Assembly: GCF_023715885.1 (NCBI RefSeq)
Contig: NZ_JAMBOY010000001.1
Span: 1-64,000 of the forward strand
Reading direction: 5' to 3'
From: Microbacterium hydrocarbonoxydans
GTDB lineage: Bacteria; Actinomycetota; Actinomycetes; Actinomycetales; Microbacteriaceae
Length of the DNA: 64,000 bases
How positions within the stretch are numbered: position 1 is the stretch's first letter; the number at the start of each line of letters is the position of its first letter. The notes under the pieces were generated by a model. The model was not told the DNA's origin. It made no database searches and saw only the letters and a list, made by a program, of their open reading frames with translations. The translations under genes and the position numbers were made by a program. Shown one piece after another: positions 1 to 64,000 of this stretch.

Positions 1-78
1 ATCAGCCTCGGCACCGGCGAGCTCCTCGCCGAATACACCCTCGACCCCACCAAGAACTACCAACGAAAAAACGGCTGA
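1..78 (+). pseudogene. IS481-like transposase, C-terminal end only (cut by window edge)
   Basis: An open frame enters from the left edge and ends at TGA 76-78. Its 25 residues include GELLAEYTLDPTKNYQ, which resembles the conserved C-terminus of IS481-family DDE transposases (usually ...GELLRELTLDP-KDYQ...). The catalytic domain lies outside the window, so whether the element is intact cannot be judged. No terminal inverted repeat is recognisable in the next 50 bases. The identification rests on this short tail alone. Confidence 0.55.
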
Positions 79-104
79 ACCCCCGAAACCGGGGGTTCAG
101 CCGT
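71..104 (+). terminator. Rho-independent-type terminator hairpin
   Basis: A perfect 14-bp inverted repeat (71-84 with 91-104, core ggctgaaccccc) encloses a 6-nt loop and overlaps the stop codon of the transposase tail. There is no clear T-run, which is usual for actinobacterial terminators. The symmetry means it could also stop transcription coming from the tRNA-Ser on the other strand. Confidence 0.7.
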
Positions 105-130
105 TCACGATGTCCTGAGACATCACACTG

Positions 131-219
131 CGGAGACGAGGGGATTTGAACCCCTGGTCCCCGTAAGGGGACTCCACCTTAGCAGGGTGGTGCACTAGGC
201 CGGACTATGCGACGTCTCC
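131..219 (-). tRNA. tRNA-Ser (anticodon GCU)
   Basis: On the minus strand the sequence folds as a class II tRNA. The acceptor stem GGAGACG pairs with CGTCTCC, with G as discriminator. The anticodon stem-loop is CCACC-CTGCTAA-GGTGG (anticodon GCT, reading AGC/AGT serine codons). There is a long variable arm (GTCCCC-TTAC-GGGGAC) and a T-loop TTCAAAT. CCA is not encoded. It lies next to a transposase remnant, a common integration neighbourhood. Confidence 0.96.
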
Positions 220-291
220 AGGCATCCGCTCCGTGAAGACCGGATGCACCTAGCCATCGTAACGGATTCCGGGCGGGCGCACGAACCGCGC

Positions 292-1296
292 TCACGACCC
301 CAGGGACGAGGCCCTCGCGACGAGTTCGGGTCGGAAGATCGACTTGGCCGCACCGAGCCCACTCCCCCGCGCACCGGAGAGCAGGAGGTCCACCGCGGTC
401 GACCCGATGAGAGCCGCGGGTTGACGCACGGAACTCAGCGGGATGACGGCTGCCGCTGCGAAGTCGATGTCGTCGTAGCCGATCAGGGCGATGTCCTGCG
501 GCACACGGGCATCACCCGTCATGACGAGGCTCTGCAGCACGCCGAGAGCGAGCAGGTCGTTGGCGGCGAAGACCGCATCGGGTCGCCGGTCGGAAGTCCG
601 ATCCAGGATCTGCCTACCCGCGCGCCGCCCTTCTTCGACTGTGAGCGCGCCGGTCGCGATGAACTCAAGACCCAGACCCGCCTCCCCAGCCACAGACTGC
701 GCGCCGCGGAGCCGATCCGACACCTGGCGCAGCGTCACGGGTCCTCCCACGAATGCGACGCGCCGACGCCCCATCTCGAGCAGGTGCTGCATCGCCACCC
801 GCCCGCCCTCGTTGTCGTCGACGGCGACTGCGGCGAATCGGGCGTCCTGCGATTCGCGGTCGACAAGCACGACCGGTGTGCCGCGCTCCTGTATCCGCTC
901 GAGGCGCGGCACTGATTCGCCGACGGGCGTCACCAGCACTCCAGCGACCCGCTGCTCCTCGAAGAGGTCCAGGTGGCGCGCTTCACGCTCGGCCTTCTCG
1001 TCGCTGTTCGCCACGAGTACCGCGAGTCCGTGAGCATCGGCCCGCTCCTCCGCACCACGCGCGATCTCAGCGAAGAACGGGTTGCGGATGTCGAGTACAA
1101 CGAGGCCGATGGTGCGGCTGCGACCTGCCCGCAGCTGGCGAGCCGCGTCATTGCGGACGAAACCCAGGAGGTCGATCGCCGAATGCACGCGCTGGACGGT
1201 CTCGGCTGACACCTTCTCTGGACGGTTCAGGACGTTCGAGACCGTCCCGACCGAGACGCCCGCTCGTTCGGCGACCTCGCGGATACTGACCGCCAT
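292..1296 (-). CDS. LacI-family transcriptional regulator, probable rhamnose operon repressor
   Basis: This is a 334-residue LacI/GalR protein. Residues 3-26 (SIREVAERAGVSVGTVSNVLN) are the canonical HTH, followed by the hinge helix and, from about residue 60, a periplasmic-binding-protein-like sensor domain (RTIGLVVLDIRNPFFAEIARG, then FAANDLLALGVLQSL near residue 250). ATG 1296 was chosen because GGGAGGG sits just upstream; a longer frame to 1329 would add 11 residues unlike the family. It is divergent from the rhamnose operon, and a perfect 12-bp palindrome lies between them. By context it represses that operon and is relieved by a rhamnose-derived ligand; the effector is inferred. Confidence 0.9.
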   Translation of the reverse strand: MAVSIREVAERAGVSVGTVSNVLNRPEKVSAETVQRVHSAIDLLGFVRNDAARQLRAGRSRTIGLVVLDIRNPFFAEIARGAEERADAHGLAVLVANSDEKAEREARHLDLFEEQRVAGVLVTPVGESVPRLERIQERGTPVVLVDRESQDARFAAVAVDDNEGGRVAMQHLLEMGRRRVAFVGGPVTLRQVSDRLRGAQSVAGEAGLGLEFIATGALTVEEGRRAGRQILDRTSDRRPDAVFAANDLLALGVLQSLVMTGDARVPQDIALIGYDDIDFAAAAVIPLSSVRQPAALIGSTAVDLLLSGARGSGLGAAKSIFRPELVARASSLGS

Positions 1297-1354
1297 GACC
1301 CTCCCGGATTGGATGAAACGACTCAACATCGCACCCTCAGGTTTTCATGCATGC

Positions 1355-1383
1355 TTGACAGCGGTCAACCCATGCCTTAGCTT
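1355..1383 (+). promoter_or_regulatory. Promoter of the rhamnose operon
   Basis: A consensus -35 TTGACA (1355-1360) is followed after 17 bp by TAGCTT (1378-1383), giving a predicted start of transcription near 1390. The ATG of rhaI is at 1441, so the leader is about 50 nt. The LacI-type palindrome lies immediately downstream. Confidence 0.6.
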
Positions 1384-1399
1384 CGTCTCAGAGTCGAAT

Positions 1400-1411
1400 T
1401 GAATCGATTCA
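1400..1411. promoter_or_regulatory. LacI-family operator palindrome
   Basis: TGAATCGATTCA is a perfect 12-bp palindrome with the central CG typical of LacI/GalR operators. It sits about +10 to +21 relative to the predicted start site, where a bound repressor would block the polymerase. It is in the divergent region between the LacI regulator and rhaI. No second copy was found in that region. Confidence 0.65.
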
Positions 1412-1440
1412 TTCTGCACCGCGACGACAAGGTAGTCATC

Positions 1441-2607
1441 ATGAGCATCCTCTCCTCAGCGCACTTCAACACCCTGGAGGCGCAGAGCATCGAACTCCCG
1501 AGCTGGGCGTTCGGGAACTCTGGGACGCGCTTCAAGGTGTTCGGCACCCCCGGAACGCCGCGCGACCCGTGGGAGAAGATCGCCGACGCCGCGCAGGTGC
1601 ACAAGCACACGGCTCTGGCACCCAGGGTCGCCCTGCACATCCCCTGGGACCTCGTCGACTCCTTCTCCGACCTGCGCAAACACGCCGAGGACCACGGGGT
1701 GGAGCTCGGCACCATCAACTCCAACACCTTCCAGGACGACGACTACAAGTTCGGGGCTCTCACCCACGAAGACGCCGCGATCCGCCGCAAGGCGATCGAC
1801 CACCACCTCGCCTGCATCGACGTCATGGATGCCACGGGCAGCCGCGACCTCAAGATCTGGCTGGCCGAAGGCTCGAACTATCCCGGCCAGGCCGACATGC
1901 GCGGACGTCAGGACCGCCTGCATGAGTCGCTCCAGGAGATCTACGCGCAGCTCGGCGACGATCAGCGCCTGGTGCTCGAGTACAAGTTCTTCGAGCCGGC
2001 GTTCTACCACACCGACGTCCCCGACTGGGGAACCTCCTACGCGCAGGTCAGTGCACTCGGCGACAAGGCCATGGTCTGCCTCGACACCGGGCACCATGCA
2101 CCCGGCACCAACATCGAGTTCATCGTGATGCAGCTGCTGCGCCTCGGAAAACTCGGATCGTTCGACTTCAACTCTCGCTTCTACGCCGACGACGACCTCA
2201 TCGTGGGCGCAGCGGACCCGTTCCAGCTGTTCCGCATCCTCTTCGAGGTCGTGCGCGGCGGCGGCCTGAACAACCCCGACGTGGCGTTCATGCTCGACCA
2301 GTGCCACAACATCGAAGACAAGATCCCCGGTCAGATCCGGTCAGTGCTGAACGTGCAGGAGATGACGGCGCGCGCGCTTCTCGTCGACCGCGAGGCGCTG
2401 ACCGCCGCGCAGAAGTCCGGCGACGTCCTCGCCGCGAACGCCATCTTCATGGACGCGTTCTACACGGACGTGCGTTCGGCCCTCGCCGAGTGGCGCGAGG
2501 GCCGTGGCCTTCCCGCCGACCCGATGAAGGCCTACGCCGAGTCGGGATACCAGCAGAAGATCGCCGCCGACCGCGTCGGCGGGGTGCAGGCGGGGTGGGG
2601 CGCATGA
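1441..2607 (+). CDS. rhaI: L-rhamnose isomerase (Pseudomonas stutzeri RhaI type)
   Basis: This 388-residue protein converts L-rhamnose to L-rhamnulose in the cytoplasm, the first catabolic step. It belongs to the xylose-isomerase-like TIM-barrel group rather than the E. coli RhaA group. Recognisable segments are [59 protein letters not shown] and [13 protein letters not shown], which carry the metal-binding Glu/Asp/His of the family. ATG 1441 was chosen (AAGG 10 nt upstream); an in-frame TTG at 1399 would start inside the operator. It is the first gene of the operon, and its stop overlaps the next start (ATGA). Confidence 0.95.
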
Positions 2608-4130
2608 GCGCGGCATCGACGTCTGATCAGCAGCCGCTCCTCTCACTGCGCGGCGCGGCGAAGACCTTCGGCCCCGTCGTTGCCCTGGCGGACGGCACCG
2701 TCGAGCTGCGCCGCGGCGAGATTCACGCCCTCGTCGGCGAGAACGGCGCCGGCAAGTCCACTCTGGTGAAGATCCTCGCCGGCCTGCACCATCCCGACGC
2801 GGGCGAGTTCCTCGTCGACGGTACGCCGGTCTCGTTCCGCACGGTGGCCGACAGCAAGGCGGCGGGCATCTCGGTGATCTACCAGGAGCCCACGCTCTTC
2901 CCCGACCTCACGGTCGCGGAGAACATCTTCATCGGGCGCCAGCCCCGCGGCCGCCTGGGACTCATCAACCGGTCGGCCATGCGTCGCGCGGCCGAGCGGC
3001 TCTTCGACCGGCTCGGGGTATCGATCGACCCCGACCGCCCCGCCGAGGGACTGTCCATCGCGGACCAGCAGCTCATCGAGATCGCGAAAGCCATCTCGAT
3101 CGATGCCCGTGTCCTCATCATGGACGAACCGACAGCGGCCCTGTCGGGCACCGAGGTCGATCGTCTCTTCGGGGTGGCTCGTGCACTGCGCGACAACGGA
3201 GCCGGCATCCTCTTCATCTCCCACCGCTTCGACGAGATCTTCGCGCTCACGGACCGCATCACGGTCATGCGCGACGGCCGGTACATCCGCACCCACGACA
3301 CGGCCGACGCCACGGTGCCCCAGATCGTCCGCGAGATGGTCGGGCGCGACATCGATCAGCTGTTCCCGAAGGAAGAGGCGCAGATCGGCGGGGTCGTGCT
3401 CGACGTGTCCGGCCTGTCGCGCACAGGCGTCTTCCACGGCATCGATCTCCAGGTGCGGGCGGGAGAGATCGTCGGTCTTGCCGGACTCGTGGGAGCCGGA
3501 CGCACCGAGGTCGCTCGTGCGGTGTTCGGCATCGACCCCTACGATGCGGGCTCCGTCAGCGTGAACGGCGCGCGATTGCGGGGCGGAGACCCCCAGGCCG
3601 CTATCGACGCCGGCATCGGGTTCGTCCCGGAGGACCGTCGCAGACAGGGCCTCGTCATGGACCTGTCGGTCGGACGCAATCTGACCCTCACGCTCCGTCA
3701 CGCTCTCAGTCGCGGCGGTCTGATCGATCGCCGGGCGGAGAGACGAGCCGTCGAGGAATGGTCGACGAGACTGCAGGTGAAGACCGGCTCGCCGGAGTTC
3801 GCGGTCTCGACCCTCTCCGGGGGCAATCAGCAGAAGGTCGTCCTCGCCAAATGGCTGGCGACGGCCCCCCGCCTGCTCATCGTCGACGAACCGACGAGGG
3901 GCATCGACGTCGGCACCAAGGCCGAGGTGCATCGCCTCATCTCCGATCTCGCCGGACGAGGCATCGGGATCCTGATGATCTCTTCCGAGCTGCCCGAGGT
4001 GCTCGGCATGGCGGACCGCGTCGTCGTCATGCGCGAAGGCCGCATCACCGCCCAGATCGCCCGCGCCGACGCGACCCCTGAACGCGTCATGCATGCGGCG
4101 ACCGCCGACACTCTGGAGATGGCCGAATGA
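2604..4130 (+). CDS. Rhamnose ABC transporter, ATP-binding protein (double-cassette, RbsA-like)
   Basis: This 508-residue protein has two fused ABC domains, as in carbohydrate importers of the CUT2 class. The N-terminal cassette has Walker A GENGAGKS (residues 45-52) and Walker [12 protein letters not shown]. The C-terminal cassette has the degenerate P-loop GLVGAGRTE normal for this class, an intact signature LSGGNQQKV and Walker [13 protein letters not shown]. It energises uptake through the two permeases that follow. ATG 2604 overlaps the rhaI stop by 4 nt and the 3' end overlaps the first permease by 4 nt, which suggests translational coupling. Rhamnose specificity is inferred from the operon. 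Confidence 0.93.
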
Positions 4131-5158
4131 CCGCCGTAGCCGTCCGCGATGACGCACGACCCACCCGTCGCTCGCCGATCGTCACCGCCCTGCGTCGCCG
4201 CGAGACGCCTGTCGCTGCCGCTCTCGTCGTGCTCGTGCTCGTTACATACGCCGCCAACCCGTTGTTCCTGAGTCAGCAGGGCGTGAAGGACCTGCTGCTG
4301 AACGCCACGATCATGGTGATCCTCGCCGTCGGCCAAGCGATGGTGATCTTCACCCGCAACGTCGACCTCTCCGTCGGATCGATCCTCGGCCTCGTCGCGT
4401 TCCTCACCGGGACGCTGTTCGCGCAGGTCGACGGCATCCCGATCCCGGTGGTGTTCCTCGCGGGCCTGGTACTCGGCGCGGTGCTCGGCGCGATCAACGG
4501 CCTTCTGGTCACCGTCGCCGGGGTGCCTGCCCTGGTGATCACCCTCGGCACTCTGTACGTGTACCGCGGGATCAACAACGCCTGGGCCGGCGGTACGCAG
4601 TACTTCGCGGGAGATCGCCCGGATGCCTTCGGCGCGCTGGCTGTCGACACGCTGCTCGGGTTCCCTCTCATCACTCTCCTCGCACTCGCTGTCGTGATCG
4701 CTGTTGGCATCTACCTGTCAGGGACCCGCTCGGGCAGGGACCTCTATGCGATCGGCTCCGACCCCGACGCCGCCCGGGTCTTCGGCATCCCGGTATCGCG
4801 TCGCGTCATGACAGCGTTCATCGTGAACGGTCTGCTCGCGGGCCTCGCCGGCGTCCTGTACGCGGCTCGCTTCAACTCCGTGGGCGCCACGACCGGCACC
4901 GGCATGGAGCTCGACGTGGTGGCGGCGGCCGTGGTCGGTGGCGTCGCGATCTTCGGTGGCAGCGGCTCTGTGGCCGGTGCCGCGATCGGCGCGGTGCTAC
5001 TCACGACGATCACAAGCGCCCTGACCGCTCTGCGCGTCGACAAGTTCTGGCAGCAGGCCGTGGTCGGCATCCTGATCCTCGCGGCGATCCTCATCGATCG
5101 CATCGCCGCCGTCCGCACCGCACGCAAGCTCCGACTGAGTGAGGCCCGAGATGTCTGA
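4127..5158 (+). CDS. Rhamnose ABC transporter permease 1
   Basis: A 343-residue RbsC/BPD_transp_2-family membrane protein with a cytoplasmic N-terminus of about 25 residues and then roughly eight to ten hydrophobic segments. The family fingerprint around the coupling helix is present ([12 protein letters not shown] near residue 80; [17 protein letters not shown] near residue 205; [24 protein letters not shown] near residue 265). It forms the channel with permease 2. It overlaps the ATPase gene by 4 nt and permease 2 by 8 nt. Confidence 0.92.
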
Positions 5159-6236
5159 GTCCGCACCCACCACCGCCGTGATCGCCGCCGGCGTGCTCGA
5201 GACAGAACCGCACGGGCGCACGGGTCTGACCCGCCTGTTGCTGGGGCGCCCCGCTATCATGATCTATGCGCTGCTCGTGACCGTCGTCGTGGCGATGGTC
5301 TCGATTCCCCGCTTCGCGTCACCGGTGACGACGGGGTTCCTCCTCCTCGACGTCATCCCTGTGCTGCTGATCGCGATGCCGATGACGCTCGTCATCCTGA
5401 CCGGCGAGATCGATCTGTCGGTCGCAAGCACGGCCGGGCTCACCAGCGCCGTGATCGGCGTGCTGTGGCAGGCGGGTCTCGACATCTCGCTCGTCCTCCT
5501 GCTCGGGCTCGTCGTCGGCACCGTCGCAGGCGCCGTGAACGGCGCGCTCGTCGCGTTCGCGGGGCTGCCGTCTCTCGCCGTCACGATCGGCACACTCGCG
5601 CTGTTCCGCGGCCTCGCCCTCGTCGTGATCGGCGACAACGCCGTGGCCGACTTCCCGTCGGAGCTCACCGCGTTCTTCACGTCCAAGCTCGGTGTCACCG
5701 GCATCCCCACCGTGATGATCGGGGTGGCGCTGGTAGTGGTGTTCTTCGCGGTCCTGCTCCACCTCACGCCGTTCGGCCGGGCGCTCCCTGCCATCGGCTT
5801 CAGCAAGGAGGCCGCGCGCTTCGTGGGCATCAAGGTCGCGCAGGCGAAGTTCTGGCTCTTCGTCGGCACGGGCTCCGTGTCCGCGCTCGCCGGCATCTAT
5901 TGGACTCTGCGCTACTCCAGCGCGCGCTCCGACAACGCCAGCGGACTCGAGCTCGCAGTGATCGCAGCCGTCCTCCTCGGCGGGGTATCGATCTTCGGCG
6001 GCCGCGGCACCATCCCCGGTGTCGTCGCCGGCGTGCTGCTGATCGGCGTGGTCAACTACGCGCTCCGCCTCGGCCGCGTCTCGGAGGTCGTGCTCATCAT
6101 CGTCACCGGCTCGCTGCTGATCGCCTCGGTGGTCGCACCGAGCATCGGCCAGTACCTCAGCACCGCGCGCCATGACCGGCGCGTACGCCGACAGCTTCCC
6201 CGCGCCGCCGGCACGGGGCATGTGCGCGCCTCGTAG
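5151..6236 (+). CDS. Rhamnose ABC transporter permease 2
   Basis: A 361-residue second permease of the same family, similar in plan to permease 1 but distinct (GEIDLSVASTAGLTSAVIG near residue 90, GFSKEAARFVGIKVAQAKF near residue 220, AVLLGGVSIFGGRGTIPGVVAG near residue 280). Two different permeases with one fused ATPase is the arrangement of rhizobial RhaSTPQ-type rhamnose importers. ATG 5151 was chosen over GTG 5139 because homologous permeases begin with short polar N-termini; the gene still overlaps permease 1 by 8 nt. The C-terminal arginine-rich tail is cytoplasmic. Confidence 0.9.
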   Translation: MSESAPTTAVIAAGVLETEPHGRTGLTRLLLGRPAIMIYALLVTVVVAMVSIPRFASPVTTGFLLLDVIPVLLIAMPMTLVILTGEIDLSVASTAGLTSAVIGVLWQAGLDISLVLLLGLVVGTVAGAVNGALVAFAGLPSLAVTIGTLALFRGLALVVIGDNAVADFPSELTAFFTSKLGVTGIPTVMIGVALVVVFFAVLLHLTPFGRALPAIGFSKEAARFVGIKVAQAKFWLFVGTGSVSALAGIYWTLRYSSARSDNASGLELAVIAAVLLGGVSIFGGRGTIPGVVAGVLLIGVVNYALRLGRVSEVVLIIVTGSLLIASVVAPSIGQYLSTARHDRRVRRQLPRAAGTGHVRAS

Positions 6237-6261
6237 TGGGCGCACCAGGAAAGGAAGAAAC

Positions 6262-7317
6262 ATGCAGTGGATCCGCACCCGCTCAGGACGACGTTGTCTC
6301 TCGGGCATCGCAGCTCTCACCGGCATCGCGCTGATCGCCACCGGATGCGCCGCCGGCGCGTCGGACGGCGGTGATGGAGGCTCTGGTGCCGACGGTGAAC
6401 AGACCATCACCTTCATCCCGAAGCAGCTCAACAACCCGTACACCGACGTCGTGCTCGGCGGCGGCGAGGACGGCGCGACGGCTGCGGGGTTCGCCGACAG
6501 CCAGGTGGTCGGCCCTCTCGACGCGAGCGCCTCCAGCCAGGTGTCGTTCATCAACGCCGAGACCCAGGCCGGGACGAACGTCATCGTGATCGCCGCGAAC
6601 GACCCCGATGCCGTCTGCCCCGCCCTCGAAGAGGCGCGAACGGGCGGAGCGAAGATCGTCGCCTTCGACTCCGACACGAACCCCGATTGCCGCGACCTCT
6701 TCATCAGCCAGGTCGTCGCGAAGGACGTCGCACTGATCCAGGTCGAACTGATCGCAGAGCAGATCGGCGGCTCGGGTGAGATCGCGATCCTCTCCGCGAC
6801 CGCCAACGCCACGAACCAGAACGAGTGGATCAAGTACATCGAGGAGGAGCTCGAGTCGAACCCCGACTACGCCGACATCACGCTCGTGGCGAAAGTGTAC
6901 GGCGACGACGACGACACGAAGTCCTTCCAGGAGGCGCAGGGTCTGCTGCAGGCGCATCCGAACCTCAAGGGCATCATCTCGCCGACCACGGTCGGCATCG
7001 CGGCGACGGCCCGCTATCTCTCGACCTCGGAGTACAAAGGCAAGGTCGCGCTGACGGGTCTCGGCCTGCCGAACGAGATGCGTCCGTTCGTCAAGGACGG
7101 CACGGTGTCCGAGTTCGCGCTGTGGGACCCGGCTCAGCTGGGCTACGTCGCCGCCTTCGCCGGCAAGGCTCTCGCCGACGGCGACATCACCGGTGCCGAG
7201 GGCGACACGTTCGAGGCAGGCGACCTCGGCGAGCGCGAGGTCGGCGCGGACGGCACAGTCATCGTCGGTCCTCCGACGGTCTTCAACGCCGACAACATCG
7301 ACGACTACGACTTCTAG
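6262..7317 (+). CDS. rhaS: Rhamnose ABC transporter substrate-binding lipoprotein
   Basis: A 351-residue lipoprotein with a type I periplasmic-binding fold (Peripla_BP_4). The N-terminus is basic (MQWIRTRSGRRC), followed by a hydrophobic stretch and a lipobox ending in TGC, so it should be anchored to the outer face of the membrane. KQLNNPYTDVVLGG and the DPDAVCP region are typical of autoinducer/rhamnose-type binding proteins. ATG 6262 is preceded by AAGGAAG at good spacing; the open frame extends upstream to 6172 but lacks a signal there. It captures rhamnose for the two permeases. Confidence 0.92.
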   Translation: MQWIRTRSGRRCLSGIAALTGIALIATGCAAGASDGGDGGSGADGEQTITFIPKQLNNPYTDVVLGGGEDGATAAGFADSQVVGPLDASASSQVSFINAETQAGTNVIVIAANDPDAVCPALEEARTGGAKIVAFDSDTNPDCRDLFISQVVAKDVALIQVELIAEQIGGSGEIAILSATANATNQNEWIKYIEEELESNPDYADITLVAKVYGDDDDTKSFQEAQGLLQAHPNLKGIISPTTVGIAATARYLSTSEYKGKVALTGLGLPNEMRPFVKDGTVSEFALWDPAQLGYVAAFAGKALADGDITGAEGDTFEAGDLGEREVGADGTVIVGPPTVFNADNIDDYDF

Positions 7318-7326
7318 TCGTCACCC

Positions 7327-7354
7327 GCTGCGGCTCTCCGTCGAGAGCCGCAGC
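7327..7354 (+). promoter_or_regulatory. Intercistronic hairpin after rhaS
   Basis: A perfect 12-bp stem (7327-7338 with 7343-7354; gctgcggctctc) closes a CGTC tetraloop 9 nt after the rhaS stop and 55 nt before the next ATG. No T-run follows. Such elements often stabilise the upstream message or partly terminate, giving more binding protein than downstream enzymes. Confidence 0.6.
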
Positions 7355-7408
7355 GGTCCCGTCCGATTTTCTCGCGGCGCGCGACGCGCCTGACCGAAGG
7401 AAGAACCC

Positions 7409-8854
7409 ATGTCGCAGTCCCCGTCATCGGCGCTCGCCGATCTCCTGCCGGCGAAACAGCGCCGCCGGCCTCGCATCGGCCTGGTCGCCGGGGGCCTCGG
7501 CACGTACTGGCCGCAGTTCCCCGGGCTCCTCCCCCAGCTGCAGGAGTCTTCCCGCTACGTCTCGGAGCGATTCCAGGCGATGGATGCCGATGTGGTCGAC
7601 GTCGGCTTCATCTCCGATGCTCAGGAGGGCGCGGCGGCGGGTGAGACGCTGCGCGCCGCAGACTGCGACCTCATCGTCCTGTTCCTCACGACGTATCTGA
7701 CATCCTCCATGGTGCTCCCGATCGCTCAGCGCGCGGGCTCCCCCGTGCTCGTGATCGACCTGCAGCCGACCGAGAAGATGGATCATGCCTCGTTCGACAC
7801 CGGAGCGTGGCTCGCGTATTGCGGGCAGTGCCCCGTCCCCGAGGTCGGCAACGTATTCCGCCGCGCGGGGATCGAGTTCCGATCCGTGTCCGGGTGGCTG
7901 CGTCAAGAATCCGCGTGGGCGCGCATCGAGAGATGGATCAACGCAGCGCACATCCGCGCCGCACTGCGGCACGCCCGCCACGGGCTGATGGGACACCTGT
8001 ACCCGGGGATGCTCGACGTGTCGACCGACCTCACCCTCCTGCCGACGACATTCGGCTCGCACGTCGAGGTACTCGAGTTCGACGACCTGCGCGTGCGGGT
8101 CGATGAGGTCACCGAGACCGAGGTGCGGGAGCGGATGCAACTGGCCACGGAGATCTTCACCCTCGACGAGTCGGTCAAGGACGAGGACTTCGCCTGGGGC
8201 GCACGGGTCTCGGTCGGCCTCGACCGACTGGTCGACGATCTTGAACTCGATTCGCTCGCGTACTACCACCGCGGGTGGGGCGGTGAGCTGCACGAGCGGC
8301 TCGGCGCAGGCATGATCCTCGGCGCCTCCCTCCTCACCGCGCGCGGCATCCCCGCGACCGGCGAGTACGAACTCCGCACCACGGTCGCGCAGCTCGCCAC
8401 GCAGGTCATCGGCGCCGGAGGATCGTTCTGCGAGATCCAGGCCCTGAACTTCGACGACGGCGTGGTGGAGATGGGACACGACGGCCCGGCACACCTTGCC
8501 GTGTCGAGCCGCGATCCGCTCCTCCGCGGCCTCGGGGTATATCACGGCAAGCGCGGTTGGGGGGTGTCCGTCGAGTTCGACGTGCAGCCCGGCCCCGTGA
8601 CGCTGCTCGGCCTCGGGCAGGACCGCGACGGATCGCTGTCGTTCGTCGCCTCGACCGGCACCGTCGTATCCGGCCCGCTGCTGGAGATCGGTAACACGAC
8701 GAGCCGGGTTGACTTCGGCAGGGATCCGGGAGAGTGGGTCGACGCCTGGTCGGCCACCGGCATCGGCCACCACTGGTCGCTCTCCATCGGAGCGCGGGTC
8801 GAGGACTACCGCGCGGCAGCGTCGCTGCTCGGCATCGACTTTCGGGAGGTGTGA
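7409..8854 (+). CDS. L-fucose/L-arabinose isomerase family protein
   Basis: A 481-residue protein of the AraA fold. After PRIGLVAGGLGTYWPQFPG it has the Rossmann-like N-terminal domains and a C-terminal sugar-isomerase domain. Candidate catalytic and metal residues are present: Glu in ATGEYELRT (near residue 315), Glu/His in VVEMGHDGPAH (near residue 355), and GHHWSLS near residue 450, equivalent to GHHTVFS of E. coli AraA. GAAGGAAG precedes the ATG. The operon already encodes a rhamnose isomerase, so the role of this one is not obvious; a related sugar such as L-fucose, L-lyxose or L-arabinose is possible. The stop shares one base with the next ATG. Confidence 0.8.
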   Translation: MSQSPSSALADLLPAKQRRRPRIGLVAGGLGTYWPQFPGLLPQLQESSRYVSERFQAMDADVVDVGFISDAQEGAAAGETLRAADCDLIVLFLTTYLTSSMVLPIAQRAGSPVLVIDLQPTEKMDHASFDTGAWLAYCGQCPVPEVGNVFRRAGIEFRSVSGWLRQESAWARIERWINAAHIRAALRHARHGLMGHLYPGMLDVSTDLTLLPTTFGSHVEVLEFDDLRVRVDEVTETEVRERMQLATEIFTLDESVKDEDFAWGARVSVGLDRLVDDLELDSLAYYHRGWGGELHERLGAGMILGASLLTARGIPATGEYELRTTVAQLATQVIGAGGSFCEIQALNFDDGVVEMGHDGPAHLAVSSRDPLLRGLGVYHGKRGWGVSVEFDVQPGPVTLLGLGQDRDGSLSFVASTGTVVSGPLLEIGNTTSRVDFGRDPGEWVDAWSATGIGHHWSLSIGARVEDYRAAASLLGIDFREV

Positions 8855-9246
8855 TGCAGCGCGCCTGCTTCCTCCTCCGCGTTCGCCCCGAGCGCATGGA
8901 CGAGTACCGAGAACGGCATGCCGCAGTATGGCCCGACATGCTGCGCGCGCTGACTCGTTCCGGATGGACCAACTACTCGCTGTTCCTCGCTCCGGATGGG
9001 CTGCTCGTCGGATACTTCGAGTCAGAGGACGTCGATGCAGCCATCGCCGCCATGGGCGAGACCGACGTCAACACCCGCTGGCAGGCCGACATGGCCCCGT
9101 TCTTCGTGGACGACGGTTCCGGCACGGGTCCGACGTTCCTGCCCTCCGTCTTTCACCTCGAGCAACAGCTGGACGCCCTGCCCACCGACGACCCCGCACG
9201 GCCGTACACGACGCCGTCCGCATCCGGCCTGGAGGACAACGCATGA
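8854..9246 (+). CDS. rhaM: L-rhamnose mutarotase
   Basis: A 130-residue RhaM/YiiL-family protein that interconverts alpha and beta anomers of L-rhamnose before isomerisation. Family landmarks are CFLLRVRPERMDEYRERHAAVWPDML (active Tyr/His region), the GWTNYSLFL strand and the GETDVNTRWQADMAPFF segment. It is slightly longer than the usual 104-110 residues because of a C-terminal tail. GGGAGG lies 5 nt upstream of ATG 8854. It is coupled on both sides (1-nt overlap upstream, 4-nt downstream). Confidence 0.93.
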   Translation: MQRACFLLRVRPERMDEYRERHAAVWPDMLRALTRSGWTNYSLFLAPDGLLVGYFESEDVDAAIAAMGETDVNTRWQADMAPFFVDDGSGTGPTFLPSVFHLEQQLDALPTDDPARPYTTPSASGLEDNA

Positions 9247-11279
9247 CGAACCCCACCGCCGCCGCTCTGATCGAGCGGTCGAACCGCCTGGGCGCCGACC
9301 CGAAGAACACGAACTACGCCGGGGGCAACACCTCGGCGAAGGGCACCGAGACCGACCCGGTCACCGGACAGCCGGTGGAGCTGCTGTGGGTCAAGGGCTC
9401 GGGCGGCGACCTGGGCACCCTGACCGAGCAGGGCCTCGCGGTGCTGCGCCTCGACCGCATGCGCGCGCTCGTCGACGTGTACCCGGGCGTGGAGCGCGAA
9501 GACGAGATGGTCGCCGCGTTCGACTACTGCCTGCACGGCAAGGGCGGCGCTGCGCCGTCGATCGACACCGCTATGCACGGGCTGGTGGACGCCGCGCACG
9601 TCGACCACCTCCACCCCGACGCGGGCATCGCGATCGCGACCGCTGCGGACGGGGAGACGCTGACGTCGACCATCTTCGGCGACAGGGTCGTGTGGGTTCC
9701 GTGGCGCCGTCCCGGCTTCCAGCTCGGCTTCGACATCGCCGAGATCAAGGCGCAGAACCCGCAGGCGGTCGGCTGCATCCTCGGCGGTCACGGCATCACG
9801 GCCTGGGGCGACACCTCGGAGGAGTCCGAGAGGAACTCGCTGTGGATCATCGACACCGCGGCCGCGTACATCGCCGAGCACGGAGCGTCGGAGCCCTTCG
9901 GCGGGGTGCGCGCCGGCTTCGAGGCGCTGGCCGAGGGCGAGCGTCGCGAGCGTGCTGCGGCCCTCGCCGGAACGATCCGTGGGATCGCGTCGACCGACAA
10001 GCCCATGGTCGGCCACTTCACCGATTCCGACGTCGTGCTCGACTTCCTCGCGTCCGAGAAGGCGCCCGCGCTGGCGGCCCTGGGCACGAGCTGCCCCGAT
10101 CACTTCCTGCGCACGAAGGTCAAGCCGCTAATCCTGGATCTGCCGGCCACCGCGTCGGTCGAGGAGCAGGTCACGCGCCTGCACGAGCTGCACGCCGAGT
10201 ACCGCGCCGACTACCAGGCGTACTACGACGCACATGCGACTGCCGAATCACCCGCGATCCGCGGTGCGGACCCGCTCATCGTGCTGATCCCCGGCGTGGG
10301 CATGTTCTCGTACGGCGCGAACAAGCAGACCGCGCGCGTCGCCGGCGAGTTCTACGTCAACGCGATCAACGTGATGCGCGGCGCCGAAGCGGTGTCGACG
10401 TACTCCCCCATCTCCGACGCCGAGAAGTTCCGCATCGAGTATTGGGCGCTGGAGGAGGCCAAGCTGCAGCGGATGCCGAAGCCGAAGACGCACCAGGGCC
10501 GCATCGCGTTCGTCACGGGCGCGGCGTCCGGCATCGGCAAGGCCATCGCCGCACGCCTCGCCGCCGAAGGCGCGTGCGTCGTCGTCGCCGACCTCGACCT
10601 GGAGAAGGCGCAGGCCGCGGCGGCAGAGCTCGGCACCCCCGACGTCGCGATCGGGGTGGCGGCGAACGTCGCGGATGCGGATGCCGTGCAGGCCGCTCTG
10701 AACGAGGCGGTGCTCGCGTTCGGCGGCGTCGACCTCGTCGTCAACAACGCAGGACTGTCGCTGTCGAAGCCGCTGCTGGAGACCACCGAGAAGGACTGGG
10801 ACCTGCAGCACGACGTCATGGCCAAGGGCTCGTTCCTCGTGTCGAAGGCCGCAGCCCGCGTGCTGATCGACCAGAAGCTCGGCGGCGACATCATCTACAT
10901 CTCGTCGAAGAACTCCGTGTTCGCCGGCCCGAACAACATCGCCTACTCCGCGACCAAAGCCGACCAGGCGCACCAGGTGCGACTGCTCGCCGTCGAGCTC
11001 GGCGAGTTCGGCATCCGCGTCAACGGCATCAACCCCGACGGCGTCGTGCGCGGCTCCGGCATCTTCGCCTCCGGCTGGGGAGCGAACCGCGCCGCCACCT
11101 ACGGCGTCGCCGAAGAGGACCTCGGCCAGTTCTACGCCAACCGCACGATCCTCAAGCGCGAGGTCGTGCCCGAGAACGTCGCCGACGCCGTGTACGTGCT
11201 CACCGGCCCCGAGCTGTCCCGCACGACGGGGCTCCACATCCCCGTCGACTCCGGCGTCGCGGCCGCGTTCCTGCGATGA
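9243..11279 (+). CDS. Bifunctional rhamnulose-1-phosphate aldolase / short-chain dehydrogenase
   Basis: A 678-residue fusion. Residues 1-420 form a class II aldolase domain: NYAGGNTSAKG near residue 20, WVKGSGGD, the zinc site HVDHLHPD near residue 120 and GGHGITAWG near residue 180. Residues 425-678 form an SDR domain with the nucleotide motif TGAASGIG, NNAG and the catalytic YSATK. The aldolase splits L-rhamnulose-1-phosphate into DHAP and L-lactaldehyde, and the SDR half is expected to oxidise lactaldehyde, as in RhaEW-type proteins of Bacillus and rhizobia. ATG 9243 overlaps the rhaM stop by 4 nt. Confidence 0.92.
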   Translation: MTNPTAAALIERSNRLGADPKNTNYAGGNTSAKGTETDPVTGQPVELLWVKGSGGDLGTLTEQGLAVLRLDRMRALVDVYPGVEREDEMVAAFDYCLHGKGGAAPSIDTAMHGLVDAAHVDHLHPDAGIAIATAADGETLTSTIFGDRVVWVPWRRPGFQLGFDIAEIKAQNPQAVGCILGGHGITAWGDTSEESERNSLWIIDTAAAYIAEHGASEPFGGVRAGFEALAEGERRERAAALAGTIRGIASTDKPMVGHFTDSDVVLDFLASEKAPALAALGTSCPDHFLRTKVKPLILDLPATASVEEQVTRLHELHAEYRADYQAYYDAHATAESPAIRGADPLIVLIPGVGMFSYGANKQTARVAGEFYVNAINVMRGAEAVSTYSPISDAEKFRIEYWALEEAKLQRMPKPKTHQGRIAFVTGAASGIGKAIAARLAAEGACVVVADLDLEKAQAAAAELGTPDVAIGVAANVADADAVQAALNEAVLAFGGVDLVVNNAGLSLSKPLLETTEKDWDLQHDVMAKGSFLVSKAAARVLIDQKLGGDIIYISSKNSVFAGPNNIAYSATKADQAHQVRLLAVELGEFGIRVNGINPDGVVRGSGIFASGWGANRAATYGVAEEDLGQFYANRTILKREVVPENVADAVYVLTGPELSRTTGLHIPVDSGVAAAFLR

Positions 11280-11313
11280 GCGTCTCCCTTCGCCGACCCA
11301 CCCCTCTCTGTGC

Positions 11314-11371
11314 GAGCCACCCTTCTCTGAACCGCAGATACGGGGGTCGCTCGCGCGCGAGAGGGTGGCTC
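11314..11371. repeat. Intergenic inverted repeat before rhaB
   Basis: The 106-bp gap between the aldolase fusion and rhaB holds an imperfect inverted repeat: gagccacccttctct (11314-11328) and gagagggtggctc (11359-11371), one bulged base, 30-nt loop. A related direct copy (cccacccctctct, from 11298) precedes it. It may be a repetitive extragenic element or an mRNA processing site within the operon. Confidence 0.5.
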
Positions 11372-11385
11372 AGCACTGATGGGGT

Positions 11386-12792
11386 ATGCCCATGACTGTC
11401 CGCGCGGTCGCGGCCGTCGACCTCGGGGCGACGAGCGGACGCGTCGTGATCGGTCGCATCGGCGACGGACGGCTCGACCTCGAGCTCGTGTCGCGGTTCC
11501 CGAACGGCCCGGTGGAGCGTGAGGACGGCCTGCACTGGGACTTCGGCCGCCTCTATGAGCACGTCGTGGAGGGTCTGGCGGAAGCGGTCCGCCGCGAGCC
11601 CGCGATCGAGAGCATCGGCATCGACTCCTGGGCGGTCGACTACGGTCTGATCTCCGCCGGTGAGCTGCTCGCGGAGCCGTTCCACTACCGCGACGACCGC
11701 ACGGCTACCGGAGTCGATGAGGTGCACGCGGTCGCGCCCTTCGCGGAGCTCTATCAGCGCAACGGTCTGCAGTTCCTTCCGTTCAATACGCTGTACCAGT
11801 ACCGGGTCGACGCACGACTGCGCGAGGCGGACCTGGCTCTCCTCATCCCCGACCTCATCGCGTACCTCCTCACGGGTTCCGCGGTGGCCGAGCGCACGAA
11901 CGCCTCGACGACGGGGCTCCTCGGGGTGGAGACGGACGAGTGGGACGAGAAGCTGGCTGATCGGCTCGGCATCCCCTCGAGCATCCTGCCTCCTCTCGTC
12001 GACCCCGGCACCGTGATCGGCGCCCTGCGCCCGGAGGTCGCGGAGCGCATCGGCGCGGCGCTGCCGGTGATCGCGGTGGGTTCGCACGACACCGCATCCG
12101 CCGTCGTCGCGGTGCCGCTCGCGTCGCCGAACTCGGCGTACATCTCGTGCGGCACCTGGGGCCTCGTCGGGGTGGAGCTCACGGAGGCCGTGCTGACGGA
12201 TGCCGCCCGCGAGGCCAACTTCACGCACGAGCTCGGCGTCGACGGGCGATATCGATTCCTGCACAACGTCACCGGCCTGTGGCTGCTCAGCGAGACGGTG
12301 CGCGCGTGGGAGGCCGAGGACGGCGCAGCGATCGACCTGCAGTCGCTGCTCGATGCGGCATCGCGGGTCGGGAGCGACGTGCCACTCTTCAACGCGAACG
12401 ACTCCTCGCTGAGCGCTCCGGGCGACATGCCCGCGCGCATCGCCACCCTTCTCGGTGACGCTGCGCCTCTCACCCGCCCGGCCTTCGCGCGGTCGATCGT
12501 GGAGTCGATCGCCGCCGCGTTCGCCGACGCGGTCCGCACCGCGGAGGGGCTCACGGGTCGTGAGGTCGACAGCATCCACCTCGTCGGCGGGGGCTCGCTC
12601 AACCGCCTGCTGTGCCAGGCGACGGCGGATCGCACCGGCCTACCGGTCCTCGCCGGACCGGTGGAGGCGACGGCGCTCGGCAATGTCCTCGTGCAGGCGC
12701 GCTCTCTCGGCGCCGCTCCCGCGATGCTCGAGGAGCTGCGCGAGCTCGTCGCCGCAACTCACCCCCCGACGCGGTACACCCCGCGCCTCTGA
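11386..12792 (+). CDS. rhaB: Rhamnulokinase
   Basis: A 468-residue FGGY-family sugar kinase that phosphorylates L-rhamnulose at C1. N-terminal AAVDLGATSGRVV is the ATP-phosphate loop; SIGIDSWAVDYGL (near residue 80), GSHDTASAV (near residue 225), SCGTWGLVG and the C-terminal LVGGGSLNRLLCQ are diagnostic for RhaB. ATG 11386 and ATG 11392 are both possible (GGGGT sits just upstream); the first is given. It is the last gene of the operon and is followed by a long hairpin. Confidence 0.95.
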   Translation: MPMTVRAVAAVDLGATSGRVVIGRIGDGRLDLELVSRFPNGPVEREDGLHWDFGRLYEHVVEGLAEAVRREPAIESIGIDSWAVDYGLISAGELLAEPFHYRDDRTATGVDEVHAVAPFAELYQRNGLQFLPFNTLYQYRVDARLREADLALLIPDLIAYLLTGSAVAERTNASTTGLLGVETDEWDEKLADRLGIPSSILPPLVDPGTVIGALRPEVAERIGAALPVIAVGSHDTASAVVAVPLASPNSAYISCGTWGLVGVELTEAVLTDAAREANFTHELGVDGRYRFLHNVTGLWLLSETVRAWEAEDGAAIDLQSLLDAASRVGSDVPLFNANDSSLSAPGDMPARIATLLGDAAPLTRPAFARSIVESIAAAFADAVRTAEGLTGREVDSIHLVGGGSLNRLLCQATADRTGLPVLAGPVEATALGNVLVQARSLGAAPAMLEELRELVAATHPPTRYTPRL

Positions 12793-12804
12793 CCTTCCCT
12801 ACCA

Positions 12805-12884
12805 CCGAAACCCACCTCGCGCGTCGAAACCCACCTCGAGCGACGTCGCGGACGGTGGGTTTCGACGCGCGTGGTGGGCCTCGG
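12805..12884. terminator. Long hairpin between convergent rhaB and GH3 genes
   Basis: Two 31-nt arms (12805-12835 and 12854-12884) pair nearly completely around an 18-nt loop; the core is gcgtcgaaacccacc. The left arm itself contains a direct duplication (cgaaacccacctcg twice). It lies between two genes that point at each other, so it probably works as a bidirectional terminator. Its length and internal repetition suggest a repetitive extragenic palindrome family. Confidence 0.7.
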
Positions 12885-12898
12885 CGCGAAGGAGAGCG

Positions 12899-15187
12899 TC
12901 AGCCCCGCGGCAGCGAGCCGGCGTTCGCGCCGGCGAGCAGCTGCTCGATCTGCTCATGCGTCACGTCGACACCGGGGAAGCCGATCAGCCGCCCGATCGG
13001 GAACGACGCCATCATCTTCTGCATGGCCTCGTGGTTGGGCATCATGGATGCCGCCGAGGAGTCTGCTCCGGTGAGGCCGCCCATCAGCCCGCCGAGCGCC
13101 TGCATGACGATCGGCCCAGCCACCGGATGCGACACCACGTCGCCGATCGACGAGTTCATGGACAACGGCAACGACACCTCGTCGCCCTCGACCTCGACGA
13201 TCGCGAGGCAACGGATGTCGCGGCTCGACGCGGCCACCTCGACGGTATAGTCACCGCCCTCGACGACCCAGCGGTCGACCCGGACGTCCCAGTAGGCGAG
13301 GTCCTCGCGGCGCACGACGAGCTCCACCGTGCGCGTCTCCCCCGCGGCGAGCGGCACCGACGAGAACGCCTTCAGCTCACGCGGCGCTCGCTGCACGGCC
13401 GACCGCACCGGAGCGACGTACACCTGGACGACCTCGCGCCCGTCGCGGTCCCCGCCGTTCGTCACGTCGACGCGCACGGTCACATTGCCGTCATCTGCGA
13501 CGGATGCCGTCGCGGCGCCGTACGAGAAGGTCGTGTACGAGAGTCCGTGCCCGAACGGGAACGTCACGTCGAGCCCCTTCGAGTCGTACCAGCGGTAGCC
13601 GACGAGGATGCCCTCGCCGTAGCGCACGTGCCCGAACTCTCCGGGGAAATTGCCGTACGACGGGTTGTCCTCCAGTCGCACGGGAACGGTCTCGGTGAGC
13701 TTGCCCGACGGGTTCACCGCGCCGTAGAGCACGTCTGCGACCGCTCCGCCGCCGGCCTGACCCAGCAGCCAGCTCTCGACGATCGCGGGCACCCGGTCGG
13801 CGAACGGGAGCGCGACGACGCCGCCGTTCGACAGCACGACGACCGTGCGCGGATTCGCCTCGACCACGGCATCCAGCAGCGCGAGCTGGACGGCGGGAAG
13901 GTCGATATGGTCACGGTCGAAGCCCTCGGACTCCTCCGCGGCGGGCAGTCCGAGGAACACGACGGCCACCTCGGCGGCCTGCGCGGCGGCGACGGCTTCG
14001 GACCGCAGCTCGTCGTCGGAACGCCCGGATGCCGCGATCGCGCCGCCCTCGACCGCGAACCCCGCGGCGTACGAGACGCGGTCCCCGCCGACGGCGCGCA
14101 GTCCGTCGAGGGCAGTGTCGACGCGCGTCGGGTTGATCAGCGAGGAGCCTGCACCCTGGAACCGGGACTCGGTCGCGAACGCTCCGATCACGGCCACGCT
14201 CTGCTCGGGGGCGAGCGGCAGCACGGCATCCTCGTTCTTGAGCAGCACGATCGACCGTCCGGCCGCCTCGCGGGCGAGGGCGTGGTGGGCGTCCACGTCG
14301 AGCGGCCCCTGCACGGCATCCCGCGCCTGCGCCTTGTTCACGAGAGCGATCGCCCGGTCGGCGGCCACGTCGAGCACGCTCTCGTCGAGCTCGCCACCCC
14401 GCACGGCGGCGACGAGCTGATCATCCGTCCGCCCTCCCGACGAGGGCATCTCGAGATCGAGGCCCGCCGCGACGCCGGCGACGCGGTCGTTGACGGCGCC
14501 CCAGTCCGAGACGACGAGGCCGTCGAAACCCCAGTCGTCACGGAGCACCTGCGTCAGCAGCCACGGGTCCTCCGAGGCGTAGACGCCGTTGATGCGGTTG
14601 TACGAGCACATGACGGTCCACGGCTGCGCGTCGCGCACGACCCGCTCGAAGCCGCGCAGGTAGATCTCCCGCAGAGGCCGCGGGTCGACGTCGGAGCTCG
14701 CGCGCATCCGGTCGAACTCCTGATTGTTCGCGGCGAAGTGCTTGAGCGACGAGCCGACACCCTGCGACTGGATGCCGCGCACCGACACGGCACCGAGGAC
14801 TCCGGAGACCAGTGGATCCTCTGAGAAGTACTCGAAGTTGCGGCCGCAGAGCGGAGAGCGCTTGATGTTGATGCCGGGGCCGAGCACGACCGCGACGTTC
14901 TCGATCGCGGCCTCCACGCCGATCGCGGCGCCGACGCGCTCGACGAGTTCGGGATCGAAGGAGGAACCGATGCCGACCGCCGGCGGGAAGCACGTGGCCG
15001 GCACGCTGCTGGCGAGACCGAGGTGGTCGGTGGCGTCCGCCTGCTTGCGGAGTCCGTGCGGACCGTCGGTCATCATGATCGACGGCAGGCCTACGCGGTC
15101 GACGCCCTTCGTGGTCCAGAAGTCCGCGCCGCTCGTGAGCGAGGCCTTCTCCTCGAGGGTGAGGTCTGATGCCGAGGTGTCGGTCAT
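12899..15187 (-). CDS. Glycoside hydrolase family 3 protein (beta-glucosidase-like)
   Basis: A 762-residue GH3 enzyme without a signal peptide, so probably cytoplasmic. The N-terminal barrel contains GLPSIMMTDGPHGLRKQ, SPLCGRNFEYFSEDP, and VVSDWGAVNDR with the expected nucleophile Asp. The alpha/beta-sandwich domain contains AEESEGFDRDHIDLP with a candidate acid/base Glu, then a FnIII-like domain (TNGGDRDGREVVQVYVAPV). About 85 extra C-terminal residues with a Met-rich GGLMGGLTG stretch follow. ATG 15187 has AAAGGA upstream; the open frame to 15298 lacks one. Divergent from a TetR regulator. The sugar specificity cannot be told from sequence. Confidence 0.9.
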   Translation of the reverse strand: MTDTSASDLTLEEKASLTSGADFWTTKGVDRVGLPSIMMTDGPHGLRKQADATDHLGLASSVPATCFPPAVGIGSSFDPELVERVGAAIGVEAAIENVAVVLGPGINIKRSPLCGRNFEYFSEDPLVSGVLGAVSVRGIQSQGVGSSLKHFAANNQEFDRMRASSDVDPRPLREIYLRGFERVVRDAQPWTVMCSYNRINGVYASEDPWLLTQVLRDDWGFDGLVVSDWGAVNDRVAGVAAGLDLEMPSSGGRTDDQLVAAVRGGELDESVLDVAADRAIALVNKAQARDAVQGPLDVDAHHALAREAAGRSIVLLKNEDAVLPLAPEQSVAVIGAFATESRFQGAGSSLINPTRVDTALDGLRAVGGDRVSYAAGFAVEGGAIAASGRSDDELRSEAVAAAQAAEVAVVFLGLPAAEESEGFDRDHIDLPAVQLALLDAVVEANPRTVVVLSNGGVVALPFADRVPAIVESWLLGQAGGGAVADVLYGAVNPSGKLTETVPVRLEDNPSYGNFPGEFGHVRYGEGILVGYRWYDSKGLDVTFPFGHGLSYTTFSYGAATASVADDGNVTVRVDVTNGGDRDGREVVQVYVAPVRSAVQRAPRELKAFSSVPLAAGETRTVELVVRREDLAYWDVRVDRWVVEGGDYTVEVAASSRDIRCLAIVEVEGDEVSLPLSMNSSIGDVVSHPVAGPIVMQALGGLMGGLTGADSSAASMMPNHEAMQKMMASFPIGRLIGFPGVDVTHEQIEQLLAGANAGSLPRG

Positions 15188-15224
15188 GGTCGTCCTTTCG
15201 CGGCGACGGCGCTGTCCTCCGAAA

Positions 15225-15253
15225 ACCATACGACAGTCAGTATTGGAATTCAA
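15225..15253 (-). promoter_or_regulatory. Promoter of the GH3 gene with overlapping TetR operator candidate
   Basis: Read on the minus strand, TTGAAT (15253-15248) is followed after 17 bp by TATGGT (15230-15225), 38 bp before the GH3 start. The -35 box lies in the imperfect palindrome TTGGAATTCAAA (15243-15254), which is a plausible operator for the divergent TetR protein. Confidence 0.55.
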
Positions 15254-15267
15254 ACAACATTCAGGAT

Positions 15268-15273
15268 TAGGGT
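15268..15273 (+). promoter_or_regulatory. -10 box, leaderless tetR
   Basis: TAGGGT ends exactly 6 nt before ATG 15280, the spacing that places the transcription start on the A of ATG. CGAGGG lies between but is too close to the ATG for a normal ribosome-binding site. Confidence 0.45.
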
Positions 15274-15279
15274 CGAGGG

Positions 15280-15861
15280 ATGGCACGACGAGGTTCATAC
15301 GCGAAGGGCGTCGCCCGGCGGCAGGAGATCCTGGAGAGCACCCTGGACGTCATCGGACGCACCGGCTACCGCAACGCGTCCCTCAAGCAGATCGCCGAGG
15401 CGGTCGGAGTCACGCCCGCCGCGCTGCTGCACTACTTCGGATCGAAGGAAGAGCTCTTCACCGAGGTGCTCCGCACGCGCGACGACCAGGACGAACGGTC
15501 CCCGCGCATCCATGAGTCCGTCGACGCGAAGGCGGCTTTCCTCGACGTCATCCGCCACAACACCGAGGTCCCCGGCGTCGTCGAGCTGTTCTCACGCCTG
15601 GCGGTGGATGCCGCCGATCCCGATCACCCCGCGCACGCATACTTCCTGCAGCGCAGCGAACGACTGCGGGGTAGCATCGCCGCGGCATTCCATGGGGACG
15701 CGGCAACACGGGCGGCGCTCGACGCGGACACCACCGCGCGCATCGTCCAAGCCGTCGCCGACGGCCTGCAGCTGCAGTGGCTGATCGATCCGTCCGTCGA
15801 CATGCCCGGCATCCTCGAAGCACTCATGGACGTGCTGTACCCGCCGACGGTCGAGCGCTGA
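15280..15861 (+). CDS. TetR/AcrR-family transcriptional regulator
   Basis: A 193-residue regulator. Residues 10-58 form the TetR DNA-binding domain (ARRQEILESTLDVIGRTGYRNASLKQIAEAVGV then TPAALLHYFGSKEELF, the usual HTH with the HYF signature). The C-terminal ligand domain is divergent, as normal. Its position, divergent from the GH3 gene with 92 bp between, suggests that it represses that gene in response to a glycoside or its product; this is inference. It converges with the LCP gene downstream. Confidence 0.92.
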   Translation: MARRGSYAKGVARRQEILESTLDVIGRTGYRNASLKQIAEAVGVTPAALLHYFGSKEELFTEVLRTRDDQDERSPRIHESVDAKAAFLDVIRHNTEVPGVVELFSRLAVDAADPDHPAHAYFLQRSERLRGSIAAAFHGDAATRAALDADTTARIVQAVADGLQLQWLIDPSVDMPGILEALMDVLYPPTVER

Positions 15862-15866
15862 CCTCG

Positions 15867-15893
15867 GACCCGCGAGGGCCGCCGGCGCGGGTC
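15867..15893. terminator. Hairpin between convergent tetR and LCP genes
   Basis: gacccgcg (15867-15874) pairs with cgcgggtc (15886-15893). The right arm overlaps the stop codon of the LCP gene. It lies in a 30-bp convergent gap and probably terminates both transcripts. Confidence 0.5.
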
Positions 15894-17142
15894 AGCGGAC
15901 GTTGCCGTTGGAGCAGGTCTGCTGCGCGGCGGAGTTGCCCTTGATCGAGTTCGGGAGCGCGACGACGTTCGTCGGCTCCTCGGTCGCCGGGGCGGTCGCG
16001 GCGGGGTCGGGCACCGCCGGATCCTGCGGTGCCGGGTCCGTCACGACGACACCGTCGTTCGCGGTGTTCTCGTGCGTCACCTGCAGCTGCGCGTTCTGAT
16101 TGATCGCATCCCACATGGCCTGGGCGGCGGACTTGTTGGGGACGACCTTGTTCGGGTTGTCGGCGTCCGTCCCGGTCGGGTACTGCAGGAACACGATGTC
16201 CTCGAACGGCACCGACTTCACGGCCAGGGCGATCTGCGCGATCATCGTGGGGTTGGCGAGCGAGGTGCTGGTCTCCATGTTGCTGAGGCCGGTGTTCGCG
16301 AGCTTGAGCATCATCGGGAAGTTGCCGAGCGTGTCGCTGCTGATCAGCTTGCGCACGAGGCTCGACATGTACTGCTGCTGGTTGCCGATCCGGCCGAGGT
16401 CGCTGCCGTCGCCCACGCCGTGCCGGGTGCGCAGGAACTGCAAGGCTTCGAGACCCTGGACCGTGTGGGTCCCCGCGGCCATGTCGAGGCCCGTGTACTT
16501 GTCCTTGATGGGGTTGGCGAGGCAGACGTCGACGCCGCCGATCGCGTTGGTGATCTCGATCACGCCGCCGAACGTGACAGAGGCCGCGAACTGGATCTCC
16601 TGCCCGGTGAGCTGCGTGATCGTCTTCGCGACGCAGTTCAGGCCGCCGTCGGTGTACGCGGTGTTGAGCGGCTGCTTGCTCATCGCCGAGTGCATATTGC
16701 CCTCGTCGTCCTCGCAGGCGGGGATGCCGAGCATGAGGTCGCGCGGAAAGCTCACCACGGTGATGCGGCGCGGCTCCTCCGAGACATGGACGAGCAGGTT
16801 GACGTCGTTGAGCGTGCCCTCGGAGTCCGGGCCGTCGCACCGCGCGCCGAAGTACTGCGCGTAGGCCTCTTCGCAGGTGTCGACGCCGGTGAGAAGCAGG
16901 TTGAACCCGCCCTTGTACTCGCCGATGTCGGGGGGAAGCTCCTCCGTGCCCTCCAGCTCGACGGCATTCGCGCTCACAGTGCTCGTCAGGTCGTACGCGA
17001 CGTACGCCGCGACGCCGAGACCGCTCACGAGGACGACCGCGAGGCCGATGGCGATGAACTTGAGGAGCTGGCTGACCGCACCCGGGGTGCGCTGCTGTCC
17101 GTGCCGTGCGAGGGTACGGCGGCGGCGGGTGTGGGGACTCAC
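15892..17142 (-). CDS. LytR-CpsA-Psr (LCP) family protein
   Basis: A 416-residue membrane-anchored enzyme that transfers lipid-linked glycopolymers to peptidoglycan. It has a basic cytoplasmic N-terminus, one TM helix (residues 28-50) and an extracytoplasmic LCP domain from about residue 80 (NLLLTGVDTC, SEGTLNDVNLLVHVS, ITVVSFPRDLMLGIPAC, GLEALQFLRTRHGVGDGSDLGRIGNQQQYM), including the conserved Arg/Asp residues. A Pro/Ala/Thr-rich tail of about 60 residues follows. The start is GTG 17142, with GAAAGG 8 nt upstream. It could serve the exopolysaccharide made by the cluster at the right end, or teichoic-acid-like polymers. Confidence 0.93.
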   Translation of the reverse strand: MSPHTRRRRTLARHGQQRTPGAVSQLLKFIAIGLAVVLVSGLGVAAYVAYDLTSTVSANAVELEGTEELPPDIGEYKGGFNLLLTGVDTCEEAYAQYFGARCDGPDSEGTLNDVNLLVHVSEEPRRITVVSFPRDLMLGIPACEDDEGNMHSAMSKQPLNTAYTDGGLNCVAKTITQLTGQEIQFAASVTFGGVIEITNAIGGVDVCLANPIKDKYTGLDMAAGTHTVQGLEALQFLRTRHGVGDGSDLGRIGNQQQYMSSLVRKLISSDTLGNFPMMLKLANTGLSNMETSTSLANPTMIAQIALAVKSVPFEDIVFLQYPTGTDADNPNKVVPNKSAAQAMWDAINQNAQLQVTHENTANDGVVVTDPAPQDPAVPDPAATAPATEEPTNVVALPNSIKGNSAAQQTCSNGNVR

Positions 17143-17192
17143 TCGGGGCCTTTCGGTTCAGCGTCTCGGTGCGGCGACACCGTGCTTCGAAG

Positions 17193-17277
17193 CGGAGGGT
17201 GTGGGATTCGAACCCACGAGACATCTCTGCCCACTGGTTTTCAAGACCAGCTCCATCGGCCGCTCGGACAACCCTCC
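17193..17277 (-). tRNA. tRNA-Ser (anticodon UGA)
   Basis: Minus-strand class II tRNA. The acceptor GGAGGGT pairs with ACCCTCC, with G discriminator. The anticodon stem-loop is CTGGT-CTTGAAA-ACCAG (anticodon TGA). There is a long variable arm and a T-loop TTCGAAT. CCA is not encoded. It lies about 0.9 kb from serS. Confidence 0.96.
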
Positions 17278-17319
17278 CGACAGACGAATCCGCCGACAAG
17301 CCGTGAGTCTAGCCGAGTT

Positions 17320-18138
17320 CTATTCTCCCGCGCTGACCTGGGCGGCCGCTGGAAGCGTGTTCAGCGCGTCGGCGAGTCCACCGTCCTCGACATCGGCCGT
17401 CGTCTCCCCCGCCGCGGCCTTCACCTCGTGGGGCGCCTGACCCATGGCGACGGCGCGTCCGCCGATCTCCTGCGCCCACGTGAACATGCCGATGTCGTTG
17501 CGGCCGTCTCCCGCGACGAGCACCCGGTCTCCGCCGAAACCGAGCCGGGCGCGCACGCGCTCGAGCGCGGTCCCCTTGTCCACGCCCTGCGGCGCGATGT
17601 CGAGCCATGCCGTCCAGCCGATCGCGTACGACACCTCGTTCAGGCCCGCGTCGGCGACGAGACGGTGGAAGTCCTCCTCATCGTGGCCGGGAGAGACCAC
17701 CACGACACGCGAGACCGGTTCGGCGACGAGCTCTTCGAACCCGACCTGACGACCGCCGTCGAGGGTCCAGTCGTCGAGGTGCTCGGTGTAGAGCCGCTGA
17801 CCCGAGGCGAGCTCCACCATGTATCGCGCCTCGGGCAGACGCGCCCGCAGCAGCGCCAGCACGGGCGACGCGTCGAACGTCTCGATGTGCCAGCGCTCCC
17901 ACTCTTCTCCGACGCGGCGCATCGTGACAGCGCCGTTCGAGCACACCACGTACTCGGGGGTGAGACCCAACAGGTCGACGTACCGCTCGGTGGCGTTCCA
18001 GCTGCGGCCGGTCGCGATGGTGACCTCATGCCCGGCGTCGCGCAGGCGCGCGACGGCCTCGGGCACGCCCGGACTCATCGACTCGTCTTGCAGCAGGATC
18101 GTGCCGTCGACGTCGAGACCGACGAACCAGGAGGTCAT
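17320..18138 (-). CDS. HAD-superfamily hydrolase (Cof-type phosphatase)
   Basis: A 272-residue Cof-type (HAD-IIB) hydrolase. Motif I is GLDVDGTIL (nucleophile and general acid Asp, residues 8-16), motif II is in ATGRSW, and motif IV is [11 protein letters not shown] near residue 230. Such enzymes dephosphorylate sugar phosphates or cofactors; the substrate is unknown. ATG 18138 is preceded by GGAGG on the same strand and overlaps the serS stop by 4 nt, so it is translated together with serS, a common pairing in Micrococcales. Confidence 0.9.
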
Positions 18139-19418
18139 GCGGTCGGCTCCAGCACCTCGAGCCCGCCCAGGTACGGGCGCAGCACCTCGGGCACGCGGAC
18201 GGATCCGTCGGCCTGCTGGTGCGTCTCGAGCAGCGCGACGATCCACCGTGTGGTCGCCAGCGTGCCGTTGAGGGTCGCGACGGGGTGGGTCTTCGCCTGC
18301 TGCCCTTCCTCCGCAGCCGGGCGGTACCGCACGTCGAGGCGTCGAGCCTGATAGGTCGTGCAGTTCGAGGTCGACGTGAGCTCGCGGAACGCGCCCTGGG
18401 TGGGGACCCACGCCTCGATGTCGTATTTGCGCGCCGCGCTGGATCCGAGATCGCCCGCCGCCACGTCGATGACCCGGTACGCGAGGCCGAGCGAGGTCAG
18501 CATCTCTTCCTGCAGCGCGACGAGGCGCAGGTGCTCCGCCTCTGCCTCCTCGGGGCTTGTGTAGACGAACATCTCGAGCTTGTTGAACTGGTGCACGCGG
18601 ATGATGCCGCGAGTGTCCTTGCCGTGCGACCCCGCCTCGCGCCGGTAGCAGGTGGACCAGCCCGCGTAGCGGAGCGGTCCGCCGCCGAGGTCGACGATCT
18701 CGTCCTTGTGGTACCCGGCGAGCGCGACCTCGCTGGTGCCGACGAGGTACAGGTCGTCGTCCTTGTCGAGGTGGTAGACCTCGTCGGCGTGCTCGCCGAG
18801 GAAGCCGGTGCCCTGCATGATCTCGGGGCGGACGAGTGTGGGCGTGATCAGCGGCACGAAGCCGTTCTGCAGCGCCTTGTCGAGGGCGAGGTTCATGAGG
18901 GCGATCTCGAGACGCGCGCCGATCCCGCGCAGGAAGTAGAACCGCGCGCCGGAGACCTTCGCGCCGCGCTCCATGTCGATCGCTCCGAGGATCTCGCCGA
19001 GCTCGAGGTGATCGCGCGGTTCGAAGTCGAACGCGGGCACCTCGCCCACGCGGCGCAGTTCGACGAAGTCGGCCTCACCGCCGGCCGGCACGCCGTCGAT
19101 CACGACGTTCTCGATGCGCGCGAGCGCTTCGGCCGCCTTCTCGGACGCCTCGTTCGAAGTCTGCTGGGCCTGCTTGACGCGGTCGGCGAGGTCCTTGACC
19201 TGAGCGACGAGTGCGGCCTTCTCCTCCTTCGGAGCCTTCGCGACCTGCTTGCCGAACGCATTCTGCTCGGCTCGGAGATCCTCGAAGGCGGCGAGCGCCG
19301 CTCGGCGCGATCGGTCGGCCTCGAGTGCGGCGTCGACGGTGCCCTGGTCGTTGCCACGGGCGGCCTGAGAACGGCGGACGATCTCCGGGTTTTCGCGGAG
19401 GAGTGCGAGGTCGATCAT
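18135..19418 (-). CDS. serS: Seryl-tRNA synthetase
   Basis: A 427-residue class II synthetase of normal length. The N-terminal helical arm (residues 25-105, charged coiled coil) contacts the long variable arm of tRNA-Ser. The catalytic domain contains motif 2 ([20 protein letters not shown]) and motif 3 ([15 protein letters not shown] with Arg). The ATG follows TAGACT by exactly 6 nt, which predicts a leaderless message. Confidence 0.97.
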
Positions 19419-19424
19419 CCACCA

Positions 19425-19430
19425 AGTCTA
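19425..19430 (-). promoter_or_regulatory. -10 box, leaderless serS
   Basis: TAGACT on the minus strand lies 6 nt (tggtgg) before the serS ATG. No separate ribosome-binding site can exist if transcription starts at the ATG. Confidence 0.5.
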
Positions 19431-19480
19431 TGGCGAGTCCCGGGCGCGTCAGTGCGGCGGGAGGCCGCTCCGCGCGGCGT

Positions 19481-19486
19481 TAGAGT
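19481..19486 (+). promoter_or_regulatory. -10 box, leaderless lipid kinase gene
   Basis: TAGAGT is separated from ATG 19493 by 6 nt (agcgcc), with no Shine-Dalgarno sequence between. Confidence 0.5.
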
Positions 19487-19492
19487 AGCGCC

Positions 19493-20491
19493 ATGACGAA
19501 GAGCTCCCCGGCCCGGCGACAGGCCGCTCTCGTCTACAACCCCATCAAGGTCGCCGAGAGGGATCTGCGCGCGCGGGTGCGTGAACTCTCGAAAGAGGCA
19601 GGGTGGGAGCACCCCGCGTTCTATCCGACGACGATCCAGGATGCCGGGCAGCGCGCGACCGCTCAGGCGATCGAGCGCGGGGTCGACGTCGTCCTCGTCG
19701 CCGGCGGGGACGGCACCGTGCGGGCCGTCGCAGAGACCATCGCCGGCACCGGCGTGCCGCTGGCGATCCTGCCGAGCGGCACCGGCAACCTCCTCGCCCG
19801 CAACCTCGGGCTCCCTCTCGCCGGTCCTGACGACATGATCAGGGCTGCGCTGGGCGATTTCCGGCATCCGATCGACATCGGCTGGGCGCGACTCACGCGC
19901 GAGAACGGCGACGAGGAGGAGCATGCGTACGTCGTGCTCGCCGGCATCGGCCTCGACGCCGACATGATCGCGAACACCCGCCCCGATCTCAAGCGCTCGG
20001 TCGGGTGGATCGCCTACGTCGACGGCGCGGCGCGCTCGCTCGTGACGGCGGAGCCCTTCCGGGCGGTGTTCCAGATCGACGACGGACGCCTGCACACCAC
20101 CAAAGTGCACAGCATCCTCTTCGCGAACTGCGGCACGTTGCCCGCCGGGATCGCGTTGATCCCCGACGCGTCGATCACGGATGCCACGCTCGACCTCGCG
20201 GTGATCCAGCCGACTGGCGTGCTGGGCTGGCTGGGCGTGTGGCGCAAGATCTGGTGGGACAACTCGGTGCTGCGGCGTTTCCGAGCCGGGCGCCGCGTGC
20301 TCGACCGCCGTGGCAAGGACGCCTCTGTGCACTACTTCCGAGGCACGATAGCCGAAGCAGCGGCGAACCGGCCGACGCCCATCGAGCTCGACGGCGATGA
20401 GTTCGGCTCAGCCGTGCGCATCACGTGCCGGGTCGATCCGGGAGCCCTGCTGCTCGCCCTCCCGGCGGGGCATCCGGTCTCGTCGCTCTGA
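19493..20491 (+). CDS. Diacylglycerol kinase-family lipid kinase
   Basis: A 332-residue DAGK-catalytic-domain protein. Near the N-terminus, ALVYNPIK starts the fold; VVLVAGGDGTVRAVAE (near residue 68) is the nucleotide-binding GGDGT loop and LPSGTGNLLARNLG follows. The C-terminal half is the beta-sandwich lipid-binding part. Members phosphorylate diacylglycerol or related lipids at the membrane. The exact lipid is not determined by sequence. It converges with the lipoprotein gene. Confidence 0.9.
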   Translation: MTKSSPARRQAALVYNPIKVAERDLRARVRELSKEAGWEHPAFYPTTIQDAGQRATAQAIERGVDVVLVAGGDGTVRAVAETIAGTGVPLAILPSGTGNLLARNLGLPLAGPDDMIRAALGDFRHPIDIGWARLTRENGDEEEHAYVVLAGIGLDADMIANTRPDLKRSVGWIAYVDGAARSLVTAEPFRAVFQIDDGRLHTTKVHSILFANCGTLPAGIALIPDASITDATLDLAVIQPTGVLGWLGVWRKIWWDNSVLRRFRAGRRVLDRRGKDASVHYFRGTIAEAAANRPTPIELDGDEFGSAVRITCRVDPGALLLALPAGHPVSSL

Positions 20492-20514
20492 CGCAGCCGG
20501 TGCCGCGCTGTGCG

Positions 20515-21240
20515 TCAGCCGCGGACCTGCACGGTGCCGTCGAGCGAGTCACCCACGAGCGTGAGCGTGAAGTCCTCGTCGTCGATCGCGTCGTCGTCGA
20601 AGGCGAGAATGGTTCCGCGAGGCGCCATGTCCATCGTGCACATCCGCTCGGGGTCGGTCGCGAACGTCACCGTTCCGGTGTTCCCCGACCCCTCGATGCT
20701 GTCGACCACGGGCGGGCAGCCCGACGAGCCCCAGGTGAGGAGCACGAGCGAGGAGTCGTCGAACCAGCCAGCCGAAGGTGTGTACTCGGTGGGTGACCCG
20801 GGCGTCGCGGTGAAGGCCGCGTCGCCCGCCAGGTCGACGTCGTCCCGAAGTTCGCCGTAGGTCACGTTCAGCGTGATGTCCTGCGTGGGGTCGACGCCCT
20901 CGGGAAGGGTGCCGAGGCTGGCACGCTGCGTCATGTCGGCGGTGCAGACCTCATCGGCATCCGAGTCGACGAGCGACACCGTGACGGTCTGCCCGTCGGC
21001 GCTCACCTCGTCGACCTGTGGGATGCAGGTGGACGACCCCCAGGTCACGACCGCGAAGGACCGCCCCTCATCGAGGATCGTGCCCTCCATCTCGTCGAAC
21101 TCCTCGGAGGTGCCGGGACCCGAGGACGGATCGGACGTGGTCTGCCCGGCCCCCGCACCCGGCCCGGTTGTGCACCCGGCGAGAAGCAGCACGGCGGCGA
21201 GGGCGGACACTGTGGCGGTGACGAGCCTGGGGGAGGTCAT
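20515..21240 (-). CDS. Putative secreted lipoprotein of unknown function
   Basis: 241 residues. A hydrophobic signal ends in lipobox LLAGC (Cys near residue 22), followed by a Gly/Ser/Thr-rich spacer. The mature part looks like two similar halves: SFAVVTWGSSTCIPQVDEV near residue 62 and SLVLLTWGSSGCPPVVDSI near residue 162 share the pattern VxTWGSSxCxPxVD, each with a Cys that could form a disulfide with a later DxVCTADM / DPERMCTMDM. The protein thus appears to be an internal duplication. No known enzyme family is recognised. Confidence 0.8.
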   Translation of the reverse strand: MTSPRLVTATVSALAAVLLLAGCTTGPGAGAGQTTSDPSSGPGTSEEFDEMEGTILDEGRSFAVVTWGSSTCIPQVDEVSADGQTVTVSLVDSDADEVCTADMTQRASLGTLPEGVDPTQDITLNVTYGELRDDVDLAGDAAFTATPGSPTEYTPSAGWFDDSSLVLLTWGSSGCPPVVDSIEGSGNTGTVTFATDPERMCTMDMAPRGTILAFDDDAIDDEDFTLTLVGDSLDGTVQVRG

Positions 21241-21246
21241 GCTCTC

Positions 21247-21252
21247 AGGCTA
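21247..21252 (-). promoter_or_regulatory. -10 box, leaderless lipoprotein gene
   Basis: TAGCCT on the minus strand ends 6 nt (gagagc) before the lipoprotein ATG at 21240. Confidence 0.5.
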
Positions 21253-21303
21253 GCCACGGAGAAAGTGGCCGGAAAGGACCGTTGACGAAGTGCGGCCGAG
21301 CCG

Positions 21304-22764
21304 TTACTGCAGCGCCGACGTGAGTCGCGCGAGGTTGTCGAGCACCGTGGAGCGCAGCGGCTGCTGCATCCACTCGTCGAGGGTGAGCTCGCGGCTGAGC
21401 GCCCGGTACTCGTCCTCGACCTCGCGCATCTCGGCTACGAACTCCTCGCCGCGCACGAGCATCGACACCTCGAGGTTGAGGCCGAACGACCGCATGTCCA
21501 TGTTGCTGGAGCCGATGACGGCGACCTGGTCGTCGATCGTGAGGCTCTTGGTGTGCAGGATGAACGGCTTGCGGTACATCCAGATGCGCACGCCCGCCCG
21601 CAGCAGCGCCTCGTAGTAGCTGCGCTGGGCGTGGTAGACCATGGCCTGGTCGCCCTCCTCGGAGACGAACAGCTCCACCTCGACGCCGCGGTCGACCGCG
21701 GCTGTGACCGCCAGGAGCAGCGCTTCGTCGGGCACGAAGTAGGGGCTGACGATCATGATCTTCTGCTTGGCCGCGTACAGCAGGCCGAGGAAGAGACGCA
21801 GGTTGTTCTCGACCTCGAACCCGGGTCCCGACGGCACCACCTGGCAGTCGAGGTCTCCCGATCCCGGCTCGGCATGCGAGATGTCGATCTCCTGCAGCAC
21901 CTCGTCGGTCTCGCTGTACCAGTCGCTGAGGAAGATCGCGTTGACGCTCAGCACGACCGGCCCGTCGATGCGCACCATGAGGTCGACCCAGTGCAGCCCG
22001 CGCTTGATGTTCTTGGGCAGGTTGTACGTCGAGTCGGTGACGTTCTGGGAGCCGAGGAACGCGACCTTGCCGTCGACGACGAGGAGCTTGCGGTGATTGC
22101 GCAGATCAGGCCGCTGCATCCTCCCCTTGAACGGCTGCACCGGCAGCATGAGGTGCCAGTCGGCGCCCATGCGGTTGAGGCGCTTGATCGTGGCCTTGTA
22201 GCGGGGCTTCCACCTGTTCGCCCAGTGATCGAGCAGGACGCGTACGTGCACGCCCCTCTCCGCGACCTCTTCCAGCGCGCGGAAGAAGTTGTCGGTCGAT
22301 GCGTCGGACTGGAGGATGTAGAACTCGACGTGCACGTAGTCCTGTGCCGTGCGGATCGCGTCGGCCATCGCGTCGAGCGATTCCTGATACCCGCCGATCA
22401 GGTGCGCGCCGTTGTCACCGGAGATCGGGAGGGCACCGAGTCGGTGGTTCATCTCGACGAGCGGTGGGAACCAGCTCGGCGCATCGGGACGCAGGGTGCC
22501 GAAGTGCAGGTGCTCACTGGTCTCGGCGATGTACTCGTTGATCTGATCCTGCTTGCGGCGGCGCGCACGCGGCAGCCGGGGGTTGCCGATCAGGATGAAG
22601 AGGAAGACGCCGACGAACGGGATGAAGAACACCGCCAGCAGCCACGCCATGGCGGCGGTCGGGCGGCGATTGCGCGGGATGACGATGATCGCGGTGATGC
22701 GGATCGCCAGATCGAGTAGCAGGAGGAAGCCGGTGATCCACCAGCCCCAGCTCTCGGTCGTCAT
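21304..22764 (-). CDS. cls: Cardiolipin synthase
   Basis: A 486-residue ClsA-type enzyme that joins phosphatidylglycerol molecules at the membrane. Two N-terminal TM helices (residues 5-25 and 36-58) precede two phospholipase D repeats with HKD motifs: HRKLLVVDGKVAFLGSQN near residue 222 and HTKSLTIDDQVAVIGSSNMD near residue 402. GGGAG lies upstream of the ATG. About 90 bp separate it from the small membrane-protein gene behind it. Confidence 0.94.
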   Translation of the reverse strand: MTTESWGWWITGFLLLLDLAIRITAIIVIPRNRRPTAAMAWLLAVFFIPFVGVFLFILIGNPRLPRARRRKQDQINEYIAETSEHLHFGTLRPDAPSWFPPLVEMNHRLGALPISGDNGAHLIGGYQESLDAMADAIRTAQDYVHVEFYILQSDASTDNFFRALEEVAERGVHVRVLLDHWANRWKPRYKATIKRLNRMGADWHLMLPVQPFKGRMQRPDLRNHRKLLVVDGKVAFLGSQNVTDSTYNLPKNIKRGLHWVDLMVRIDGPVVLSVNAIFLSDWYSETDEVLQEIDISHAEPGSGDLDCQVVPSGPGFEVENNLRLFLGLLYAAKQKIMIVSPYFVPDEALLLAVTAAVDRGVEVELFVSEEGDQAMVYHAQRSYYEALLRAGVRIWMYRKPFILHTKSLTIDDQVAVIGSSNMDMRSFGLNLEVSMLVRGEEFVAEMREVEDEYRALSRELTLDEWMQQPLRSTVLDNLARLTSALQ

Positions 22765-22854
22765 CGCTCCCTCTCGGCCCGCAGCGGGGATCGCGGGGAG
22801 CGGATGCTCGACCCGGTGTCTTCGCTACACAGTAGCCGATGGGTCGGACGTCGC

Positions 22855-23028
22855 TCAGGGGCGCGGGGGCAGTCCACGTGCGGCGCGCTCCTCGGCCTCG
22901 ATGCGCGCATGCACCTTGCGCTCGGTGCGGTCGAACCGGAGGATCCCGCGGAGCACGAAGAAGAACACGACGCTCACCCCGATGGTCGGGAGGATCGACC
23001 AGGCGACCGCGAGCCAGAAGTTCTCCAT
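22855..23028 (-). CDS. Small single-pass membrane protein, 57 residues
   Basis: The sequence starts MENFWLAVAWSILPTIGVS and has one TM helix (about residues 7-27), then a charged cytoplasmic tail RFDRTERKVHARIEAEERAA that is probably helical, ending in LPPRP. GGAGGG is directly upstream of the ATG. From memory, similar short proteins are common beside cardiolipin synthase or DUF4192 genes in Microbacteriaceae; the function is unknown. The open frame extends upstream to 23319, but that part is low-complexity and overlaps the next gene. Confidence 0.7.
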   Translation of the reverse strand: MENFWLAVAWSILPTIGVSVVFFFVLRGILRFDRTERKVHARIEAEERAARGLPPRP

Positions 23029-23140
23029 CCCTCCATGGTACGCGAGCCACCGTTCCTGCACATTCGACGAGTCTGGGAGATCCGGCCCGCCGCCTGTGGA
23101 ATCGCCCCGCAGCCGGCGGACGCTCGACCACACTCGGCGC

Positions 23141-24253
23141 ATGACCACCGTGCTCCACGCCTCCAGCTCCGCCGATTTTCTCCGCATCGTCCCGTCGCTC
23201 GCCGGCTTCACGCCGCGCGAGAGCCTCGTGCTGGTGCCTTTCCATGCGACCCGCACCACGGGAGCCATGCGGCTCGATCTCCCCCGCGGCGAGGTCGACC
23301 TCTCCGAGTACGCCGACACCGCCGTCGCCCTCGTCGCCAGGGTGGAGAGGACGGATGCCGTGGCCGTCGTCGTCTACACGGACGACGACGCCCAGGTCAC
23401 GCGGGACGGTGTCGTGCTGCCCTTCGCGGTCGAGGTCGACGTGGTGTTGGGGTGCGCGGCGGATGCGGGGCTCGACATCGTCGACGCCCTGTGCGTGATT
23501 CCGTCGGGGTGGTCGAGCTATCTCGTCGACGAGCCGGAGCTCGAGGAGTTCGACCACGAGTCTCCCCCGCCAGTGCTCGGGATCGGCGACGTGTCGGGCG
23601 ACCAGTGCGCGGGTGCCGACCTCCCTGCGACGGACTTCGCGGAGCGCGAGCGAGTCGGGCGCGCACTGCTCCGGATCAGCGAGCTGCTCGACCGCGACAC
23701 GGCGCCCACCGCCCGCGACGACCCGCAGGCACTCGCGGCAGTCCTGCTGCTCGACGACGTCCCGGTGTTCTTCGAAGCCGTGCTCGCGATGCGCGAGGAG
23801 CTGCCGACCTTCGCCACGGCCGCGCTGCTCTGGTGCCTCGACAGGCCACTGCTTCGCGATGTCGCCATCACGCAGTGGGCGACCGACGTCGTCGGCGGCG
23901 TGCGCACGCTCGACGCGCAGCTGGAGTTCGCCGACGACCGCACGGCCGTGCCCGACGATCTCGGCGAGGTGTTCCTCGGGCGCGGTCCTCGCCCCGATCC
24001 CGATCGCCTGGAGCAGGCGCTGACAGTCGTCCGTGCGGCGGCGACCCGCGCGCCACGCGCGTCCCGACCGGGGCCCCTCACCGCAGCGGCATGGCTGTCG
24101 TGGGCGCTCGGCCGGTCCAGCCATGCCGGTCGGTACCTCGACATGGTCGGTGAGATCGATCCCGAGTACAGCCTCGCGCAGCTCCTCGCGACCATGATCG
24201 GCGCGGCGGTGCTGCCCGAGTGGGCGTTCCGTCGCGGCGAGTCGGCGGCCTGA
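23141..24253 (+). CDS. DUF4192 domain protein
   Basis: A 370-residue soluble protein typical of actinobacteria. The N-terminal HASSSADFLRIVPSLAGFTPRESLVLVPF is the characteristic start of DUF4192, followed by VAVVVYTDD and a mostly acidic, helical C-terminal half with LTAAAWLSWALGRSSHAGRYLDMVGEIDPEYSLAQLL. No catalytic motif is known for the family. A -10-like CACACT lies 6 nt before ATG 23141, so it may be leaderless. It converges with lysS. Confidence 0.85.
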   Translation: MTTVLHASSSADFLRIVPSLAGFTPRESLVLVPFHATRTTGAMRLDLPRGEVDLSEYADTAVALVARVERTDAVAVVVYTDDDAQVTRDGVVLPFAVEVDVVLGCAADAGLDIVDALCVIPSGWSSYLVDEPELEEFDHESPPPVLGIGDVSGDQCAGADLPATDFAERERVGRALLRISELLDRDTAPTARDDPQALAAVLLLDDVPVFFEAVLAMREELPTFATAALLWCLDRPLLRDVAITQWATDVVGGVRTLDAQLEFADDRTAVPDDLGEVFLGRGPRPDPDRLEQALTVVRAAATRAPRASRPGPLTAAAWLSWALGRSSHAGRYLDMVGEIDPEYSLAQLLATMIGAAVLPEWAFRRGESAA

Positions 24254-24262
24254 GTGCGCGTT

Positions 24263-25789
24263 CTACTTGACGAGCGGGAACAGGATCGTCTCGCGGATCC
24301 CGAGGCCCGTGATCGCCATGAGCAGACGGTCGATACCCATGCCCATACCGCCGGACGGTGGCATGCCGTGCTCGAGGGCACGCAGGAACTCCTCGTCGAC
24401 CGGCATGGCCTCGACGTCACCGCGGGCCGCGAGCTTCGCCTGCTCGACGAAGCGCTCCCGCTGGATGACGGGATCGACGAGCTCGGAGTATCCCGTCGCG
24501 AGCTCGAAGCCGCGGATGTAGAGGTCCCACTTCTCGACGACGCCCTCGATCGAGCGGTGCTCACGCACGAGTGGAGACGTGTCGACGGGGAAGTCCATCA
24601 CGAAGGTCGGGCGCACGAGATCGGGCTTCACGAAGTGCTCCCACAGCTCCTCGACGAGCTTGCCGTGCGTGGCCTGCGCCGGCAGGTCGACGCCGTTCTC
24701 CTCGGCGAAGGCGATGAGGTCGTCGACCGAGTCCTGCGGAGTCACGGTGCGACCGGAGGCCGCCGAGAGCGAGTCGTACATCGAGATGCGGTCCCACTCG
24801 CCGCCCAGGTCGTACTCGGTGCCGTCGGCCCACGTCACGGTCGTCGAGCCTGCGACGGCGATAGCCGCCCGCTGCACCAACTCCTGGGTCAGCTCGGCCA
24901 TCTGCCGGTAGTCACCGTACGCCTGGTACGCCTCGAGCATCGCGAACTCCGGACTGTGCGTGGAGTCGGCGCCCTCGTTCCGGAAGTTGCGGTTGATCTC
25001 GAAGACCCGCTCGATGCCGCCGACGACGGCGCGCTTGAGGTAGAGCTCGGGCGCGATGCGCAGATAGAGCTCGGTGTCGAACGCATTCGAGTGCGTGACG
25101 AATGGACGGGCGGAGGCACCACCGTGCTGGACCTGCAGCATGGGGGTCTCGACCTCGAGGTAGTCGTGCCCGGCGAACGTCGCACGCAGACTGGCGTTGA
25201 CCGCGGCGCGGGCGCGCACGGTGGTCCTCGCCTGCTCGCGCACGATCAGGTCGAGGTAGCGGCTGCGCACGCGGCCCTCCTCGCTCAGCTCGGCGTAGGC
25301 GTTCGGGAGCGGGAGTATGGCTTTCGAGGCGATCGCCCAACCGTCGGCCATGATCGACAGCTCGCCGCGGCGGCTGGAGATGACCTCGCCGTGCACGAAG
25401 ACGTGGTCGCCCAGGTCGACGTACTCCTTCCAGTCGGCGAGCGATTCCTCGCCGACGTTGGCGAGCGAGATCATCGCCTGGATGCGCGATCCGTCGCCGG
25501 CCTGCAGCGTCGCGAAGCACAGCTTGCCGGTGTTGCGGCTGAACACCACGCGGCCGGCGACTCCGGCGCTCACTCCGGTCTCGGCTCCTGCCTCGAGGTC
25601 GCCGTACTCGGCGCGAAGCGCGGGGATCGTGTGCGTCACGGGCACGCCGACCGGGAACGCCCCGCCGCCGGCATCCGCGCGCTTCGCGATGAGTCGTTCG
25701 CGCTTGGCGAGTCGCACGGCCTTCTGCTCGTGCACGTCCTCGTCGGCGGCTTCGGTGGTCTGCTCGGGCGCGGCGGACGCGTCAGTCAT
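24263..25789 (-). CDS. lysS: Lysyl-tRNA synthetase (class II)
   Basis: 508 residues. An N-terminal OB-fold anticodon-binding domain ([26 protein letters not shown]) is followed by the class II core: motif 1 (FLEVETP-type, here YLEVETPML), motif 2 ([20 protein letters not shown]), and motif 3 ([15 protein letters not shown]). A 35-residue charged N-terminal extension precedes the OB fold. ATG 25789 has AGGAG at good spacing. In related genomes panC commonly lies between the DUF2520 gene and lysS; here a DUF2207 gene on the other strand occupies that place. Confidence 0.97.
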
Positions 25790-25880
25790 TCGGGGCTCCT
25801 CGGAAAGTCGGTTCCAGTCTACCGAGGCAGGCGGAGCGCTCCGGGGCCGCCCGATCGCGGCATCGGAAAGAGCGCAGGGG

Positions 25881-25886
25881 TAGCCT
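25881..25886 (+). promoter_or_regulatory. -10 box, leaderless DUF2207 gene
   Basis: TAGCCT lies 6 nt (cgaagc) before ATG 25893. Confidence 0.5.
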
Positions 25887-25892
25887 CGAAGC

Positions 25893-27731
25893 ATGGCAGC
25901 CATCCGCTACGCCTCCGCCCTCGCCGCGATCGCGTTGGGCGGCGCGGTCGCTCTCGCACCGGCGTCCGCAGCATCGGCGGCCGTTGCACCGCACTCGTCC
26001 GAAGCGGCCCTCGCCGCAGTCGGGGCCGACGTCGACGACTTCTCGTACGCGTCGTGGGACGCCCGCTACGAGGTCGGTCTGGACGCCGAGGGGCGATCGC
26101 ACATGCACGTCACCGAGACGTTGACCGCGCGCTTTCCCGACGCCGACCAGAACCGCGGCATCGTGCGGGGCCTGCCGACGAGCTACGAGAACGCCTGGGT
26201 CGATCCGCGGGTCCTCTCCGTCACCGACGAGCAGGGCGCGGCCGTGCCCTACGAGACGGACGAGGACGACGGCGTGCTGTACGTCCTGACGGGCGACGAC
26301 GACTACGTGCGGGGTCTCACGACTTACGTCATCGAGTACGAGATGCGGGACGTCATGCTCGCCGCAGGGAACGGCGCCGACGAGTTCTACTGGGACCTCC
26401 TGCCGCTCGACAGCACACAGCCGATCGAGTCGTTCCAGGCCGAGATCGTCTTCGACCGCACACTGACCGAAGACCTCACCGGGAACGCCCGCTGCTACAT
26501 CGGGTATTCGGGCTCCAGGGAAGAATGCCCGATCCTTCCCGGCTCCGACAGGTCGTCGTTCCGGGTGAATCAGGATTCGCTCGCTCCGGGCGAAGGCGTC
26601 ACCGTCGCGATCGGATTCGAGGCCGGCACCGTGACGCAGCCCACGGCACGACAGCCGGACCCCGTGACGGACGTCGGGCCCGCGATCGCCGGACTCGCCG
26701 CGCTGGGCATCTCCGTCGCCGGCTGGTTCGCCGTGGGGTCGTTCCGTCGCGCACGACGGCGTGCGACGGACATCGTCGTCGCTCAGTACGACGTCCCCGA
26801 CTCCCTGCCTCCCCTGCTGGCGGCGGCGATCGTCCCGGGCGCCAAAGATACGATTCCCGCCGAGATCGTGCATCTCGCCGTCCGCGGCACACTGCGGATC
26901 GAAGAAGGAGCGGATGCCGGGCAGCCCCGTCTGCGCCGGCTGCCCGGCTCGCGCATCCCCGACCAGCTCGACGTCGAGGCACTCGACGCCCTGTTCGCCG
27001 AGGCCGACTCCGACGGTGTGGCCGACCTGCCCTCGTCGAGCGAGACCTTCGCCGCACGCATGACCGCCCTCACGCAGCGGGGCACGGCGGAGGCCGCCGC
27101 CCGCGGACTGACGACGAAGGCGCGGAGTCGTGGGGCGATGATCCTGCAGGGGATCGCCATCGCCGTGGTGCTCGTCGGATTCGGAATCGGGCTGTTCGGG
27201 ATCATCACTGGCAGGGTCTCCGCGATCCCGGCGTTCGTCGCCGTCGCGTTCGGCGTCGTGCTCGTGCTGATCTCGAGCTTCTACGCCTTCTCGAAGCACA
27301 CCGTCCTCACACCGGAGGGCGCACGCGAGTACGAATACCTCGAGGGCGTTCGAGAGTTCATCCGCGTCGCCGATGCCGACCGTCTGCAGATGCTGCAGTC
27401 GTACTCGGGCGCCGATCGGCGTCAGGACGGTGGCGCAGACGTGATCGTCGTCTACGAGCGGCTGCTTCCGTACGCGATGCTCTTCGGCATGGAGGACGAG
27501 TGGGGCGCGGTGCTCGAGAAGGCATACGCCTCGGCCCAGCGCGGGGCCGGATGGATCGGCGACCCGACCTCGCCGTTCCTCCGCTCGCAGCTCGCCGCGT
27601 TCGCAGTCACCTCGCATGCGGCGGCGACGTATTCGGCACCGAGCGCGAGCATCTCGTCGAGCGCCGGCGGGTCGTTCGGCGGCGGGTTCTCGGGCGGCGG
27701 TGGAGGGGGCGGGTTCTCGGGCGGCCGCTGA
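25893..27731 (+). CDS. DUF2207 domain membrane protein
   Basis: 612 residues. A signal peptide or first TM (residues 8-30, ending ASAASA) is followed by an extracytoplasmic DUF2207 domain ([37 protein letters not shown] near residue 60), a TM around residue 265, a cytoplasmic region and two TMs near residues 415-465. The C-terminus is the low-complexity [20 protein letters not shown] that is typical of this family. The function is unknown. Confidence 0.88.
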
Positions 27732-27741
27732 TCGATGCGCC

Positions 27742-28446
27742 TCAGAGCAGCGGAGACGGCCCGGAGGCGTCGCGCAACGCACGCTCGACGGTCGACTGCA
27801 CGAGCGCCGAAAGGAACCCTCCGGCGTTCTCGACCCCGATCGCACTGAGGCGCGACGTCGACTGCGCGATGATCGAGCGAGAGAACTCGGTCGCCGTCTG
27901 GATCGCATCCGCGTACGCGGCCCGGTCGGCCTCGGCGATCACCACCGGTTCGCATCCCATCTCCACCGCGAGGGCCTGTGCGATCGGCAGCACCGCAGCC
28001 GGCGCGGTCACCGCCGCATAGCCGGCCTGCAGCCGACGCAGATCGATGGACGAGCCCGTGAACGTGATGGCCGGATGCACGGCCAGCGGGATCGCTCCTC
28101 GCTCCGCGGCGGGGCGCAGCACCTCGATCCCGTACCCGGGGTCGGTATGGAGGACGAGCTGCCCGACCTGCCAGCCGCCCACCTCGGCGATGCCGGCGAC
28201 GAGCGATGGCAGTTGCTCGTGCGGAACGGCTACCACGACCAGCTCGCTGCGCCGCACCACCTCGAGCGCGTCGAGCACCGGCACGTCGGGGAGCACCGCT
28301 GACGCACGGTCGTCGTCCGATCCAGTCGTGATACCCGTGACCGCGTGACCGGCGCCCGCGAGAGCCGCCCCGATCACCGGACCGACGCGGCCGGCACCGA
28401 TGATGCCGACGCCGAGTCGACCGTCGCGGTTCGCCGGATCACTCAC
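27742..28446 (-). CDS. Rossmann-like / DUF2520 domain protein
   Basis: 234 residues. The N-terminal NAD(P)-binding motif GVGIIGAGRVGPVIGAALAGAG (residues 12-33) is followed by DVPVLDALEVV, VVVAVPHEQL and the DUF2520 segment with HTDPGYGIEVL and LAVHPAITFTGS. It resembles ketopantoate-reductase or F420-dependent-reductase folds, and in other actinobacteria it usually precedes panC. The start is GTG 28446, overlapping the PH-domain gene by 8 nt. It is a little shorter than many homologues. Confidence 0.85.
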   Translation of the reverse strand: MSDPANRDGRLGVGIIGAGRVGPVIGAALAGAGHAVTGITTGSDDDRASAVLPDVPVLDALEVVRRSELVVVAVPHEQLPSLVAGIAEVGGWQVGQLVLHTDPGYGIEVLRPAAERGAIPLAVHPAITFTGSSIDLRRLQAGYAAVTAPAAVLPIAQALAVEMGCEPVVIAEADRAAYADAIQTATEFSRSIIAQSTSRLSAIGVENAGGFLSALVQSTVERALRDASGPSPLL

Positions 28447-30460
28447 CGTTCGACGCCGGGCGTGCGGGTGGGACCGGCGGCGGCGCGACCGGAGGTACCG
28501 GTGGCGGCATGACCGGCGGGGCGGGCGGGGGCACGACCGAAGGGCTTACCGCAGGCGGCGCGACCGGCGGCACCGGAGGCTGCGCGACCGGAGGCGGCGC
28601 GACCGGCGGAACCGGAGGCTGTCCCACGGGAGGCGGCGCGACCGACGGAACCGGAGGCTGCCCCGCGGCAGAGGGAGCGACCGGCGGGGCCGGCGGCTGT
28701 CCCCCCGGAGGCGGCGTCTCGGCCGCCGTGCGACCGGTTCCGTCGAGATCCGCCACGGCCGCGGCATCCGCGGCTTCGTACGCACCCCAGCGGTGGGTGT
28801 GGTCCATCGCCGCCGCCTGGGCCGCAGCTGTGCTCACGCCGTCGATCAGGAACAGGGCGTCGGGCATCTCGAGCGCCGAGATGTACCCGGTGATGATGCC
28901 CTGCACGGAGTGGATCTGCGCGCCGGAGACCCGCTGCGCGCGATCGATGGGACCCTGCGACAGCGAGACGCCCTGCAGACGAGCGAGGGGGAAGATCGCG
29001 AGCTTCCGCCAGATGACACCGCGACGCAGCAGCAGACCGAAGTCGGTGAGGAAGTAGCCCTGGCGCTTCCACGAGATCGGACGGCGCCACCACGCGCGGC
29101 GTGGCATGGTGCGGTACGGATCGCCCTCCGTCGGGCCGAGGATGCCGTGCTCCCAGACGAGCGGGATGTCGGAGACCGGCGCATCGGGCAGCACCAGGGA
29201 GAGCACCCGCTCGACGTCGGCGCGCTTGCCCACCGGGAGGACCACGTTGAACTGCTGAGCGCTGCCGGACTGCTGCTGCGCAGCGCTCTTGCCGCTCATG
29301 CGGTTGATCCGGACCGTCCACCACCCGAACGGCCGCCACAGCAGCGATTGCGACACCTCGACCGCGAAGATCCGCCCGGGCGGAAGCGTCTCGGTGACGG
29401 TCGTCAGCAGACCGTATGTGATGCGAACGCCGTCGGGCGTCGGCGCGATCGAGTAGCGCAGCGACTTCGAGATCTGCGCCCAGGTGATACCGACCACGGC
29501 GACCACGAGCGGAATGCCGATGCCGAGCCCGAGCCCGAGCCCGATGAAGCCGCCGAGCGGCTCGCCGTCGAGCACCGAACCGATCAGGATTCCGCCGAAG
29601 GCCACGAGGAAGATCACCCCGAAGAACACCAGCCAGAGCACGCTCGAGATGAGCTGCGAGCCGACGAGGCGTCCTGCCGGGATCTTGACCACGCTCTCCG
29701 GTTCGACATCGGCGAGATCCACGCCGCTGATGAGACCGTTGACGCCCTCGTTCATCGATCCGACGAGCTGGGCACGAGCCGTGGCGGGGGCCGAGCCCGC
29801 GGCATCCTCAGCCGGGTTCGACGCGCCGGTGACCGCCGACCGGCGAGCAGCGCGCGCACCGGACGCGAGACGGAGGATGTCGGCGCGCACCGACTCCGCG
29901 CGAGTCGTGGCGAGGTATTCGAGTTCGACGTTGGAGTCGGTGCCGGCTCCGACCACCTCGAGCTTCGCGAGCCCGATGATGCGCGCGGGGAACGGACGGG
30001 TGAGGTTCACGCCCTGCACCCGATCGAGTGGCGCGCGGCGATGCGAGCGGAAGACGATGCCCTTGCGCACCTCGACGTGGTCACCCGTGATGCGGAACTG
30101 GTGGAAGCGCCAGACGAACCAGAAGATCGCCACCAGCACGACGGCGAGTCCGAGCACGCCGAGCAGCACCACGAGGATCAGGTTGTTGGCGAGCACCCAC
30201 TCGACCGGGTCCCCGCCGCCGTACTGGTCGTAGTGGGCTTCCTCGGGAGTGAACAGGTCGACGAACCACGCGATGAGGCGGTCGCGCAGGTTCGCGATCG
30301 CGATGCCGGCGACCACGATCAGCGCCAGCCCGCCTTTGAAGAGCGGGGTGAGCGGATGCATCCGGTGCCACTCGCCGTCGGCGAGGGTCGTCGCACCCGT
30401 CGCACGAGGGGGCGTGGACGCGGTGGGCGCGGCGGGCGGCGGGAGCTGCGGCTCGCTCAC
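28439..30460 (-). CDS. Membrane protein with repeated PH (bPH2/YdbS-like) domains and proline-rich tail
   Basis: 673 residues. Two TM helices near residues 38-58 and 95-125 precede a bPH2 domain (FRITGDHVEVRKGIVFRSHRRAPLDRVQGVNL); two more TMs near residues 275-340 precede further copies (YSIAPTPDGVRITYGLL..., YFLTDFGLLLRRGVIWRKLAIFPLARLQGVSL). From about residue 575 the tail is Pro/Val/Ala-rich and built of a 13-residue repeat. The start is GTG 30460, overlapping the next PH gene by 4 nt (GTGA). The function of YdbS/YdbT-type proteins is not established. Confidence 0.85.
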   Translation of the reverse strand: MSEPQLPPPAAPTASTPPRATGATTLADGEWHRMHPLTPLFKGGLALIVVAGIAIANLRDRLIAWFVDLFTPEEAHYDQYGGGDPVEWVLANNLILVVLLGVLGLAVVLVAIFWFVWRFHQFRITGDHVEVRKGIVFRSHRRAPLDRVQGVNLTRPFPARIIGLAKLEVVGAGTDSNVELEYLATTRAESVRADILRLASGARAARRSAVTGASNPAEDAAGSAPATARAQLVGSMNEGVNGLISGVDLADVEPESVVKIPAGRLVGSQLISSVLWLVFFGVIFLVAFGGILIGSVLDGEPLGGFIGLGLGLGIGIPLVVAVVGITWAQISKSLRYSIAPTPDGVRITYGLLTTVTETLPPGRIFAVEVSQSLLWRPFGWWTVRINRMSGKSAAQQQSGSAQQFNVVLPVGKRADVERVLSLVLPDAPVSDIPLVWEHGILGPTEGDPYRTMPRRAWWRRPISWKRQGYFLTDFGLLLRRGVIWRKLAIFPLARLQGVSLSQGPIDRAQRVSGAQIHSVQGIITGYISALEMPDALFLIDGVSTAAAQAAAMDHTHRWGAYEAADAAAVADLDGTGRTAAETPPPGGQPPAPPVAPSAAGQPPVPSVAPPPVGQPPVPPVAPPPVAQPPVPPVAPPAVSPSVVPPPAPPVMPPPVPPVAPPPVPPARPASNGE
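28554..28709. repeat. 39-bp tandem repeat encoding a 13-residue proline-rich unit
   Basis: The word ggcggcgcgaccg recurs at 28554, 28593 and 28632, with a degenerate fourth unit at 28671, an exact 39-bp period. On the coding (minus) strand each unit gives QPPVPPVAPPPVG or a variant. It forms the tail of the PH-domain protein. Repeats of this kind expand and contract easily. Confidence 0.8.
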
Positions 30461-31053
30461 AGGCCGGTCCGGCGGGTCTCGGCGACCTCGATGAGCGTGT
30501 CGCGCAGCGCCTCCGCTGCGGCCTGCGTGAGACCGGGGATCTGCACCCCGGTGGTCGCCGCAGCCGTCACCATCTTCAGCTGCGTCACTCCGAACGCCCG
30601 GTCGAGCGGACCCTGCGTGATGTCGACGAGCTGCATGCGTCCGTAGGGCACGGCGATCATGCGCTGCCACAGGATGCCCTTGCGGAAGACGATGTCGTCA
30701 TCGCGCAGCATGTAGCCGATCGCCTTCGCCTGGCGAGGGAGGATGATCAGGGTGATCAGGGTGATCAGCACGACCACGCCGGCGGGGATCCACGCCCATG
30801 TCTGGTCCAGGACGAGCGCGAGCACCGCCGCCGCGATCGCGACGATCGCGATGAAGATGACGTTCTGCACGATCTGCGACACGACGTACCTCGGCGAGAT
30901 CTGGTGCCAGACGCCGTCGAGTTCGAGACGCGCCTCGCTGCGCACCGTGCGCAGCGCCGTGTAGGTGCCGGCGTCGAGGGCCGCGAGGTCAGTGACCTCC
31001 GCCGAGTTCAGCGGGGCCGGGGTCCCCGGCTCGGTCTCTGGGTTCTGAGTCAT
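30457..31053 (-). CDS. PH (bPH2) domain membrane protein
   Basis: A 198-residue protein with two TM helices (residues 70-90 and 95-115) followed by one bPH2 domain (AIGYMLRDDDIVFRKGILWQRMIAVPYGRMQLVDITQGPLDRAFGV). It is the usual single-domain partner of the larger PH protein downstream. ATG 31053 has GAAGGAT upstream. Its first 22 codons lie inside the end of the DUF3180 gene in another frame (65-nt overlap). Confidence 0.85.
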   Translation of the reverse strand: MTQNPETEPGTPAPLNSAEVTDLAALDAGTYTALRTVRSEARLELDGVWHQISPRYVVSQIVQNVIFIAIVAIAAAVLALVLDQTWAWIPAGVVVLITLITLIILPRQAKAIGYMLRDDDIVFRKGILWQRMIAVPYGRMQLVDITQGPLDRAFGVTQLKMVTAAATTGVQIPGLTQAAAEALRDTLIEVAETRRTGL

Positions 31054-31486
31054 CAGGATCCTTCGGCAGTGTGCAGAACTGTTCGGCGACGAGCGCGGCG
31101 ACAGCGAGCACGACCGCACTCCCGATCAGCGCCAGCATCGCCACAGTCGACCCTACCGGGGGATCAACCGGCCGCGACAGGAGGAACACGAGCAGCCCGG
31201 CGCCGAAGCCGGCCATGATCGCCCCGAGCAGACTCGACGCCCGCGCGAGGGTCACGGCCCTCGTCGCGCGGAACGGGTCGATGCGGATCCCCTTGCGCAC
31301 ACTCGCGCGCACCGGCCAGGCGAGCGACAGCGCGGCTGCTGCGATCAGCAGAAGCAGCAGCGGGAGCAGGAGCGACGGCGTGAAGGTCAGGCGTCCCATC
31401 ACGGTGAGCACATGGTCGAGCAGGAAGCCCGCGCCGGTCGCCAGCAGCGCGAGGACGACGAGCACGCCGATCGACGTGCGCTTCAT
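30989..31486 (-). CDS. DUF3180 membrane protein
   Basis: 165 residues, four predicted TM helices (about residues 5-25, 37-57, 82-105, 113-135) and an acidic C-terminal tail. This family is almost always found right behind folK in actinobacteria, as here (4-nt ATGA overlap with folK). The function is unknown. The gene's last 65 nt overlap the PH-domain gene. Confidence 0.88.
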   Translation of the reverse strand: MKRTSIGVLVVLALLATGAGFLLDHVLTVMGRLTFTPSLLLPLLLLLIAAAALSLAWPVRASVRKGIRIDPFRATRAVTLARASSLLGAIMAGFGAGLLVFLLSRPVDPPVGSTVAMLALIGSAVVLAVAALVAEQFCTLPKDPDDSEPRDRAGDPGPAELGGGH

Positions 31487-32022
31487 CCGTCACCCCGGTC
31501 GCGGAGAGCCGCGGCGAGGTCGGCCACGCGACCATGGCCGGGGAGCACCGCGTCGGCGTCGAGGTCGAGCCACGGGTCGAGCACGAAGAGCCGCTCGGCG
31601 GCGCGCGGATGCGGCAGCTGCATCGCCTCGGCATCCGATGTCTCATCGCCGTAGGCGATCAGGTCGAGGTCGAGAGTGCGGTCGCCCCAGCGCACGTGAC
31701 GCTCGCGTCCGTTCTCGTCCTCGATCGCATGCAGCATGCCGAGCAGCACCGATGGCGCGAGGCGCGTCGTCACCAGAGCGACCGCGTTCACGTACGCGGG
31801 AGCCTCGGGGTGCGGGCCGTCGAGTCGCACCGCGACGGTTTCGTGAAGCGGCGACAGCTGCACCTCCGACACGAGCGGAAGGCGGGCGATGCGCGCAGCG
31901 GCGGCGCGGATCGTCTCCTCACGATCTCCGAGGTTCGCCCCGAGCGCGACGACGGCGACGGTCTCGGAGCGCGGCGCGCGGGGTCCGGGCAGGTTCGGCG
32001 GGATGGTCAGGTTGCGGCTCAC
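31483..32022 (-). CDS. folK: 2-amino-4-hydroxy-6-hydroxymethyldihydropteridine diphosphokinase
   Basis: A 179-residue HPPK, which transfers pyrophosphate from ATP to 6-hydroxymethyl-dihydropterin. Motifs are [18 protein letters not shown] near residue 24, VNAVALVTT, and the signature [21 protein letters not shown] followed by [19 protein letters not shown]. The start is GTG 32022, coupled by a 4-nt overlap to folB; the longer open frame is not HPPK-like. Confidence 0.95.
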
Positions 32023-32411
32023 GGCGTGACCTCCTCGGCGGGATGCCGACGTGCGCGATGCACGGTCACGGAGACGTCGGCGAACGTCAGCGGGATGGGA
32101 GCATGCGGCTTGTGCACGGTCACCGTCACAGTGTGCACGCGCTGGTCGTCGAGCGCGACCTCGGCGATGCGCTCGGCCAGTGTCTCGATGAGATTCACCG
32201 GATCTCCGGCGACCACCGCGGCGATCCGCTCCGCCAACTCGCCGTAGTGCACGGTGTCTGCGACGTCGTCGGATGCGGCGGCGTCGCCCAACGGCATCCG
32301 GAGGCGCACGTCGATCGTGAACTCCTGTCCGTCGCGGCGCTCGTGGTCGTAGACGCCGTGTCGGCCGAAGACCGTGAGTCCCGTGAGGGCGATCTCGTCG
32401 AGCTCGGTCAT
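32019..32411 (-). CDS. folB: Dihydroneopterin aldolase
   Basis: A 130-residue FolB of typical size. [27 protein letters not shown] contains the conserved Gly-His-Gly and Glu of the active site; [16 protein letters not shown] and [14 protein letters not shown] follow. It forms glycolaldehyde and hydroxymethyl-dihydropterin for folK. Three bases separate it from folP. Confidence 0.96.
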
Positions 32412-32414
32412 GGC

Positions 32415-33218
32415 TCAGCCCTCCCAGGCGCGGGCGACGGCGAGGGCGTCGCGGGTGGCTTCGACGTGGTGCACGCGCACGGCCCATGCGCCGGCGCGCA
32501 TGGCGAGTGCGCTCGTCACGGCCGTCGCGAGGTCGCGCCGGCGCTCGCTGACCGAGCCTTCGTCGTCGGCTTGGAGGGTGTCGGCGAGGAACCGCTTGCG
32601 CGACGTGCCGACGAGCACGCGGGGACCCAGCGCGACGATCTCGTCGAGTCCGCGCAGCACCTCCCAGTTCTGCGCGCCTGCCTTCGCGAAGCCGATGCCG
32701 GGGTCGAGGATGATCCGCGACGGCGCGATGCCCGCGGCGGCGGCCTCACCCATCCGCTCCTGCAGTTCGCCGGCGACCTCGCGGGCGACACGGTGATATT
32801 CGGCCCGTGCGTACATGTCGTCGGAGAAGCCGCGCCAGTGGCCGATCGCGTAGTCGGCTCCGGATGCCGCGACGACGCCGCGCATGTCGGGATCGGCCAG
32901 GCCGCCCGACACGTCGTTGACGATCCGCGCTCCTGCCCGCACCGCGGCGTCGGCCGTGGCGGCGTTGATCGTATCGATGCTCACGGGCACTCCGGCATCG
33001 ACGAGGCGCTCGATCACGGGGATCACCCGCTGCTGCTCGACCTCGGCACCGACGCGCTCGGCGCCCGGTCTGGTCGACTCGCCGCCGACGTCGAGCACCG
33101 TGGCTCCCTCGGCGCGCAGCCGGAGACCGTGCTCGACGGCCCGATCCACCTCGAGGTAGCGTCCGCCGTCGCTGAACGAGTCCGGCGTGACGTTGACGAT
33201 GCCCCAGATGCCTGTCAT
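32415..33218 (-). CDS. folP: Dihydropteroate synthase
   Basis: A 267-residue TIM-barrel enzyme joining the pterin pyrophosphate from folK with p-aminobenzoate. GIVNVTPDSFSDGGRY (residues 6-21) is the N-terminal signature; VLDVGGESTRPGAERV, PVSIDTINAATADAAVRAGARIVNDVSGG and ILDPGIGFAKAGAQNWEVL carry the substrate-binding residues. RVHHVEATRDAL is at the end. It overlaps folE by 4 nt. This is the sulfonamide target. Confidence 0.97.
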   Translation of the reverse strand: MTGIWGIVNVTPDSFSDGGRYLEVDRAVEHGLRLRAEGATVLDVGGESTRPGAERVGAEVEQQRVIPVIERLVDAGVPVSIDTINAATADAAVRAGARIVNDVSGGLADPDMRGVVAASGADYAIGHWRGFSDDMYARAEYHRVAREVAGELQERMGEAAAAGIAPSRIILDPGIGFAKAGAQNWEVLRGLDEIVALGPRVLVGTSRKRFLADTLQADDEGSVSERRRDLATAVTSALAMRAGAWAVRVHHVEATRDALAVARAWEG

Positions 33219-33817
33219 GCGCGCGATGCTCCGGTCGACGCGCCGATCAGGGCGATGAGCTCGGCACGGGCGACGGCGTCGGCGTACTCGCCGCGCGCCG
33301 CGATCGTGAGGGTCGACGCCTCGGGCTGTCGTCCGCCGCGCATCGTCACGCAGCCGTGGCTGGCGTCGAGCACGACGAGCACGCCGCGGGCGTCGAGGTT
33401 CTCGGCGATCACGTCGGCGATCTGCTCGCCGAGGCGCTCCTGCACCTGGGGTCGCGTCGCGAGGATCTCGACGACGCGCACGAGCGCCCCGAGCCCGACG
33501 ACCTGCTCACCGGGGAGATAGGCGATGTGCGCGTGCCCGGCGAAGGGCAGCAGGTGGTGCTCGCACACCGACCGGAAGCGGATGTCGCGCAGCAGCACGG
33601 CACCCGAGGGAAGAGTGTCGGGGGCCGGGCCGCGCGAGACGCTGATGGTTCGCGCGAGGGGCGCCGCGGCATCCTCGCCGACGCCGGCGAAGAACTCCGA
33701 GTACAGGTCGGCCATACGCGCGGGCGTCTGCCGGAGCCCCGGGCGGTCGGGGTCTTCTCCGATCGCCTCGAGGAGCTCACGCGTGAGCCGCTCGATCCGC
33801 GTCCTGTCGACGCTCAC
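33215..33817 (-). CDS. folE: GTP cyclohydrolase I
   Basis: A 200-residue FolE, which opens GTP to dihydroneopterin triphosphate, the first folate step. Zinc and active-site residues lie in SVCEHHLLPFAGHAHIAYLP (Cys and His) and GCVTMRGGRQPEA (second Cys). It is the normal type I enzyme. Two bases separate it from ftsH. Confidence 0.97.
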   Translation of the reverse strand: MSVDRTRIERLTRELLEAIGEDPDRPGLRQTPARMADLYSEFFAGVGEDAAAPLARTISVSRGPAPDTLPSGAVLLRDIRFRSVCEHHLLPFAGHAHIAYLPGEQVVGLGALVRVVEILATRPQVQERLGEQIADVIAENLDARGVLVVLDASHGCVTMRGGRQPEASTLTIAARGEYADAVARAELIALIGASTGASRA

Positions 33818-33819
33818 GG

Positions 33820-35820
33820 TCAGGCCGTCGCGGGGCGCGGGTTGGTCGCGGTCGAGGGGCCCTGCTGCGTGCGCGGCGCGACGGACGGCTCCTCGACGGA
33901 GGCGGCGACCGGCACGACCTTCTTCGGCACCTCGATGGGCGGCACGTCCGACACCGGACGGTCTTCGCTCGACAGCCAGAGCGGACGCTCGGGCAGCTTG
34001 CGCACCTCGGTGAAGATCTCCGCGATCTGATTGTGATCGAGGGTCTCCTCCTCGAGCAGCGCGAGCGCGAGACGGTCGAGGATGTCGCGGTTGTCGCTGA
34101 TCACCTGGTAGGCCTCGTCATGCGCCTGCTCGATGAGCGCGCGCACCTCGGTGTCGACTCGCTCGGCGACCTTCTCCGAGTACTCGCGCCCGCGACCCAT
34201 GTCGCGGGCCACGAACATGTCGCCCCCCTCGGATCCGAGCTTGACCGGGCCGACCTCGGTCGTCATGCCGTACTCGATGACCATCTTTCGGGCGATCGAC
34301 GTCGCCTTCTCGATGTCGTTCGATGCGCCGGTCGTCGGGTCATGGAAGACGATCTCTTCGGCGACGCGCCCACCCATCGCGTAGGTGAGCTGGTCCTGCA
34401 GCTCGTTGCGCGTCACGGAGTACTTGTCGTCGAGCGGCAGCACCATCGTGTAGCCGAGCGCCTTGCCGCGGGGCAGGATCGTGATCTTCGTCACCGGGTC
34501 GGTGTAGTTCATCGCGGCCGCGGCGAGCGCGTGACCGCCCTCGTGGTACGCCGTGATGAGACGCTCGCGGTCCTTCATGACGCGGGTGCGTCGCTGCGGA
34601 CCGGCGATGACGCGGTCGATCGCCTCGTCGAGCGCACGGTTGTCGATCAGCTGGGCGTTCGAGCGGGCCGTGAGCAGCGCGGCCTCGTTGAGCACGTTCG
34701 CGAGGTCGGCGCCGGTGAAGCCGGGGGTCTTGCGGGCGACCACCTCGAGGTCGACGCTCTTCGACAGCGGCTTGCCCTTGCTGTGCACCTCGAGGATCTT
34801 CTGACGACCCTTGAGGTCGGGCGCGTCGACGCCGATCTGACGGTCGAAGCGACCGGGACGCAGCAGCGCGGGGTCGAGGATGTCCGGACGGTTCGTCGCC
34901 GCGATCACGATCACGTTCGCGTTCGGGTCGAAGCCGTCCATCTCGACCAGCATCTGGTTGAGCGTCTGTTCGCGCTCGTCGTTGCCGCCGCCCATGCCAG
35001 CACCGCGATGACGGCCGACCGCGTCGATCTCGTCGATGAAGATGATGGCCGGCGCGTTCTCCTTGGCCTGGTTGAACAGGTCGCGGACTCGCGAGGCACC
35101 GACGCCGACGAACATCTCGACGAAGTCCGATCCGGAGATCGAGTAGAACGGTGCGCCCGCCTCGCCGGCGACCGCGCGGGCGAGCAACGTCTTACCCGTT
35201 CCCGGAGGGCCGTACAGGAGCACACCCTTCGGGATGCGGGCGCCGATGGCCTGGAACTTGGCGGGGTCCTGCAGGAACTCCTTGATCTCGTGCAGCTCCT
35301 CGATGGCCTCGTCTGCACCGGCGACGTCGGCGAAGGTGACCGTCGGGGTCTCCTTGTTGACGAGCTTCGCCTTCGACTTGCCGAACTGCATGACCTTGCC
35401 CCCGCCGCCCTGCATCGACGACAGCAGCCACCAGAACAGGAGGCCGAGCAGCACGAGCGGGAGCAGCAGAGACAGGATGCCGTCGAACCACGTCGCACGC
35501 GGCACGCTGTCGTTGAAGCCGTCCTTCGGGTCGGCGGCGTTGATGGCGGTGACGACCTCGTCGGCGCGCGCCTCGACGTAGTAGAACTGGACCTTCTCGG
35601 AGCCCTCGAACGCCTTCGACAGCGTCATGTCGACGCGCTGGTCTCCGTCGGTCGTCACGACCTCGGTCACGGTGTCGCCGCCCAGCAGCTCCAGACCCTG
35701 TTGCGTGGTGATCTGCTTGGGGGCGCCGAGGTTCGAGATCAGCAGGAATCCGCCGAACAGCAGCAGACCGATCAGGGCGACGTAGATCAGCGGGTTCCGC
35801 GTGAGCTTCTTGACATCCAT
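33820..35820 (-). CDS. ftsH: ATP-dependent zinc metalloprotease FtsH
   Basis: A 666-residue membrane protease. TM helices at residues 12-30 and 115-137 flank an extracytoplasmic segment. The AAA module has Walker A GPPGTGKT near residue 204, Walker [15 protein letters not shown] region [19 protein letters not shown]. The metalloprotease site HEGGH is near residue 425, with the third ligand Asp downstream. The Pro/Val-rich C-terminal extension of about 60 residues is typical of actinobacterial FtsH. A TACGCT box lies 9 nt upstream of the ATG. Confidence 0.97.
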
Positions 35821-35887
35821 GGTCGGATCAGCGTATCGCGCGAGCCCTAGGTGACCGCTGTGCGTTCACCCACGGCGTACCGCCCGC

Positions 35888-36439
<552 letters not shown>

Positions 36440-36445
36440 GGATCG

Positions 36446-36451
36446 ATTTTA
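36446..36451 (-). promoter_or_regulatory. -10 box, leaderless hpt
   Basis: TAAAAT on the minus strand lies 6 nt (cgatcc) before the hpt ATG. It is the closest match to the full -10 consensus in the window. Confidence 0.55.
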
Positions 36452-36567
36452 GGCGACGCGATCGGATGCTCCGACCGACGGCGTCCTCCACACCCTCCCC
36501 TCTGTGCCTCGGCGCGCACTACCCTGGGCGGTGACACGGGCGTGCGCCCCTGATGGAAGGAATCCTC

Positions 36568-37110
36568 ATGGCCCTCGACGACATCCTGAAGCAGGTCCCG
36601 ATCGACGACGTCGCCGCGAAGCTCGGCGTCTCGCACGACGAGGCGAAGGTCGCGGTCGAGCAGGGCGGAGCGGTGCTGCTCAGCGGGCTCGCCAAGAACG
36701 CCTCGACGTCGGAGGGGTCATCGGCGATCGAGAACGCGCTGGAGCGGCACAAGGGCAAAGCCCCGGCGAAGAGGGTCGACGACATCGATCAGAACGACGG
36801 CGGGAAGATCGTGTCGCACATCCTCGGCGCGGACGAGAAGAAGGTCACGAAGAAGCTCAACGACTCGAAGGAGACCGCGGGCATCGATTTCGGGAAGCTG
36901 CTACCGATCCTCGCGCCCATCGTCATGGGACTCATCGCGAACGCGACGAAGAGCAAGGACACCACCGCAGGCAGTCAGACGCAGACGGGCGGCGGGGGTC
37001 TCGGCGATGTGATCGGCGGACTGCTCGGCGGCGGCTCGAGCTCCGGCGGCTCGGGCGGCGTCGGCGACCTGCTCGGCGGCGTGCTGGGCGGCCTCTTCGG
37101 CAAGAAGTAG
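36568..37110 (+). CDS. DUF937 domain protein
   Basis: 180 residues. The helical N-terminal part (LDDILKQVPIDDVAAKLGVSHDEAKVAVEQGG) is repeated loosely in the middle (IVSHILGADEKKVTKKLNDSK), and a hydrophobic stretch (LLPILAPIVMGLIA) is followed by a Gly/Ser-rich C-terminus GDVIGGLLGGG. This is the DUF937/YidB-like architecture, of unknown function. ATG 36568 has GGAAGG upstream; a possible -10 TACCCT is at 36520. It is oriented against its neighbours, splitting the tilS-hpt pair. Confidence 0.85.
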   Translation: MALDDILKQVPIDDVAAKLGVSHDEAKVAVEQGGAVLLSGLAKNASTSEGSSAIENALERHKGKAPAKRVDDIDQNDGGKIVSHILGADEKKVTKKLNDSKETAGIDFGKLLPILAPIVMGLIANATKSKDTTAGSQTQTGGGGLGDVIGGLLGGGSSSGGSGGVGDLLGGVLGGLFGKK

Positions 37111-37150
37111 GACGCGGAACCCCGTGGCGGCGCGAGCCCGCGGGTCGTAG

Positions 37151-37276
37151 CGCGTTTCGTCTCGGTCGCTGCGCTCCCTCGCTCAACGACCCGTGGAACG
37201 ACGGTGGAGCGAGACGAAACGCCTCAACGACCCGAGGACCGACGGTCGTTGAGCGAGCGGAGCGAGACGAAACGCG
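37151..37276. repeat. Palindromic repeat element between DUF937 and tilS
   Basis: The end pieces gcgtttcgtctcg...gctcaacgacc (37152-37191) and ggtcgttgagcg...gagacgaaacgcg (37244-37276) are inverted copies, with a third partial copy (gagcgagacgaaacgcctc, from 37207) between. Segments recur several times within 125 bp in both orientations. This resembles a repetitive extragenic palindromic family; it probably ends transcription from both sides. It runs to the last base before the tilS stop codon. Confidence 0.7.
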
Positions 37277-38263
37277 TCAGCGGGCCGTGAACACGATCCG
37301 CCCGCCGACGCGCCGCGCGGAGCATCCGGGCAGATCGATCGGTCCCTGACCCGCCCAGTCGGTCGCGAGCCGCGCGACCTCGACTGTCTGCACACGGCTG
37401 AGGCTGGCACCGAACTCGCTGTCGACGACGAGGCGGATGATGCGGTTGCGCAGCGCGGCGGGGTTCGCGGCGAGCGCGGCGGCGCTGACCGAGATGCCCG
37501 CCTCGGCGTGCTCGACGATGTCCTCGATCGTCTCGTGGATCATCTCGTCGAACGCCTCCGCGTCCTCCCGCAGCTGCTCGGCGGTGCGGGCGAGCGCCTC
37601 GGCGACACCGGGTCCGAGTTCGGCTTCGAGGACCGGCAGCACCCGGTCGCGTACCCGCACCCGGGCGAACCGCACATCGGCATTGTGCGGGTCGTCCCAC
37701 GCCTCGAGCGCGGATGCCGCGCAGAACGCGCGCGTCGTCTCGCGGCGCACGCCCAGCAGCGGCCGGATCCAGCGGAGTCCTTCGTCATCCACACGGACCG
37801 GAGCCATGCCCTGCAGACTCGCCGCGCCCGACCCCCTGGCCAGTCCGAGCAGCACGGTCTCCGCCTGATCGTCGAGCGTGTGCCCGAGCAGTACGGCCGC
37901 CGCACCGGCATCCGCCGCCGCATCCGCGAGGACCCGATAGCGGGCGTCACGGGCCGCGGCTTCCGGTCCGCCCTCCCCACCGACCTCGACGCGCACGACC
38001 AGGGCGCCGAGGCCGAGCGCGTCCGCTGCCTCCGCCGCGCGGCGAGCGACGGCATCCGACCCGTCCTGGAGTCCGTGGTCGACCGTGAGCGTTCCTGCTC
38101 GCAGACCGAGCTTCGGGGCTTCGAATGCGGTCGCAGCCGCGAGCGCGAGGGAGTCGGCTCCGCCGGACAGGGCGACGACCACCGTCGATCCCTCGGGCAG
38201 ATCGACGAGCGCGGTGCGCACAGCAAGGCGGGTCTGAGCGATGGAGGCAGGGAGCGACGGCAC
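37277..38263 (-). CDS. tilS: tRNA(Ile)-lysidine synthase
   Basis: A 328-residue N-type PP-loop ATPase that adds lysine to C34 of tRNA-Ile(CAU). The PP-loop motif is VVVALSGGADSLALAAA (residues 28-44); TVDHGLQDGSDAVA and LGHTLDDQAETVLLGLARGSG follow, with RPLLGVRRETTRAF. The C-terminal domain is short, as in other actinobacteria. The start is GTG 38263, with TACCGT 6 nt upstream, predicting a leaderless message. Confidence 0.95.
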   Translation of the reverse strand: MPSLPASIAQTRLAVRTALVDLPEGSTVVVALSGGADSLALAAATAFEAPKLGLRAGTLTVDHGLQDGSDAVARRAAEAADALGLGALVVRVEVGGEGGPEAAARDARYRVLADAAADAGAAAVLLGHTLDDQAETVLLGLARGSGAASLQGMAPVRVDDEGLRWIRPLLGVRRETTRAFCAASALEAWDDPHNADVRFARVRVRDRVLPVLEAELGPGVAEALARTAEQLREDAEAFDEMIHETIEDIVEHAEAGISVSAAALAANPAALRNRIIRLVVDSEFGASLSRVQTVEVARLATDWAGQGPIDLPGCSARRVGGRIVFTAR

Positions 38264-38269
38264 GGTCCC

Positions 38270-38275
38270 ACGGTA
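38270..38275 (-). promoter_or_regulatory. -10 box, leaderless tilS
   Basis: TACCGT on the minus strand lies 6 nt (gggacc) before GTG 38263. Confidence 0.45.
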
Positions 38276-38317
38276 GACGACGGATGCTCCGCCCTTCCGC
38301 CCCGCCCGCGTCGGCCA

Positions 38318-38323
38318 TAGCCT
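38318..38323 (+). promoter_or_regulatory. -10 box, leaderless TMEM175-like gene
   Basis: TAGCCT lies 6 nt (gttgcc) before GTG 38330. No Shine-Dalgarno sequence is present. Confidence 0.45.
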
Positions 38324-38329
38324 GTTGCC

Positions 38330-38959
38330 GTGTCCTCAGAGCCCGCCGTCGTCCGCCTGAATCCCGAGCGCTTCACCGCCTTCGTCGACGCCGTCGTCGC
38401 GATCGCCATGACGCTCCTCATCCTGCCTCTGATGGAATCCGTGTCCGACGCGGCGAGCGGGAAGCTCACCACCGCAGACTTCTTCCACGAGCACCACGGG
38501 CAGCTCGCGAGTTTCGCGCTGAGCTTCCTTCTGATCGCCTCGTTCTGGACGGAGCATCACCGCGTGTACAGCCGCGTGCTCCGCATCACGACCCCGCTGA
38601 TCTGGATCAACATCGTCTGGCTGTTCACGATCGTGTGGCTGCCGGTCGCGACAGCCATGATCGGACAGATGCCGGCGGATGCGCTGCAGAGGGTCGTCTA
38701 CATCGGCACTCTGATCGCTACGCAGCTCACGACGCTCGCGGCCAAGTGGTACTTCCTCCGGCATCCGCACCTCAGCGACTTCTCGAGCACATGGCTGCAG
38801 AGCGGTGTCGCCGGCGATGCGGCATCCGCCACGCTGTTCCTCATCGCGCTGGCGATCTCGATCCTCTTCCCCGGCATCGGCTATGTGGCGCTGTTCCTGC
38901 TCCTGCTGACGTCACCCCTGGCGCGCCTCCTGCACCGGGCCTTCGCCAGGAAGTCCTGA
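38330..38959 (+). CDS. TMEM175-family potassium channel-like protein
   Basis: A 209-residue membrane protein with about six TM helices. The first helix begins NPERFTAFVDAVVAIAMTLLIL, the hallmark RxxxFxDxVxAIAxTLL of DUF1211/TMEM175, although the classical FSD is FVD here. FWTEHHRVYSRV connects helices 2 and 3. Bacterial members are K+-selective leak channels of this half-size type. The start is GTG 38330 and appears leaderless. Conductance cannot be inferred from sequence. Confidence 0.85.
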   Translation: MSSEPAVVRLNPERFTAFVDAVVAIAMTLLILPLMESVSDAASGKLTTADFFHEHHGQLASFALSFLLIASFWTEHHRVYSRVLRITTPLIWINIVWLFTIVWLPVATAMIGQMPADALQRVVYIGTLIATQLTTLAAKWYFLRHPHLSDFSSTWLQSGVAGDAASATLFLIALAISILFPGIGYVALFLLLLTSPLARLLHRAFARKS

Positions 38960-39029
38960 CGGGTGCTGATGGAGGCGCGCGGGTAGGCTGGTACGCGGCA
39001 TCCACCCGTCTTTTCCAAGGAGCACACGC

Positions 39030-39521
39030 ATGGGCGCACACGACGCCGTCATCGAGATCCCGCGCGGCAGCCGCGTGAAGTACGAAGTCGACCACGAGAC
39101 CGGGCGAGTGCACCTCGACCGCGTTCTCTACACGACCTTCGGCTACCCGGCCGACTACGGCTACTTCGACAACACGCTCGGCGAGGACGGCGACCCGCTC
39201 GACGTGCTCGTGCTCCTCGACCACGCCATCTATCCGGGCGTCGTCGTCGAGGTGCGTCCCGTGGCCGTGCTCAAGATGAGCGACGAGGCCGGCGGCGACG
39301 ACAAGCTGGTCGCTGTGCTGTCGAAGGACCCGCGCTGGGCGCACATCCAGGACATCGACGACATCGCCGAGTACACGAAGAAGGAGATCGCGCACTTCTT
39401 CGAGCACTACAAGGACCTCGAGCCCAACAAGTGGGTCAAGGTCGACGAGTGGGGCAATGCCGCCGAGGCGCAGCGCATCCTCGACGAGGCGATCGCCCGT
39501 TTCGGCGAGCAGGGTCACTGA
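39030..39521 (+). CDS. ppa: Inorganic pyrophosphatase
   Basis: A 163-residue family I pyrophosphatase. VIEIPRGSRVKYEVDHETG begins the fold; GYPADYGYFDNTLGEDGDPLDVLVL (near residue 45-70) has the metal-binding Asp residues; VLSKDPRWAHIQDIDDI and HFFEHYKDLEPNKWVKV complete the active site. AAGGAG lies upstream of the ATG. A strong terminator follows. Confidence 0.97.
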   Translation: MGAHDAVIEIPRGSRVKYEVDHETGRVHLDRVLYTTFGYPADYGYFDNTLGEDGDPLDVLVLLDHAIYPGVVVEVRPVAVLKMSDEAGGDDKLVAVLSKDPRWAHIQDIDDIAEYTKKEIAHFFEHYKDLEPNKWVKVDEWGNAAEAQRILDEAIARFGEQGH

Positions 39522-39544
39522 CGCCGCATCGTCGGTCACGACGT

Positions 39545-39582
39545 GAAGACCCCCGGTCCGCTCCGCGGCCGGGGGTCTTCTT
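39545..39582 (+). terminator. Terminator after ppa
   Basis: gaagacccccgg (39545-39556) pairs with ccgggggtcttc (39569-39580) over a 12-nt loop, followed by ttcgtt. Symmetry also allows it to serve the converging M23 peptidase gene. Confidence 0.85.
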
Positions 39583-39599
39583 CGTTCAGCGCGTGCGGG

Positions 39600-40982
39600 T
39601 CAGACGGAGATGCCGCGGTCGGCCATGAACGCCGTCGGGTTGACGTAGCCGCCGTTGTGATAGACCTCGAAGTGCAGGTGGCAGCCGACGGATGCCCCGG
39701 TGTTGCCGGCGTAGGCGATGACCTGTCCGGAGTTCACCCACTGGCCGCTGCGTACCGCGAAGCCGCCGTTGCGGATGTGCGCGTAGCCGGTGGCGATTCC
39801 CCCACCGTGCTGAATGCGGATGTAGTTGCCGTAGTTGCCGTTCGGCCCGGCGTAATCCACCGTGCCGGACTGAGCGGCGTAGATGGCTGCACCGCAGCCG
39901 TTAGCGAGGTCGACGCCGAAGTGGTTTGCCGAGCACGTGGGGCACGGGCGGGGGCGGGGGCCGAAGCCGGCGCTGCGATGCCCGCCGTGCGGACGGACCC
40001 AACCGCCGGAGCCCGGGGACCCGCCGGTGCCTCCGCCTCCGCCGCCGCCTCCGCCGGAGTTCGCCGCCGCAGCGGCCGCGGCCGCTGCTTCGGCTGCTTC
40101 GCGCCGCTTGCGCTCCTCCTCGGCGACCCGCACGCCCTCCTGGTAGCCGGCGACGGTCGTGGCTGTCTGGTCCTTGAGCGCGGCCAGCTGCGCCTGCATC
40201 GTGGCGAGGTTGGCCGTCTGCTCGTCGAGTGCCGCCTGAGCCGCCGCAGCCGCTTCCTGCGCCGCGATCATCTTCTGCTCGGCGATCTGCTGCAGCCGAT
40301 CACGCTCGTCGCGCGCCACCTTGGCCTGATCGCTGAGCGACTGGGCCGAGTTGCGAGCGGCGACGGCGTTGTCGTACATCGTCTGGTTGTACTGGTAGAC
40401 CTTGTCCATCGACCCGAGTCGGGACAGCAGGTCGTCGACGTCATCCGCCGACTCGGAGAAGAAGAGCTGCAGGGCGGTGTCGTCGCCGCCGTTGCGGTAC
40501 AGCTGTGCGGCGAGCTGGGCCGCCTTGTGCGTTGCCTCGTCGGCGACGAGCGCCTGCGCGTCGGCCTGAGCCTGCAGAGCGTCCGCTGCGGCGATCGCCT
40601 CGAAATACGCCTGCTGGGCGGCGTAGTACTCGTTTCCCGCCAGCTCGGCGGCGGCCTGCGTGTCAGCGACCTTCTGCGTGAGCGACTGGATCAGTCCCTC
40701 GATGCGGGTGACCTCGGCCGCCTTCGCGTTCTGGTTGCTCATGGCCCGCTGCACGTCGTCCCAGCTCGGATACGTCGCGGCATAGGCGGCGGATGTCGTC
40801 GCGCCGATGCCGAACGCGCTGAGCGCGACGACGCCGAGAGCACCGAGCCCGAGGCCGAGCGCGCCGCGGCGGCTGACGGAATCCTTCGACCAGAAGGCGC
40901 GGCTCTCAGCGGACGTGGGCGCGCAGCCGCAGTCGTCGGACGCCAAAAGGCCCGCATCCTGGGGGAGATGCTTGTCGTTCAC
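39600..40982 (-). CDS. Secreted M23 (LytM-type) peptidase with N-terminal coiled coil
   Basis: 460 residues. An N-terminal cytoplasmic stretch carries SRRGALGLGLGALGVVALSAFGIGATTSAAYA, which could be a signal peptide or anchor (SRRG suggests possible Tat targeting). Residues 75-300 form long coiled coils rich in Ala/Gln, then a nine-glycine linker and the M23 domain. Its zinc site is complete: HFGVD near residue 355, HLHFE near residue 435, plus GYAHI. It is the EnvC/NlpD-like plan of cell-separation regulators or endopeptidases. The start is GTG 40982, with GGAAGGGG upstream. Confidence 0.92.
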   Translation of the reverse strand: MNDKHLPQDAGLLASDDCGCAPTSAESRAFWSKDSVSRRGALGLGLGALGVVALSAFGIGATTSAAYAATYPSWDDVQRAMSNQNAKAAEVTRIEGLIQSLTQKVADTQAAAELAGNEYYAAQQAYFEAIAAADALQAQADAQALVADEATHKAAQLAAQLYRNGGDDTALQLFFSESADDVDDLLSRLGSMDKVYQYNQTMYDNAVAARNSAQSLSDQAKVARDERDRLQQIAEQKMIAAQEAAAAAQAALDEQTANLATMQAQLAALKDQTATTVAGYQEGVRVAEEERKRREAAEAAAAAAAAANSGGGGGGGGGTGGSPGSGGWVRPHGGHRSAGFGPRPRPCPTCSANHFGVDLANGCGAAIYAAQSGTVDYAGPNGNYGNYIRIQHGGGIATGYAHIRNGGFAVRSGQWVNSGQVIAYAGNTGASVGCHLHFEVYHNGGYVNPTAFMADRGISV

Positions 40983-41125
40983 GCGGCCCCTTCCGCCGGT
41001 TTCACAGATGCCACACTAACAACAACTTTCACACCAGCAACAGAGCCGGATCGGAACGCGGGCGCAGTTCAGCGTCCCCCATCGTCCTACCGAACACGCC
41101 CGGGACGTGGGCGGCGCGCCCTCGA

Positions 41126-41156
41126 TTCGCAATTTGCCTGAGCGATCCCTTATGCT
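41126..41156 (+). promoter_or_regulatory. Candidate promoter of the tRNA operon
   Basis: TATGCT (41151-41156) is a good -10, with TTCGCA/TCGCAA about 18-19 bp upstream. It is 37 bp before tRNA-Glu. The spacing is slightly long. Confidence 0.4.
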
Positions 41157-41192
41157 TGAGCGTCGGCAAGGAAGTCCCCCGGGACAGACTTC

Positions 41193-41265
41193 GGCCCCAT
41201 CGTTTAGCGGCCTAGGACGCCGCCCTTTCACGGCGGTAGCACGGGTTCGAATCCCGTTGGGGTCA
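41193..41265 (+). tRNA. tRNA-Glu (anticodon UUC)
   Basis: The acceptor GGCCCCA pairs with TGGGGTC (one G-U pair). The anticodon stem-loop is CCGCC-CTTTCAC-GGCGG (anticodon TTC). The T-loop is TTCGAAT. The discriminator is A; no encoded CCA. It is first in a three-tRNA operon. Confidence 0.96.
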
Positions 41266-41294
41266 CTCCATCCGATACAATTGAAAACAAGTAT

Positions 41295-41368
41295 GGCCCT
41301 GTAGCGCAGTTGGTTAGCGTGCCGCCCTGTCACGGCGGAGGTCGCGGGTTCAAGTCCCGTCAGGGTCG
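41295..41368 (+). tRNA. tRNA-Asp (anticodon GUC)
   Basis: The acceptor GGCCCTG pairs with CAGGGTC; anticodon stem-loop CCGCC-CTGTCAC-GGCGG (anticodon GTC); T-loop TTCAAGT; discriminator G as required for Asp identity. It starts 29 bp after tRNA-Glu. Confidence 0.96.
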
Positions 41369-41436
41369 CTCTGTGCGATTGGTCCTTTTCTCGGAGAGGG
41401 CCTTTCGTCTAGATGCGACAGGTTCGCCGGTCGCAC

Positions 41437-41509
41437 GGCTCTGTAGCTCAGTTGGTAGAGCGCACGACTGAAAATCGTGAGGTCACGGGATCGACGCCCG
41501 TCGGAGCCA
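41437..41509 (+). tRNA. tRNA-Phe (anticodon GAA)
   Basis: The acceptor GGCTCTG pairs with CGGAGCC; anticodon stem-loop CACGA-CTGAAAA-TCGTG (anticodon GAA); discriminator A. The T-loop reads ATCGACG, so position 54 is A instead of the nearly universal T. It is the third gene of the operon and is followed by a terminator. Confidence 0.95.
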
Positions 41510-41536
41510 CAAGGACCGTCATTACAACGGTCCCAG

Positions 41537-41577
41537 AAACCCTCGCCTAGCTTCTACATGGCGGGGGTTTTGCTTTG
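41537..41577 (+). terminator. Terminator of the tRNA operon
   Basis: aaaccctcgcc (41537-41547) pairs with ggcgggggttt (41560-41570, one mismatch) and is followed by tgctttg. It lies 28 bp after tRNA-Phe. Confidence 0.8.
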
Positions 41578-41669
41578 CCCCGGTGACGAAGCGACGTCAT
41601 CCTCGAGGTGGACGCCGATACCTCGCCCGCCGGATGACCCGGCCCCGCGCCCGCGGCGAGGCTGGATGC

Positions 41670-42110
41670 ATGAACGCACGAACTGCCCTCGCCGCCCCCG
41701 CCCTGATCGCCGCCGGGCTGCTGGCTCTCACCGGATGCTCCGCGTACGACAGCCTCGTCCACAAGTACGCGACGACGGCGTTCGACGACAGGAGTGCCTT
41801 CGAGGCGGATGCAGAGGTCGACGCCTCGTGGATTCCCACCGATGCGACCGGCATCACTGTGAGGACGTCGACGCTGGAGGATGCTGCGGACGCCGTCATC
41901 CTGCTCACGAGCGACTCTCCGCTCTCGGATGACTGCCGCGAGGTCGATCGCTACTCCGCTCCCTCGTGGGTGCTCGACGGCGCCCCCGATCCGTACGAGG
42001 CCGAGACCGTCTTCGCCTGCGATGACTGGAGCGTGATCGCAGGCGACGGCGTGTGGTTCGGGTGGACCCCGAACTCGCCCGAAGAGCGCGGGGCCACCAG
42101 CGCAGGCTGA
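41670..42110 (+). CDS. Putative lipoprotein of unknown function
   Basis: 146 residues. A signal peptide (MNARTALAAPALIAAGLLAL) ends in the lipobox LTGC. The mature part has an acidic surface and contains WIPTDATGITVRTSTLEDAADAVILL and two later cysteines (DDCREVD, FACDDWSV) that may pair. No family is recognised. ATG 41670 was chosen because it places the signal peptide correctly; the open frame extends upstream to 41583 without a better start. Confidence 0.75.
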   Translation: MNARTALAAPALIAAGLLALTGCSAYDSLVHKYATTAFDDRSAFEADAEVDASWIPTDATGITVRTSTLEDAADAVILLTSDSPLSDDCREVDRYSAPSWVLDGAPDPYEAETVFACDDWSVIAGDGVWFGWTPNSPEERGATSAG

Positions 42111-42125
42111 GCCAGCACCGCCCGA

Positions 42126-42168
42126 GCAACTCGGGTTGACAAGCGATCACTAAGCAACGTAGGTTGAC
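42126..42168. promoter_or_regulatory. Twin operators CAAC-N4-GTTG over the HTH gene promoter
   Basis: GCAACTCGGGTTGAC (42126-42140) and GCAACGTAGGTTGAC (42154-42168) are direct copies 28 bp apart, and each contains the inverted repeat CAAC-N4-GTTG. The first covers the -35 TTGACA (42136-42141), and the second covers the -10 TAGGTT (42160-42165). The box lies 6 nt before ATG 42172, so the message should be leaderless. The layout fits autoregulation by the HTH protein encoded just downstream. Confidence 0.7.
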
Positions 42169-42171
42169 GGC

Positions 42172-42423
42172 ATGGACTCCGACTCCTCCGACGTGGCGAC
42201 CATCGCCGCCAGCACCAGCGATCCCCGCGCCGGCCTGCGCGCCATCGCGACGCTACGGCGCCTCACCGACACCTGGGAGCTCGCGCAGGTCGAGGCGGGT
42301 CTGCGCGCCGGGATGACGTGGCAGGACGTCGCCGACGCCCTCGGCGTCACGCGTCAGGCCGTGCACAAGAAGCACGCGCGGCGCATCGATCCCACCATCC
42401 CCGTCCCCCGGAGGAACTCTTGA
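42172..42423 (+). CDS. Small HTH DNA-binding protein
   Basis: 83 residues. The helix-turn-helix is at residues 48-69 (MTWQDVADALGVTRQAVHKKHA), similar to MerR/sigma-70-region-4-like HTH segments. The N-terminal half is helical (RAGLRAIATLRRLTDTWELAQVEAGLRAG) and probably dimerises. The C-terminal 14 residues are a basic tail. It is coupled to the next gene by a 4-nt overlap (TTGA). Two inverted repeats in its own promoter are candidate targets. Confidence 0.85.
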   Translation: MDSDSSDVATIAASTSDPRAGLRAIATLRRLTDTWELAQVEAGLRAGMTWQDVADALGVTRQAVHKKHARRIDPTIPVPRRNS

Positions 42424-43379
42424 GCAAGCTGACGCGCGCCGCCGCCACCGCTCACACGCTGTCACTCGCCGCGATGGAAGAAGCCTCGCGATACGGCACG
42501 CGCGATGCCGGGATCGAGCACCTCCTGCTCGCGCTCACCCTCGACGCCGACCTGGGCGGGCAGGTCTTGCGCAGCCTCGGACTCGGCCTCGACCCGGTGC
42601 GCGCCGCCATCGACGAGGAGCGTGCGACTCAGCTCGCCGCACTCGGCGTCGACGTCAGTCACGAGCCGTCGCGCATCGTCTTCCACGAGACGGCCGGGTA
42701 CGACTGGACCCCGCAGGCCCTCGCGGTGCTCAACCGCGCGAACACACGAGGACGCGACGGCAGCTCGATCGCCGTGCTCCGGTCGCTGCTCGACGAACCG
42801 AGCGGCACCATCGACGCGCTGCTCGCTCAGCTCGGTGTCACGAAGCCGGAGGTCACCGCCGCCCTCGACCGGGTCGAGCACCTCCCCGACACAGACGTCA
42901 CCGGAGCATCCGAGATCCTTCGGAGGATGCATGACGCGTTCGTGCCCGCACCACCCGCCGAGGTCGAGGCGTTCGTCGCGAATCCGACGAGGATCCCGGA
43001 GTGGGAACCGAGCATCGAGTCCATCGCTCTGACGGACGGGCGCTGGGAGGGTCGATCGACCTCGGAGCATCCGGACGGGAGACCGGTGGAGATCAGGGAC
43101 GGCTTCCACCGCCAGCTCGTCGAGCCAGCCGAGTCCGAGGTCGGCACCACGTGGCGCTTCTCCTACCCCGACGCTGCGCACTCGAACACACGCGTCGTGG
43201 GCTTCCGCTGCGAGCCGGCGGCCGGCGGCACCCAGCTGCGCATCACCCTCGCGTGGGAGCGCGCCGCGACGCGGCGCCCGAACAGGGTGCGATCCTTCCT
43301 GCTCCGACCGGTGTTCCGCGTGCTGATGTACACGCAGCTGACCCAGATAGCCAGCGGGATCACGCGAGCGTTCCGCTGA
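42420..43379 (+). CDS. Clp N-terminal domain protein fused to an SRPBCC domain
   Basis: A 319-residue protein starting at TTG 42420, with GGAGGAAC 5 nt upstream. Residues 1-150 hold two Clp-N (ClpA/ClpC substrate-binding) repeats: ASRYGTRDAGIEHLLLALTLD and YDWTPQALAVLNRANTRGRDGSSIAVLRSLLDE. From about residue 165 a SRPBCC/polyketide-cyclase-like domain follows (MHDAFVPAPPAEVEAFVANPTRIPEWEPSIESI ... GTQLRITLAWERA). There is no AAA+ ATPase module, so it is not a chaperone by itself; it may bind adaptor-type substrates or a hydrophobic ligand. A strong hairpin follows. Confidence 0.85.
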   Translation: MSKLTRAAATAHTLSLAAMEEASRYGTRDAGIEHLLLALTLDADLGGQVLRSLGLGLDPVRAAIDEERATQLAALGVDVSHEPSRIVFHETAGYDWTPQALAVLNRANTRGRDGSSIAVLRSLLDEPSGTIDALLAQLGVTKPEVTAALDRVEHLPDTDVTGASEILRRMHDAFVPAPPAEVEAFVANPTRIPEWEPSIESIALTDGRWEGRSTSEHPDGRPVEIRDGFHRQLVEPAESEVGTTWRFSYPDAAHSNTRVVGFRCEPAAGGTQLRITLAWERAATRRPNRVRSFLLRPVFRVLMYTQLTQIASGITRAFR

Positions 43380-43413
43380 CGCATCCGAGCGGACCCACGG
43401 GGAGGAAGAGGTT

Positions 43414-43445
43414 CCGGTCCCCCGTACCCGATTACGGAGGACCGG
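43414..43445 (+). terminator. Hairpin terminator after the Clp-N/SRPBCC gene
   Basis: ccggtcccccgta (43414-43426) pairs with tacggaggaccgg (43433-43445), 12 of 13 pairs, 6-nt loop. The rest of the 300-bp gap (43380-43679) has no supported gene; it ends with the -10 of the AEC transporter gene. Confidence 0.6.
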
Positions 43446-43667
43446 AGCAGTCGATGAGAAGGTCCGCAAGCGCACCCACCCCCGCAGTGCGCTCGAGACC
43501 GAGAGAAACCCGAAGACGCCGACTGGGCCGACCGACGCGGAGCGGCACGGGTGCGGCTCGTTGTACTGCCAGCGTACGGATGCCGCCGGATCCCCGCTCG
43601 TAAGGGCCTCACCATTGACGCGGGCCTCGGCCCCTGATAGGCGTCCTCCCGCACGCTCGACCCTCGC

Positions 43668-43673
43668 TACGCT
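43668..43673 (+). promoter_or_regulatory. -10 box, leaderless AEC transporter gene
   Basis: TACGCT lies 6 nt (cggagg) before ATG 43680. GGAGG directly abuts the ATG, too close for a functional ribosome-binding site. Confidence 0.45.
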
Positions 43674-43679
43674 CGGAGG

Positions 43680-44600
43680 ATGCTCGATACGCTCACCGGA
43701 TTCGCCGTGGTGGGTGTCGCAATCGCCCTCGGGTGGATCATCGGACGCATCGATCTGCTCGGCCCGCACGCTCGGCACGTGCTCGGCCGGCTGATCTTCT
43801 TCGTGCTCTCGCCGTTCCTGCTCTTCACCGTGCTGGCCCAGGCCGACGCGACGATGCTGTTCTCGTCGCTCCTCCCCGTCTCCGCGATCGCGGCCGTCGC
43901 GGTCATCGCCGTCTACGCGCTCGTCGCGCGCCTGTGGTGGCGGCGTCCGGTGGGCGAGACCTTGATCGGCGCCCTGGCGGCCGGACAGGTCAACTCGAAC
44001 AACATCGGCATCCCCCTCTCCCTCTACCTGTTGGGCAGCGCCGCGTATCCGGCGCCGGTGGTGCTCATGCAGCTGCTCGTCTTCACGCCGATCTCGCTGT
44101 CGACCCTCGACGCGGTCACCAGCGATGCGGTCTCGTTTGCCAAGACCCTGCGCCGCACGGCGACGAACCCCATCATCATCGGCTCGCTGCTGGGCACCCT
44201 CGTGTCGGTGTTCGACATCTCGCTGCCGCCGATCGTGACGCAGCCGGCGCAGCTCATCGCCGACGCCGCAGTCCCCGTCCTGCTCATCAGCTACGGCATC
44301 TCCCTGCACGGTCAGCGCGTGCTGGGGGCGCGGGGGCACCGCCGTGACGTGGTCCTCGCCTCGGTGCTGAAGCTCCTCGCGATGCCGGTCATCGCCTGGG
44401 TCGTGGCGGAGTTCGTCTTCGGGCTCTCGCCGCACGAGGTGCTGATCGTCGTCATCCTCGCAGCCCTCCCGACGGCACAGAACGTCTTCAACTACTCGCA
44501 GCGATACGACGTGGGTGAATCGATCTCACGCGACACGGTGTTCCTCACGACAGTCGGATGCCTTCCCGTGCTCGTGCTGATCATGGCGCTGCTCGGATGA
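43680..44600 (+). CDS. AEC (auxin efflux carrier) family transporter
   Basis: A 306-residue membrane protein with ten predicted TM helices in two five-helix halves. GWIIGRIDLLGPHARHVLGRLIFFVLSPFLLF begins the first half; the family hallmark GQVNSNNIGIPLSLYLLG is near residue 100; the second half contains NPIIIGSLLGTLVSVF and ALPTAQNVFNYSQRYDVG. Bacterial members export or import small organic acids such as malonate or malate; the substrate is not known. Confidence 0.9.
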   Translation: MLDTLTGFAVVGVAIALGWIIGRIDLLGPHARHVLGRLIFFVLSPFLLFTVLAQADATMLFSSLLPVSAIAAVAVIAVYALVARLWWRRPVGETLIGALAAGQVNSNNIGIPLSLYLLGSAAYPAPVVLMQLLVFTPISLSTLDAVTSDAVSFAKTLRRTATNPIIIGSLLGTLVSVFDISLPPIVTQPAQLIADAAVPVLLISYGISLHGQRVLGARGHRRDVVLASVLKLLAMPVIAWVVAEFVFGLSPHEVLIVVILAALPTAQNVFNYSQRYDVGESISRDTVFLTTVGCLPVLVLIMALLG

Positions 44601-44642
44601 CCACGCCGATGCGGAACACCGACGGGTCGTAGGTTGGTGACC

Positions 44643-45155
44643 GTGGACAACCCGATCCTCCTCTTCGCGCCGATCGCCGTCATCGTGGTGCTCGCGATGC
44701 TGCTGCCCGGGTGGATTCGGCGGTCATCGAACACCCGGGCCCGACGCGCGGGTCGACGCTTCGAGGAGGGCCAGCTGCTCGTGATCCTGGACTCCCTCGG
44801 CACCGCCCTCGACCTGGGCACCGATCCGGAGGCCGCTCGACGACTCGTCGACCGGATGGTGCAGCGAGAGCCGCGCAAGTACACGATGCTCGGAAACGGC
44901 GTCTACGGCATCCGCTTCGTGGAACCGGATGACGCGATCGTGCGGCTCACCGCCAGCGACATGGGCACACGTCTGCGGGTCGAGGAGTTCCGGGAGTACC
45001 TCGGCCGCCCGAACACGGCCGGGTTCTGGAACGACCTGCGCAGCGGCGTCATCGCCGAGGCCGAGGCGCACGGCATCCCGACCACGGCACCGTCATCCCC
45101 CTCGACGTTCGAGCGCCGCGGTGGCCCTGAGCCGGTGTGGCGGCTGAGCGGCTGA
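44643..45155 (+). CDS. Membrane-anchored protein of unknown function
   Basis: About 170 residues. One N-terminal TM helix (ILLFAPIAVIVVLAMLLPGWI) is followed by a basic stretch RRSSNTRARRAGRR and a soluble domain (LLVILDSLGTALDLGTDPEAARRLVDRMVQREPRKY and NGVYGIRFVEPDDAIVRL). No family is recognised. The start is uncertain: TTG 44634, GTG 44637 and GTG 44643 are in frame; GTG 44643 is preferred because TAGGTT lies 7 nt before it, giving a leaderless message. It is 42 bp after the AEC gene. Confidence 0.7.
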   Translation: MDNPILLFAPIAVIVVLAMLLPGWIRRSSNTRARRAGRRFEEGQLLVILDSLGTALDLGTDPEAARRLVDRMVQREPRKYTMLGNGVYGIRFVEPDDAIVRLTASDMGTRLRVEEFREYLGRPNTAGFWNDLRSGVIAEAEAHGIPTTAPSSPSTFERRGGPEPVWRLSG

Positions 45156-45295
45156 GCTCCGGAAACGGGTGGGTGAATCCGGGCCGACGCAACTAGGCTG
45201 TGGTACGTCGTCGATGCGCCCGCTCGGCCCTCGGCATCCGACAGCTCGCCACATCGCAGACCTCCGGACTGCGACATGCGCCAGAAAGGCTGACC

Positions 45296-46714
45296 ATGAG
45301 TGACTCCCCCCAGAACGACCGCACTCCCGATTTCTTCGACAAGCTCATCGAAGACGCACCTCGCGAGCAGACCGGCGGCTTCACCGCCTCGTTCCGCGGC
45401 TACGACAAGGCGGAGGTGGATGCTGCGCTCAGCGCGCTGCGCAACCAGTTGCAGCAGGCCAAGGCCGACTTGGCCGACGCCGAGGCGCGGCACGAGGACG
45501 CCGTCGAGGCACTGAAGGGCGAGGAGCGCGACGCGCGCGAAGCCCTCGAGGCCGAGCTCGCCGCCGCCAAGGCGCAGGCCGCCGACGCCGAGCAGCAGAT
45601 CACCACCCTCACCAACGAGCTCGTCGACGCCCCGCGCCCCGAGGGCGTCGAAGCCCCGTCCCGCGAGCAGTTCGAGGCGATCCTCCGCGTCGCCGAGGAG
45701 CAGGCCAACGTGCTGATCCAGAACGCCGCCGTGCAGGCCGACCGCCTCATGGCCGCGGCCCGCGAGGAGGTCACACAGCAGCGCGCCGAGGCGGACGCCG
45801 ACGTGGCCCGCATCATCGCGCAGGCCCAGCACGACGCCGACCAGGTGCGCCTGAAGATCGACACCGAGTACACGGCCCACCAGGCGACGCTCGAGCGCGA
45901 GGCCGCGCACGCCGCGGAGAAGGTGCACCAGGCATCGCAGGAGGCCACGGCCATCCGGACCGAGGCCGAGAAGGGCGCGGCTGCCCTGCGCTCGCTCGTG
46001 ACGCGGGAGACCACGCAGTTGCGCGCGGACGCCGAGCGCGAGGTGCGCGAGATGAACGCCCGCGTCCTCGAGTTCGAGGAGACCCTCACGCGCCGTCAGG
46101 ACGACGCCCAGCAGGAGTTCCTCGTCCTGCACAACCAGGCCGTCTCGCACGCCGAGCGCATCACGACCGACGCCAACGAGCAGGTCACCGCGTCGCTCGA
46201 GCACGCGCAGCGCATCTCGGCCAAGGCAGACGACTACGAGCGGCTCATGCGCTCGCAGGCCCAGACCATCGAGGCCGATGCCCAGGTCCGCGCCCGCGAC
46301 ACCCTGGATCGCGCCCGCGCCAAGTCGCAGAAGATCGTCGACTCGGTCACCCAGCACACCTCGACCGTCCTGCGCGACGCCGAAGACCACGCGCGCCAGC
46401 TGCGGTGGCAGCAGCAGCAGCTCGCCAGCTTCATGGCCGAGGTGCGCGAGCTCATCCGCCCGGACGGCATCTTCAGCGACGAGCAGTCCGCCCCGGCGAC
46501 ACCCAGCGCGGGGACGGCTCTCGCAGACGACGAGGCGGACGACACGTCCGACGACGTCGTCGCGGCTGAGCTCGTCGCCGAGGCGCCGGAGCCCGTCGAG
46601 GAGTTCCGCGGCGATGAGGCGCTGGACGACGAGATCCTCGACGAGGACGACGCGACGATCGACGGCAAGATCACGATCGAGGTCGTCGAGGCCGACGAGA
46701 ACGCCCCGCGCTGA
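45296..46714 (+). CDS. DivIVA-like coiled-coil cell division/polarity protein
   Basis: A 472-residue, almost entirely helical protein. After an acidic N-terminus, GGFTASFRGYDKAEVDAALSALRNQL (residues 22-47) is the DivIVA-type lipid-binding and dimerising motif (FxxxFRGYDxxEVDxxL), followed by about 380 residues of heptad-like Ala/Glu/Gln repeats. The C-terminus is highly acidic (DDEADDTSDDVVAA...). It should bind curved membrane at poles or septa and organise wall growth. Likely not the essential Wag31, which is shorter. ATG 45296 has AGAAAGG upstream. Confidence 0.88.
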   Translation: MSDSPQNDRTPDFFDKLIEDAPREQTGGFTASFRGYDKAEVDAALSALRNQLQQAKADLADAEARHEDAVEALKGEERDAREALEAELAAAKAQAADAEQQITTLTNELVDAPRPEGVEAPSREQFEAILRVAEEQANVLIQNAAVQADRLMAAAREEVTQQRAEADADVARIIAQAQHDADQVRLKIDTEYTAHQATLEREAAHAAEKVHQASQEATAIRTEAEKGAAALRSLVTRETTQLRADAEREVREMNARVLEFEETLTRRQDDAQQEFLVLHNQAVSHAERITTDANEQVTASLEHAQRISAKADDYERLMRSQAQTIEADAQVRARDTLDRARAKSQKIVDSVTQHTSTVLRDAEDHARQLRWQQQQLASFMAEVRELIRPDGIFSDEQSAPATPSAGTALADDEADDTSDDVVAAELVAEAPEPVEEFRGDEALDDEILDEDDATIDGKITIEVVEADENAPR

Positions 46715-46769
46715 TCTTCCGACGCATCGGGCACTATCGCGGAGCCGTCTGTAGCGGCAGTCTGGACGG

Positions 46770-47657
46770 ATGACAGACAGCGTGGTCGAGGTTCGCGACC
46801 TCCGCAAGGCCTATGGCGCGTTCACGGCGGTCGACGGAATCACCTTCGACATAGACCGCGGGGAGACGTTCGCGCTCCTCGGGCCGAACGGCGCGGGCAA
46901 GTCGACGACGATCGAGATCCTCGAGGGCTACCGGCACCGCACCTCCGGCGAGGTGCGGGTGCTCGGTGTCGATCCGCAGCGCGGCGGCCTGAGCTGGAAG
47001 GCCCGCCTCGGCATCGTGCTGCAGTCATCCGGCGAGGCAGGCAACTTCACCGTTCGCGAACTCCTCACCGAGTTCGCCGGCTACTACCCCGATCCGCGTT
47101 CGGTGGACGAGGTGGTCGCGGCGGTCGGCCTCGAACAGAAGCAGCGCACGAGAGCGGGTCGCCTGTCGGGCGGCCAGCGGCGGCGCCTCGACGTGGCCCT
47201 GGGCATCATCGGGCGCCCTGAGCTTCTCTTCCTCGATGAGCCCACGACCGGATTCGATCCGGAGGCGCGGCGGCAGTTCTGGGAGCTCATCCGCTCGCTC
47301 AAGGCCGAGGGCACCAGCATCCTGCTCACGACCCATTACCTCGACGAGGCCGCGCAGCTCGGCGACCGCGCCGCCGTCATCGCGAACGGCCGCATCGCCG
47401 ACATCGGGCCGATCGACGAGATCGGCGGAGCGGAGGCGCGCATCCCCGCCGTCCGCTGGATCGACGACGACGGCATCCGTCGCGAGGAGCGCACGCACTC
47501 CCCCGGCGCGCTCGTCGCCGATCTGATGCGCGACGGCGGGGAGCCGCGCGACCTCGAGGTGGTGCGACCGACGCTCGAGGACGTCTACCTCGACCTCATC
47601 CTCGAGCACGGCGCCGTGGATGAACGGGCGCTGCTCGACGCGAAGGAGCAGTCATGA
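46770..47657 (+). CDS. ABC-2 type exporter, ATP-binding protein
   Basis: 295 residues. Walker A LLGPNGAGKST near residue 38, Q-loop GIVLQSSGEAGNFT, signature RLSGGQRRRLDVA, Walker B LLFLDEPTTGFD, and a DrrA-like C-terminal domain. With the next gene it forms a drug/lipid-type exporter. ATGA overlap with the permease shows coupling. CAGTCT lies 6 nt before the ATG, a weak leaderless-type -10. The substrate is unknown. Confidence 0.92.
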   Translation: MTDSVVEVRDLRKAYGAFTAVDGITFDIDRGETFALLGPNGAGKSTTIEILEGYRHRTSGEVRVLGVDPQRGGLSWKARLGIVLQSSGEAGNFTVRELLTEFAGYYPDPRSVDEVVAAVGLEQKQRTRAGRLSGGQRRRLDVALGIIGRPELLFLDEPTTGFDPEARRQFWELIRSLKAEGTSILLTTHYLDEAAQLGDRAAVIANGRIADIGPIDEIGGAEARIPAVRWIDDDGIRREERTHSPGALVADLMRDGGEPRDLEVVRPTLEDVYLDLILEHGAVDERALLDAKEQS

Positions 47658-48487
47658 CCACGTCCATTACGTCCGCTCGATTCGGGGTCGCCCGAACAGT
47701 CCGACTCGGCATCCGCCGCATCGGGTTCGAGCTGCGTCAGTACTTCCGCGCCGGAGACCAGGTGTTCTTCACCTTCCTGTTCCCGACCGTGATGTACCTC
47801 ATCTTCGCAACGGTCTTCACCGGGGACATCGGCCAGGGCGCCGATACGGTGAGCATGGCGACCTACTACCTGCCCGGACTCATCGCGGGCGGCATACTGC
47901 TCTCCGGTGTGCAGGGACTGTCGATCGAGATCGCAGTGGAGAAGAGCGACGGGACGCTGAAACGGCTCGGCAGCACGCCGATCTCCCCGGTCACCTACTT
48001 CATCGGCAAGCTCGGCGAGGTCTTCGTCACCGCGGTCCTGCAGATCGGATTGCTGATGATCGTCGCGGTTGTGCTGTACGACGTCGATCTGCCCTCGGAT
48101 GCCGAGTCCTGGGGCCGTTTCGTCTGGGTGTTCATCTTCGGCCTGCTCACCTGCGCGCTGCTCGGCATCGCGCTGTCGGCGGTTCCGCGCTCCGGCAAGA
48201 CGGCATCCGCCGTCGTCATCCCGGTCGTGCTTCTGCTGCAGTTCGTCTCGGGCGTGTACATCGCCTTCTCGACGCTGCCGGAGTGGCTGCAGAACGTCGC
48301 CGCCGCATTCCCGCTGAAATGGATCGCCCAGGGGATGCGCGCAGCGATCCTGCCGGACTCGTTCGCGTCGGCGGAGCCGGCGGGCGACTGGCAGCTCGGC
48401 GCGATCGCTCTCGCACTCGCGATCTGGCTGGCGGTCGGCCTCGTGCTGAGCCGGGCGACCTTCCGCTGGATCCGTCGGAACGGGTGA
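47654..48487 (+). CDS. ABC-2 type exporter, permease
   Basis: A 277-residue ABC-2 membrane subunit with six predicted TM helices. FELRQYFRAGDQVFFTFLFPTVMYLIFATVF (helix 1) and EKSDGTLKRLGSTPISPVTYFIGKLGEV (the conserved ABC-2 cytoplasmic helix) are diagnostic, and FVSGVYIAFSTLPEWLQNVAAAFPLKWIAQGMR is the typical extracellular re-entrant region. It pairs with the preceding ATPase and converges with the desaturase gene. Confidence 0.92.
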   Translation: MTTSITSARFGVARTVRLGIRRIGFELRQYFRAGDQVFFTFLFPTVMYLIFATVFTGDIGQGADTVSMATYYLPGLIAGGILLSGVQGLSIEIAVEKSDGTLKRLGSTPISPVTYFIGKLGEVFVTAVLQIGLLMIVAVVLYDVDLPSDAESWGRFVWVFIFGLLTCALLGIALSAVPRSGKTASAVVIPVVLLLQFVSGVYIAFSTLPEWLQNVAAAFPLKWIAQGMRAAILPDSFASAEPAGDWQLGAIALALAIWLAVGLVLSRATFRWIRRNG

Positions 48488-48506
48488 CGCCGGTGGACCG
48501 CCTCCG

Positions 48507-49538
48507 CTACGCGCGACCGAACTGCGCGGCCGCGGGGCAGTCGAAGGGATCGCGGGCGGCGAGGCCGACGCGGTTGAGGTACTCGATCACGATCGCGTAC
48601 GAGCGTCCCAGGCTCGTCTCGGTGTAGTCGACGTCGTTCGCCGCGCAGTAGTCGCGCACGATCTCCCGCGCCTTCGACAGGTGCGGCCGCGGCATGCTCG
48701 GGAACAGGTGGTGCTCCACCTGGTGGTTCAGGCCGCCCATGAGCCAGGTCACCCAGCGACCGCCGCGGATGTTGCGGGACGTGCGCACCTGCTTAGAGAA
48801 GAAGTCGAGGCGGGCGTTCGGGTCGATGATCGGCATGCCCTTGTGGTTGGGCGCGAAGGACGCGCCCATGTAGACGCCGAACACCGCCAGCTGCACGCCC
48901 ATGAAGGCGAAAGCCATACCGAGCGGGAGCAGCAGGAAGACGGGCACGAGCACCGCGGCGAAGCGCACCGCGATGAGAGCGATCTCGGTCCAGCGCCCCT
49001 TGACCTTGCGGCCGGTGGCGAGGTGCTTGATACCGAGGTAGTGGAGGTTGAGTCCCTCGAGGGTGAGCAGGGGGAAGAAGAGCCACCCCTGCTTGCGGGT
49101 GATCAGGCGTACGAGCCCCCGCGACTTCGCGGCATCCGTCTCGAGGAACGAGATCGTGTCGACCTCGATGTCGGGGTCCTTACCCACCTGGTTCGGATTG
49201 CCGTGGTGGCGCGTGTGCTTCGAATCCCACCATGCGTAGCTGATGCCGACGATGCCGGCCGCGAGGATGCGGGCCAGGCGGAAGTTCGCCGGGCCCGACG
49301 AGAGGATCTGCCGGTGCGCAGCCTCGTGCGCGAGGAAGGCGACCTGCGTGAGGATGACACCGAGCGCCGCCGCGATGAGCAGCTGGAACCAGCTGTCGCC
49401 GAGGAGGATGAACCCGGTGATCGCGCCGCCGAGCGCCGTCGCGATGCCCGCCGCCACGAGTCCGTAGAACCACGGCGTACGCTGCAGCAGCCCGGTCTCT
49501 TTGACGACCTGCGACACCTGCTTGTAGGCCTGTGCCAT
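48507..49538 (-). CDS. Membrane fatty acid desaturase (start probably 27 codons further upstream)
   Basis: 343 residues from the first ATG (49538). The three histidine boxes are complete: HEAAH near residue 71, HTRHHGNP near residue 109, and HQVEHHLFP near residue 275; four TM helices surround them. It is an acyl-CoA/acyl-lipid desaturase of the delta-9/linoleoyl type. The open frame continues 27 codons further upstream to 49619 with protein-like sequence (ISLAQVDTTSTLGPIRQTY) beginning at ATC with AGGAG 5 nt before it, while ATG 49538 has no such site. The true protein is probably 370 residues, starting at ATC. Confidence 0.9.
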   Translation of the reverse strand: MAQAYKQVSQVVKETGLLQRTPWFYGLVAAGIATALGGAITGFILLGDSWFQLLIAAALGVILTQVAFLAHEAAHRQILSSGPANFRLARILAAGIVGISYAWWDSKHTRHHGNPNQVGKDPDIEVDTISFLETDAAKSRGLVRLITRKQGWLFFPLLTLEGLNLHYLGIKHLATGRKVKGRWTEIALIAVRFAAVLVPVFLLLPLGMAFAFMGVQLAVFGVYMGASFAPNHKGMPIIDPNARLDFFSKQVRTSRNIRGGRWVTWLMGGLNHQVEHHLFPSMPRPHLSKAREIVRDYCAANDVDYTETSLGRSYAIVIEYLNRVGLAARDPFDCPAAAQFGRA

Positions 49539-49777
49539 GGGTGGGAACTCGGCGTTTCCGGAGTACGTCTGACGGATCGGTCCGAGGGTGCTGGTCGTGT
49601 CGACCTGTGCGAGGGAGATGCTGTCTCCTAACGATCGGGAGCCCTTGAGCTGTGGAAGCCAAGGGCGGATGCCGATCGCTGTCCTCAGGCTAACCCGGCC
49701 CGCATGCGGTGGTCGGCATACGACGGGCTTTCCCAGGGCACTGCCAGACCGTCTCCCAGCGCACGGTCAGAGGGCGG

Positions 49778-50077
49778 TCAGGCCCGGGCGCGGCGCGGCC
49801 TCCGACGCAGCACTCGGGGCAGAGCGAAAGGGAAGGTCGACGGACGGCGCTGGGGTGCGTTGACGCGCTCGAGCGCGTGCCGAGCTGCGTCGAGCGAGTC
49901 GAACGCGCCGAGCGCGGTGCCGCGGTGATCGTGCGTGACGTGCGCCGAGCCGTCGAATTCGACGAAGCCGGCGAACTCGCCGCCACGGGTGGCGACGTGC
50001 ACGTCGATGTCGGCCTGCTTCCAGGTCAGGGGATCGGAGGAGGAGGAGATGGCGGTCGTGCTCATGGTGATACTCAT
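49778..50077 (-). CDS. Small protein of unknown function
   Basis: 99 residues if started at ATG 50077 (95 from ATG 50065; neither has a strong ribosome-binding site). A polar N-terminus is followed by VHVATRGGEFAGFVEFDGSAHVTHDHRGTALGAFDSLDAARHALERVN, which looks like a small beta-beta-alpha domain, and a basic Arg-rich tail. No family is recognised. The 163 bp between it and the dioxygenase-like gene shows no further gene. Coding nature is supported by GC-rich third positions. Confidence 0.6.
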   Translation of the reverse strand: MSITMSTTAISSSSDPLTWKQADIDVHVATRGGEFAGFVEFDGSAHVTHDHRGTALGAFDSLDAARHALERVNAPQRRPSTFPFALPRVLRRRPRRARA

Positions 50078-50240
50078 TGCTGTGTGGCGGGCGCGCGTCA
50101 GCGCTCCGCAAGTCGTGCGATCGAGGGCGGATGCCGCGCGCGTCGATGTGCGTGGTCCGTAATGGCCCTGACCAGTGGCGCCGCAGCGGCCCAGAGGGTG
50201 GCCATGTCACACGGTGCGTCCGCCAGTCTAGCAGATAGAG

Positions 50241-51218
50241 TCACCGCGCCGGGGGCTCGCCTCCGCCGCCCGGTCCTCCGTCGCCGCCGCCCGGCCCGCC
50301 GGACGGCGCCGATCCGGCACTCGGAGCGGTGGTCGTGTCGACCGAGACGACGAGCGCGGCGGTGTACCCGGCATCCGCGTCTCCGGTGATCGTCGCGAGC
50401 TGCAGCGCGGCGGAATCGTCGCCGAAGACGTTGTCGCTCGCGAGGCTCGTCTGCGCCAGGTTCTGCGCGGAGCCGTCGTACCGCGCGTCCGCGTAGACCG
50501 TGGAGCATGTCTCCTCCGGCAAGGCCATCTGGGAGGTCGCGATGGCGTTCGCGGAGTCGGTGATGGAGTCGACGTCGGGATACACCTCGAAGTGGATGTG
50601 CGGCCAGCGGCCCGAGTAGCACCCCGGGAAGATCGACGAGAACGACACCCACCCGTCGGCATCCGTCACCTGGACTCCGCGCAGGTAGTCGACGTCCTCG
50701 AGGCCCGACGAGTACATCGAGTACTCGCCCTGGGCGGTGCAGTGCCACGCGTAGACCGCGACGCCCGCGAAGGGGACTCCGCCGTTCGCCCGGTCGAGGA
50801 TCTGGAACCGAACGGTCAGCGGGATGCCGTCGGCCGTCGCCGATCCGTCGATCGAGGATCTGATGTCCTGGCGGACGATGCCCGACTCCTCGAGCACGTC
50901 CGGTCCGTTCGAGCCGTCGCCCGGATACGGCCCCGCCGTCTCGTCGGGGATCACCCCGTCGGCGGTCCCGGCACTGGAGCCGCTGGACCCTGTCGTGGCC
51001 GTCGGGGTGGACGAGCCGCCTGTGGCTGGCGCGCAGGCGGCGAGGATGACGGCGCCGACGCCGAGGCCTGCGAGGCCCAGGACGCGGCGACGGCTCACGA
51101 GGGTGCGCAGATCGAACGCGGCGCCCTGGTCGACGACCTCCTCGTCGACGCGGTCGAGCAGTCGCCCCTCGTAGGCGGGGCCCTCAGGCGTCTGGACGGG
51201 TTCGGGGATGCGGCTCAT
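50241..51218 (-). CDS. Intradiol ring-cleavage dioxygenase-like secreted lipoprotein
   Basis: 325 residues. A cytoplasmic stretch of about 42 residues with SRRR precedes a hydrophobic segment and the lipobox LAAC (Cys near residue 62), then a Ser/Thr-rich spacer. The dioxygenase fold begins at ETAGPYPGD; the iron site is recognisable in VAVYAWHC (Tyr), GCYSGRWPHIHFEVY (Tyr, His, His). The C-terminus is Gly/Pro-rich. Classical intradiol enzymes cleave catechols in the cytoplasm; extracellular members of this group are known but their substrates are not settled. AGGAG precedes the ATG. Confidence 0.88.
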   Translation of the reverse strand: MSRIPEPVQTPEGPAYEGRLLDRVDEEVVDQGAAFDLRTLVSRRRVLGLAGLGVGAVILAACAPATGGSSTPTATTGSSGSSAGTADGVIPDETAGPYPGDGSNGPDVLEESGIVRQDIRSSIDGSATADGIPLTVRFQILDRANGGVPFAGVAVYAWHCTAQGEYSMYSSGLEDVDYLRGVQVTDADGWVSFSSIFPGCYSGRWPHIHFEVYPDVDSITDSANAIATSQMALPEETCSTVYADARYDGSAQNLAQTSLASDNVFGDDSAALQLATITGDADAGYTAALVVSVDTTTAPSAGSAPSGGPGGGDGGPGGGGEPPAR

Positions 51219-51305
51219 GTCGGGCTCCTGTAAGGGGATGGGTCGGCGATGGATCCATGCTCACGGAGGAGTCGATCAGGAGGCTATGGTGCACCTGTGG
51301 CGCGA

Positions 51306-52490
51306 CTATGAAGAGCGCTCCCCGCCCCGATGGATGACCGGCGGGCGCAAGACGAGCACCACGACGATCGACGCCATGACCGCCGCGGTGATCGCGACGG
51401 GGATCGGCAGCACCGGATCGAGCAGCACCAGCACCGCGCCGAGCGGGACGACCGTGTTCACGACGCGGTCGGCGTTGTCGCGGATCGCGACCCACCAGAT
51501 CGCGATCAGGAAGAGCGCGATCGGGATCGTCACGGTCAGGGACGCCTCGACGGTCGACAGATGACTCTCGCCCGTCAGCACGTCGAGCTCGACCTCGATG
51601 CCCGCCGAGAAGGCGGCGGCCGCAGCGAACACGAAGTAGTGGGTGTAGCCGTACCGCAGCGACCGACCGAAGGTGGTGATAGCCCGGTGGTGCGGCGGCC
51701 AGAAGTAGATCCACCACAGCGAGGCCGTCACGACGAGCGTGAGCACGGAGATCGAGATGAGCGGGACGAAGGATTCCAGCTCGCGGCTCGCATCGATGAT
51801 CGCGTTCGCGGAGGCGAGCAGGCTCTCGCCCAGAACGATCAGCGTGAACAGGCCGTAGCGTTCGGTGATGTGGTGCGGATGCCACGGAGTCTGACGCCGA
51901 TACTCCGCGAAGACCGGGATGCTGACCTCGAGAAGCGCGAACACGACGAACGCGACCAGTTGCAGCGTGCCGGACGGGATGAGCAGGAACAGCACCCAGA
52001 GCACCTGCACCGCCGCGATACCGACCGCATAGCGACGGGTCGCCCCGCGGAGATCGCCGGCTCCTCGAGAGGCGCGGAGCCACTGCGCGATCATCGCGGC
52101 GCGCATCACCACGTACCCGATCACGGGGACGGTGAAGTCGCCGTGCTCGAACGCGGCGGGCACACCGGCAGCGAGAACCAGCACCCCGCCCATCTGCACG
52201 ATCGTCGTCACGCGGTACAGCCAGTCATCGGTGTCGAAGGAGGTGGCGAACCAGGTGAAGTTCATCCACGCCCACCAGATCGCGAAGAACAGCATCGCGT
52301 ACGACGTGATGCCGTGCACGAAGTCGCCGTGGCTGAGCGCGTGATGCAGTTGCGCCGATGTGATGCTCACCGCCACGACGAAGACGAGATCGAAGAACAG
52401 CTCGAGGCTGCTCGCCGTCCGGTGCGGCTGTGCGGGGTCGCGCGGCTGCATCGGATTCAGTCGGAAGCGGTGCGTGGAGGCGGTCGTCAC
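51306..52490 (-). CDS. Low temperature requirement protein A (LtrA) family membrane protein
   Basis: 394 residues with about ten TM helices. SSLELFFDLVFVVAVSITSAQLHH is the N-terminal LtrA hallmark; WAWMNFTWFATSFDTDDWLYR, YRRQTPWHPHHITERYGLFTLIVLGESLLA and YGYTHYFVFAAAAAFSAGIE are also conserved. The function is unknown (named from a Listeria cold-growth mutant). The start GTG 52490 lies 7 nt after TATCCT (52498-52503 on the plus strand), again suggesting a leaderless message; upstream codons to 52544 lack LtrA character. Confidence 0.88.
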   Translation of the reverse strand: MTTASTHRFRLNPMQPRDPAQPHRTASSLELFFDLVFVVAVSITSAQLHHALSHGDFVHGITSYAMLFFAIWWAWMNFTWFATSFDTDDWLYRVTTIVQMGGVLVLAAGVPAAFEHGDFTVPVIGYVVMRAAMIAQWLRASRGAGDLRGATRRYAVGIAAVQVLWVLFLLIPSGTLQLVAFVVFALLEVSIPVFAEYRRQTPWHPHHITERYGLFTLIVLGESLLASANAIIDASRELESFVPLISISVLTLVVTASLWWIYFWPPHHRAITTFGRSLRYGYTHYFVFAAAAAFSAGIEVELDVLTGESHLSTVEASLTVTIPIALFLIAIWWVAIRDNADRVVNTVVPLGAVLVLLDPVLPIPVAITAAVMASIVVVLVLRPPVIHRGGERSS

Positions 52491-52590
52491 GCCGGTCAGG
52501 ATATCCCCGCCCGCGTCGGCGTTACGAGATGACTGAAAATTCATTCATCCAATCGGCGGAAATATCTTCCACTGAGGGCGACCGATCCGC

Positions 52591-52596
52591 TAGAGT
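52591..52596 (+). promoter_or_regulatory. Candidate -10 of the polysaccharide cluster
   Basis: TAGAGT with a poor -35 (TTCCAC, 18 bp upstream). The same TAGAGT in a similar context (GCTAGAGT then ATCGA) recurs at 57334 before the Wzz/Wzc-type gene. A transcript from here would have a leader of about 200 nt before ATG 52806. Confidence 0.4.
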
Positions 52597-52627
52597 GATC
52601 GAAGTCTGCAGCTCCTGCTGTACGCCT

Positions 52628-52731
52628 GCACCGTGTGGGACGGTGCGAGCACTCCCGTGATGTGGGATCACGGTTCGCGGCAGGACCCGAGGGGTCGGGT
52701 GTGCAGACGATGCTGGGGACGTGGGGTCCCC
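52628..52731 (+). ncRNA. Candidate structured 5' leader with repeated GTGGG-loop hairpins
   Basis: Three perfect hairpins share the pentaloop GTGGG but have different stems: GCACCGT/ACGGTGC (52628-52646), CCGTGAT/ATCACGG (52655-52673) and GGGGAC/GTCCCC (52715-52731). A fourth hairpin, GACCC-GAG-GGGTC (52684-52696), lies between. Stem sequence that varies while pairing is kept, with a constant loop, points to RNA structure. The region is just upstream of the sugar transferase that starts the polysaccharide operon. I do not recognise a known riboswitch. The same strand is also open in the transferase frame, so an N-terminal extension cannot be excluded. Confidence 0.5.
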
Positions 52732-52770
52732 GGTCTGGGGAACACTGGGGAAAACATGTCGCACTGGGGA
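52713..52770 (+). repeat. Four direct copies of CTGGGGA before the sugar transferase gene
   Basis: The heptamer CTGGGGA starts at 52713, 52735, 52745 and 52764, spacings of 22, 10 and 19 bp, close to multiples of one helical turn. The first copy overlaps the last GTGGG-loop hairpin. They could be binding sites for a regulator on one face of the DNA or repeated motifs in the RNA. Confidence 0.5.
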
Positions 52771-52805
52771 TATCTGCGTACATTCACGGCTCACGAGGCC
52801 TCGGC

Positions 52806-54338
52806 ATGACTTCCGTCGAGGATGCTCTGAGCATCACTCGCACGGGTTCGGTCTTCGCCCCGGTCGCGGCCCCACGGGCCATCAAGCCGGTCACGCACAC
52901 GGTGGTCACACCGCGCGTGTCCGCAACGCTGGAGCGACGCCGCCAATGGGAGCGGCGTTATCGGATGCGACTGCGAATCTCGGATGCGGGGATCATCCTC
53001 TTCGCGGTCGCGCTCACCGCAGCGATCCAGCTGATGACCGGTGCCGCGGGGGAAGAGGCCCTGCGCAACGGCATCCTGCTGGGTTCGCTCTGGTATCTGA
53101 TGCTCAGCGCTCTGCATACGCGTGATGCAGCGCTGTTCCGCGCCAGCGCCACCGAGTATCGCGGCGTCGCGCACGCCAGCGGACTGGCGTTCGGGATCAT
53201 CGCCATGGTCGCTGTCGTGCTCGGCTGGGAGTCGATGCAGCTCGTGCTGCTCGTCGGCCTCCCGTTCGGCGTGCTCACGCTGCTCGTCACCCGATGGACG
53301 TGGCGGCACTGGCTGACGGCGCAGCGTGCGCAGGGGCGATTCGCCTCGCGCACGCTCGTCGTCGGCAACCGCGACGACGTGGAGTACGTCGTCCGCACAC
53401 TCCACCCGATCGGCGCATCCGGGCATCAGGTCGTGGGCGCCACGCTGCTCGACGGCAATGCGCGGGATGTCGAGGTCGCCGGCACGCATTTCCCGGTCAT
53501 CGGCAACGTGAACACCGTGTCGACGGTGGCGGCGGAGCTGGGCGCCGACACGATCATCGTGGCGAGTCGACCCGACGGCGAGCCGGACTTCGTGAAGAAG
53601 CTCAGCTGGCAGCTCGAGGGCACCGCCGCCGAGCTCGTGCTGTCCAGCCGTCTGACCGACGTGGCGGGCCCCCGCATCTCGTTCGCCCCGGTCGAGGGTC
53701 TGCCGCTGATCCAGGTGCAGATCCCTTCCTATGAGGGTGGGCAGCACATCCTCAAGCGCGCCCTCGACATCGCCGTCGCGACGATCGCACTCATCCCGAT
53801 CGCGCTGATCACGCCGCTCCTCGCGCTGCTCGTGAAGCTCGACTCGCCGGGTCCGCTGTTCTTCTTCCAGGAGCGGGTCGGACGCGACGGCCGGACGTTC
53901 AGGATCGTCAAGTTCCGCTCGATGAAGACGGATGCCGAGCAGCAGCTCGCCGCGCTCAAGGAGCAGAACGAGGGCGCCGGCCTGCTGTTCAAGATGAAGG
54001 ACGACCCCCGCGTCACCCGGGTCGGACGTATCCTGCGCAAGCTCTCACTCGACGAGCTGCCGCAGTTCTGGAACGTCCTCGTCGGCGACATGAGCGTCGT
54101 CGGCCCACGCCCTCCGCTGCCCTCCGAGGTGACCGCGTACGACGGCACCGTGTACCGCCGCCTGTACATCAAGCCCGGCATAACGGGCCTGTGGCAGGTC
54201 TCCGGCCGCAGCGATCTCTCCTGGGATGAGAGCGTGCGCCTCGACCTGCGGTACGTCGAGAACTGGTCGGTCATGAACGATCTGCAGATCATGTGGCGCA
54301 CCGCCAAGGTCATGGTGCAGCCCAGCGGGGCATACTGA
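52806..54338 (+). CDS. Polyprenyl-phosphate sugar phosphotransferase (WcaJ/PssY-like)
   Basis: 510 residues from ATG 52806. Four to five N-terminal TM helices (residues 55-165), a CoA-binding-like Rossmann domain (TLVVGNRDDVEYVVRTLHPIG near residue 180), a further TM near residue 325, and the bacterial sugar transferase domain: KRALDIAV, FFFQERVGRDGRTFRIVKFRSM, LRKLSLDELPQFWNVLVGDMSVVGPRPP and KPGITGLWQVSGRS. It transfers a sugar phosphate to undecaprenyl phosphate to start the repeat unit. The first gene of the polysaccharide cluster. The frame is open back to 52635, so a longer protein is possible, but it would run through the leader hairpins. Confidence 0.93.
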   Translation: MTSVEDALSITRTGSVFAPVAAPRAIKPVTHTVVTPRVSATLERRRQWERRYRMRLRISDAGIILFAVALTAAIQLMTGAAGEEALRNGILLGSLWYLMLSALHTRDAALFRASATEYRGVAHASGLAFGIIAMVAVVLGWESMQLVLLVGLPFGVLTLLVTRWTWRHWLTAQRAQGRFASRTLVVGNRDDVEYVVRTLHPIGASGHQVVGATLLDGNARDVEVAGTHFPVIGNVNTVSTVAAELGADTIIVASRPDGEPDFVKKLSWQLEGTAAELVLSSRLTDVAGPRISFAPVEGLPLIQVQIPSYEGGQHILKRALDIAVATIALIPIALITPLLALLVKLDSPGPLFFFQERVGRDGRTFRIVKFRSMKTDAEQQLAALKEQNEGAGLLFKMKDDPRVTRVGRILRKLSLDELPQFWNVLVGDMSVVGPRPPLPSEVTAYDGTVYRRLYIKPGITGLWQVSGRSDLSWDESVRLDLRYVENWSVMNDLQIMWRTAKVMVQPSGAY

Positions 54339-54342
54339 ATCC

Positions 54343-55542
54343 ATGAGCAAGGGGAACGCCCTCACCATCGCGATGGTGGGGACGCGGGGGGTGCCCGCAG
54401 CATACGGCGGTTTCGAGACGGCGATCGAGGAAGTCGGTCGCCGTCTCGCTGAGCGCGGTCACGACGTCGTCGTGTACACGCGAGGGTCGGAGCGCCGAGA
54501 GAAGGAATACCTCGGCATGCGCGTCGTGCACCTTCCCGCGGTACCCGTGAAGCAGGTGGAGACGCTGAGCCACACCGGCCTGTCGACGCTGCATCTGATG
54601 TTCCGCCGACGGCCGGATGCGACCTTCGTGTTCAACGCGGCGAACTCGCCGTTCCTCCCGCTTCTGCGGCTGCGCCGTGCTCGCGTCGCCCTGCACATGG
54701 ACGGCCTCGAGTGGCGCCGGTCGAAATGGGGCCCCCGAGGCAAGGCCTACTACCGCTGGGCCGAGCAGTTCGGCGTGCGCACCGCAGATGCGCTGATCGC
54801 CGACGCTCCCGGGATCGCCGACTACTACATGCACCAGTTCGCTGTGCCGACGGAGCTCATCCGCTACGGCGCACCGATCCTCGACGAGCCGCCCGCACGA
54901 GGGGTGGGCGAACTCGACCTCGAACCCGACGGCTACCACCTCGTCGTCGCGCGGTTCGAGCCGGAGAACCACGTGCGCGAGATCGTGCAGGGGTACCGCG
55001 ACAGCGATGCGACGCTGCCCCTCGTCGTCGTGGGCTCCGCGCCGTACAGCGCGGAGTACACGCAGGAGATCCAGCGGCTGGCCGACGGCGACGACCGCAT
55101 CCGACTCATCGGCGGAGTGTACGACCAGGAACTCCTCGACGCCCTCTACGCGAACGCTCTCACGTACGTGCACGGCCATTCCGTCGGAGGCACGAACCCC
55201 TCGCTCCTGCGCGCGATGGGTGCCGGCACCGCGGTGATCGCCTTCGATGTGCCCTTCAACCGCGAGGTGCTCGACGATGACGGCTGGTTCTTCGCCGACG
55301 CCGGCGATGTCGCCGCGCACGTGGTCGCAGCGGAATCCGATCCCGAGGCGACTCGTGCGATCGGCGCGCGCGCACGAGAACGCGCCCGTTCTGCCTTCCG
55401 CTGGGAAGACGTCGCCGACGCGTACGAGCGATTGGCGCACTCGCTTACGCTGGGCAATTCGATCCACCGGCTCGCACGCAGAGCCCGGCGAGCCGTCCAT
55501 GACTGGACGGGTGCGTCTCGCTCGGAGCCACATACGCCATGA
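54343..55542 (+). CDS. GT4-family glycosyltransferase with DUF1972 N-terminus
   Basis: 399 residues. IAMVGTRGVPAAYGGFETAIEEVGRRLAERGHDVVVYTRG is the DUF1972 N-terminal lobe typical of rhamnosyl/galactosyl transferases in capsule clusters. The C-terminal lobe has the GT-B donor site (HLVVARFEPENHV near residue 205, and GHSVGGTNPSLLRAMGAGTAVIAFD near residue 280, with the Glu position of EX7E not conserved in form). Soluble, membrane-associated. It starts 4 nt after the sugar transferase stop. Confidence 0.9.
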   Translation: MSKGNALTIAMVGTRGVPAAYGGFETAIEEVGRRLAERGHDVVVYTRGSERREKEYLGMRVVHLPAVPVKQVETLSHTGLSTLHLMFRRRPDATFVFNAANSPFLPLLRLRRARVALHMDGLEWRRSKWGPRGKAYYRWAEQFGVRTADALIADAPGIADYYMHQFAVPTELIRYGAPILDEPPARGVGELDLEPDGYHLVVARFEPENHVREIVQGYRDSDATLPLVVVGSAPYSAEYTQEIQRLADGDDRIRLIGGVYDQELLDALYANALTYVHGHSVGGTNPSLLRAMGAGTAVIAFDVPFNREVLDDDGWFFADAGDVAAHVVAAESDPEATRAIGARARERARSAFRWEDVADAYERLAHSLTLGNSIHRLARRARRAVHDWTGASRSEPHTP

Positions 55543-56690
55543 GCGCTCGACCACTACGCACCGTGCTACTCGCACACCCCGGTGCCGAGATGTTCGGCTC
55601 CGACCGCATGCTGCTCGAGAGTGTGATCGGCCTGGTCGATGACGGCATGAGGGTGGTTGTCGCGCTTCCCGGCCGCGGCCTACTCGACGAGGCGCTGCGC
55701 TCTGCGGGGGCGGAGGTCGTCGTCGTTCCCATGCTCGTGCTGCGCAAATCGTTGCTCTCGCCACAGGGGTTGCCGATCCTCGTTCGAGACGCCTTCAGGG
55801 GCCTGGGCGCGGCGTGGCGTCTGATCGGACAGCTTCGCCCCGATGCCGTGTACGTGTCCACGATCATCGCGCCGCTGTGGCCCCTCGTCGCGAGGTTGCG
55901 TCGCGTACGGTCCGTCAGTCACATACACGAGGCCGAGGCGTCGGGAAGCAGGCTCATCAACCGCATCCTGTACCTCCCCCATCTCGCCTCGCAGCGCACC
56001 CTGGTCAACAGCCGTTTCAGTCTCGAGACAATCCGCTCGGCGCTGCCATCGCTCGCCGAGCGTTCCGTCGTGGTGTACAACGGTGTCGCCTCTCCCGAGG
56101 ATCCACCGCCGCCGCGGGAGCGCATCAACGACCCGGTACGTGTTCTCTACGTCGGACGGCTGTCGCCCCGAAAGGGGCCTGATTTGGTGATCGAAGCAGC
56201 ACGCCTCCTTCGAACACGGAGGCGAGAGGTGACCGTGACTCTCCTCGGCGCAGTGTTCCGCGGGTACGAATGGTTCGAGGATCAGCTGCGCGAGCAGTCT
56301 CGCACGAGCGGAGTCAGGGTCGAGTTCGCCGGATTTCATCCCGACATCTGGCCCTTCCTCGCGGAGTCCGACGTCCTCGTCGTCCCCTCGCGCGTCGATG
56401 AGCCCTTCGGTAACACCGCCGTGGAGGGGGTACTCGCTCGCCGCCCCGTGATCGCCAGCGACAGCAGCGGGCTGCGCGAAGCAGCTGGCGGCTACATCTC
56501 GTCGCGCCTGGTCCCCGCCGGAGACGCGGAAGCGATCGCGGATGCACTCGTCGCTATCGTCGACACCTGGGGAGAGGCAGGCGCAAGCACTCAGGAGGAC
56601 CGAGCGGAGGCGCTGCGTCGGCATGCACCTTCGACTTACCGCGCGTCCATCGTCTCCGCGGTCCTCGGCGAGGGTCAGCCCCGGCGCTGA
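55539..56690 (+). CDS. GT4-family glycosyltransferase
   Basis: A 383-residue GT-B enzyme. N-terminal HPGAEMFGSDRMLLESVIGLVDDGMRV is the acceptor lobe; the donor lobe has VLYVGRLSPRKGPDLVIEAARLL near residue 205, FAGFHPDIWPFLAESDVLVVPSRVDEPFGNTAVEGVLARRPVIAS with the E-x7-E motif (EPFGNTAVE). It adds a second sugar to the repeat unit; sugar identity is unknown. It overlaps the previous gene by 4 nt (ATGA), and its end overlaps the phosphatase gene by 16 nt on the other strand. Confidence 0.92.
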   Translation: MSARPLRTVLLAHPGAEMFGSDRMLLESVIGLVDDGMRVVVALPGRGLLDEALRSAGAEVVVVPMLVLRKSLLSPQGLPILVRDAFRGLGAAWRLIGQLRPDAVYVSTIIAPLWPLVARLRRVRSVSHIHEAEASGSRLINRILYLPHLASQRTLVNSRFSLETIRSALPSLAERSVVVYNGVASPEDPPPPRERINDPVRVLYVGRLSPRKGPDLVIEAARLLRTRRREVTVTLLGAVFRGYEWFEDQLREQSRTSGVRVEFAGFHPDIWPFLAESDVLVVPSRVDEPFGNTAVEGVLARRPVIASDSSGLREAAGGYISSRLVPAGDAEAIADALVAIVDTWGEAGASTQEDRAEALRRHAPSTYRASIVSAVLGEGQPRR

Positions 56691-57313
56691 GGCTGCTCGA
56701 TCGAGGCAACATGCGCCTCAGGTCCGCTGTACGCGTCGGCGAACATCGACACGGCGTCCGACAGGGTCCGATAGACCTCGTCGTGCGTGCCGGTGTCCCC
56801 GATGTGGGCGTCCGGGATCGCGATTCCGTACTGCGCGCGGAGAGGGGAGAATCGGCGACGGCGGCGGACCGGCGGGAGGTCGACCATCCCGCGTTGCGCG
56901 TGCATGCGCGCTGCGAGCTCAGCGAGCGAGATGCCTCTCGCGTCCGCTCCGAGTGTTCGAGCGCTGTGCGCCGCCTCGACGAGTGTGAAGACGCGGGGAC
57001 GCGCGTATGGGTCGAGGCCAGCGACCGCCGAACGCTCTGCCGCCGAGGCGGTGAGAATCAGATCGGCCGAGGCGACGCTCTCCGCATCGAGACGAGCCGC
57101 CCGGTGTTCAGAGGCGAACGCCTCCCCGTCCGGCAGCGCCGAGATACGCTCTTCTGTGAAGCGGCACAGTGGATCGCCGTCTCGAGCTGTTGCGCCGAGA
57201 CTGCTGACGGACATATCGGGGAGCGCCTGGCTGAACAGAAAGGCGGCGAACGGCGACCGGCAGACATTGGCGGCGCAAACGATCAACAGGGAGCCGTCGG
57301 TTGCTTCAGACAC
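56675..57313 (-). CDS. Low-molecular-weight protein tyrosine phosphatase-like protein
   Basis: 212 residues. The phosphatase loop C-x5-R-S is present at the N-terminus (VCAANVCRSP, Cys near residue 13). The C-terminal region carries GDTGTHDEVYRTLSDAVSMF in place of the usual DPY segment. It is longer than typical LMW phosphatases (about 150-165), with an Arg-rich insert (PPVRRRRRFSPLR). In polysaccharide clusters such enzymes dephosphorylate the Wzc-type kinase. It is on the opposite strand to the cluster, divergent from that kinase-like gene. GTG start with GGAG upstream. Confidence 0.85.
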   Translation of the reverse strand: MSEATDGSLLIVCAANVCRSPFAAFLFSQALPDMSVSSLGATARDGDPLCRFTEERISALPDGEAFASEHRAARLDAESVASADLILTASAAERSAVAGLDPYARPRVFTLVEAAHSARTLGADARGISLAELAARMHAQRGMVDLPPVRRRRRFSPLRAQYGIAIPDAHIGDTGTHDEVYRTLSDAVSMFADAYSGPEAHVASIEQPQRRG

Positions 57314-57333
57314 AGCGGAGACTCCAACTCGGC

Positions 57334-57339
57334 TAGAGT
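57334..57339 (+). promoter_or_regulatory. Candidate -10 before the Wzz/Wzc-type gene
   Basis: TAGAGT in the context CGGCTAGAGTATCGAC, similar to the box at 52591. A small GGGCC/GGCCC hairpin (57356-57374) lies in the leader before the strong GGAGGGGG site. Confidence 0.4.
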
Positions 57340-57389
57340 ATCGACAGGGGATACGGGGCCATCTTAACAGGCCCGTTTTGGAGGGGGAT

Positions 57390-58805
57390 ATGACGGTCGG
57401 GGACTATCTGCGAGCCATCGTCCGCAGTTGGCTCGTCGTCGTCATCCTGGCGATTCTCGGAGTCGCAGGCGGCTACGGCTTCGCGAAGTTCACACCGGAC
57501 ACCTACCGGTCGACCGGGGCGGTGCTCGTGACGAGCGATCGCGGCGACAGCACCTCAGAGCTCGTGCAGGGCAGCGCCTATGTACAGAACCTGGTTGCCA
57601 CCTACGTCCTGCTGGCGCGATCGGAACTTGTCCTTCAGCCGGTCATCGACGAGCTCGACCTCGACACCACCCCTCGGGCACTCGCGTCGACGATCACCGC
57701 GTCCTCCCCGCTGAACTCGGTCGTGATCGAAGTCAGTGCGACGAGCGGATCGCCCAGGCTCGCGCAGAAGATCACCGAAGCCGCGATCGAGAGTCTCGCG
57801 ACCGTCGTCTCGAACGACGTCGCCCCTCAGACCGACGGCCAGCCCACGGTGCGGCTCACGGTCATTCAGAACGCCGATCAGCCGCGGTTCCCGTTCGCGC
57901 CCAGTACGCGTAACTACGCTCTCTTCGGCGGCCTGATCGGCCTCGGGCTCGGGATCGCCTTCGCGGTGCTCCGGGCTTTCGCATGGCAGACGGTCCGCAG
58001 CCGCGCGGACATCGGACGCCTGACGAGTGTTCCGGTGCTCGGAGAGGTCGTCGAGACCCGTCGCGGTACTCGGCTCCCCGCAGCCGTGTTGAAGGACCGA
58101 TTGGGCATCGAGGCCGAATCCGTGCGAGCGGTTGCCGCGAACCTCAACTTCCTCAAGGTCGACGGCGGTCTGAAGTCTCTCGTCGTGACCTCGGCCGCCT
58201 CCGGCGAGGCGAAAAGCTCTCTCGTGATCGCGCTCGGCTTGATGGTGGCCGAGTCCTCCCGTCGCGTTCTGCTCATCGACGCTGATCTGCGCAGCCCATC
58301 GCTCGCCGACTACACACAGCTCGACGGCGGCGTCGGGCTCACCAACGTTCTAATCGGAGAGGCCTCCCTCGCGGAGGCCGTGCAGGAGTGGGGCGCCGAG
58401 GGCCTTTGCGTCCTCACCAGCGGAGCCGACGCCCCCAATCCGAGCCAGCTCCTCACTAGCCAGCGCATGACGGATCTGCTCGAAGAGGCTCGAGCCGAGT
58501 TCGATTTCATCGTGGTGGATTGCGCGCCGTTGCTCGCTGTGACCGATGCCACGTGGCTGGGAAACCAAACGGATGGCGCGCTGCTGACCGTGCTCTACGA
58601 CAAGACCAGGACACACAATCTCGAGAAGGTCGTGAACGCCGCGAGCGTGGGCGGTCTGAATCTCCTCGGGGCTGTGCTGACGCGAGTGCCCCGCCGCGGA
58701 GTGAGCCGCTACGGGGTCGGCAGCTATGGTGCTCGCACACCCTCGGAAGTCGAGCGGCTGCGGCGCAGACTGGACCCGCGCGAGCGCTCCCGCACCACCT
58801 CCTGA
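57390..58805 (+). CDS. Polysaccharide chain-length determinant / tyrosine-kinase-like protein (Wzz-Wzc type)
   Basis: 471 residues. N-terminal Wzz domain with TM at residues 15-33, an extracytoplasmic part (ASTITASSPLNSVVIEVSATS), and a second TM near residues 180-200. The cytoplasmic BY-kinase-like domain follows: SLVVTSAASGEAKSSLVIALGLMVAE (P-loop region near residue 275), VLLIDADLRSP (Walker A') and FDFIVVDCAPLLAVTDA (Walker B). The P-loop reads GEAKSS, Ala replacing the usual Gly before Lys. The C-terminus has only two tyrosines (RYGVGSYG). GGAGGGGG precedes ATG 57390. Confidence 0.88.
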   Translation: MTVGDYLRAIVRSWLVVVILAILGVAGGYGFAKFTPDTYRSTGAVLVTSDRGDSTSELVQGSAYVQNLVATYVLLARSELVLQPVIDELDLDTTPRALASTITASSPLNSVVIEVSATSGSPRLAQKITEAAIESLATVVSNDVAPQTDGQPTVRLTVIQNADQPRFPFAPSTRNYALFGGLIGLGLGIAFAVLRAFAWQTVRSRADIGRLTSVPVLGEVVETRRGTRLPAAVLKDRLGIEAESVRAVAANLNFLKVDGGLKSLVVTSAASGEAKSSLVIALGLMVAESSRRVLLIDADLRSPSLADYTQLDGGVGLTNVLIGEASLAEAVQEWGAEGLCVLTSGADAPNPSQLLTSQRMTDLLEEARAEFDFIVVDCAPLLAVTDATWLGNQTDGALLTVLYDKTRTHNLEKVVNAASVGGLNLLGAVLTRVPRRGVSRYGVGSYGARTPSEVERLRRRLDPRERSRTTS

Positions 58806-58926
58806 CCCCCTCCCCCCAGGGGACGCACAGCGTTTGTGGAGCCGATGTTCAGGTGTGTCCCCGCGCGATGGTGCTAGGTTCGGCGGTGGCAGGGGGACCC
58901 GATATGCGGAACTGCTCAGGAATTTC

Positions 58927-61452
58927 ATGCTCTCTCACACCCATACGTATCCCTTTTTTCGACGCCTCACCCGAATCCCGACCGTCCTAGCCCTGGCGAT
59001 CGCGGTCATTCTCAGCACCGCAGTGCTGGCCACGCCGGCGCGCGCCGAAACCGGCTCCGACGCCTTCGCCGAGGATCATTTCGATCGGTCGACGAGCGGA
59101 GGCTGGGGAACCTCCACGACCGGCGGCGCGTGGTCCAGCAGCAACTCGTCGGCGCTCGGAGCGGATGCCGGGTCGGCGGCGTTCCGCCTGCTTCCGTCGT
59201 CATTCGCGGTCAACACCCTCGCCTCGTTCCCGGAACGGGACTCCGCCGTGGAATTCACGTTCTGGCCGTCCACCCTTCCCACGAAGGGGAACGGCGTGAC
59301 CACGTCCGCCGTGCTCCGTGCCGCCGACGGACACTCGTATCAGGCCCGCGCGAGAATCGCGCCGTCCGGTCGGGTCACCATGACGATCAGCCGCTACGAC
59401 GGAAGCACCTCGAAGGAGTCCGTCCTCGTCAGGGACACCGTGGTCATCTCCTCCGTCACCGCCTCCGACCGTTTCTCGCTCGAGTTCTCCGCGACCGGCG
59501 ACTCCCGGGTTCTGCTTGCGGCGCGGGTCTGGAAGACCGGGACGGCTGCGCCGGACTGGCAGCTCACCCACACCGACAGCTCGGCCCAACGTCTGTCCGG
59601 AGCGGGTGCCGTAGGAGTCGGCGCGTACCTCTCCTCTGGCACGTCCGCCCTCGACCTCCGCGTCGACGACTTCACGGCGCGCCACGTCAAAGAACCGGCA
59701 CCGACGCCCGAGCCCGAGCCTCAGCCGAACCCCCAGCCGAACCCGAACCCCCAGCCGAACCCGAATCCCCAGCCGAACCCGGGCCCCCAGCCGGGGGAGC
59801 CGACCCCCACCGCTCCCCCGGCATCCTCTGCGGGATCGGCGGCGGTCGGGTCGACGACTTACGCCGTGCCGTCCGACGCCTTGTTCGTCAAGGCCGGAGC
59901 GGCGCCGACCGGCTCCGGCTCCTCATCAGCGCCGTACGCCACGCTCGCGCAAGCGGTGGCGAAGGCGCCGTCCGGGTCGACGCTCGTGATCCGCGCCGGC
60001 ACCTATCGCGAGAGCGTCACGATCCCTCTCGGCAAGAAGCTGACGATCCAGTCCTACCCGGGCGAAGCAGTATGGCTCGACGGCGGCACGACCGTCACGG
60101 GTTGGCAGAAGTCCGGCGCGACCTGGGCGGTCAGCGGCTGGAAGCACGCCTTCGACCGGAGCGTCTCATTCAGCAAAGGCCGGGATGACACCTCACGCTG
60201 GACCGACTCCACCAATCCGTACGCGGGATATCCGGACCAGGTCTGGATAGACGGGGTCGCCCAGCGCCAGGTGGGCAGCGCCTCGCAAGTGCAGGCGGGT
60301 ACCTTCTTCGTCGACACCGCTCAGAGGAGACTCGTACTAGGGTCCGACCCGACCGGCAAGACCGTGGAGGCGAGCACCTTGCAGAAGGCCCTGACGATCG
60401 CCGGCAGCGGTACGACCGTGCGGGGTCTCGGGATCCGTCACTACGCGACGACCGTGAACCAGATGGGCGCGGTCACGGCGGAGGTGCCGAGGATCACCCT
60501 CGAGAACCTCGTGATCACCGAGAACGCAACGATCGGCCTCTACGCCTGGGCGGCCGACCACAGGTTCCGCAACCTCACGGTGACGGAGAACGGCCTCATG
60601 GGCATCGGAGCGAACAAAGCAGATCGGCTGTCGCTGACGAACTCGCGCGTCGATCACAACAACGTCGAGCACTTCAAGCCCGCGCCCGTCTCGGGCGGCA
60701 TGAAGATCACGGCGTCTGCCGACGTGATCATCGAGGACAACTCGTTTTCGCGCAACACGACGGCGGGTCTCTGGTTCGACATGTCGGCCTACAACTCGAC
60801 GATCATCGGGAACACTTTCGACGGCAACGGCCACTACGGCCTCGAGTACGAGGCGAGCGACAAGGCGGTTGTCGCGGACAATGTCTTCGCGAACGCCGGC
60901 CACACGGCGCTGATGATCTACAACTCCGGCAACGTACAGGTGTGGAACAACACCTTCACCGGCAACGCACGAAGTGTGTGGTTCATGCAGGATGAGCGTC
61001 GGCAGACTGATTCGTCGCTCGTCTCGCGTATTCCCTGGGTAGTGCGGAACGTCACCGTAAAGAACAACGTCATCTCGTACGGCTCCGGCTCGTGCCCGAT
61101 CCTCACGCAGGATCTCGAGCGCAAGTGGGACGGGAACGACTTCGGCATCACGATGGACTCGAACATCTACCATCGGGCGAGTTCGACGTCGCCGAGCAAC
61201 TTCGCCTGCTGGGCGAATGGATCCGCCGGGACGAAGAGCTTCAAGACGCTCGACGAGTTCCGCTCGCATACAGGCGGAGACGCGAAATCCACGTTGCTGC
61301 AGGGAACGAGCCCGCTGACGGCGACATTCCAGCTCACTGGCGCCACCGCCGACTTGGCGGCGCAGGTCGCGAGCCCGCTCCCCTCCGCCATCGCCTCTCG
61401 GATCGGCGGGGTCCTCGGGATGCCGATCGGGAGGATAGTGATAGGCGGCTGA
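58927..61452 (+). CDS. Secreted right-handed beta-helix protein with N-terminal LamG-like domain
   Basis: 841 residues. A signal peptide (about 1-46, ending ATPARA) is followed by a jelly-roll-like domain (FDRSTSGGWGTSTTGGAW to DDFTARHV, residues 52-255), a Pro/Asn-rich linker, and a parallel beta-helix from about residue 310 (APYATLAQAVAKAPSGSTLVIRAGTYRESVTI, then repeated coils such as NLVITENATIGLYAW, NSFSRNTTAGLWFD, NVFANAGHTALMIYN). The fold is shared by pectate lyases, epimerases and endosialidase-type enzymes. AGGAA precedes ATG 58927. Its location in a polysaccharide cluster suggests an enzyme that trims, modifies or binds the polymer. Confidence 0.85.
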   Translation: MLSHTHTYPFFRRLTRIPTVLALAIAVILSTAVLATPARAETGSDAFAEDHFDRSTSGGWGTSTTGGAWSSSNSSALGADAGSAAFRLLPSSFAVNTLASFPERDSAVEFTFWPSTLPTKGNGVTTSAVLRAADGHSYQARARIAPSGRVTMTISRYDGSTSKESVLVRDTVVISSVTASDRFSLEFSATGDSRVLLAARVWKTGTAAPDWQLTHTDSSAQRLSGAGAVGVGAYLSSGTSALDLRVDDFTARHVKEPAPTPEPEPQPNPQPNPNPQPNPNPQPNPGPQPGEPTPTAPPASSAGSAAVGSTTYAVPSDALFVKAGAAPTGSGSSSAPYATLAQAVAKAPSGSTLVIRAGTYRESVTIPLGKKLTIQSYPGEAVWLDGGTTVTGWQKSGATWAVSGWKHAFDRSVSFSKGRDDTSRWTDSTNPYAGYPDQVWIDGVAQRQVGSASQVQAGTFFVDTAQRRLVLGSDPTGKTVEASTLQKALTIAGSGTTVRGLGIRHYATTVNQMGAVTAEVPRITLENLVITENATIGLYAWAADHRFRNLTVTENGLMGIGANKADRLSLTNSRVDHNNVEHFKPAPVSGGMKITASADVIIEDNSFSRNTTAGLWFDMSAYNSTIIGNTFDGNGHYGLEYEASDKAVVADNVFANAGHTALMIYNSGNVQVWNNTFTGNARSVWFMQDERRQTDSSLVSRIPWVVRNVTVKNNVISYGSGSCPILTQDLERKWDGNDFGITMDSNIYHRASSTSPSNFACWANGSAGTKSFKTLDEFRSHTGGDAKSTLLQGTSPLTATFQLTGATADLAAQVASPLPSAIASRIGGVLGMPIGRIVIGG
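59710..59800 (+). repeat. Short tandem repeats encoding a Pro/Asn/Gln linker
   Basis: Repeated ccccagccgaacccgaa units encode PQPNPNPQPNPNPQPNP. The linker separates the N-terminal domain from the beta-helix in the secreted protein. Such tracts vary in length between strains. Confidence 0.75.
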
Positions 61453-61543
61453 TGACCCCTGCCCGACGGAGAGCCGTCATTGGTAGGCTTCAATCGCCAC
61501 GCACGAAGCGTGGGACTGCTGGGGCGGTGGGAGGTGATGACCG

Positions 61544-62854
61544 GTGGCGTCTGCGCCCGTCTTCTCCTCAGCGCCTCCGTTCCTGCCTCGAAATGAGGTT
61601 CGATCGCCCGTTGCCCAGGCCGTCGCCCTCGCCGTCACCGTCATCATCGCGATCCGCGTCGATCTGCAGTTCTCGCTGACAGTCGGCGGAGCCGCCGCGC
61701 TCGTGCTCCTCCCTCTCTGGTTCGGCACCGCCGTCCGCAACCGATGGGTGCGGCTCATCGCGGTCCTCGCGGTGACCGCCACCGCATCGGGCGTGCTGCT
61801 GACCATGATCAATGCGGCGAATCACACGCAAGTCGCATTCGACCTCGCCGCGCGTGCGGTGTCGATCCTCCAGCTGGCCGCGGTCATCGGCTTCCTCGTC
61901 TGGGCTCACCACGTGACCTCCCTGGCCAAGACCTCGGTCGCGTTCGCCTTGGGCCTCGCAATCTCCATCCCCTTGCACGTCAGCGACGACCCGAACCTTT
62001 GGCGTTTCACGCTCTCGGTGCCGCTCGGCGTATTCGTGCTCGCGCTGTGCTCGCTCACCGATCGATTGATGCTCACGCTCGGCGTGATCGCCGGCCTTGC
62101 TGTGATCGGTCTTCTGAACGACTCGCGATCGAACTCCGCATTCCTTCTCCTCACGGGCGTTGTGCTGATCTGGCAGCGCCTATCGGTTGTCGGTTCGAAA
62201 CGGACACGTGGGTGGGGTGGCGTGCTCTCGATCGCGGCAGCGGGCGGGCTGATCGCGATGCTGCTCCAGAGCGCGATCCTCGAAGGCTACTTCGGTGAGG
62301 TGACACAGGCGCGCACGGCCGAGCAGATCCAGCGGGGTGGTAGCGTCGTGGTGGGCGGTCGGCCCGAGCTCGCGGCGAGTCTCGCCCTGATCGCCCGCTA
62401 TCCGTTCGGGCTCGGCTCGGGAATCAAAGCGAGCTACGACGACATCCAGGCCGCCAAGTCAGCGATGGCCGGCATCGGCTACGACCCCAACAACGGCTAC
62501 GTCGAGCGTTTCATGTTCGGTAGCGGGATCGAGGTGCATTCCGTCATCGGCGACTACTGGATCTGGTACGGACTCGCGGGAGTCGCCGTCGTGTTGGCCG
62601 TGCTCATCCTGCTCGTCTCGGCCATCAAACGCGGCTACGTCGCCGGCGCACTGACCCCTCTGCTCGTGTACCTCGCAGCGCGCGCCTTCTGGGACCTCGC
62701 ATTCAGCCCGTTCGACTCGGCGCTGCGCTTGTGGCCCCTCACCATTTCGATCGCGATCGCTTACGCGACCTACTCTTTCAGTCACCAGCGCGCCGACCTC
62801 GACGTGATCGCCCCGACGAGAGGGGTCCGGTCACAAGCGGTGATGAGCCCGTGA
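61544..62854 (+). CDS. O-antigen ligase / Wzy-like polymerase membrane protein
   Basis: 436 residues, ten to twelve TM helices. The large extracytoplasmic loop near residues 255-330 (FGEVTQARTAEQIQRGGSVVVGGRPELAASLALIARYPFGLGSG, then HSVIGDYWIWYGLAG) has the R...H spacing found in the Wzy_C/ligase superfamily. It should polymerise repeat units on the outer face. The start is GTG 61544 with GGGAGGTGA 7 nt upstream. A small hairpin GACGG-agag-CCGTC (61465-61478) and a -10-like TAGGCT (61483) precede it. Confidence 0.82.
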   Translation: MASAPVFSSAPPFLPRNEVRSPVAQAVALAVTVIIAIRVDLQFSLTVGGAAALVLLPLWFGTAVRNRWVRLIAVLAVTATASGVLLTMINAANHTQVAFDLAARAVSILQLAAVIGFLVWAHHVTSLAKTSVAFALGLAISIPLHVSDDPNLWRFTLSVPLGVFVLALCSLTDRLMLTLGVIAGLAVIGLLNDSRSNSAFLLLTGVVLIWQRLSVVGSKRTRGWGGVLSIAAAGGLIAMLLQSAILEGYFGEVTQARTAEQIQRGGSVVVGGRPELAASLALIARYPFGLGSGIKASYDDIQAAKSAMAGIGYDPNNGYVERFMFGSGIEVHSVIGDYWIWYGLAGVAVVLAVLILLVSAIKRGYVAGALTPLLVYLAARAFWDLAFSPFDSALRLWPLTISIAIAYATYSFSHQRADLDVIAPTRGVRSQAVMSP

Positions 62855-63894
62855 ACGCGCAAGCCAAGCCGCGAATCGACTGGGTCGACGCAGGCCGCGG
62901 ATCAGCCATCGCGCTGGTGGTGCTCTTCCACTCCACGAACTGGCTCGGCGAGGCAGGATTCGGCGTAGCCGGCTGGGAATTCTTCGACGAGACAATCGCG
63001 TCGATCCGTCTGCCGCTCTTCTTCACGATGTCCGGGCTGTTCGCCGTGAAGTGGATGCGTGCGAGCTGGGCCGATCTGTGGCGCTCGAAAGTCTCCCTCT
63101 TCGTGTGGGTCTTCGCGGTGTGGAGCGTGATCGCGACATTCTCGTTCATGCTGGGGCTCAATGTGCAGGGGGCCGAGGGCAATTATCTGGGCCAGCTGAA
63201 GAATTTGCTGTGGGCCCCGTTCCTCCCGCGATTCGAACTATGGTTCATCTGGGCTCTGGCGCTGTTCTTCGTCGTGGCCAAGCTCATGACCCGGCTCCCT
63301 CTTGCGATACAGCTAAGCCTCACGGGTGTGCTCTCGATCGTGGCACTCTCGGACGCGTTCGTCGGTAACGCCGGCGTGACGGGGAGTGCGAAGTACTTCT
63401 TCTTTTTCCTCTGCGGGATCCTGCTTCGCGATCGCATCATCCGCTGGAGCAACTCGTCTGGGCCGATACCGCTGACAGCAGTGTTCGCCCTCTGGGTCGC
63501 CCTGGCGCTCGGCGGTACGGCCCTTGGCCTGCGCGCGTTTCCCGGCTACTACTTCGTGTGCTGCGTCGTAGGCGTCTTCGCCGGTGTCGCGGTCAGCCGG
63601 ATGCTCGCGCGAATCCCGGGACCGCGGTACCTGGGCACCCGCACGCTGCCGGTGTATCTCACACACACGACGATCATTCTCGTCGTAGTGTGGATCCTGG
63701 CGCGCACGCTTCCGATGCCCGAATTGGCGCTCCTCGGCGCGGTCCTGCCACCGATCCTCGCCGCGGTCGCAATCGCGGCCTCGCTGGGACTCAGTCGCCT
63801 GGTCTCGCGTGATCGCGTGCTGCGGTACATGTACGTGCAGCCGGCGTGGTTCGCGCGGCGGCCGAGCGACGCGGAGTCGACCGCGCGTCACTGA
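62851..63894 (+). CDS. Acyltransferase family 3 membrane protein
   Basis: A 347-residue multi-TM acyltransferase (Acyl_transf_3). IDWVDAGRGSAIALVVLFHSTNW (with catalytic His) and LPLFFTMSGLFAVKWM are the N-terminal hallmarks. It probably O-acetylates or succinylates the polysaccharide. The start GTG 62851 overlaps the upstream stop by 4 nt; the longer frame to 62731 lies within the polymerase gene. It converges with a gene on the other strand, overlapping it by 7 nt. Confidence 0.9.
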   Translation: MNAQAKPRIDWVDAGRGSAIALVVLFHSTNWLGEAGFGVAGWEFFDETIASIRLPLFFTMSGLFAVKWMRASWADLWRSKVSLFVWVFAVWSVIATFSFMLGLNVQGAEGNYLGQLKNLLWAPFLPRFELWFIWALALFFVVAKLMTRLPLAIQLSLTGVLSIVALSDAFVGNAGVTGSAKYFFFFLCGILLRDRIIRWSNSSGPIPLTAVFALWVALALGGTALGLRAFPGYYFVCCVVGVFAGVAVSRMLARIPGPRYLGTRTLPVYLTHTTIILVVVWILARTLPMPELALLGAVLPPILAAVAIAASLGLSRLVSRDRVLRYMYVQPAWFARRPSDAESTARH

Positions 63895-64000
63895 ACGACG
63901 GGCTCAGAATCAGCCATGTCGAGGCGACGGCGACGTACGTCGAGTCGCACGTAGACCAGGTTCGGCACCACCTGGCAGATCGCAACCGCGAACGAGACCG
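63888..64000 (-). CDS. C-terminal end of a gene on the minus strand (cut by window edge)
   Basis: Reading leftward from the edge, an open frame ends at TGA 63890-63888 and gives SFAVAICQVVPNLVYVRLDVRRRRLDMADSE... at its end: a hydrophobic segment followed by an arginine-rich cytoplasmic tail. This is how a multi-TM protein, for example a flippase or another transporter, would end. It overlaps the acyltransferase end by 7 nt. A polysaccharide flippase is not otherwise visible in the cluster, so this could be it, but the evidence is slight. Confidence 0.5.
   Translation of the reverse strand, partial: VSFAVAICQVVPNLVYVRLDVRRRRLDMADSEPVVQ

Follow-up and report, generated by a model that had tools for sequence, protein, structure and literature searches.

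Covarying hairpins in the leader of a wcaJ-like gene of Microbacterium and a family of candidate small RNAs with complementary loops

The window, i.e., the whole stretch of 64,000 nucleotides of Microbacterium hydrocarbonoxydans that we have analyzed, contains on its + strand a gene coding for a WcaJ-like sugar transferase (52806..54338; PF02397 Bac_transf, E 4.8e-68), the first gene after a leader region that carries an unusual array of hairpins. Divergent from it, on the - strand, a gene at 51306-52544 codes for a 412-aa membrane protein that presumably resembles the LtrA family. All the features of the leader are on the + strand. From our reading of the sequence, a putative promoter (TTCCAC-18 nt-TAGAGT) is located at 52567..52596; its parts, CTTCC and TAGAGT/TACAGT, are found at the equivalent position in 8 close relatives, and the putative start of the wcaJ-leader transcript would be near 52603, right before the first helix, P1. 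This is the outer helix (GUCUGCA/UGCAGAC, 52604-52610 with 52702-52708) and closes the multi-branch leader. Inside it, helix P2 (CCUGCUG/CGGCAGG, 52614-52620 with 52678-52684) encloses two hairpins, P3 (GCACCGT-GTGGG-ACGGTGC, 52628..52646) and P4 (CCGTGAT-GTGGG-ATCACGG, 52655..52673), which have different stems and the same GUGGG loop. They are followed by hairpin P5 (CCCGA-GGGG-UCGGG, 52686..52699) and by hairpin P6 (52713..52733), the loop of which is again GUGGG in M. hydrocarbonoxydans (core GGGGAC-GTGGG-GTCCCC, 52715-52731). Next to P6 there are three linear copies of the heptamer CUGGGGA: site 1 at 52735..52741, site 2 at 52745..52751, in the predicted ribosome-entry position of a small open reading frame (uORF), and site 3 at 52764..52770, within the uORF itself (codons H-W-G). 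The uORF (52756..52809) has 17 codons, reads MSHWGYLRTFTAHEASA and a stop, and this stop overlaps the start of wcaJ as ATGA.

A preliminary description of this DNA had already placed the three GTGGG hairpins, and our search confirms them. No other hairpin with this loop and a perfect stem of at least 6 occurs in the 64 kb window, whichever strand is read; all three are within 104 nt, while a first-order Markov model predicts 0.075 per 64 kb (both strands) and the maximum reached in 200 simulations was one. As a reference, the + strand of the window has 47 perfect-stem (at least 6) hairpins with any loop of 5 nt. The fourth hairpin, given before as GACCC/GGGTC, reads better as CCCGA-GGGG-UCGGG, because the pairs of the latter stay paired across species (99.5% of cells, with two-sided changes in 5/5 pairs), and helices P1 and P2 are additional to the hairpins then listed.

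We searched the WcaJ-like protein in 58 genomes and found the leader kept in 8 Microbacterium relatives, in which the stems differ and the loops are largely the same. MAFFT misaligned P4 in some of these relatives and, therefore, a covariance model was built from two sequences and used for re-alignment. This model gave 93 matches (E <=0.001) in 92 of 366 Microbacterium genomes. The re-alignment contains 93 rows (87 distinct), i.e., 92 of the 93 matches (without the one of G363) plus one weak row (L108 219-372, 23.3 bits). In this alignment, which is fitted to the model, 95.9% of the cells of the 87 distinct rows pair, compared to 22.8–41.0% when the structure is slid by 1–3 columns, and two-sided changes were found in 41/41 pairs (shuffle mean 21.0, a number reached in 0/500 shuffles): 7/7 in each of P1, P2, P3 and P4, 8/8 in P6 and the five of P5 already mentioned. 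P1 was paired in 92.2% of its cells and its innermost pair lacked pairing in 33 of the 77 rows with letters. As an unfitted control, a MAFFT alignment of 30 of the 93 rows folds into the same six helices, with two-sided changes in 29/39 pairs, and additionally gives a weak pairing of the first with the last linear site. The leader pairs include 159 G-U versus 70 A-C cells, an excess indicating that the + strand fits as the leader RNA. Along with the changing stems, UGGG is maintained in the loop of P3 in 85/93 rows, of P4 in 90/93 and of P6 in 73/93 (it is replaced in 20), and GGGG in the loop of P5 in 87/93. The folding energy of the whole leader was unremarkable by itself (z -1.51, with 13/200 shuffles equally low), and the case for the structure rests on covariation and not on folding energy. 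Constant loops on varying stems had been taken in the preliminary description as the mark of repeated RNA recognition elements, to be abandoned if homologous leaders lacked compensatory changes in their stems; such changes turned out to be abundant, and the strong covariation supports that interpretation. Helices with compensatory changes are also what defines a structured cis-regulatory RNA leader. Covariation shows that the stretch belongs to the 5' leader of the wcaJ-like mRNA, which is structured and conserved, and the GTGGG hairpins are parts of this six-helix leader RNA.

The uORF is conserved as well. Its length is 16–17 codons in 87/93 leader rows, mostly with the pattern MxHWG..LR, its stop overlaps the start of the wcaJ frame as ATGA in 89/93, and wcaJ follows it in frame in 90/93. 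The exceptions are L085 (where the script picked another start), L102 (where the uORF ends in CTGA), the weak row L108 and a second copy of the leader in G287. This second copy (C1:126832-126997; L114 633-798) has no wcaJ-like ORF in the stretch searched behind it (up to 1200 nt), and its uORF starts with GTG and has 113 codons. The preliminary description had cautioned that the region is open in the frame of the sugar transferase. This is correct for M. hydrocarbonoxydans, where the frame is open back to 52635, and does not apply to most relatives: a stop located between P1 and the start of wcaJ closes the frame in 60 of the 90 in-frame rows and it is open through the leader in the other 30. 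The second condition that the preliminary description had set against itself, hairpins that are simply coding sequence, thus also came out in its favor. The open rows and this genome would suit an explanation in which the hairpins encode part of a longer WcaJ, or are DNA palindromes. However, the closed frames, together with the conserved uORF and its ATGA overlap and the G-U excess on the + strand, make such an explanation scarcely credible. The compact, multi-branched folding of an RNA that precedes a biosynthetic gene might also suggest a metabolite-sensing riboswitch, with the G-loops in the ligand pocket and a merely coincidental resemblance to the small RNAs described below. We consider this very improbable, given that the conservation sits in exposed hairpin loops, and that the number of loops and the architecture vary between lineages and genes while the letters of the loops stay. 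In addition, Rfam families gave nothing beyond chance in the leader: at the gathering score only five tRNAs were found in the 64 kb window, and the families of Rfam 15, compared with 52500-52900 at E up to 10, produced two chance-level matches only.

The likely counterpart of these loops was met in the same genome (G000). M. hydrocarbonoxydans contains at least three loci (types A, B and D) for candidate sRNAs of ca. 140 nt in which the stems vary and the loops are constantly CCCCAG or CCCCAA. In G000 the predicted RNAs correspond to C27:28138-28281 (+ strand), C11:545012-545150 (- strand) and a part of C20:551905-552070 (- strand). A search with the actinobacterial 6C RNA had given sub-threshold matches only (best 28.3 bits, with a cut-off of 47). 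Adjoining the best of them, in front of a gene whose product reads as a cold-shock protein, we found the type A locus, the minus strand of which folds into hairpins with the loops ACCCCAG, UCCCCAG and UCCCCAA and which is present in relatives with altered stems. Through type A we reached a second locus with the same plan, type B, that has upstream a promoter-like element, GGGATACCA, conserved in the close group, and a GC-rich terminator-like hairpin. A motif search of the M. hydrocarbonoxydans genome gave the third locus, type D, which is kept in 8 relatives, with changing stems and the loops UCCCCAG (in nearly every row), UCCCCAG and UCCCCA(A/C); in G000 it shows a TATGAT-like element and a terminator hairpin with UCAUCGUUUU. 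The CCCCA of the three loops of each type has a predicted unpaired probability of 0.94–1.00, and two further CCCCA of type B are located in stems. As 6C RNAs the Microbacterium candidates had to be discarded, given the score below the gathering threshold and loops without two runs of at least six C; at E up to 1 there was no 6C match in 10 sRNA loci, nor in 8 sources containing additional sRNAs and targets. Rfam up to E 1 on the sRNA and target loci gave only cspA coding similarity and chance matches.

The sRNA alignment comprises the top 57 of 109 rows (52 distinct), the 52 omitted rows being mostly opposite-strand matches of the terminator palindrome, with the L018 copy also among them. The loop heptamers in the 57 aligned rows are mainly UCCCCAG and UCCCCAA, and the 52 distinct rows have 158 G-U versus 39 A-C, indicating that the C-rich strand fits as the sRNA. 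Matches of the type B model were found in 210/366 Microbacterium genomes; the 148 other family genomes searched gave none (under strict filters, with which weak matches are lost), and there was no match of type B in phages. Among named genomes the core of type B was found in 52 stretches, 50 of them of Microbacterium, one of an Actinomycetales bacterium and one of a Microbacteriaceae bacterium. We have also searched a three-site UCCCCAR pattern, with a reversed control, in 35 Microbacterium genomes and 23 genomes of other genera. In Microbacterium there were 26 partly overlapping matches, in 13/35 genomes, versus 0 for the reversed control, a figure that includes opposite-strand leaders and coding repeats; in the other genera there were 0, versus 5 for the reversed control. 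One of the genomes, G017, was missed by the sRNA model and has a leader that is built differently; there the pattern finds two loci, both of which fold into three hairpins with CCCCA loops.

Leader and sRNAs probably belong together. CUGGGGA and the sRNA loop UCCCCAG are exactly complementary and, among the UGGGGA sites of the 93 leader rows, 254 out of 265 have the form CUGGGGA; as the sRNA was first met via a search for a C-rich RNA (6C), some complementarity was selected for. The sRNA model was positive in 91 of the 92 leader-positive genomes (the exception, G275, is 76% complete) and in 119 of 274 leader-negative ones, a co-occurrence that is inflated by the kinship of the genomes and is not a count of independent events. 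The duplex CUGGGGA/UCCCCAG has a predicted energy of -11.9 kcal/mol, compared to -5.5 kcal/mol for CUGGGGA with the stretch that we take to be the anti-Shine-Dalgarno of the 16S rRNA. GUGGG matches UCCCCAG in four positions only (-5.2 kcal/mol). In the isolated leader, the predicted unpaired probability is 0.97 for the P3 loop, 0.98 for P4 and 0.77 for P5, and 0.68 for site 1, 0.23 for the P6 loop, 0.38 for site 2 and 0.12 for site 3, so that the P3–P5 loops, being predicted open, may be the ones contacted first. In G025, G031 and, more weakly, G013 there is an extra sRNA copy beside wcaJ, ca. 350–600 nt upstream on the other strand (the distances are approximate as the gene starts are not fixed). 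The loops of these copies are CCCCCAA, UCCCCAA and UCCCCAA, and the leaders of the same three genomes have UUGGGGA, to which the CCCCAA loops fit, at 7/13 UGGGGA sites versus 7/265 in the other lineage, a change of loop that amounts to about one evolutionary event. Between the sRNA and the wcaJ leader of G025 (L017, ca. 1000–1145) and G031 (L020, reverse strand, ca. 3440–3290) lies an extra G-loop element (UUUGGGGA); a terminator-like hairpin, with GUUGUGCCG/CGGCACAAC and UGUUU, forms its end, and the element could be a decoy RNA or an attenuated leader.

The same loops are found in front of other genes. In the M. hydrocarbonoxydans genome, pairs of YTGGGGA within ca. 31 nt occur 13 times, versus once in the reversed control. 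Three are in the wcaJ leader, three in the sRNA loci (other strand) and three in a coding repeat; the remaining ones belong to the leaders of two genes, coding for a TagD-like cytidylyltransferase (PF01467) and for a large beta-propeller protein that is secreted, and to a G-loop element in front of the rpsJ operon. The motif matches at G000 C20:238365 were rejected as a target, being a repeat inside a coding sequence. The cytidylyltransferase leader has the hairpins GCGGCU-GUGGG-AGUCGC, GGCGGA-UGGGGA-UCCGCC and GAUC-UGGGGA-GAUC, the last one directly at the AUG, and is kept with stem changes in G001, G002, G005, G021 and G022 (12 of 25 loci examined). For the beta-propeller protein (16 of 25 loci of its homologues examined), UGGGGA was found upstream in 7 of 11 Microbacterium homologues, besides the one of this genome, and was absent upstream of the other 4; in other genera it was found in 1/4. 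By raw count, TGGGGA-loop hairpins are not enriched in 104 kb of the contig (4 with a stem of at least 5, versus up to 9 for other 6-nt loops). The G-loop element upstream of the rpsJ operon (G000 C21:211066-211391, + strand; L203 1400-1725, L312) is conserved over ca. 300 nt and was found in 8 of the 58 genomes searched, its own included, with E 2.7e-32 or better. It contains GUCGAA-GGGG-UUCGAC, CUGGGGA, UUGGGGA, a terminator-like GAGGCA-UGGGGA-UGCCUC and a possible GTG-started small ORF, and could act as a decoy RNA or as a leader, either for the small ORF or for another target. A weak candidate for a further member of the group is a glycosyltransferase (L307 9682), just upstream of the start of which there are CUGGGGA and AUGGGGA and a short overlapping ORF (L307 9610-9700, G000 C11:73610-73700).

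The mechanism that we propose, to which we give a probability of about 0.68, is that the C-loop sRNAs kiss the G-loops of the leader, pair with CUGGGGA and block the translation of the uORF and of the coupled wcaJ, and that the envelope genes with these loops form one regulon. The hairpin loops of the leader would be the docking sites kissed by the sRNA loops. These would also pair with CUGGGGA at the ribosome-entry site of the uORF, translation of the latter would be blocked and, via coupling, so would that of wcaJ, so that exopolysaccharide synthesis would be turned down when the sRNAs are made. The TagD-like cytidylyltransferase and some of the large secreted beta-propeller proteins, with the same loops near their start codons, would belong to the same regulon. 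The kissing, the pairing at ribosome-entry sites and the repression are steps that we infer from the complementarity and the position of the motifs. The least certain one is the sign of the regulation, for which repression is preferred by analogy, because the C-loop sRNAs studied elsewhere, B11 and sX13, repress.

Two other explanations involve the same loops. The preliminary description had left the choice between a loop-binding protein and a loop-loop partner, and a constant loop on varying stems equally marks the sites of a protein. Proteins such as CsrA/RsmE bind GGA loops and show, together with CsrB/RsmZ, how a constant loop can be repeated on different stems, with binding that is multivalent and with decoy RNAs. 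A protein could thus recognize UGGG or GGGG in the leader loops, with the C-loop sRNAs having other targets, and the maintenance of UGGG in P3 and P4 while the adjoining letters of the loop vary would be in its favor. The CsrA/Rsm-type leaders have GGA loops; here the loop is UGGG(G), and the partner found is an RNA with a complementary loop. However, in the linear sites the conserved motif is longer, CUGGGGA, and on both of its flanks it corresponds to the sRNA loop, the sRNAs are found in all leader-positive genomes except one, and in three genomes a copy adjoins wcaJ. The presence in the same genomes of an sRNA family with a complementary constant loop thus favors the loop-loop partner, and we take a protein in this role to be unlikely. 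It is also conceivable that regulation runs in the opposite direction, the leader (and G-loop RNAs like the one upstream of rpsJ) titrating the sRNAs as a decoy, or the binding of the sRNA opening the leader and activating wcaJ. Leaders with up to eight G-sites, more than needed to block one ribosome site, point that way, as do a conserved G-loop RNA whose terminator-like hairpin carries UGGGGA and the G025/G031 element, with its terminator-like end, between sRNA and wcaJ. Nevertheless, CUGGGGA or UGGGGA is located at or beside the starts of the wcaJ uORF, the cytidylyltransferase and the secreted protein, which suits a block of ribosome entry, and the C-loop sRNAs studied in other bacteria repress (PMC12395582; PMC3771888). 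We regard the opposite direction as unlikely.

Our best reading, by analogy, is that the Microbacterium RNAs would repress through their loops in the way of 6C/B11 and sX13. 6C/B11 (Rfam RF01066), found in mycobacteria and other actinobacteria, is an sRNA that is structured and has hairpin loops rich in C, one of which is in the terminator (PMC12395582; PMC10470900). In Mycobacterium marinum the C-rich terminator loop of B11 pairs with G-tracks near the ribosome sites of lipooligosaccharide genes and represses them (PMC12395582), and repression by B11 is likewise reported for M. abscessus (PMC10470900). The Microbacterium sRNAs resemble 6C/B11 in the predicted complementarity of their C-loops to G-sites near the starts of envelope genes. 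They differ in having three loops, mostly of four C in a U-CCCC-A-R setting, rather than two loops of six and nine C, in being encoded at no less than three sibling loci, and in targets that present the site in covarying hairpins. The sX13 RNA of Xanthomonas, an unrelated lineage, is similar in having three stems with C-rich apical loops (4C, 4C and 5C) and represses mRNAs with GGGG near the start (PMC3771888). In the targets of sX13 the position and flanks of the motif are not conserved (PMC3771888), whereas in Microbacterium the flanks hardly vary and the site lies within a leader that is folded and conserved. A parallel to the proposed kissing is RNAIII and the rot mRNA of Staphylococcus aureus, where repression comes from kissing between two loops of one RNA and two of the other, as summarized in (PMC3771888); there one sRNA meets one target, while in Microbacterium one loop code is common to several sRNAs and several leaders.

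Two elements are new: a family of sibling sRNAs whose four-C loop hardly varies, and targets displaying its complement in the covarying hairpins of a leader that is folded and has an overlapping leader peptide. In the open-access literature, to which our search was confined, no sRNA of the C-loop kind was found for Microbacterium. The G-loops of the leader and the exactly complementary loops of the sRNAs point to a switch between RNAs, not described before, that would act on cell-surface sugars in a genus that is common in soil and on plants. If the proposed mechanism is true, Microbacterium would gain a defined post-transcriptional regulon, with leaders, sRNAs and predicted base pairs open to direct test, and a control of the envelope by C-loop sRNAs, as known from mycobacteria, would also operate in another actinobacterial family, in which the targets are folded arrays of loops that match. 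A tentative extension, which we hold to be more doubtful than the mechanism itself, is a two-sided loop code in which several sibling sRNAs, each with three near-identical CCCC loops, would grip multiple loops of the leader, leaders would be folded for kissing, G-loop decoys would tune the sRNA pool and coupling would run through the leader peptide; such a code, genus-wide, would coordinate exopolysaccharide, cytidylyltransferase and surface-protein genes.

Two minor features were observed in the type A region. Downstream of type A, toward the cold-shock gene, there is one separate hairpin on the - strand (L031 1501-1561), which corresponds to the 28.3-bit match of the 6C model and has a loop of six C (GGCCCUCAUCG-CUCCCCCCGC-GGUGAGGGCC). 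Another hairpin, UUGUCCCCC-AAAU-GGGGGACAA, is located at L031 1590-1612, and both lie in G000 C11, near 544873. The DNA of this region is conserved in close relatives; the hairpins could belong to the cspA leader or form an RNA of their own.
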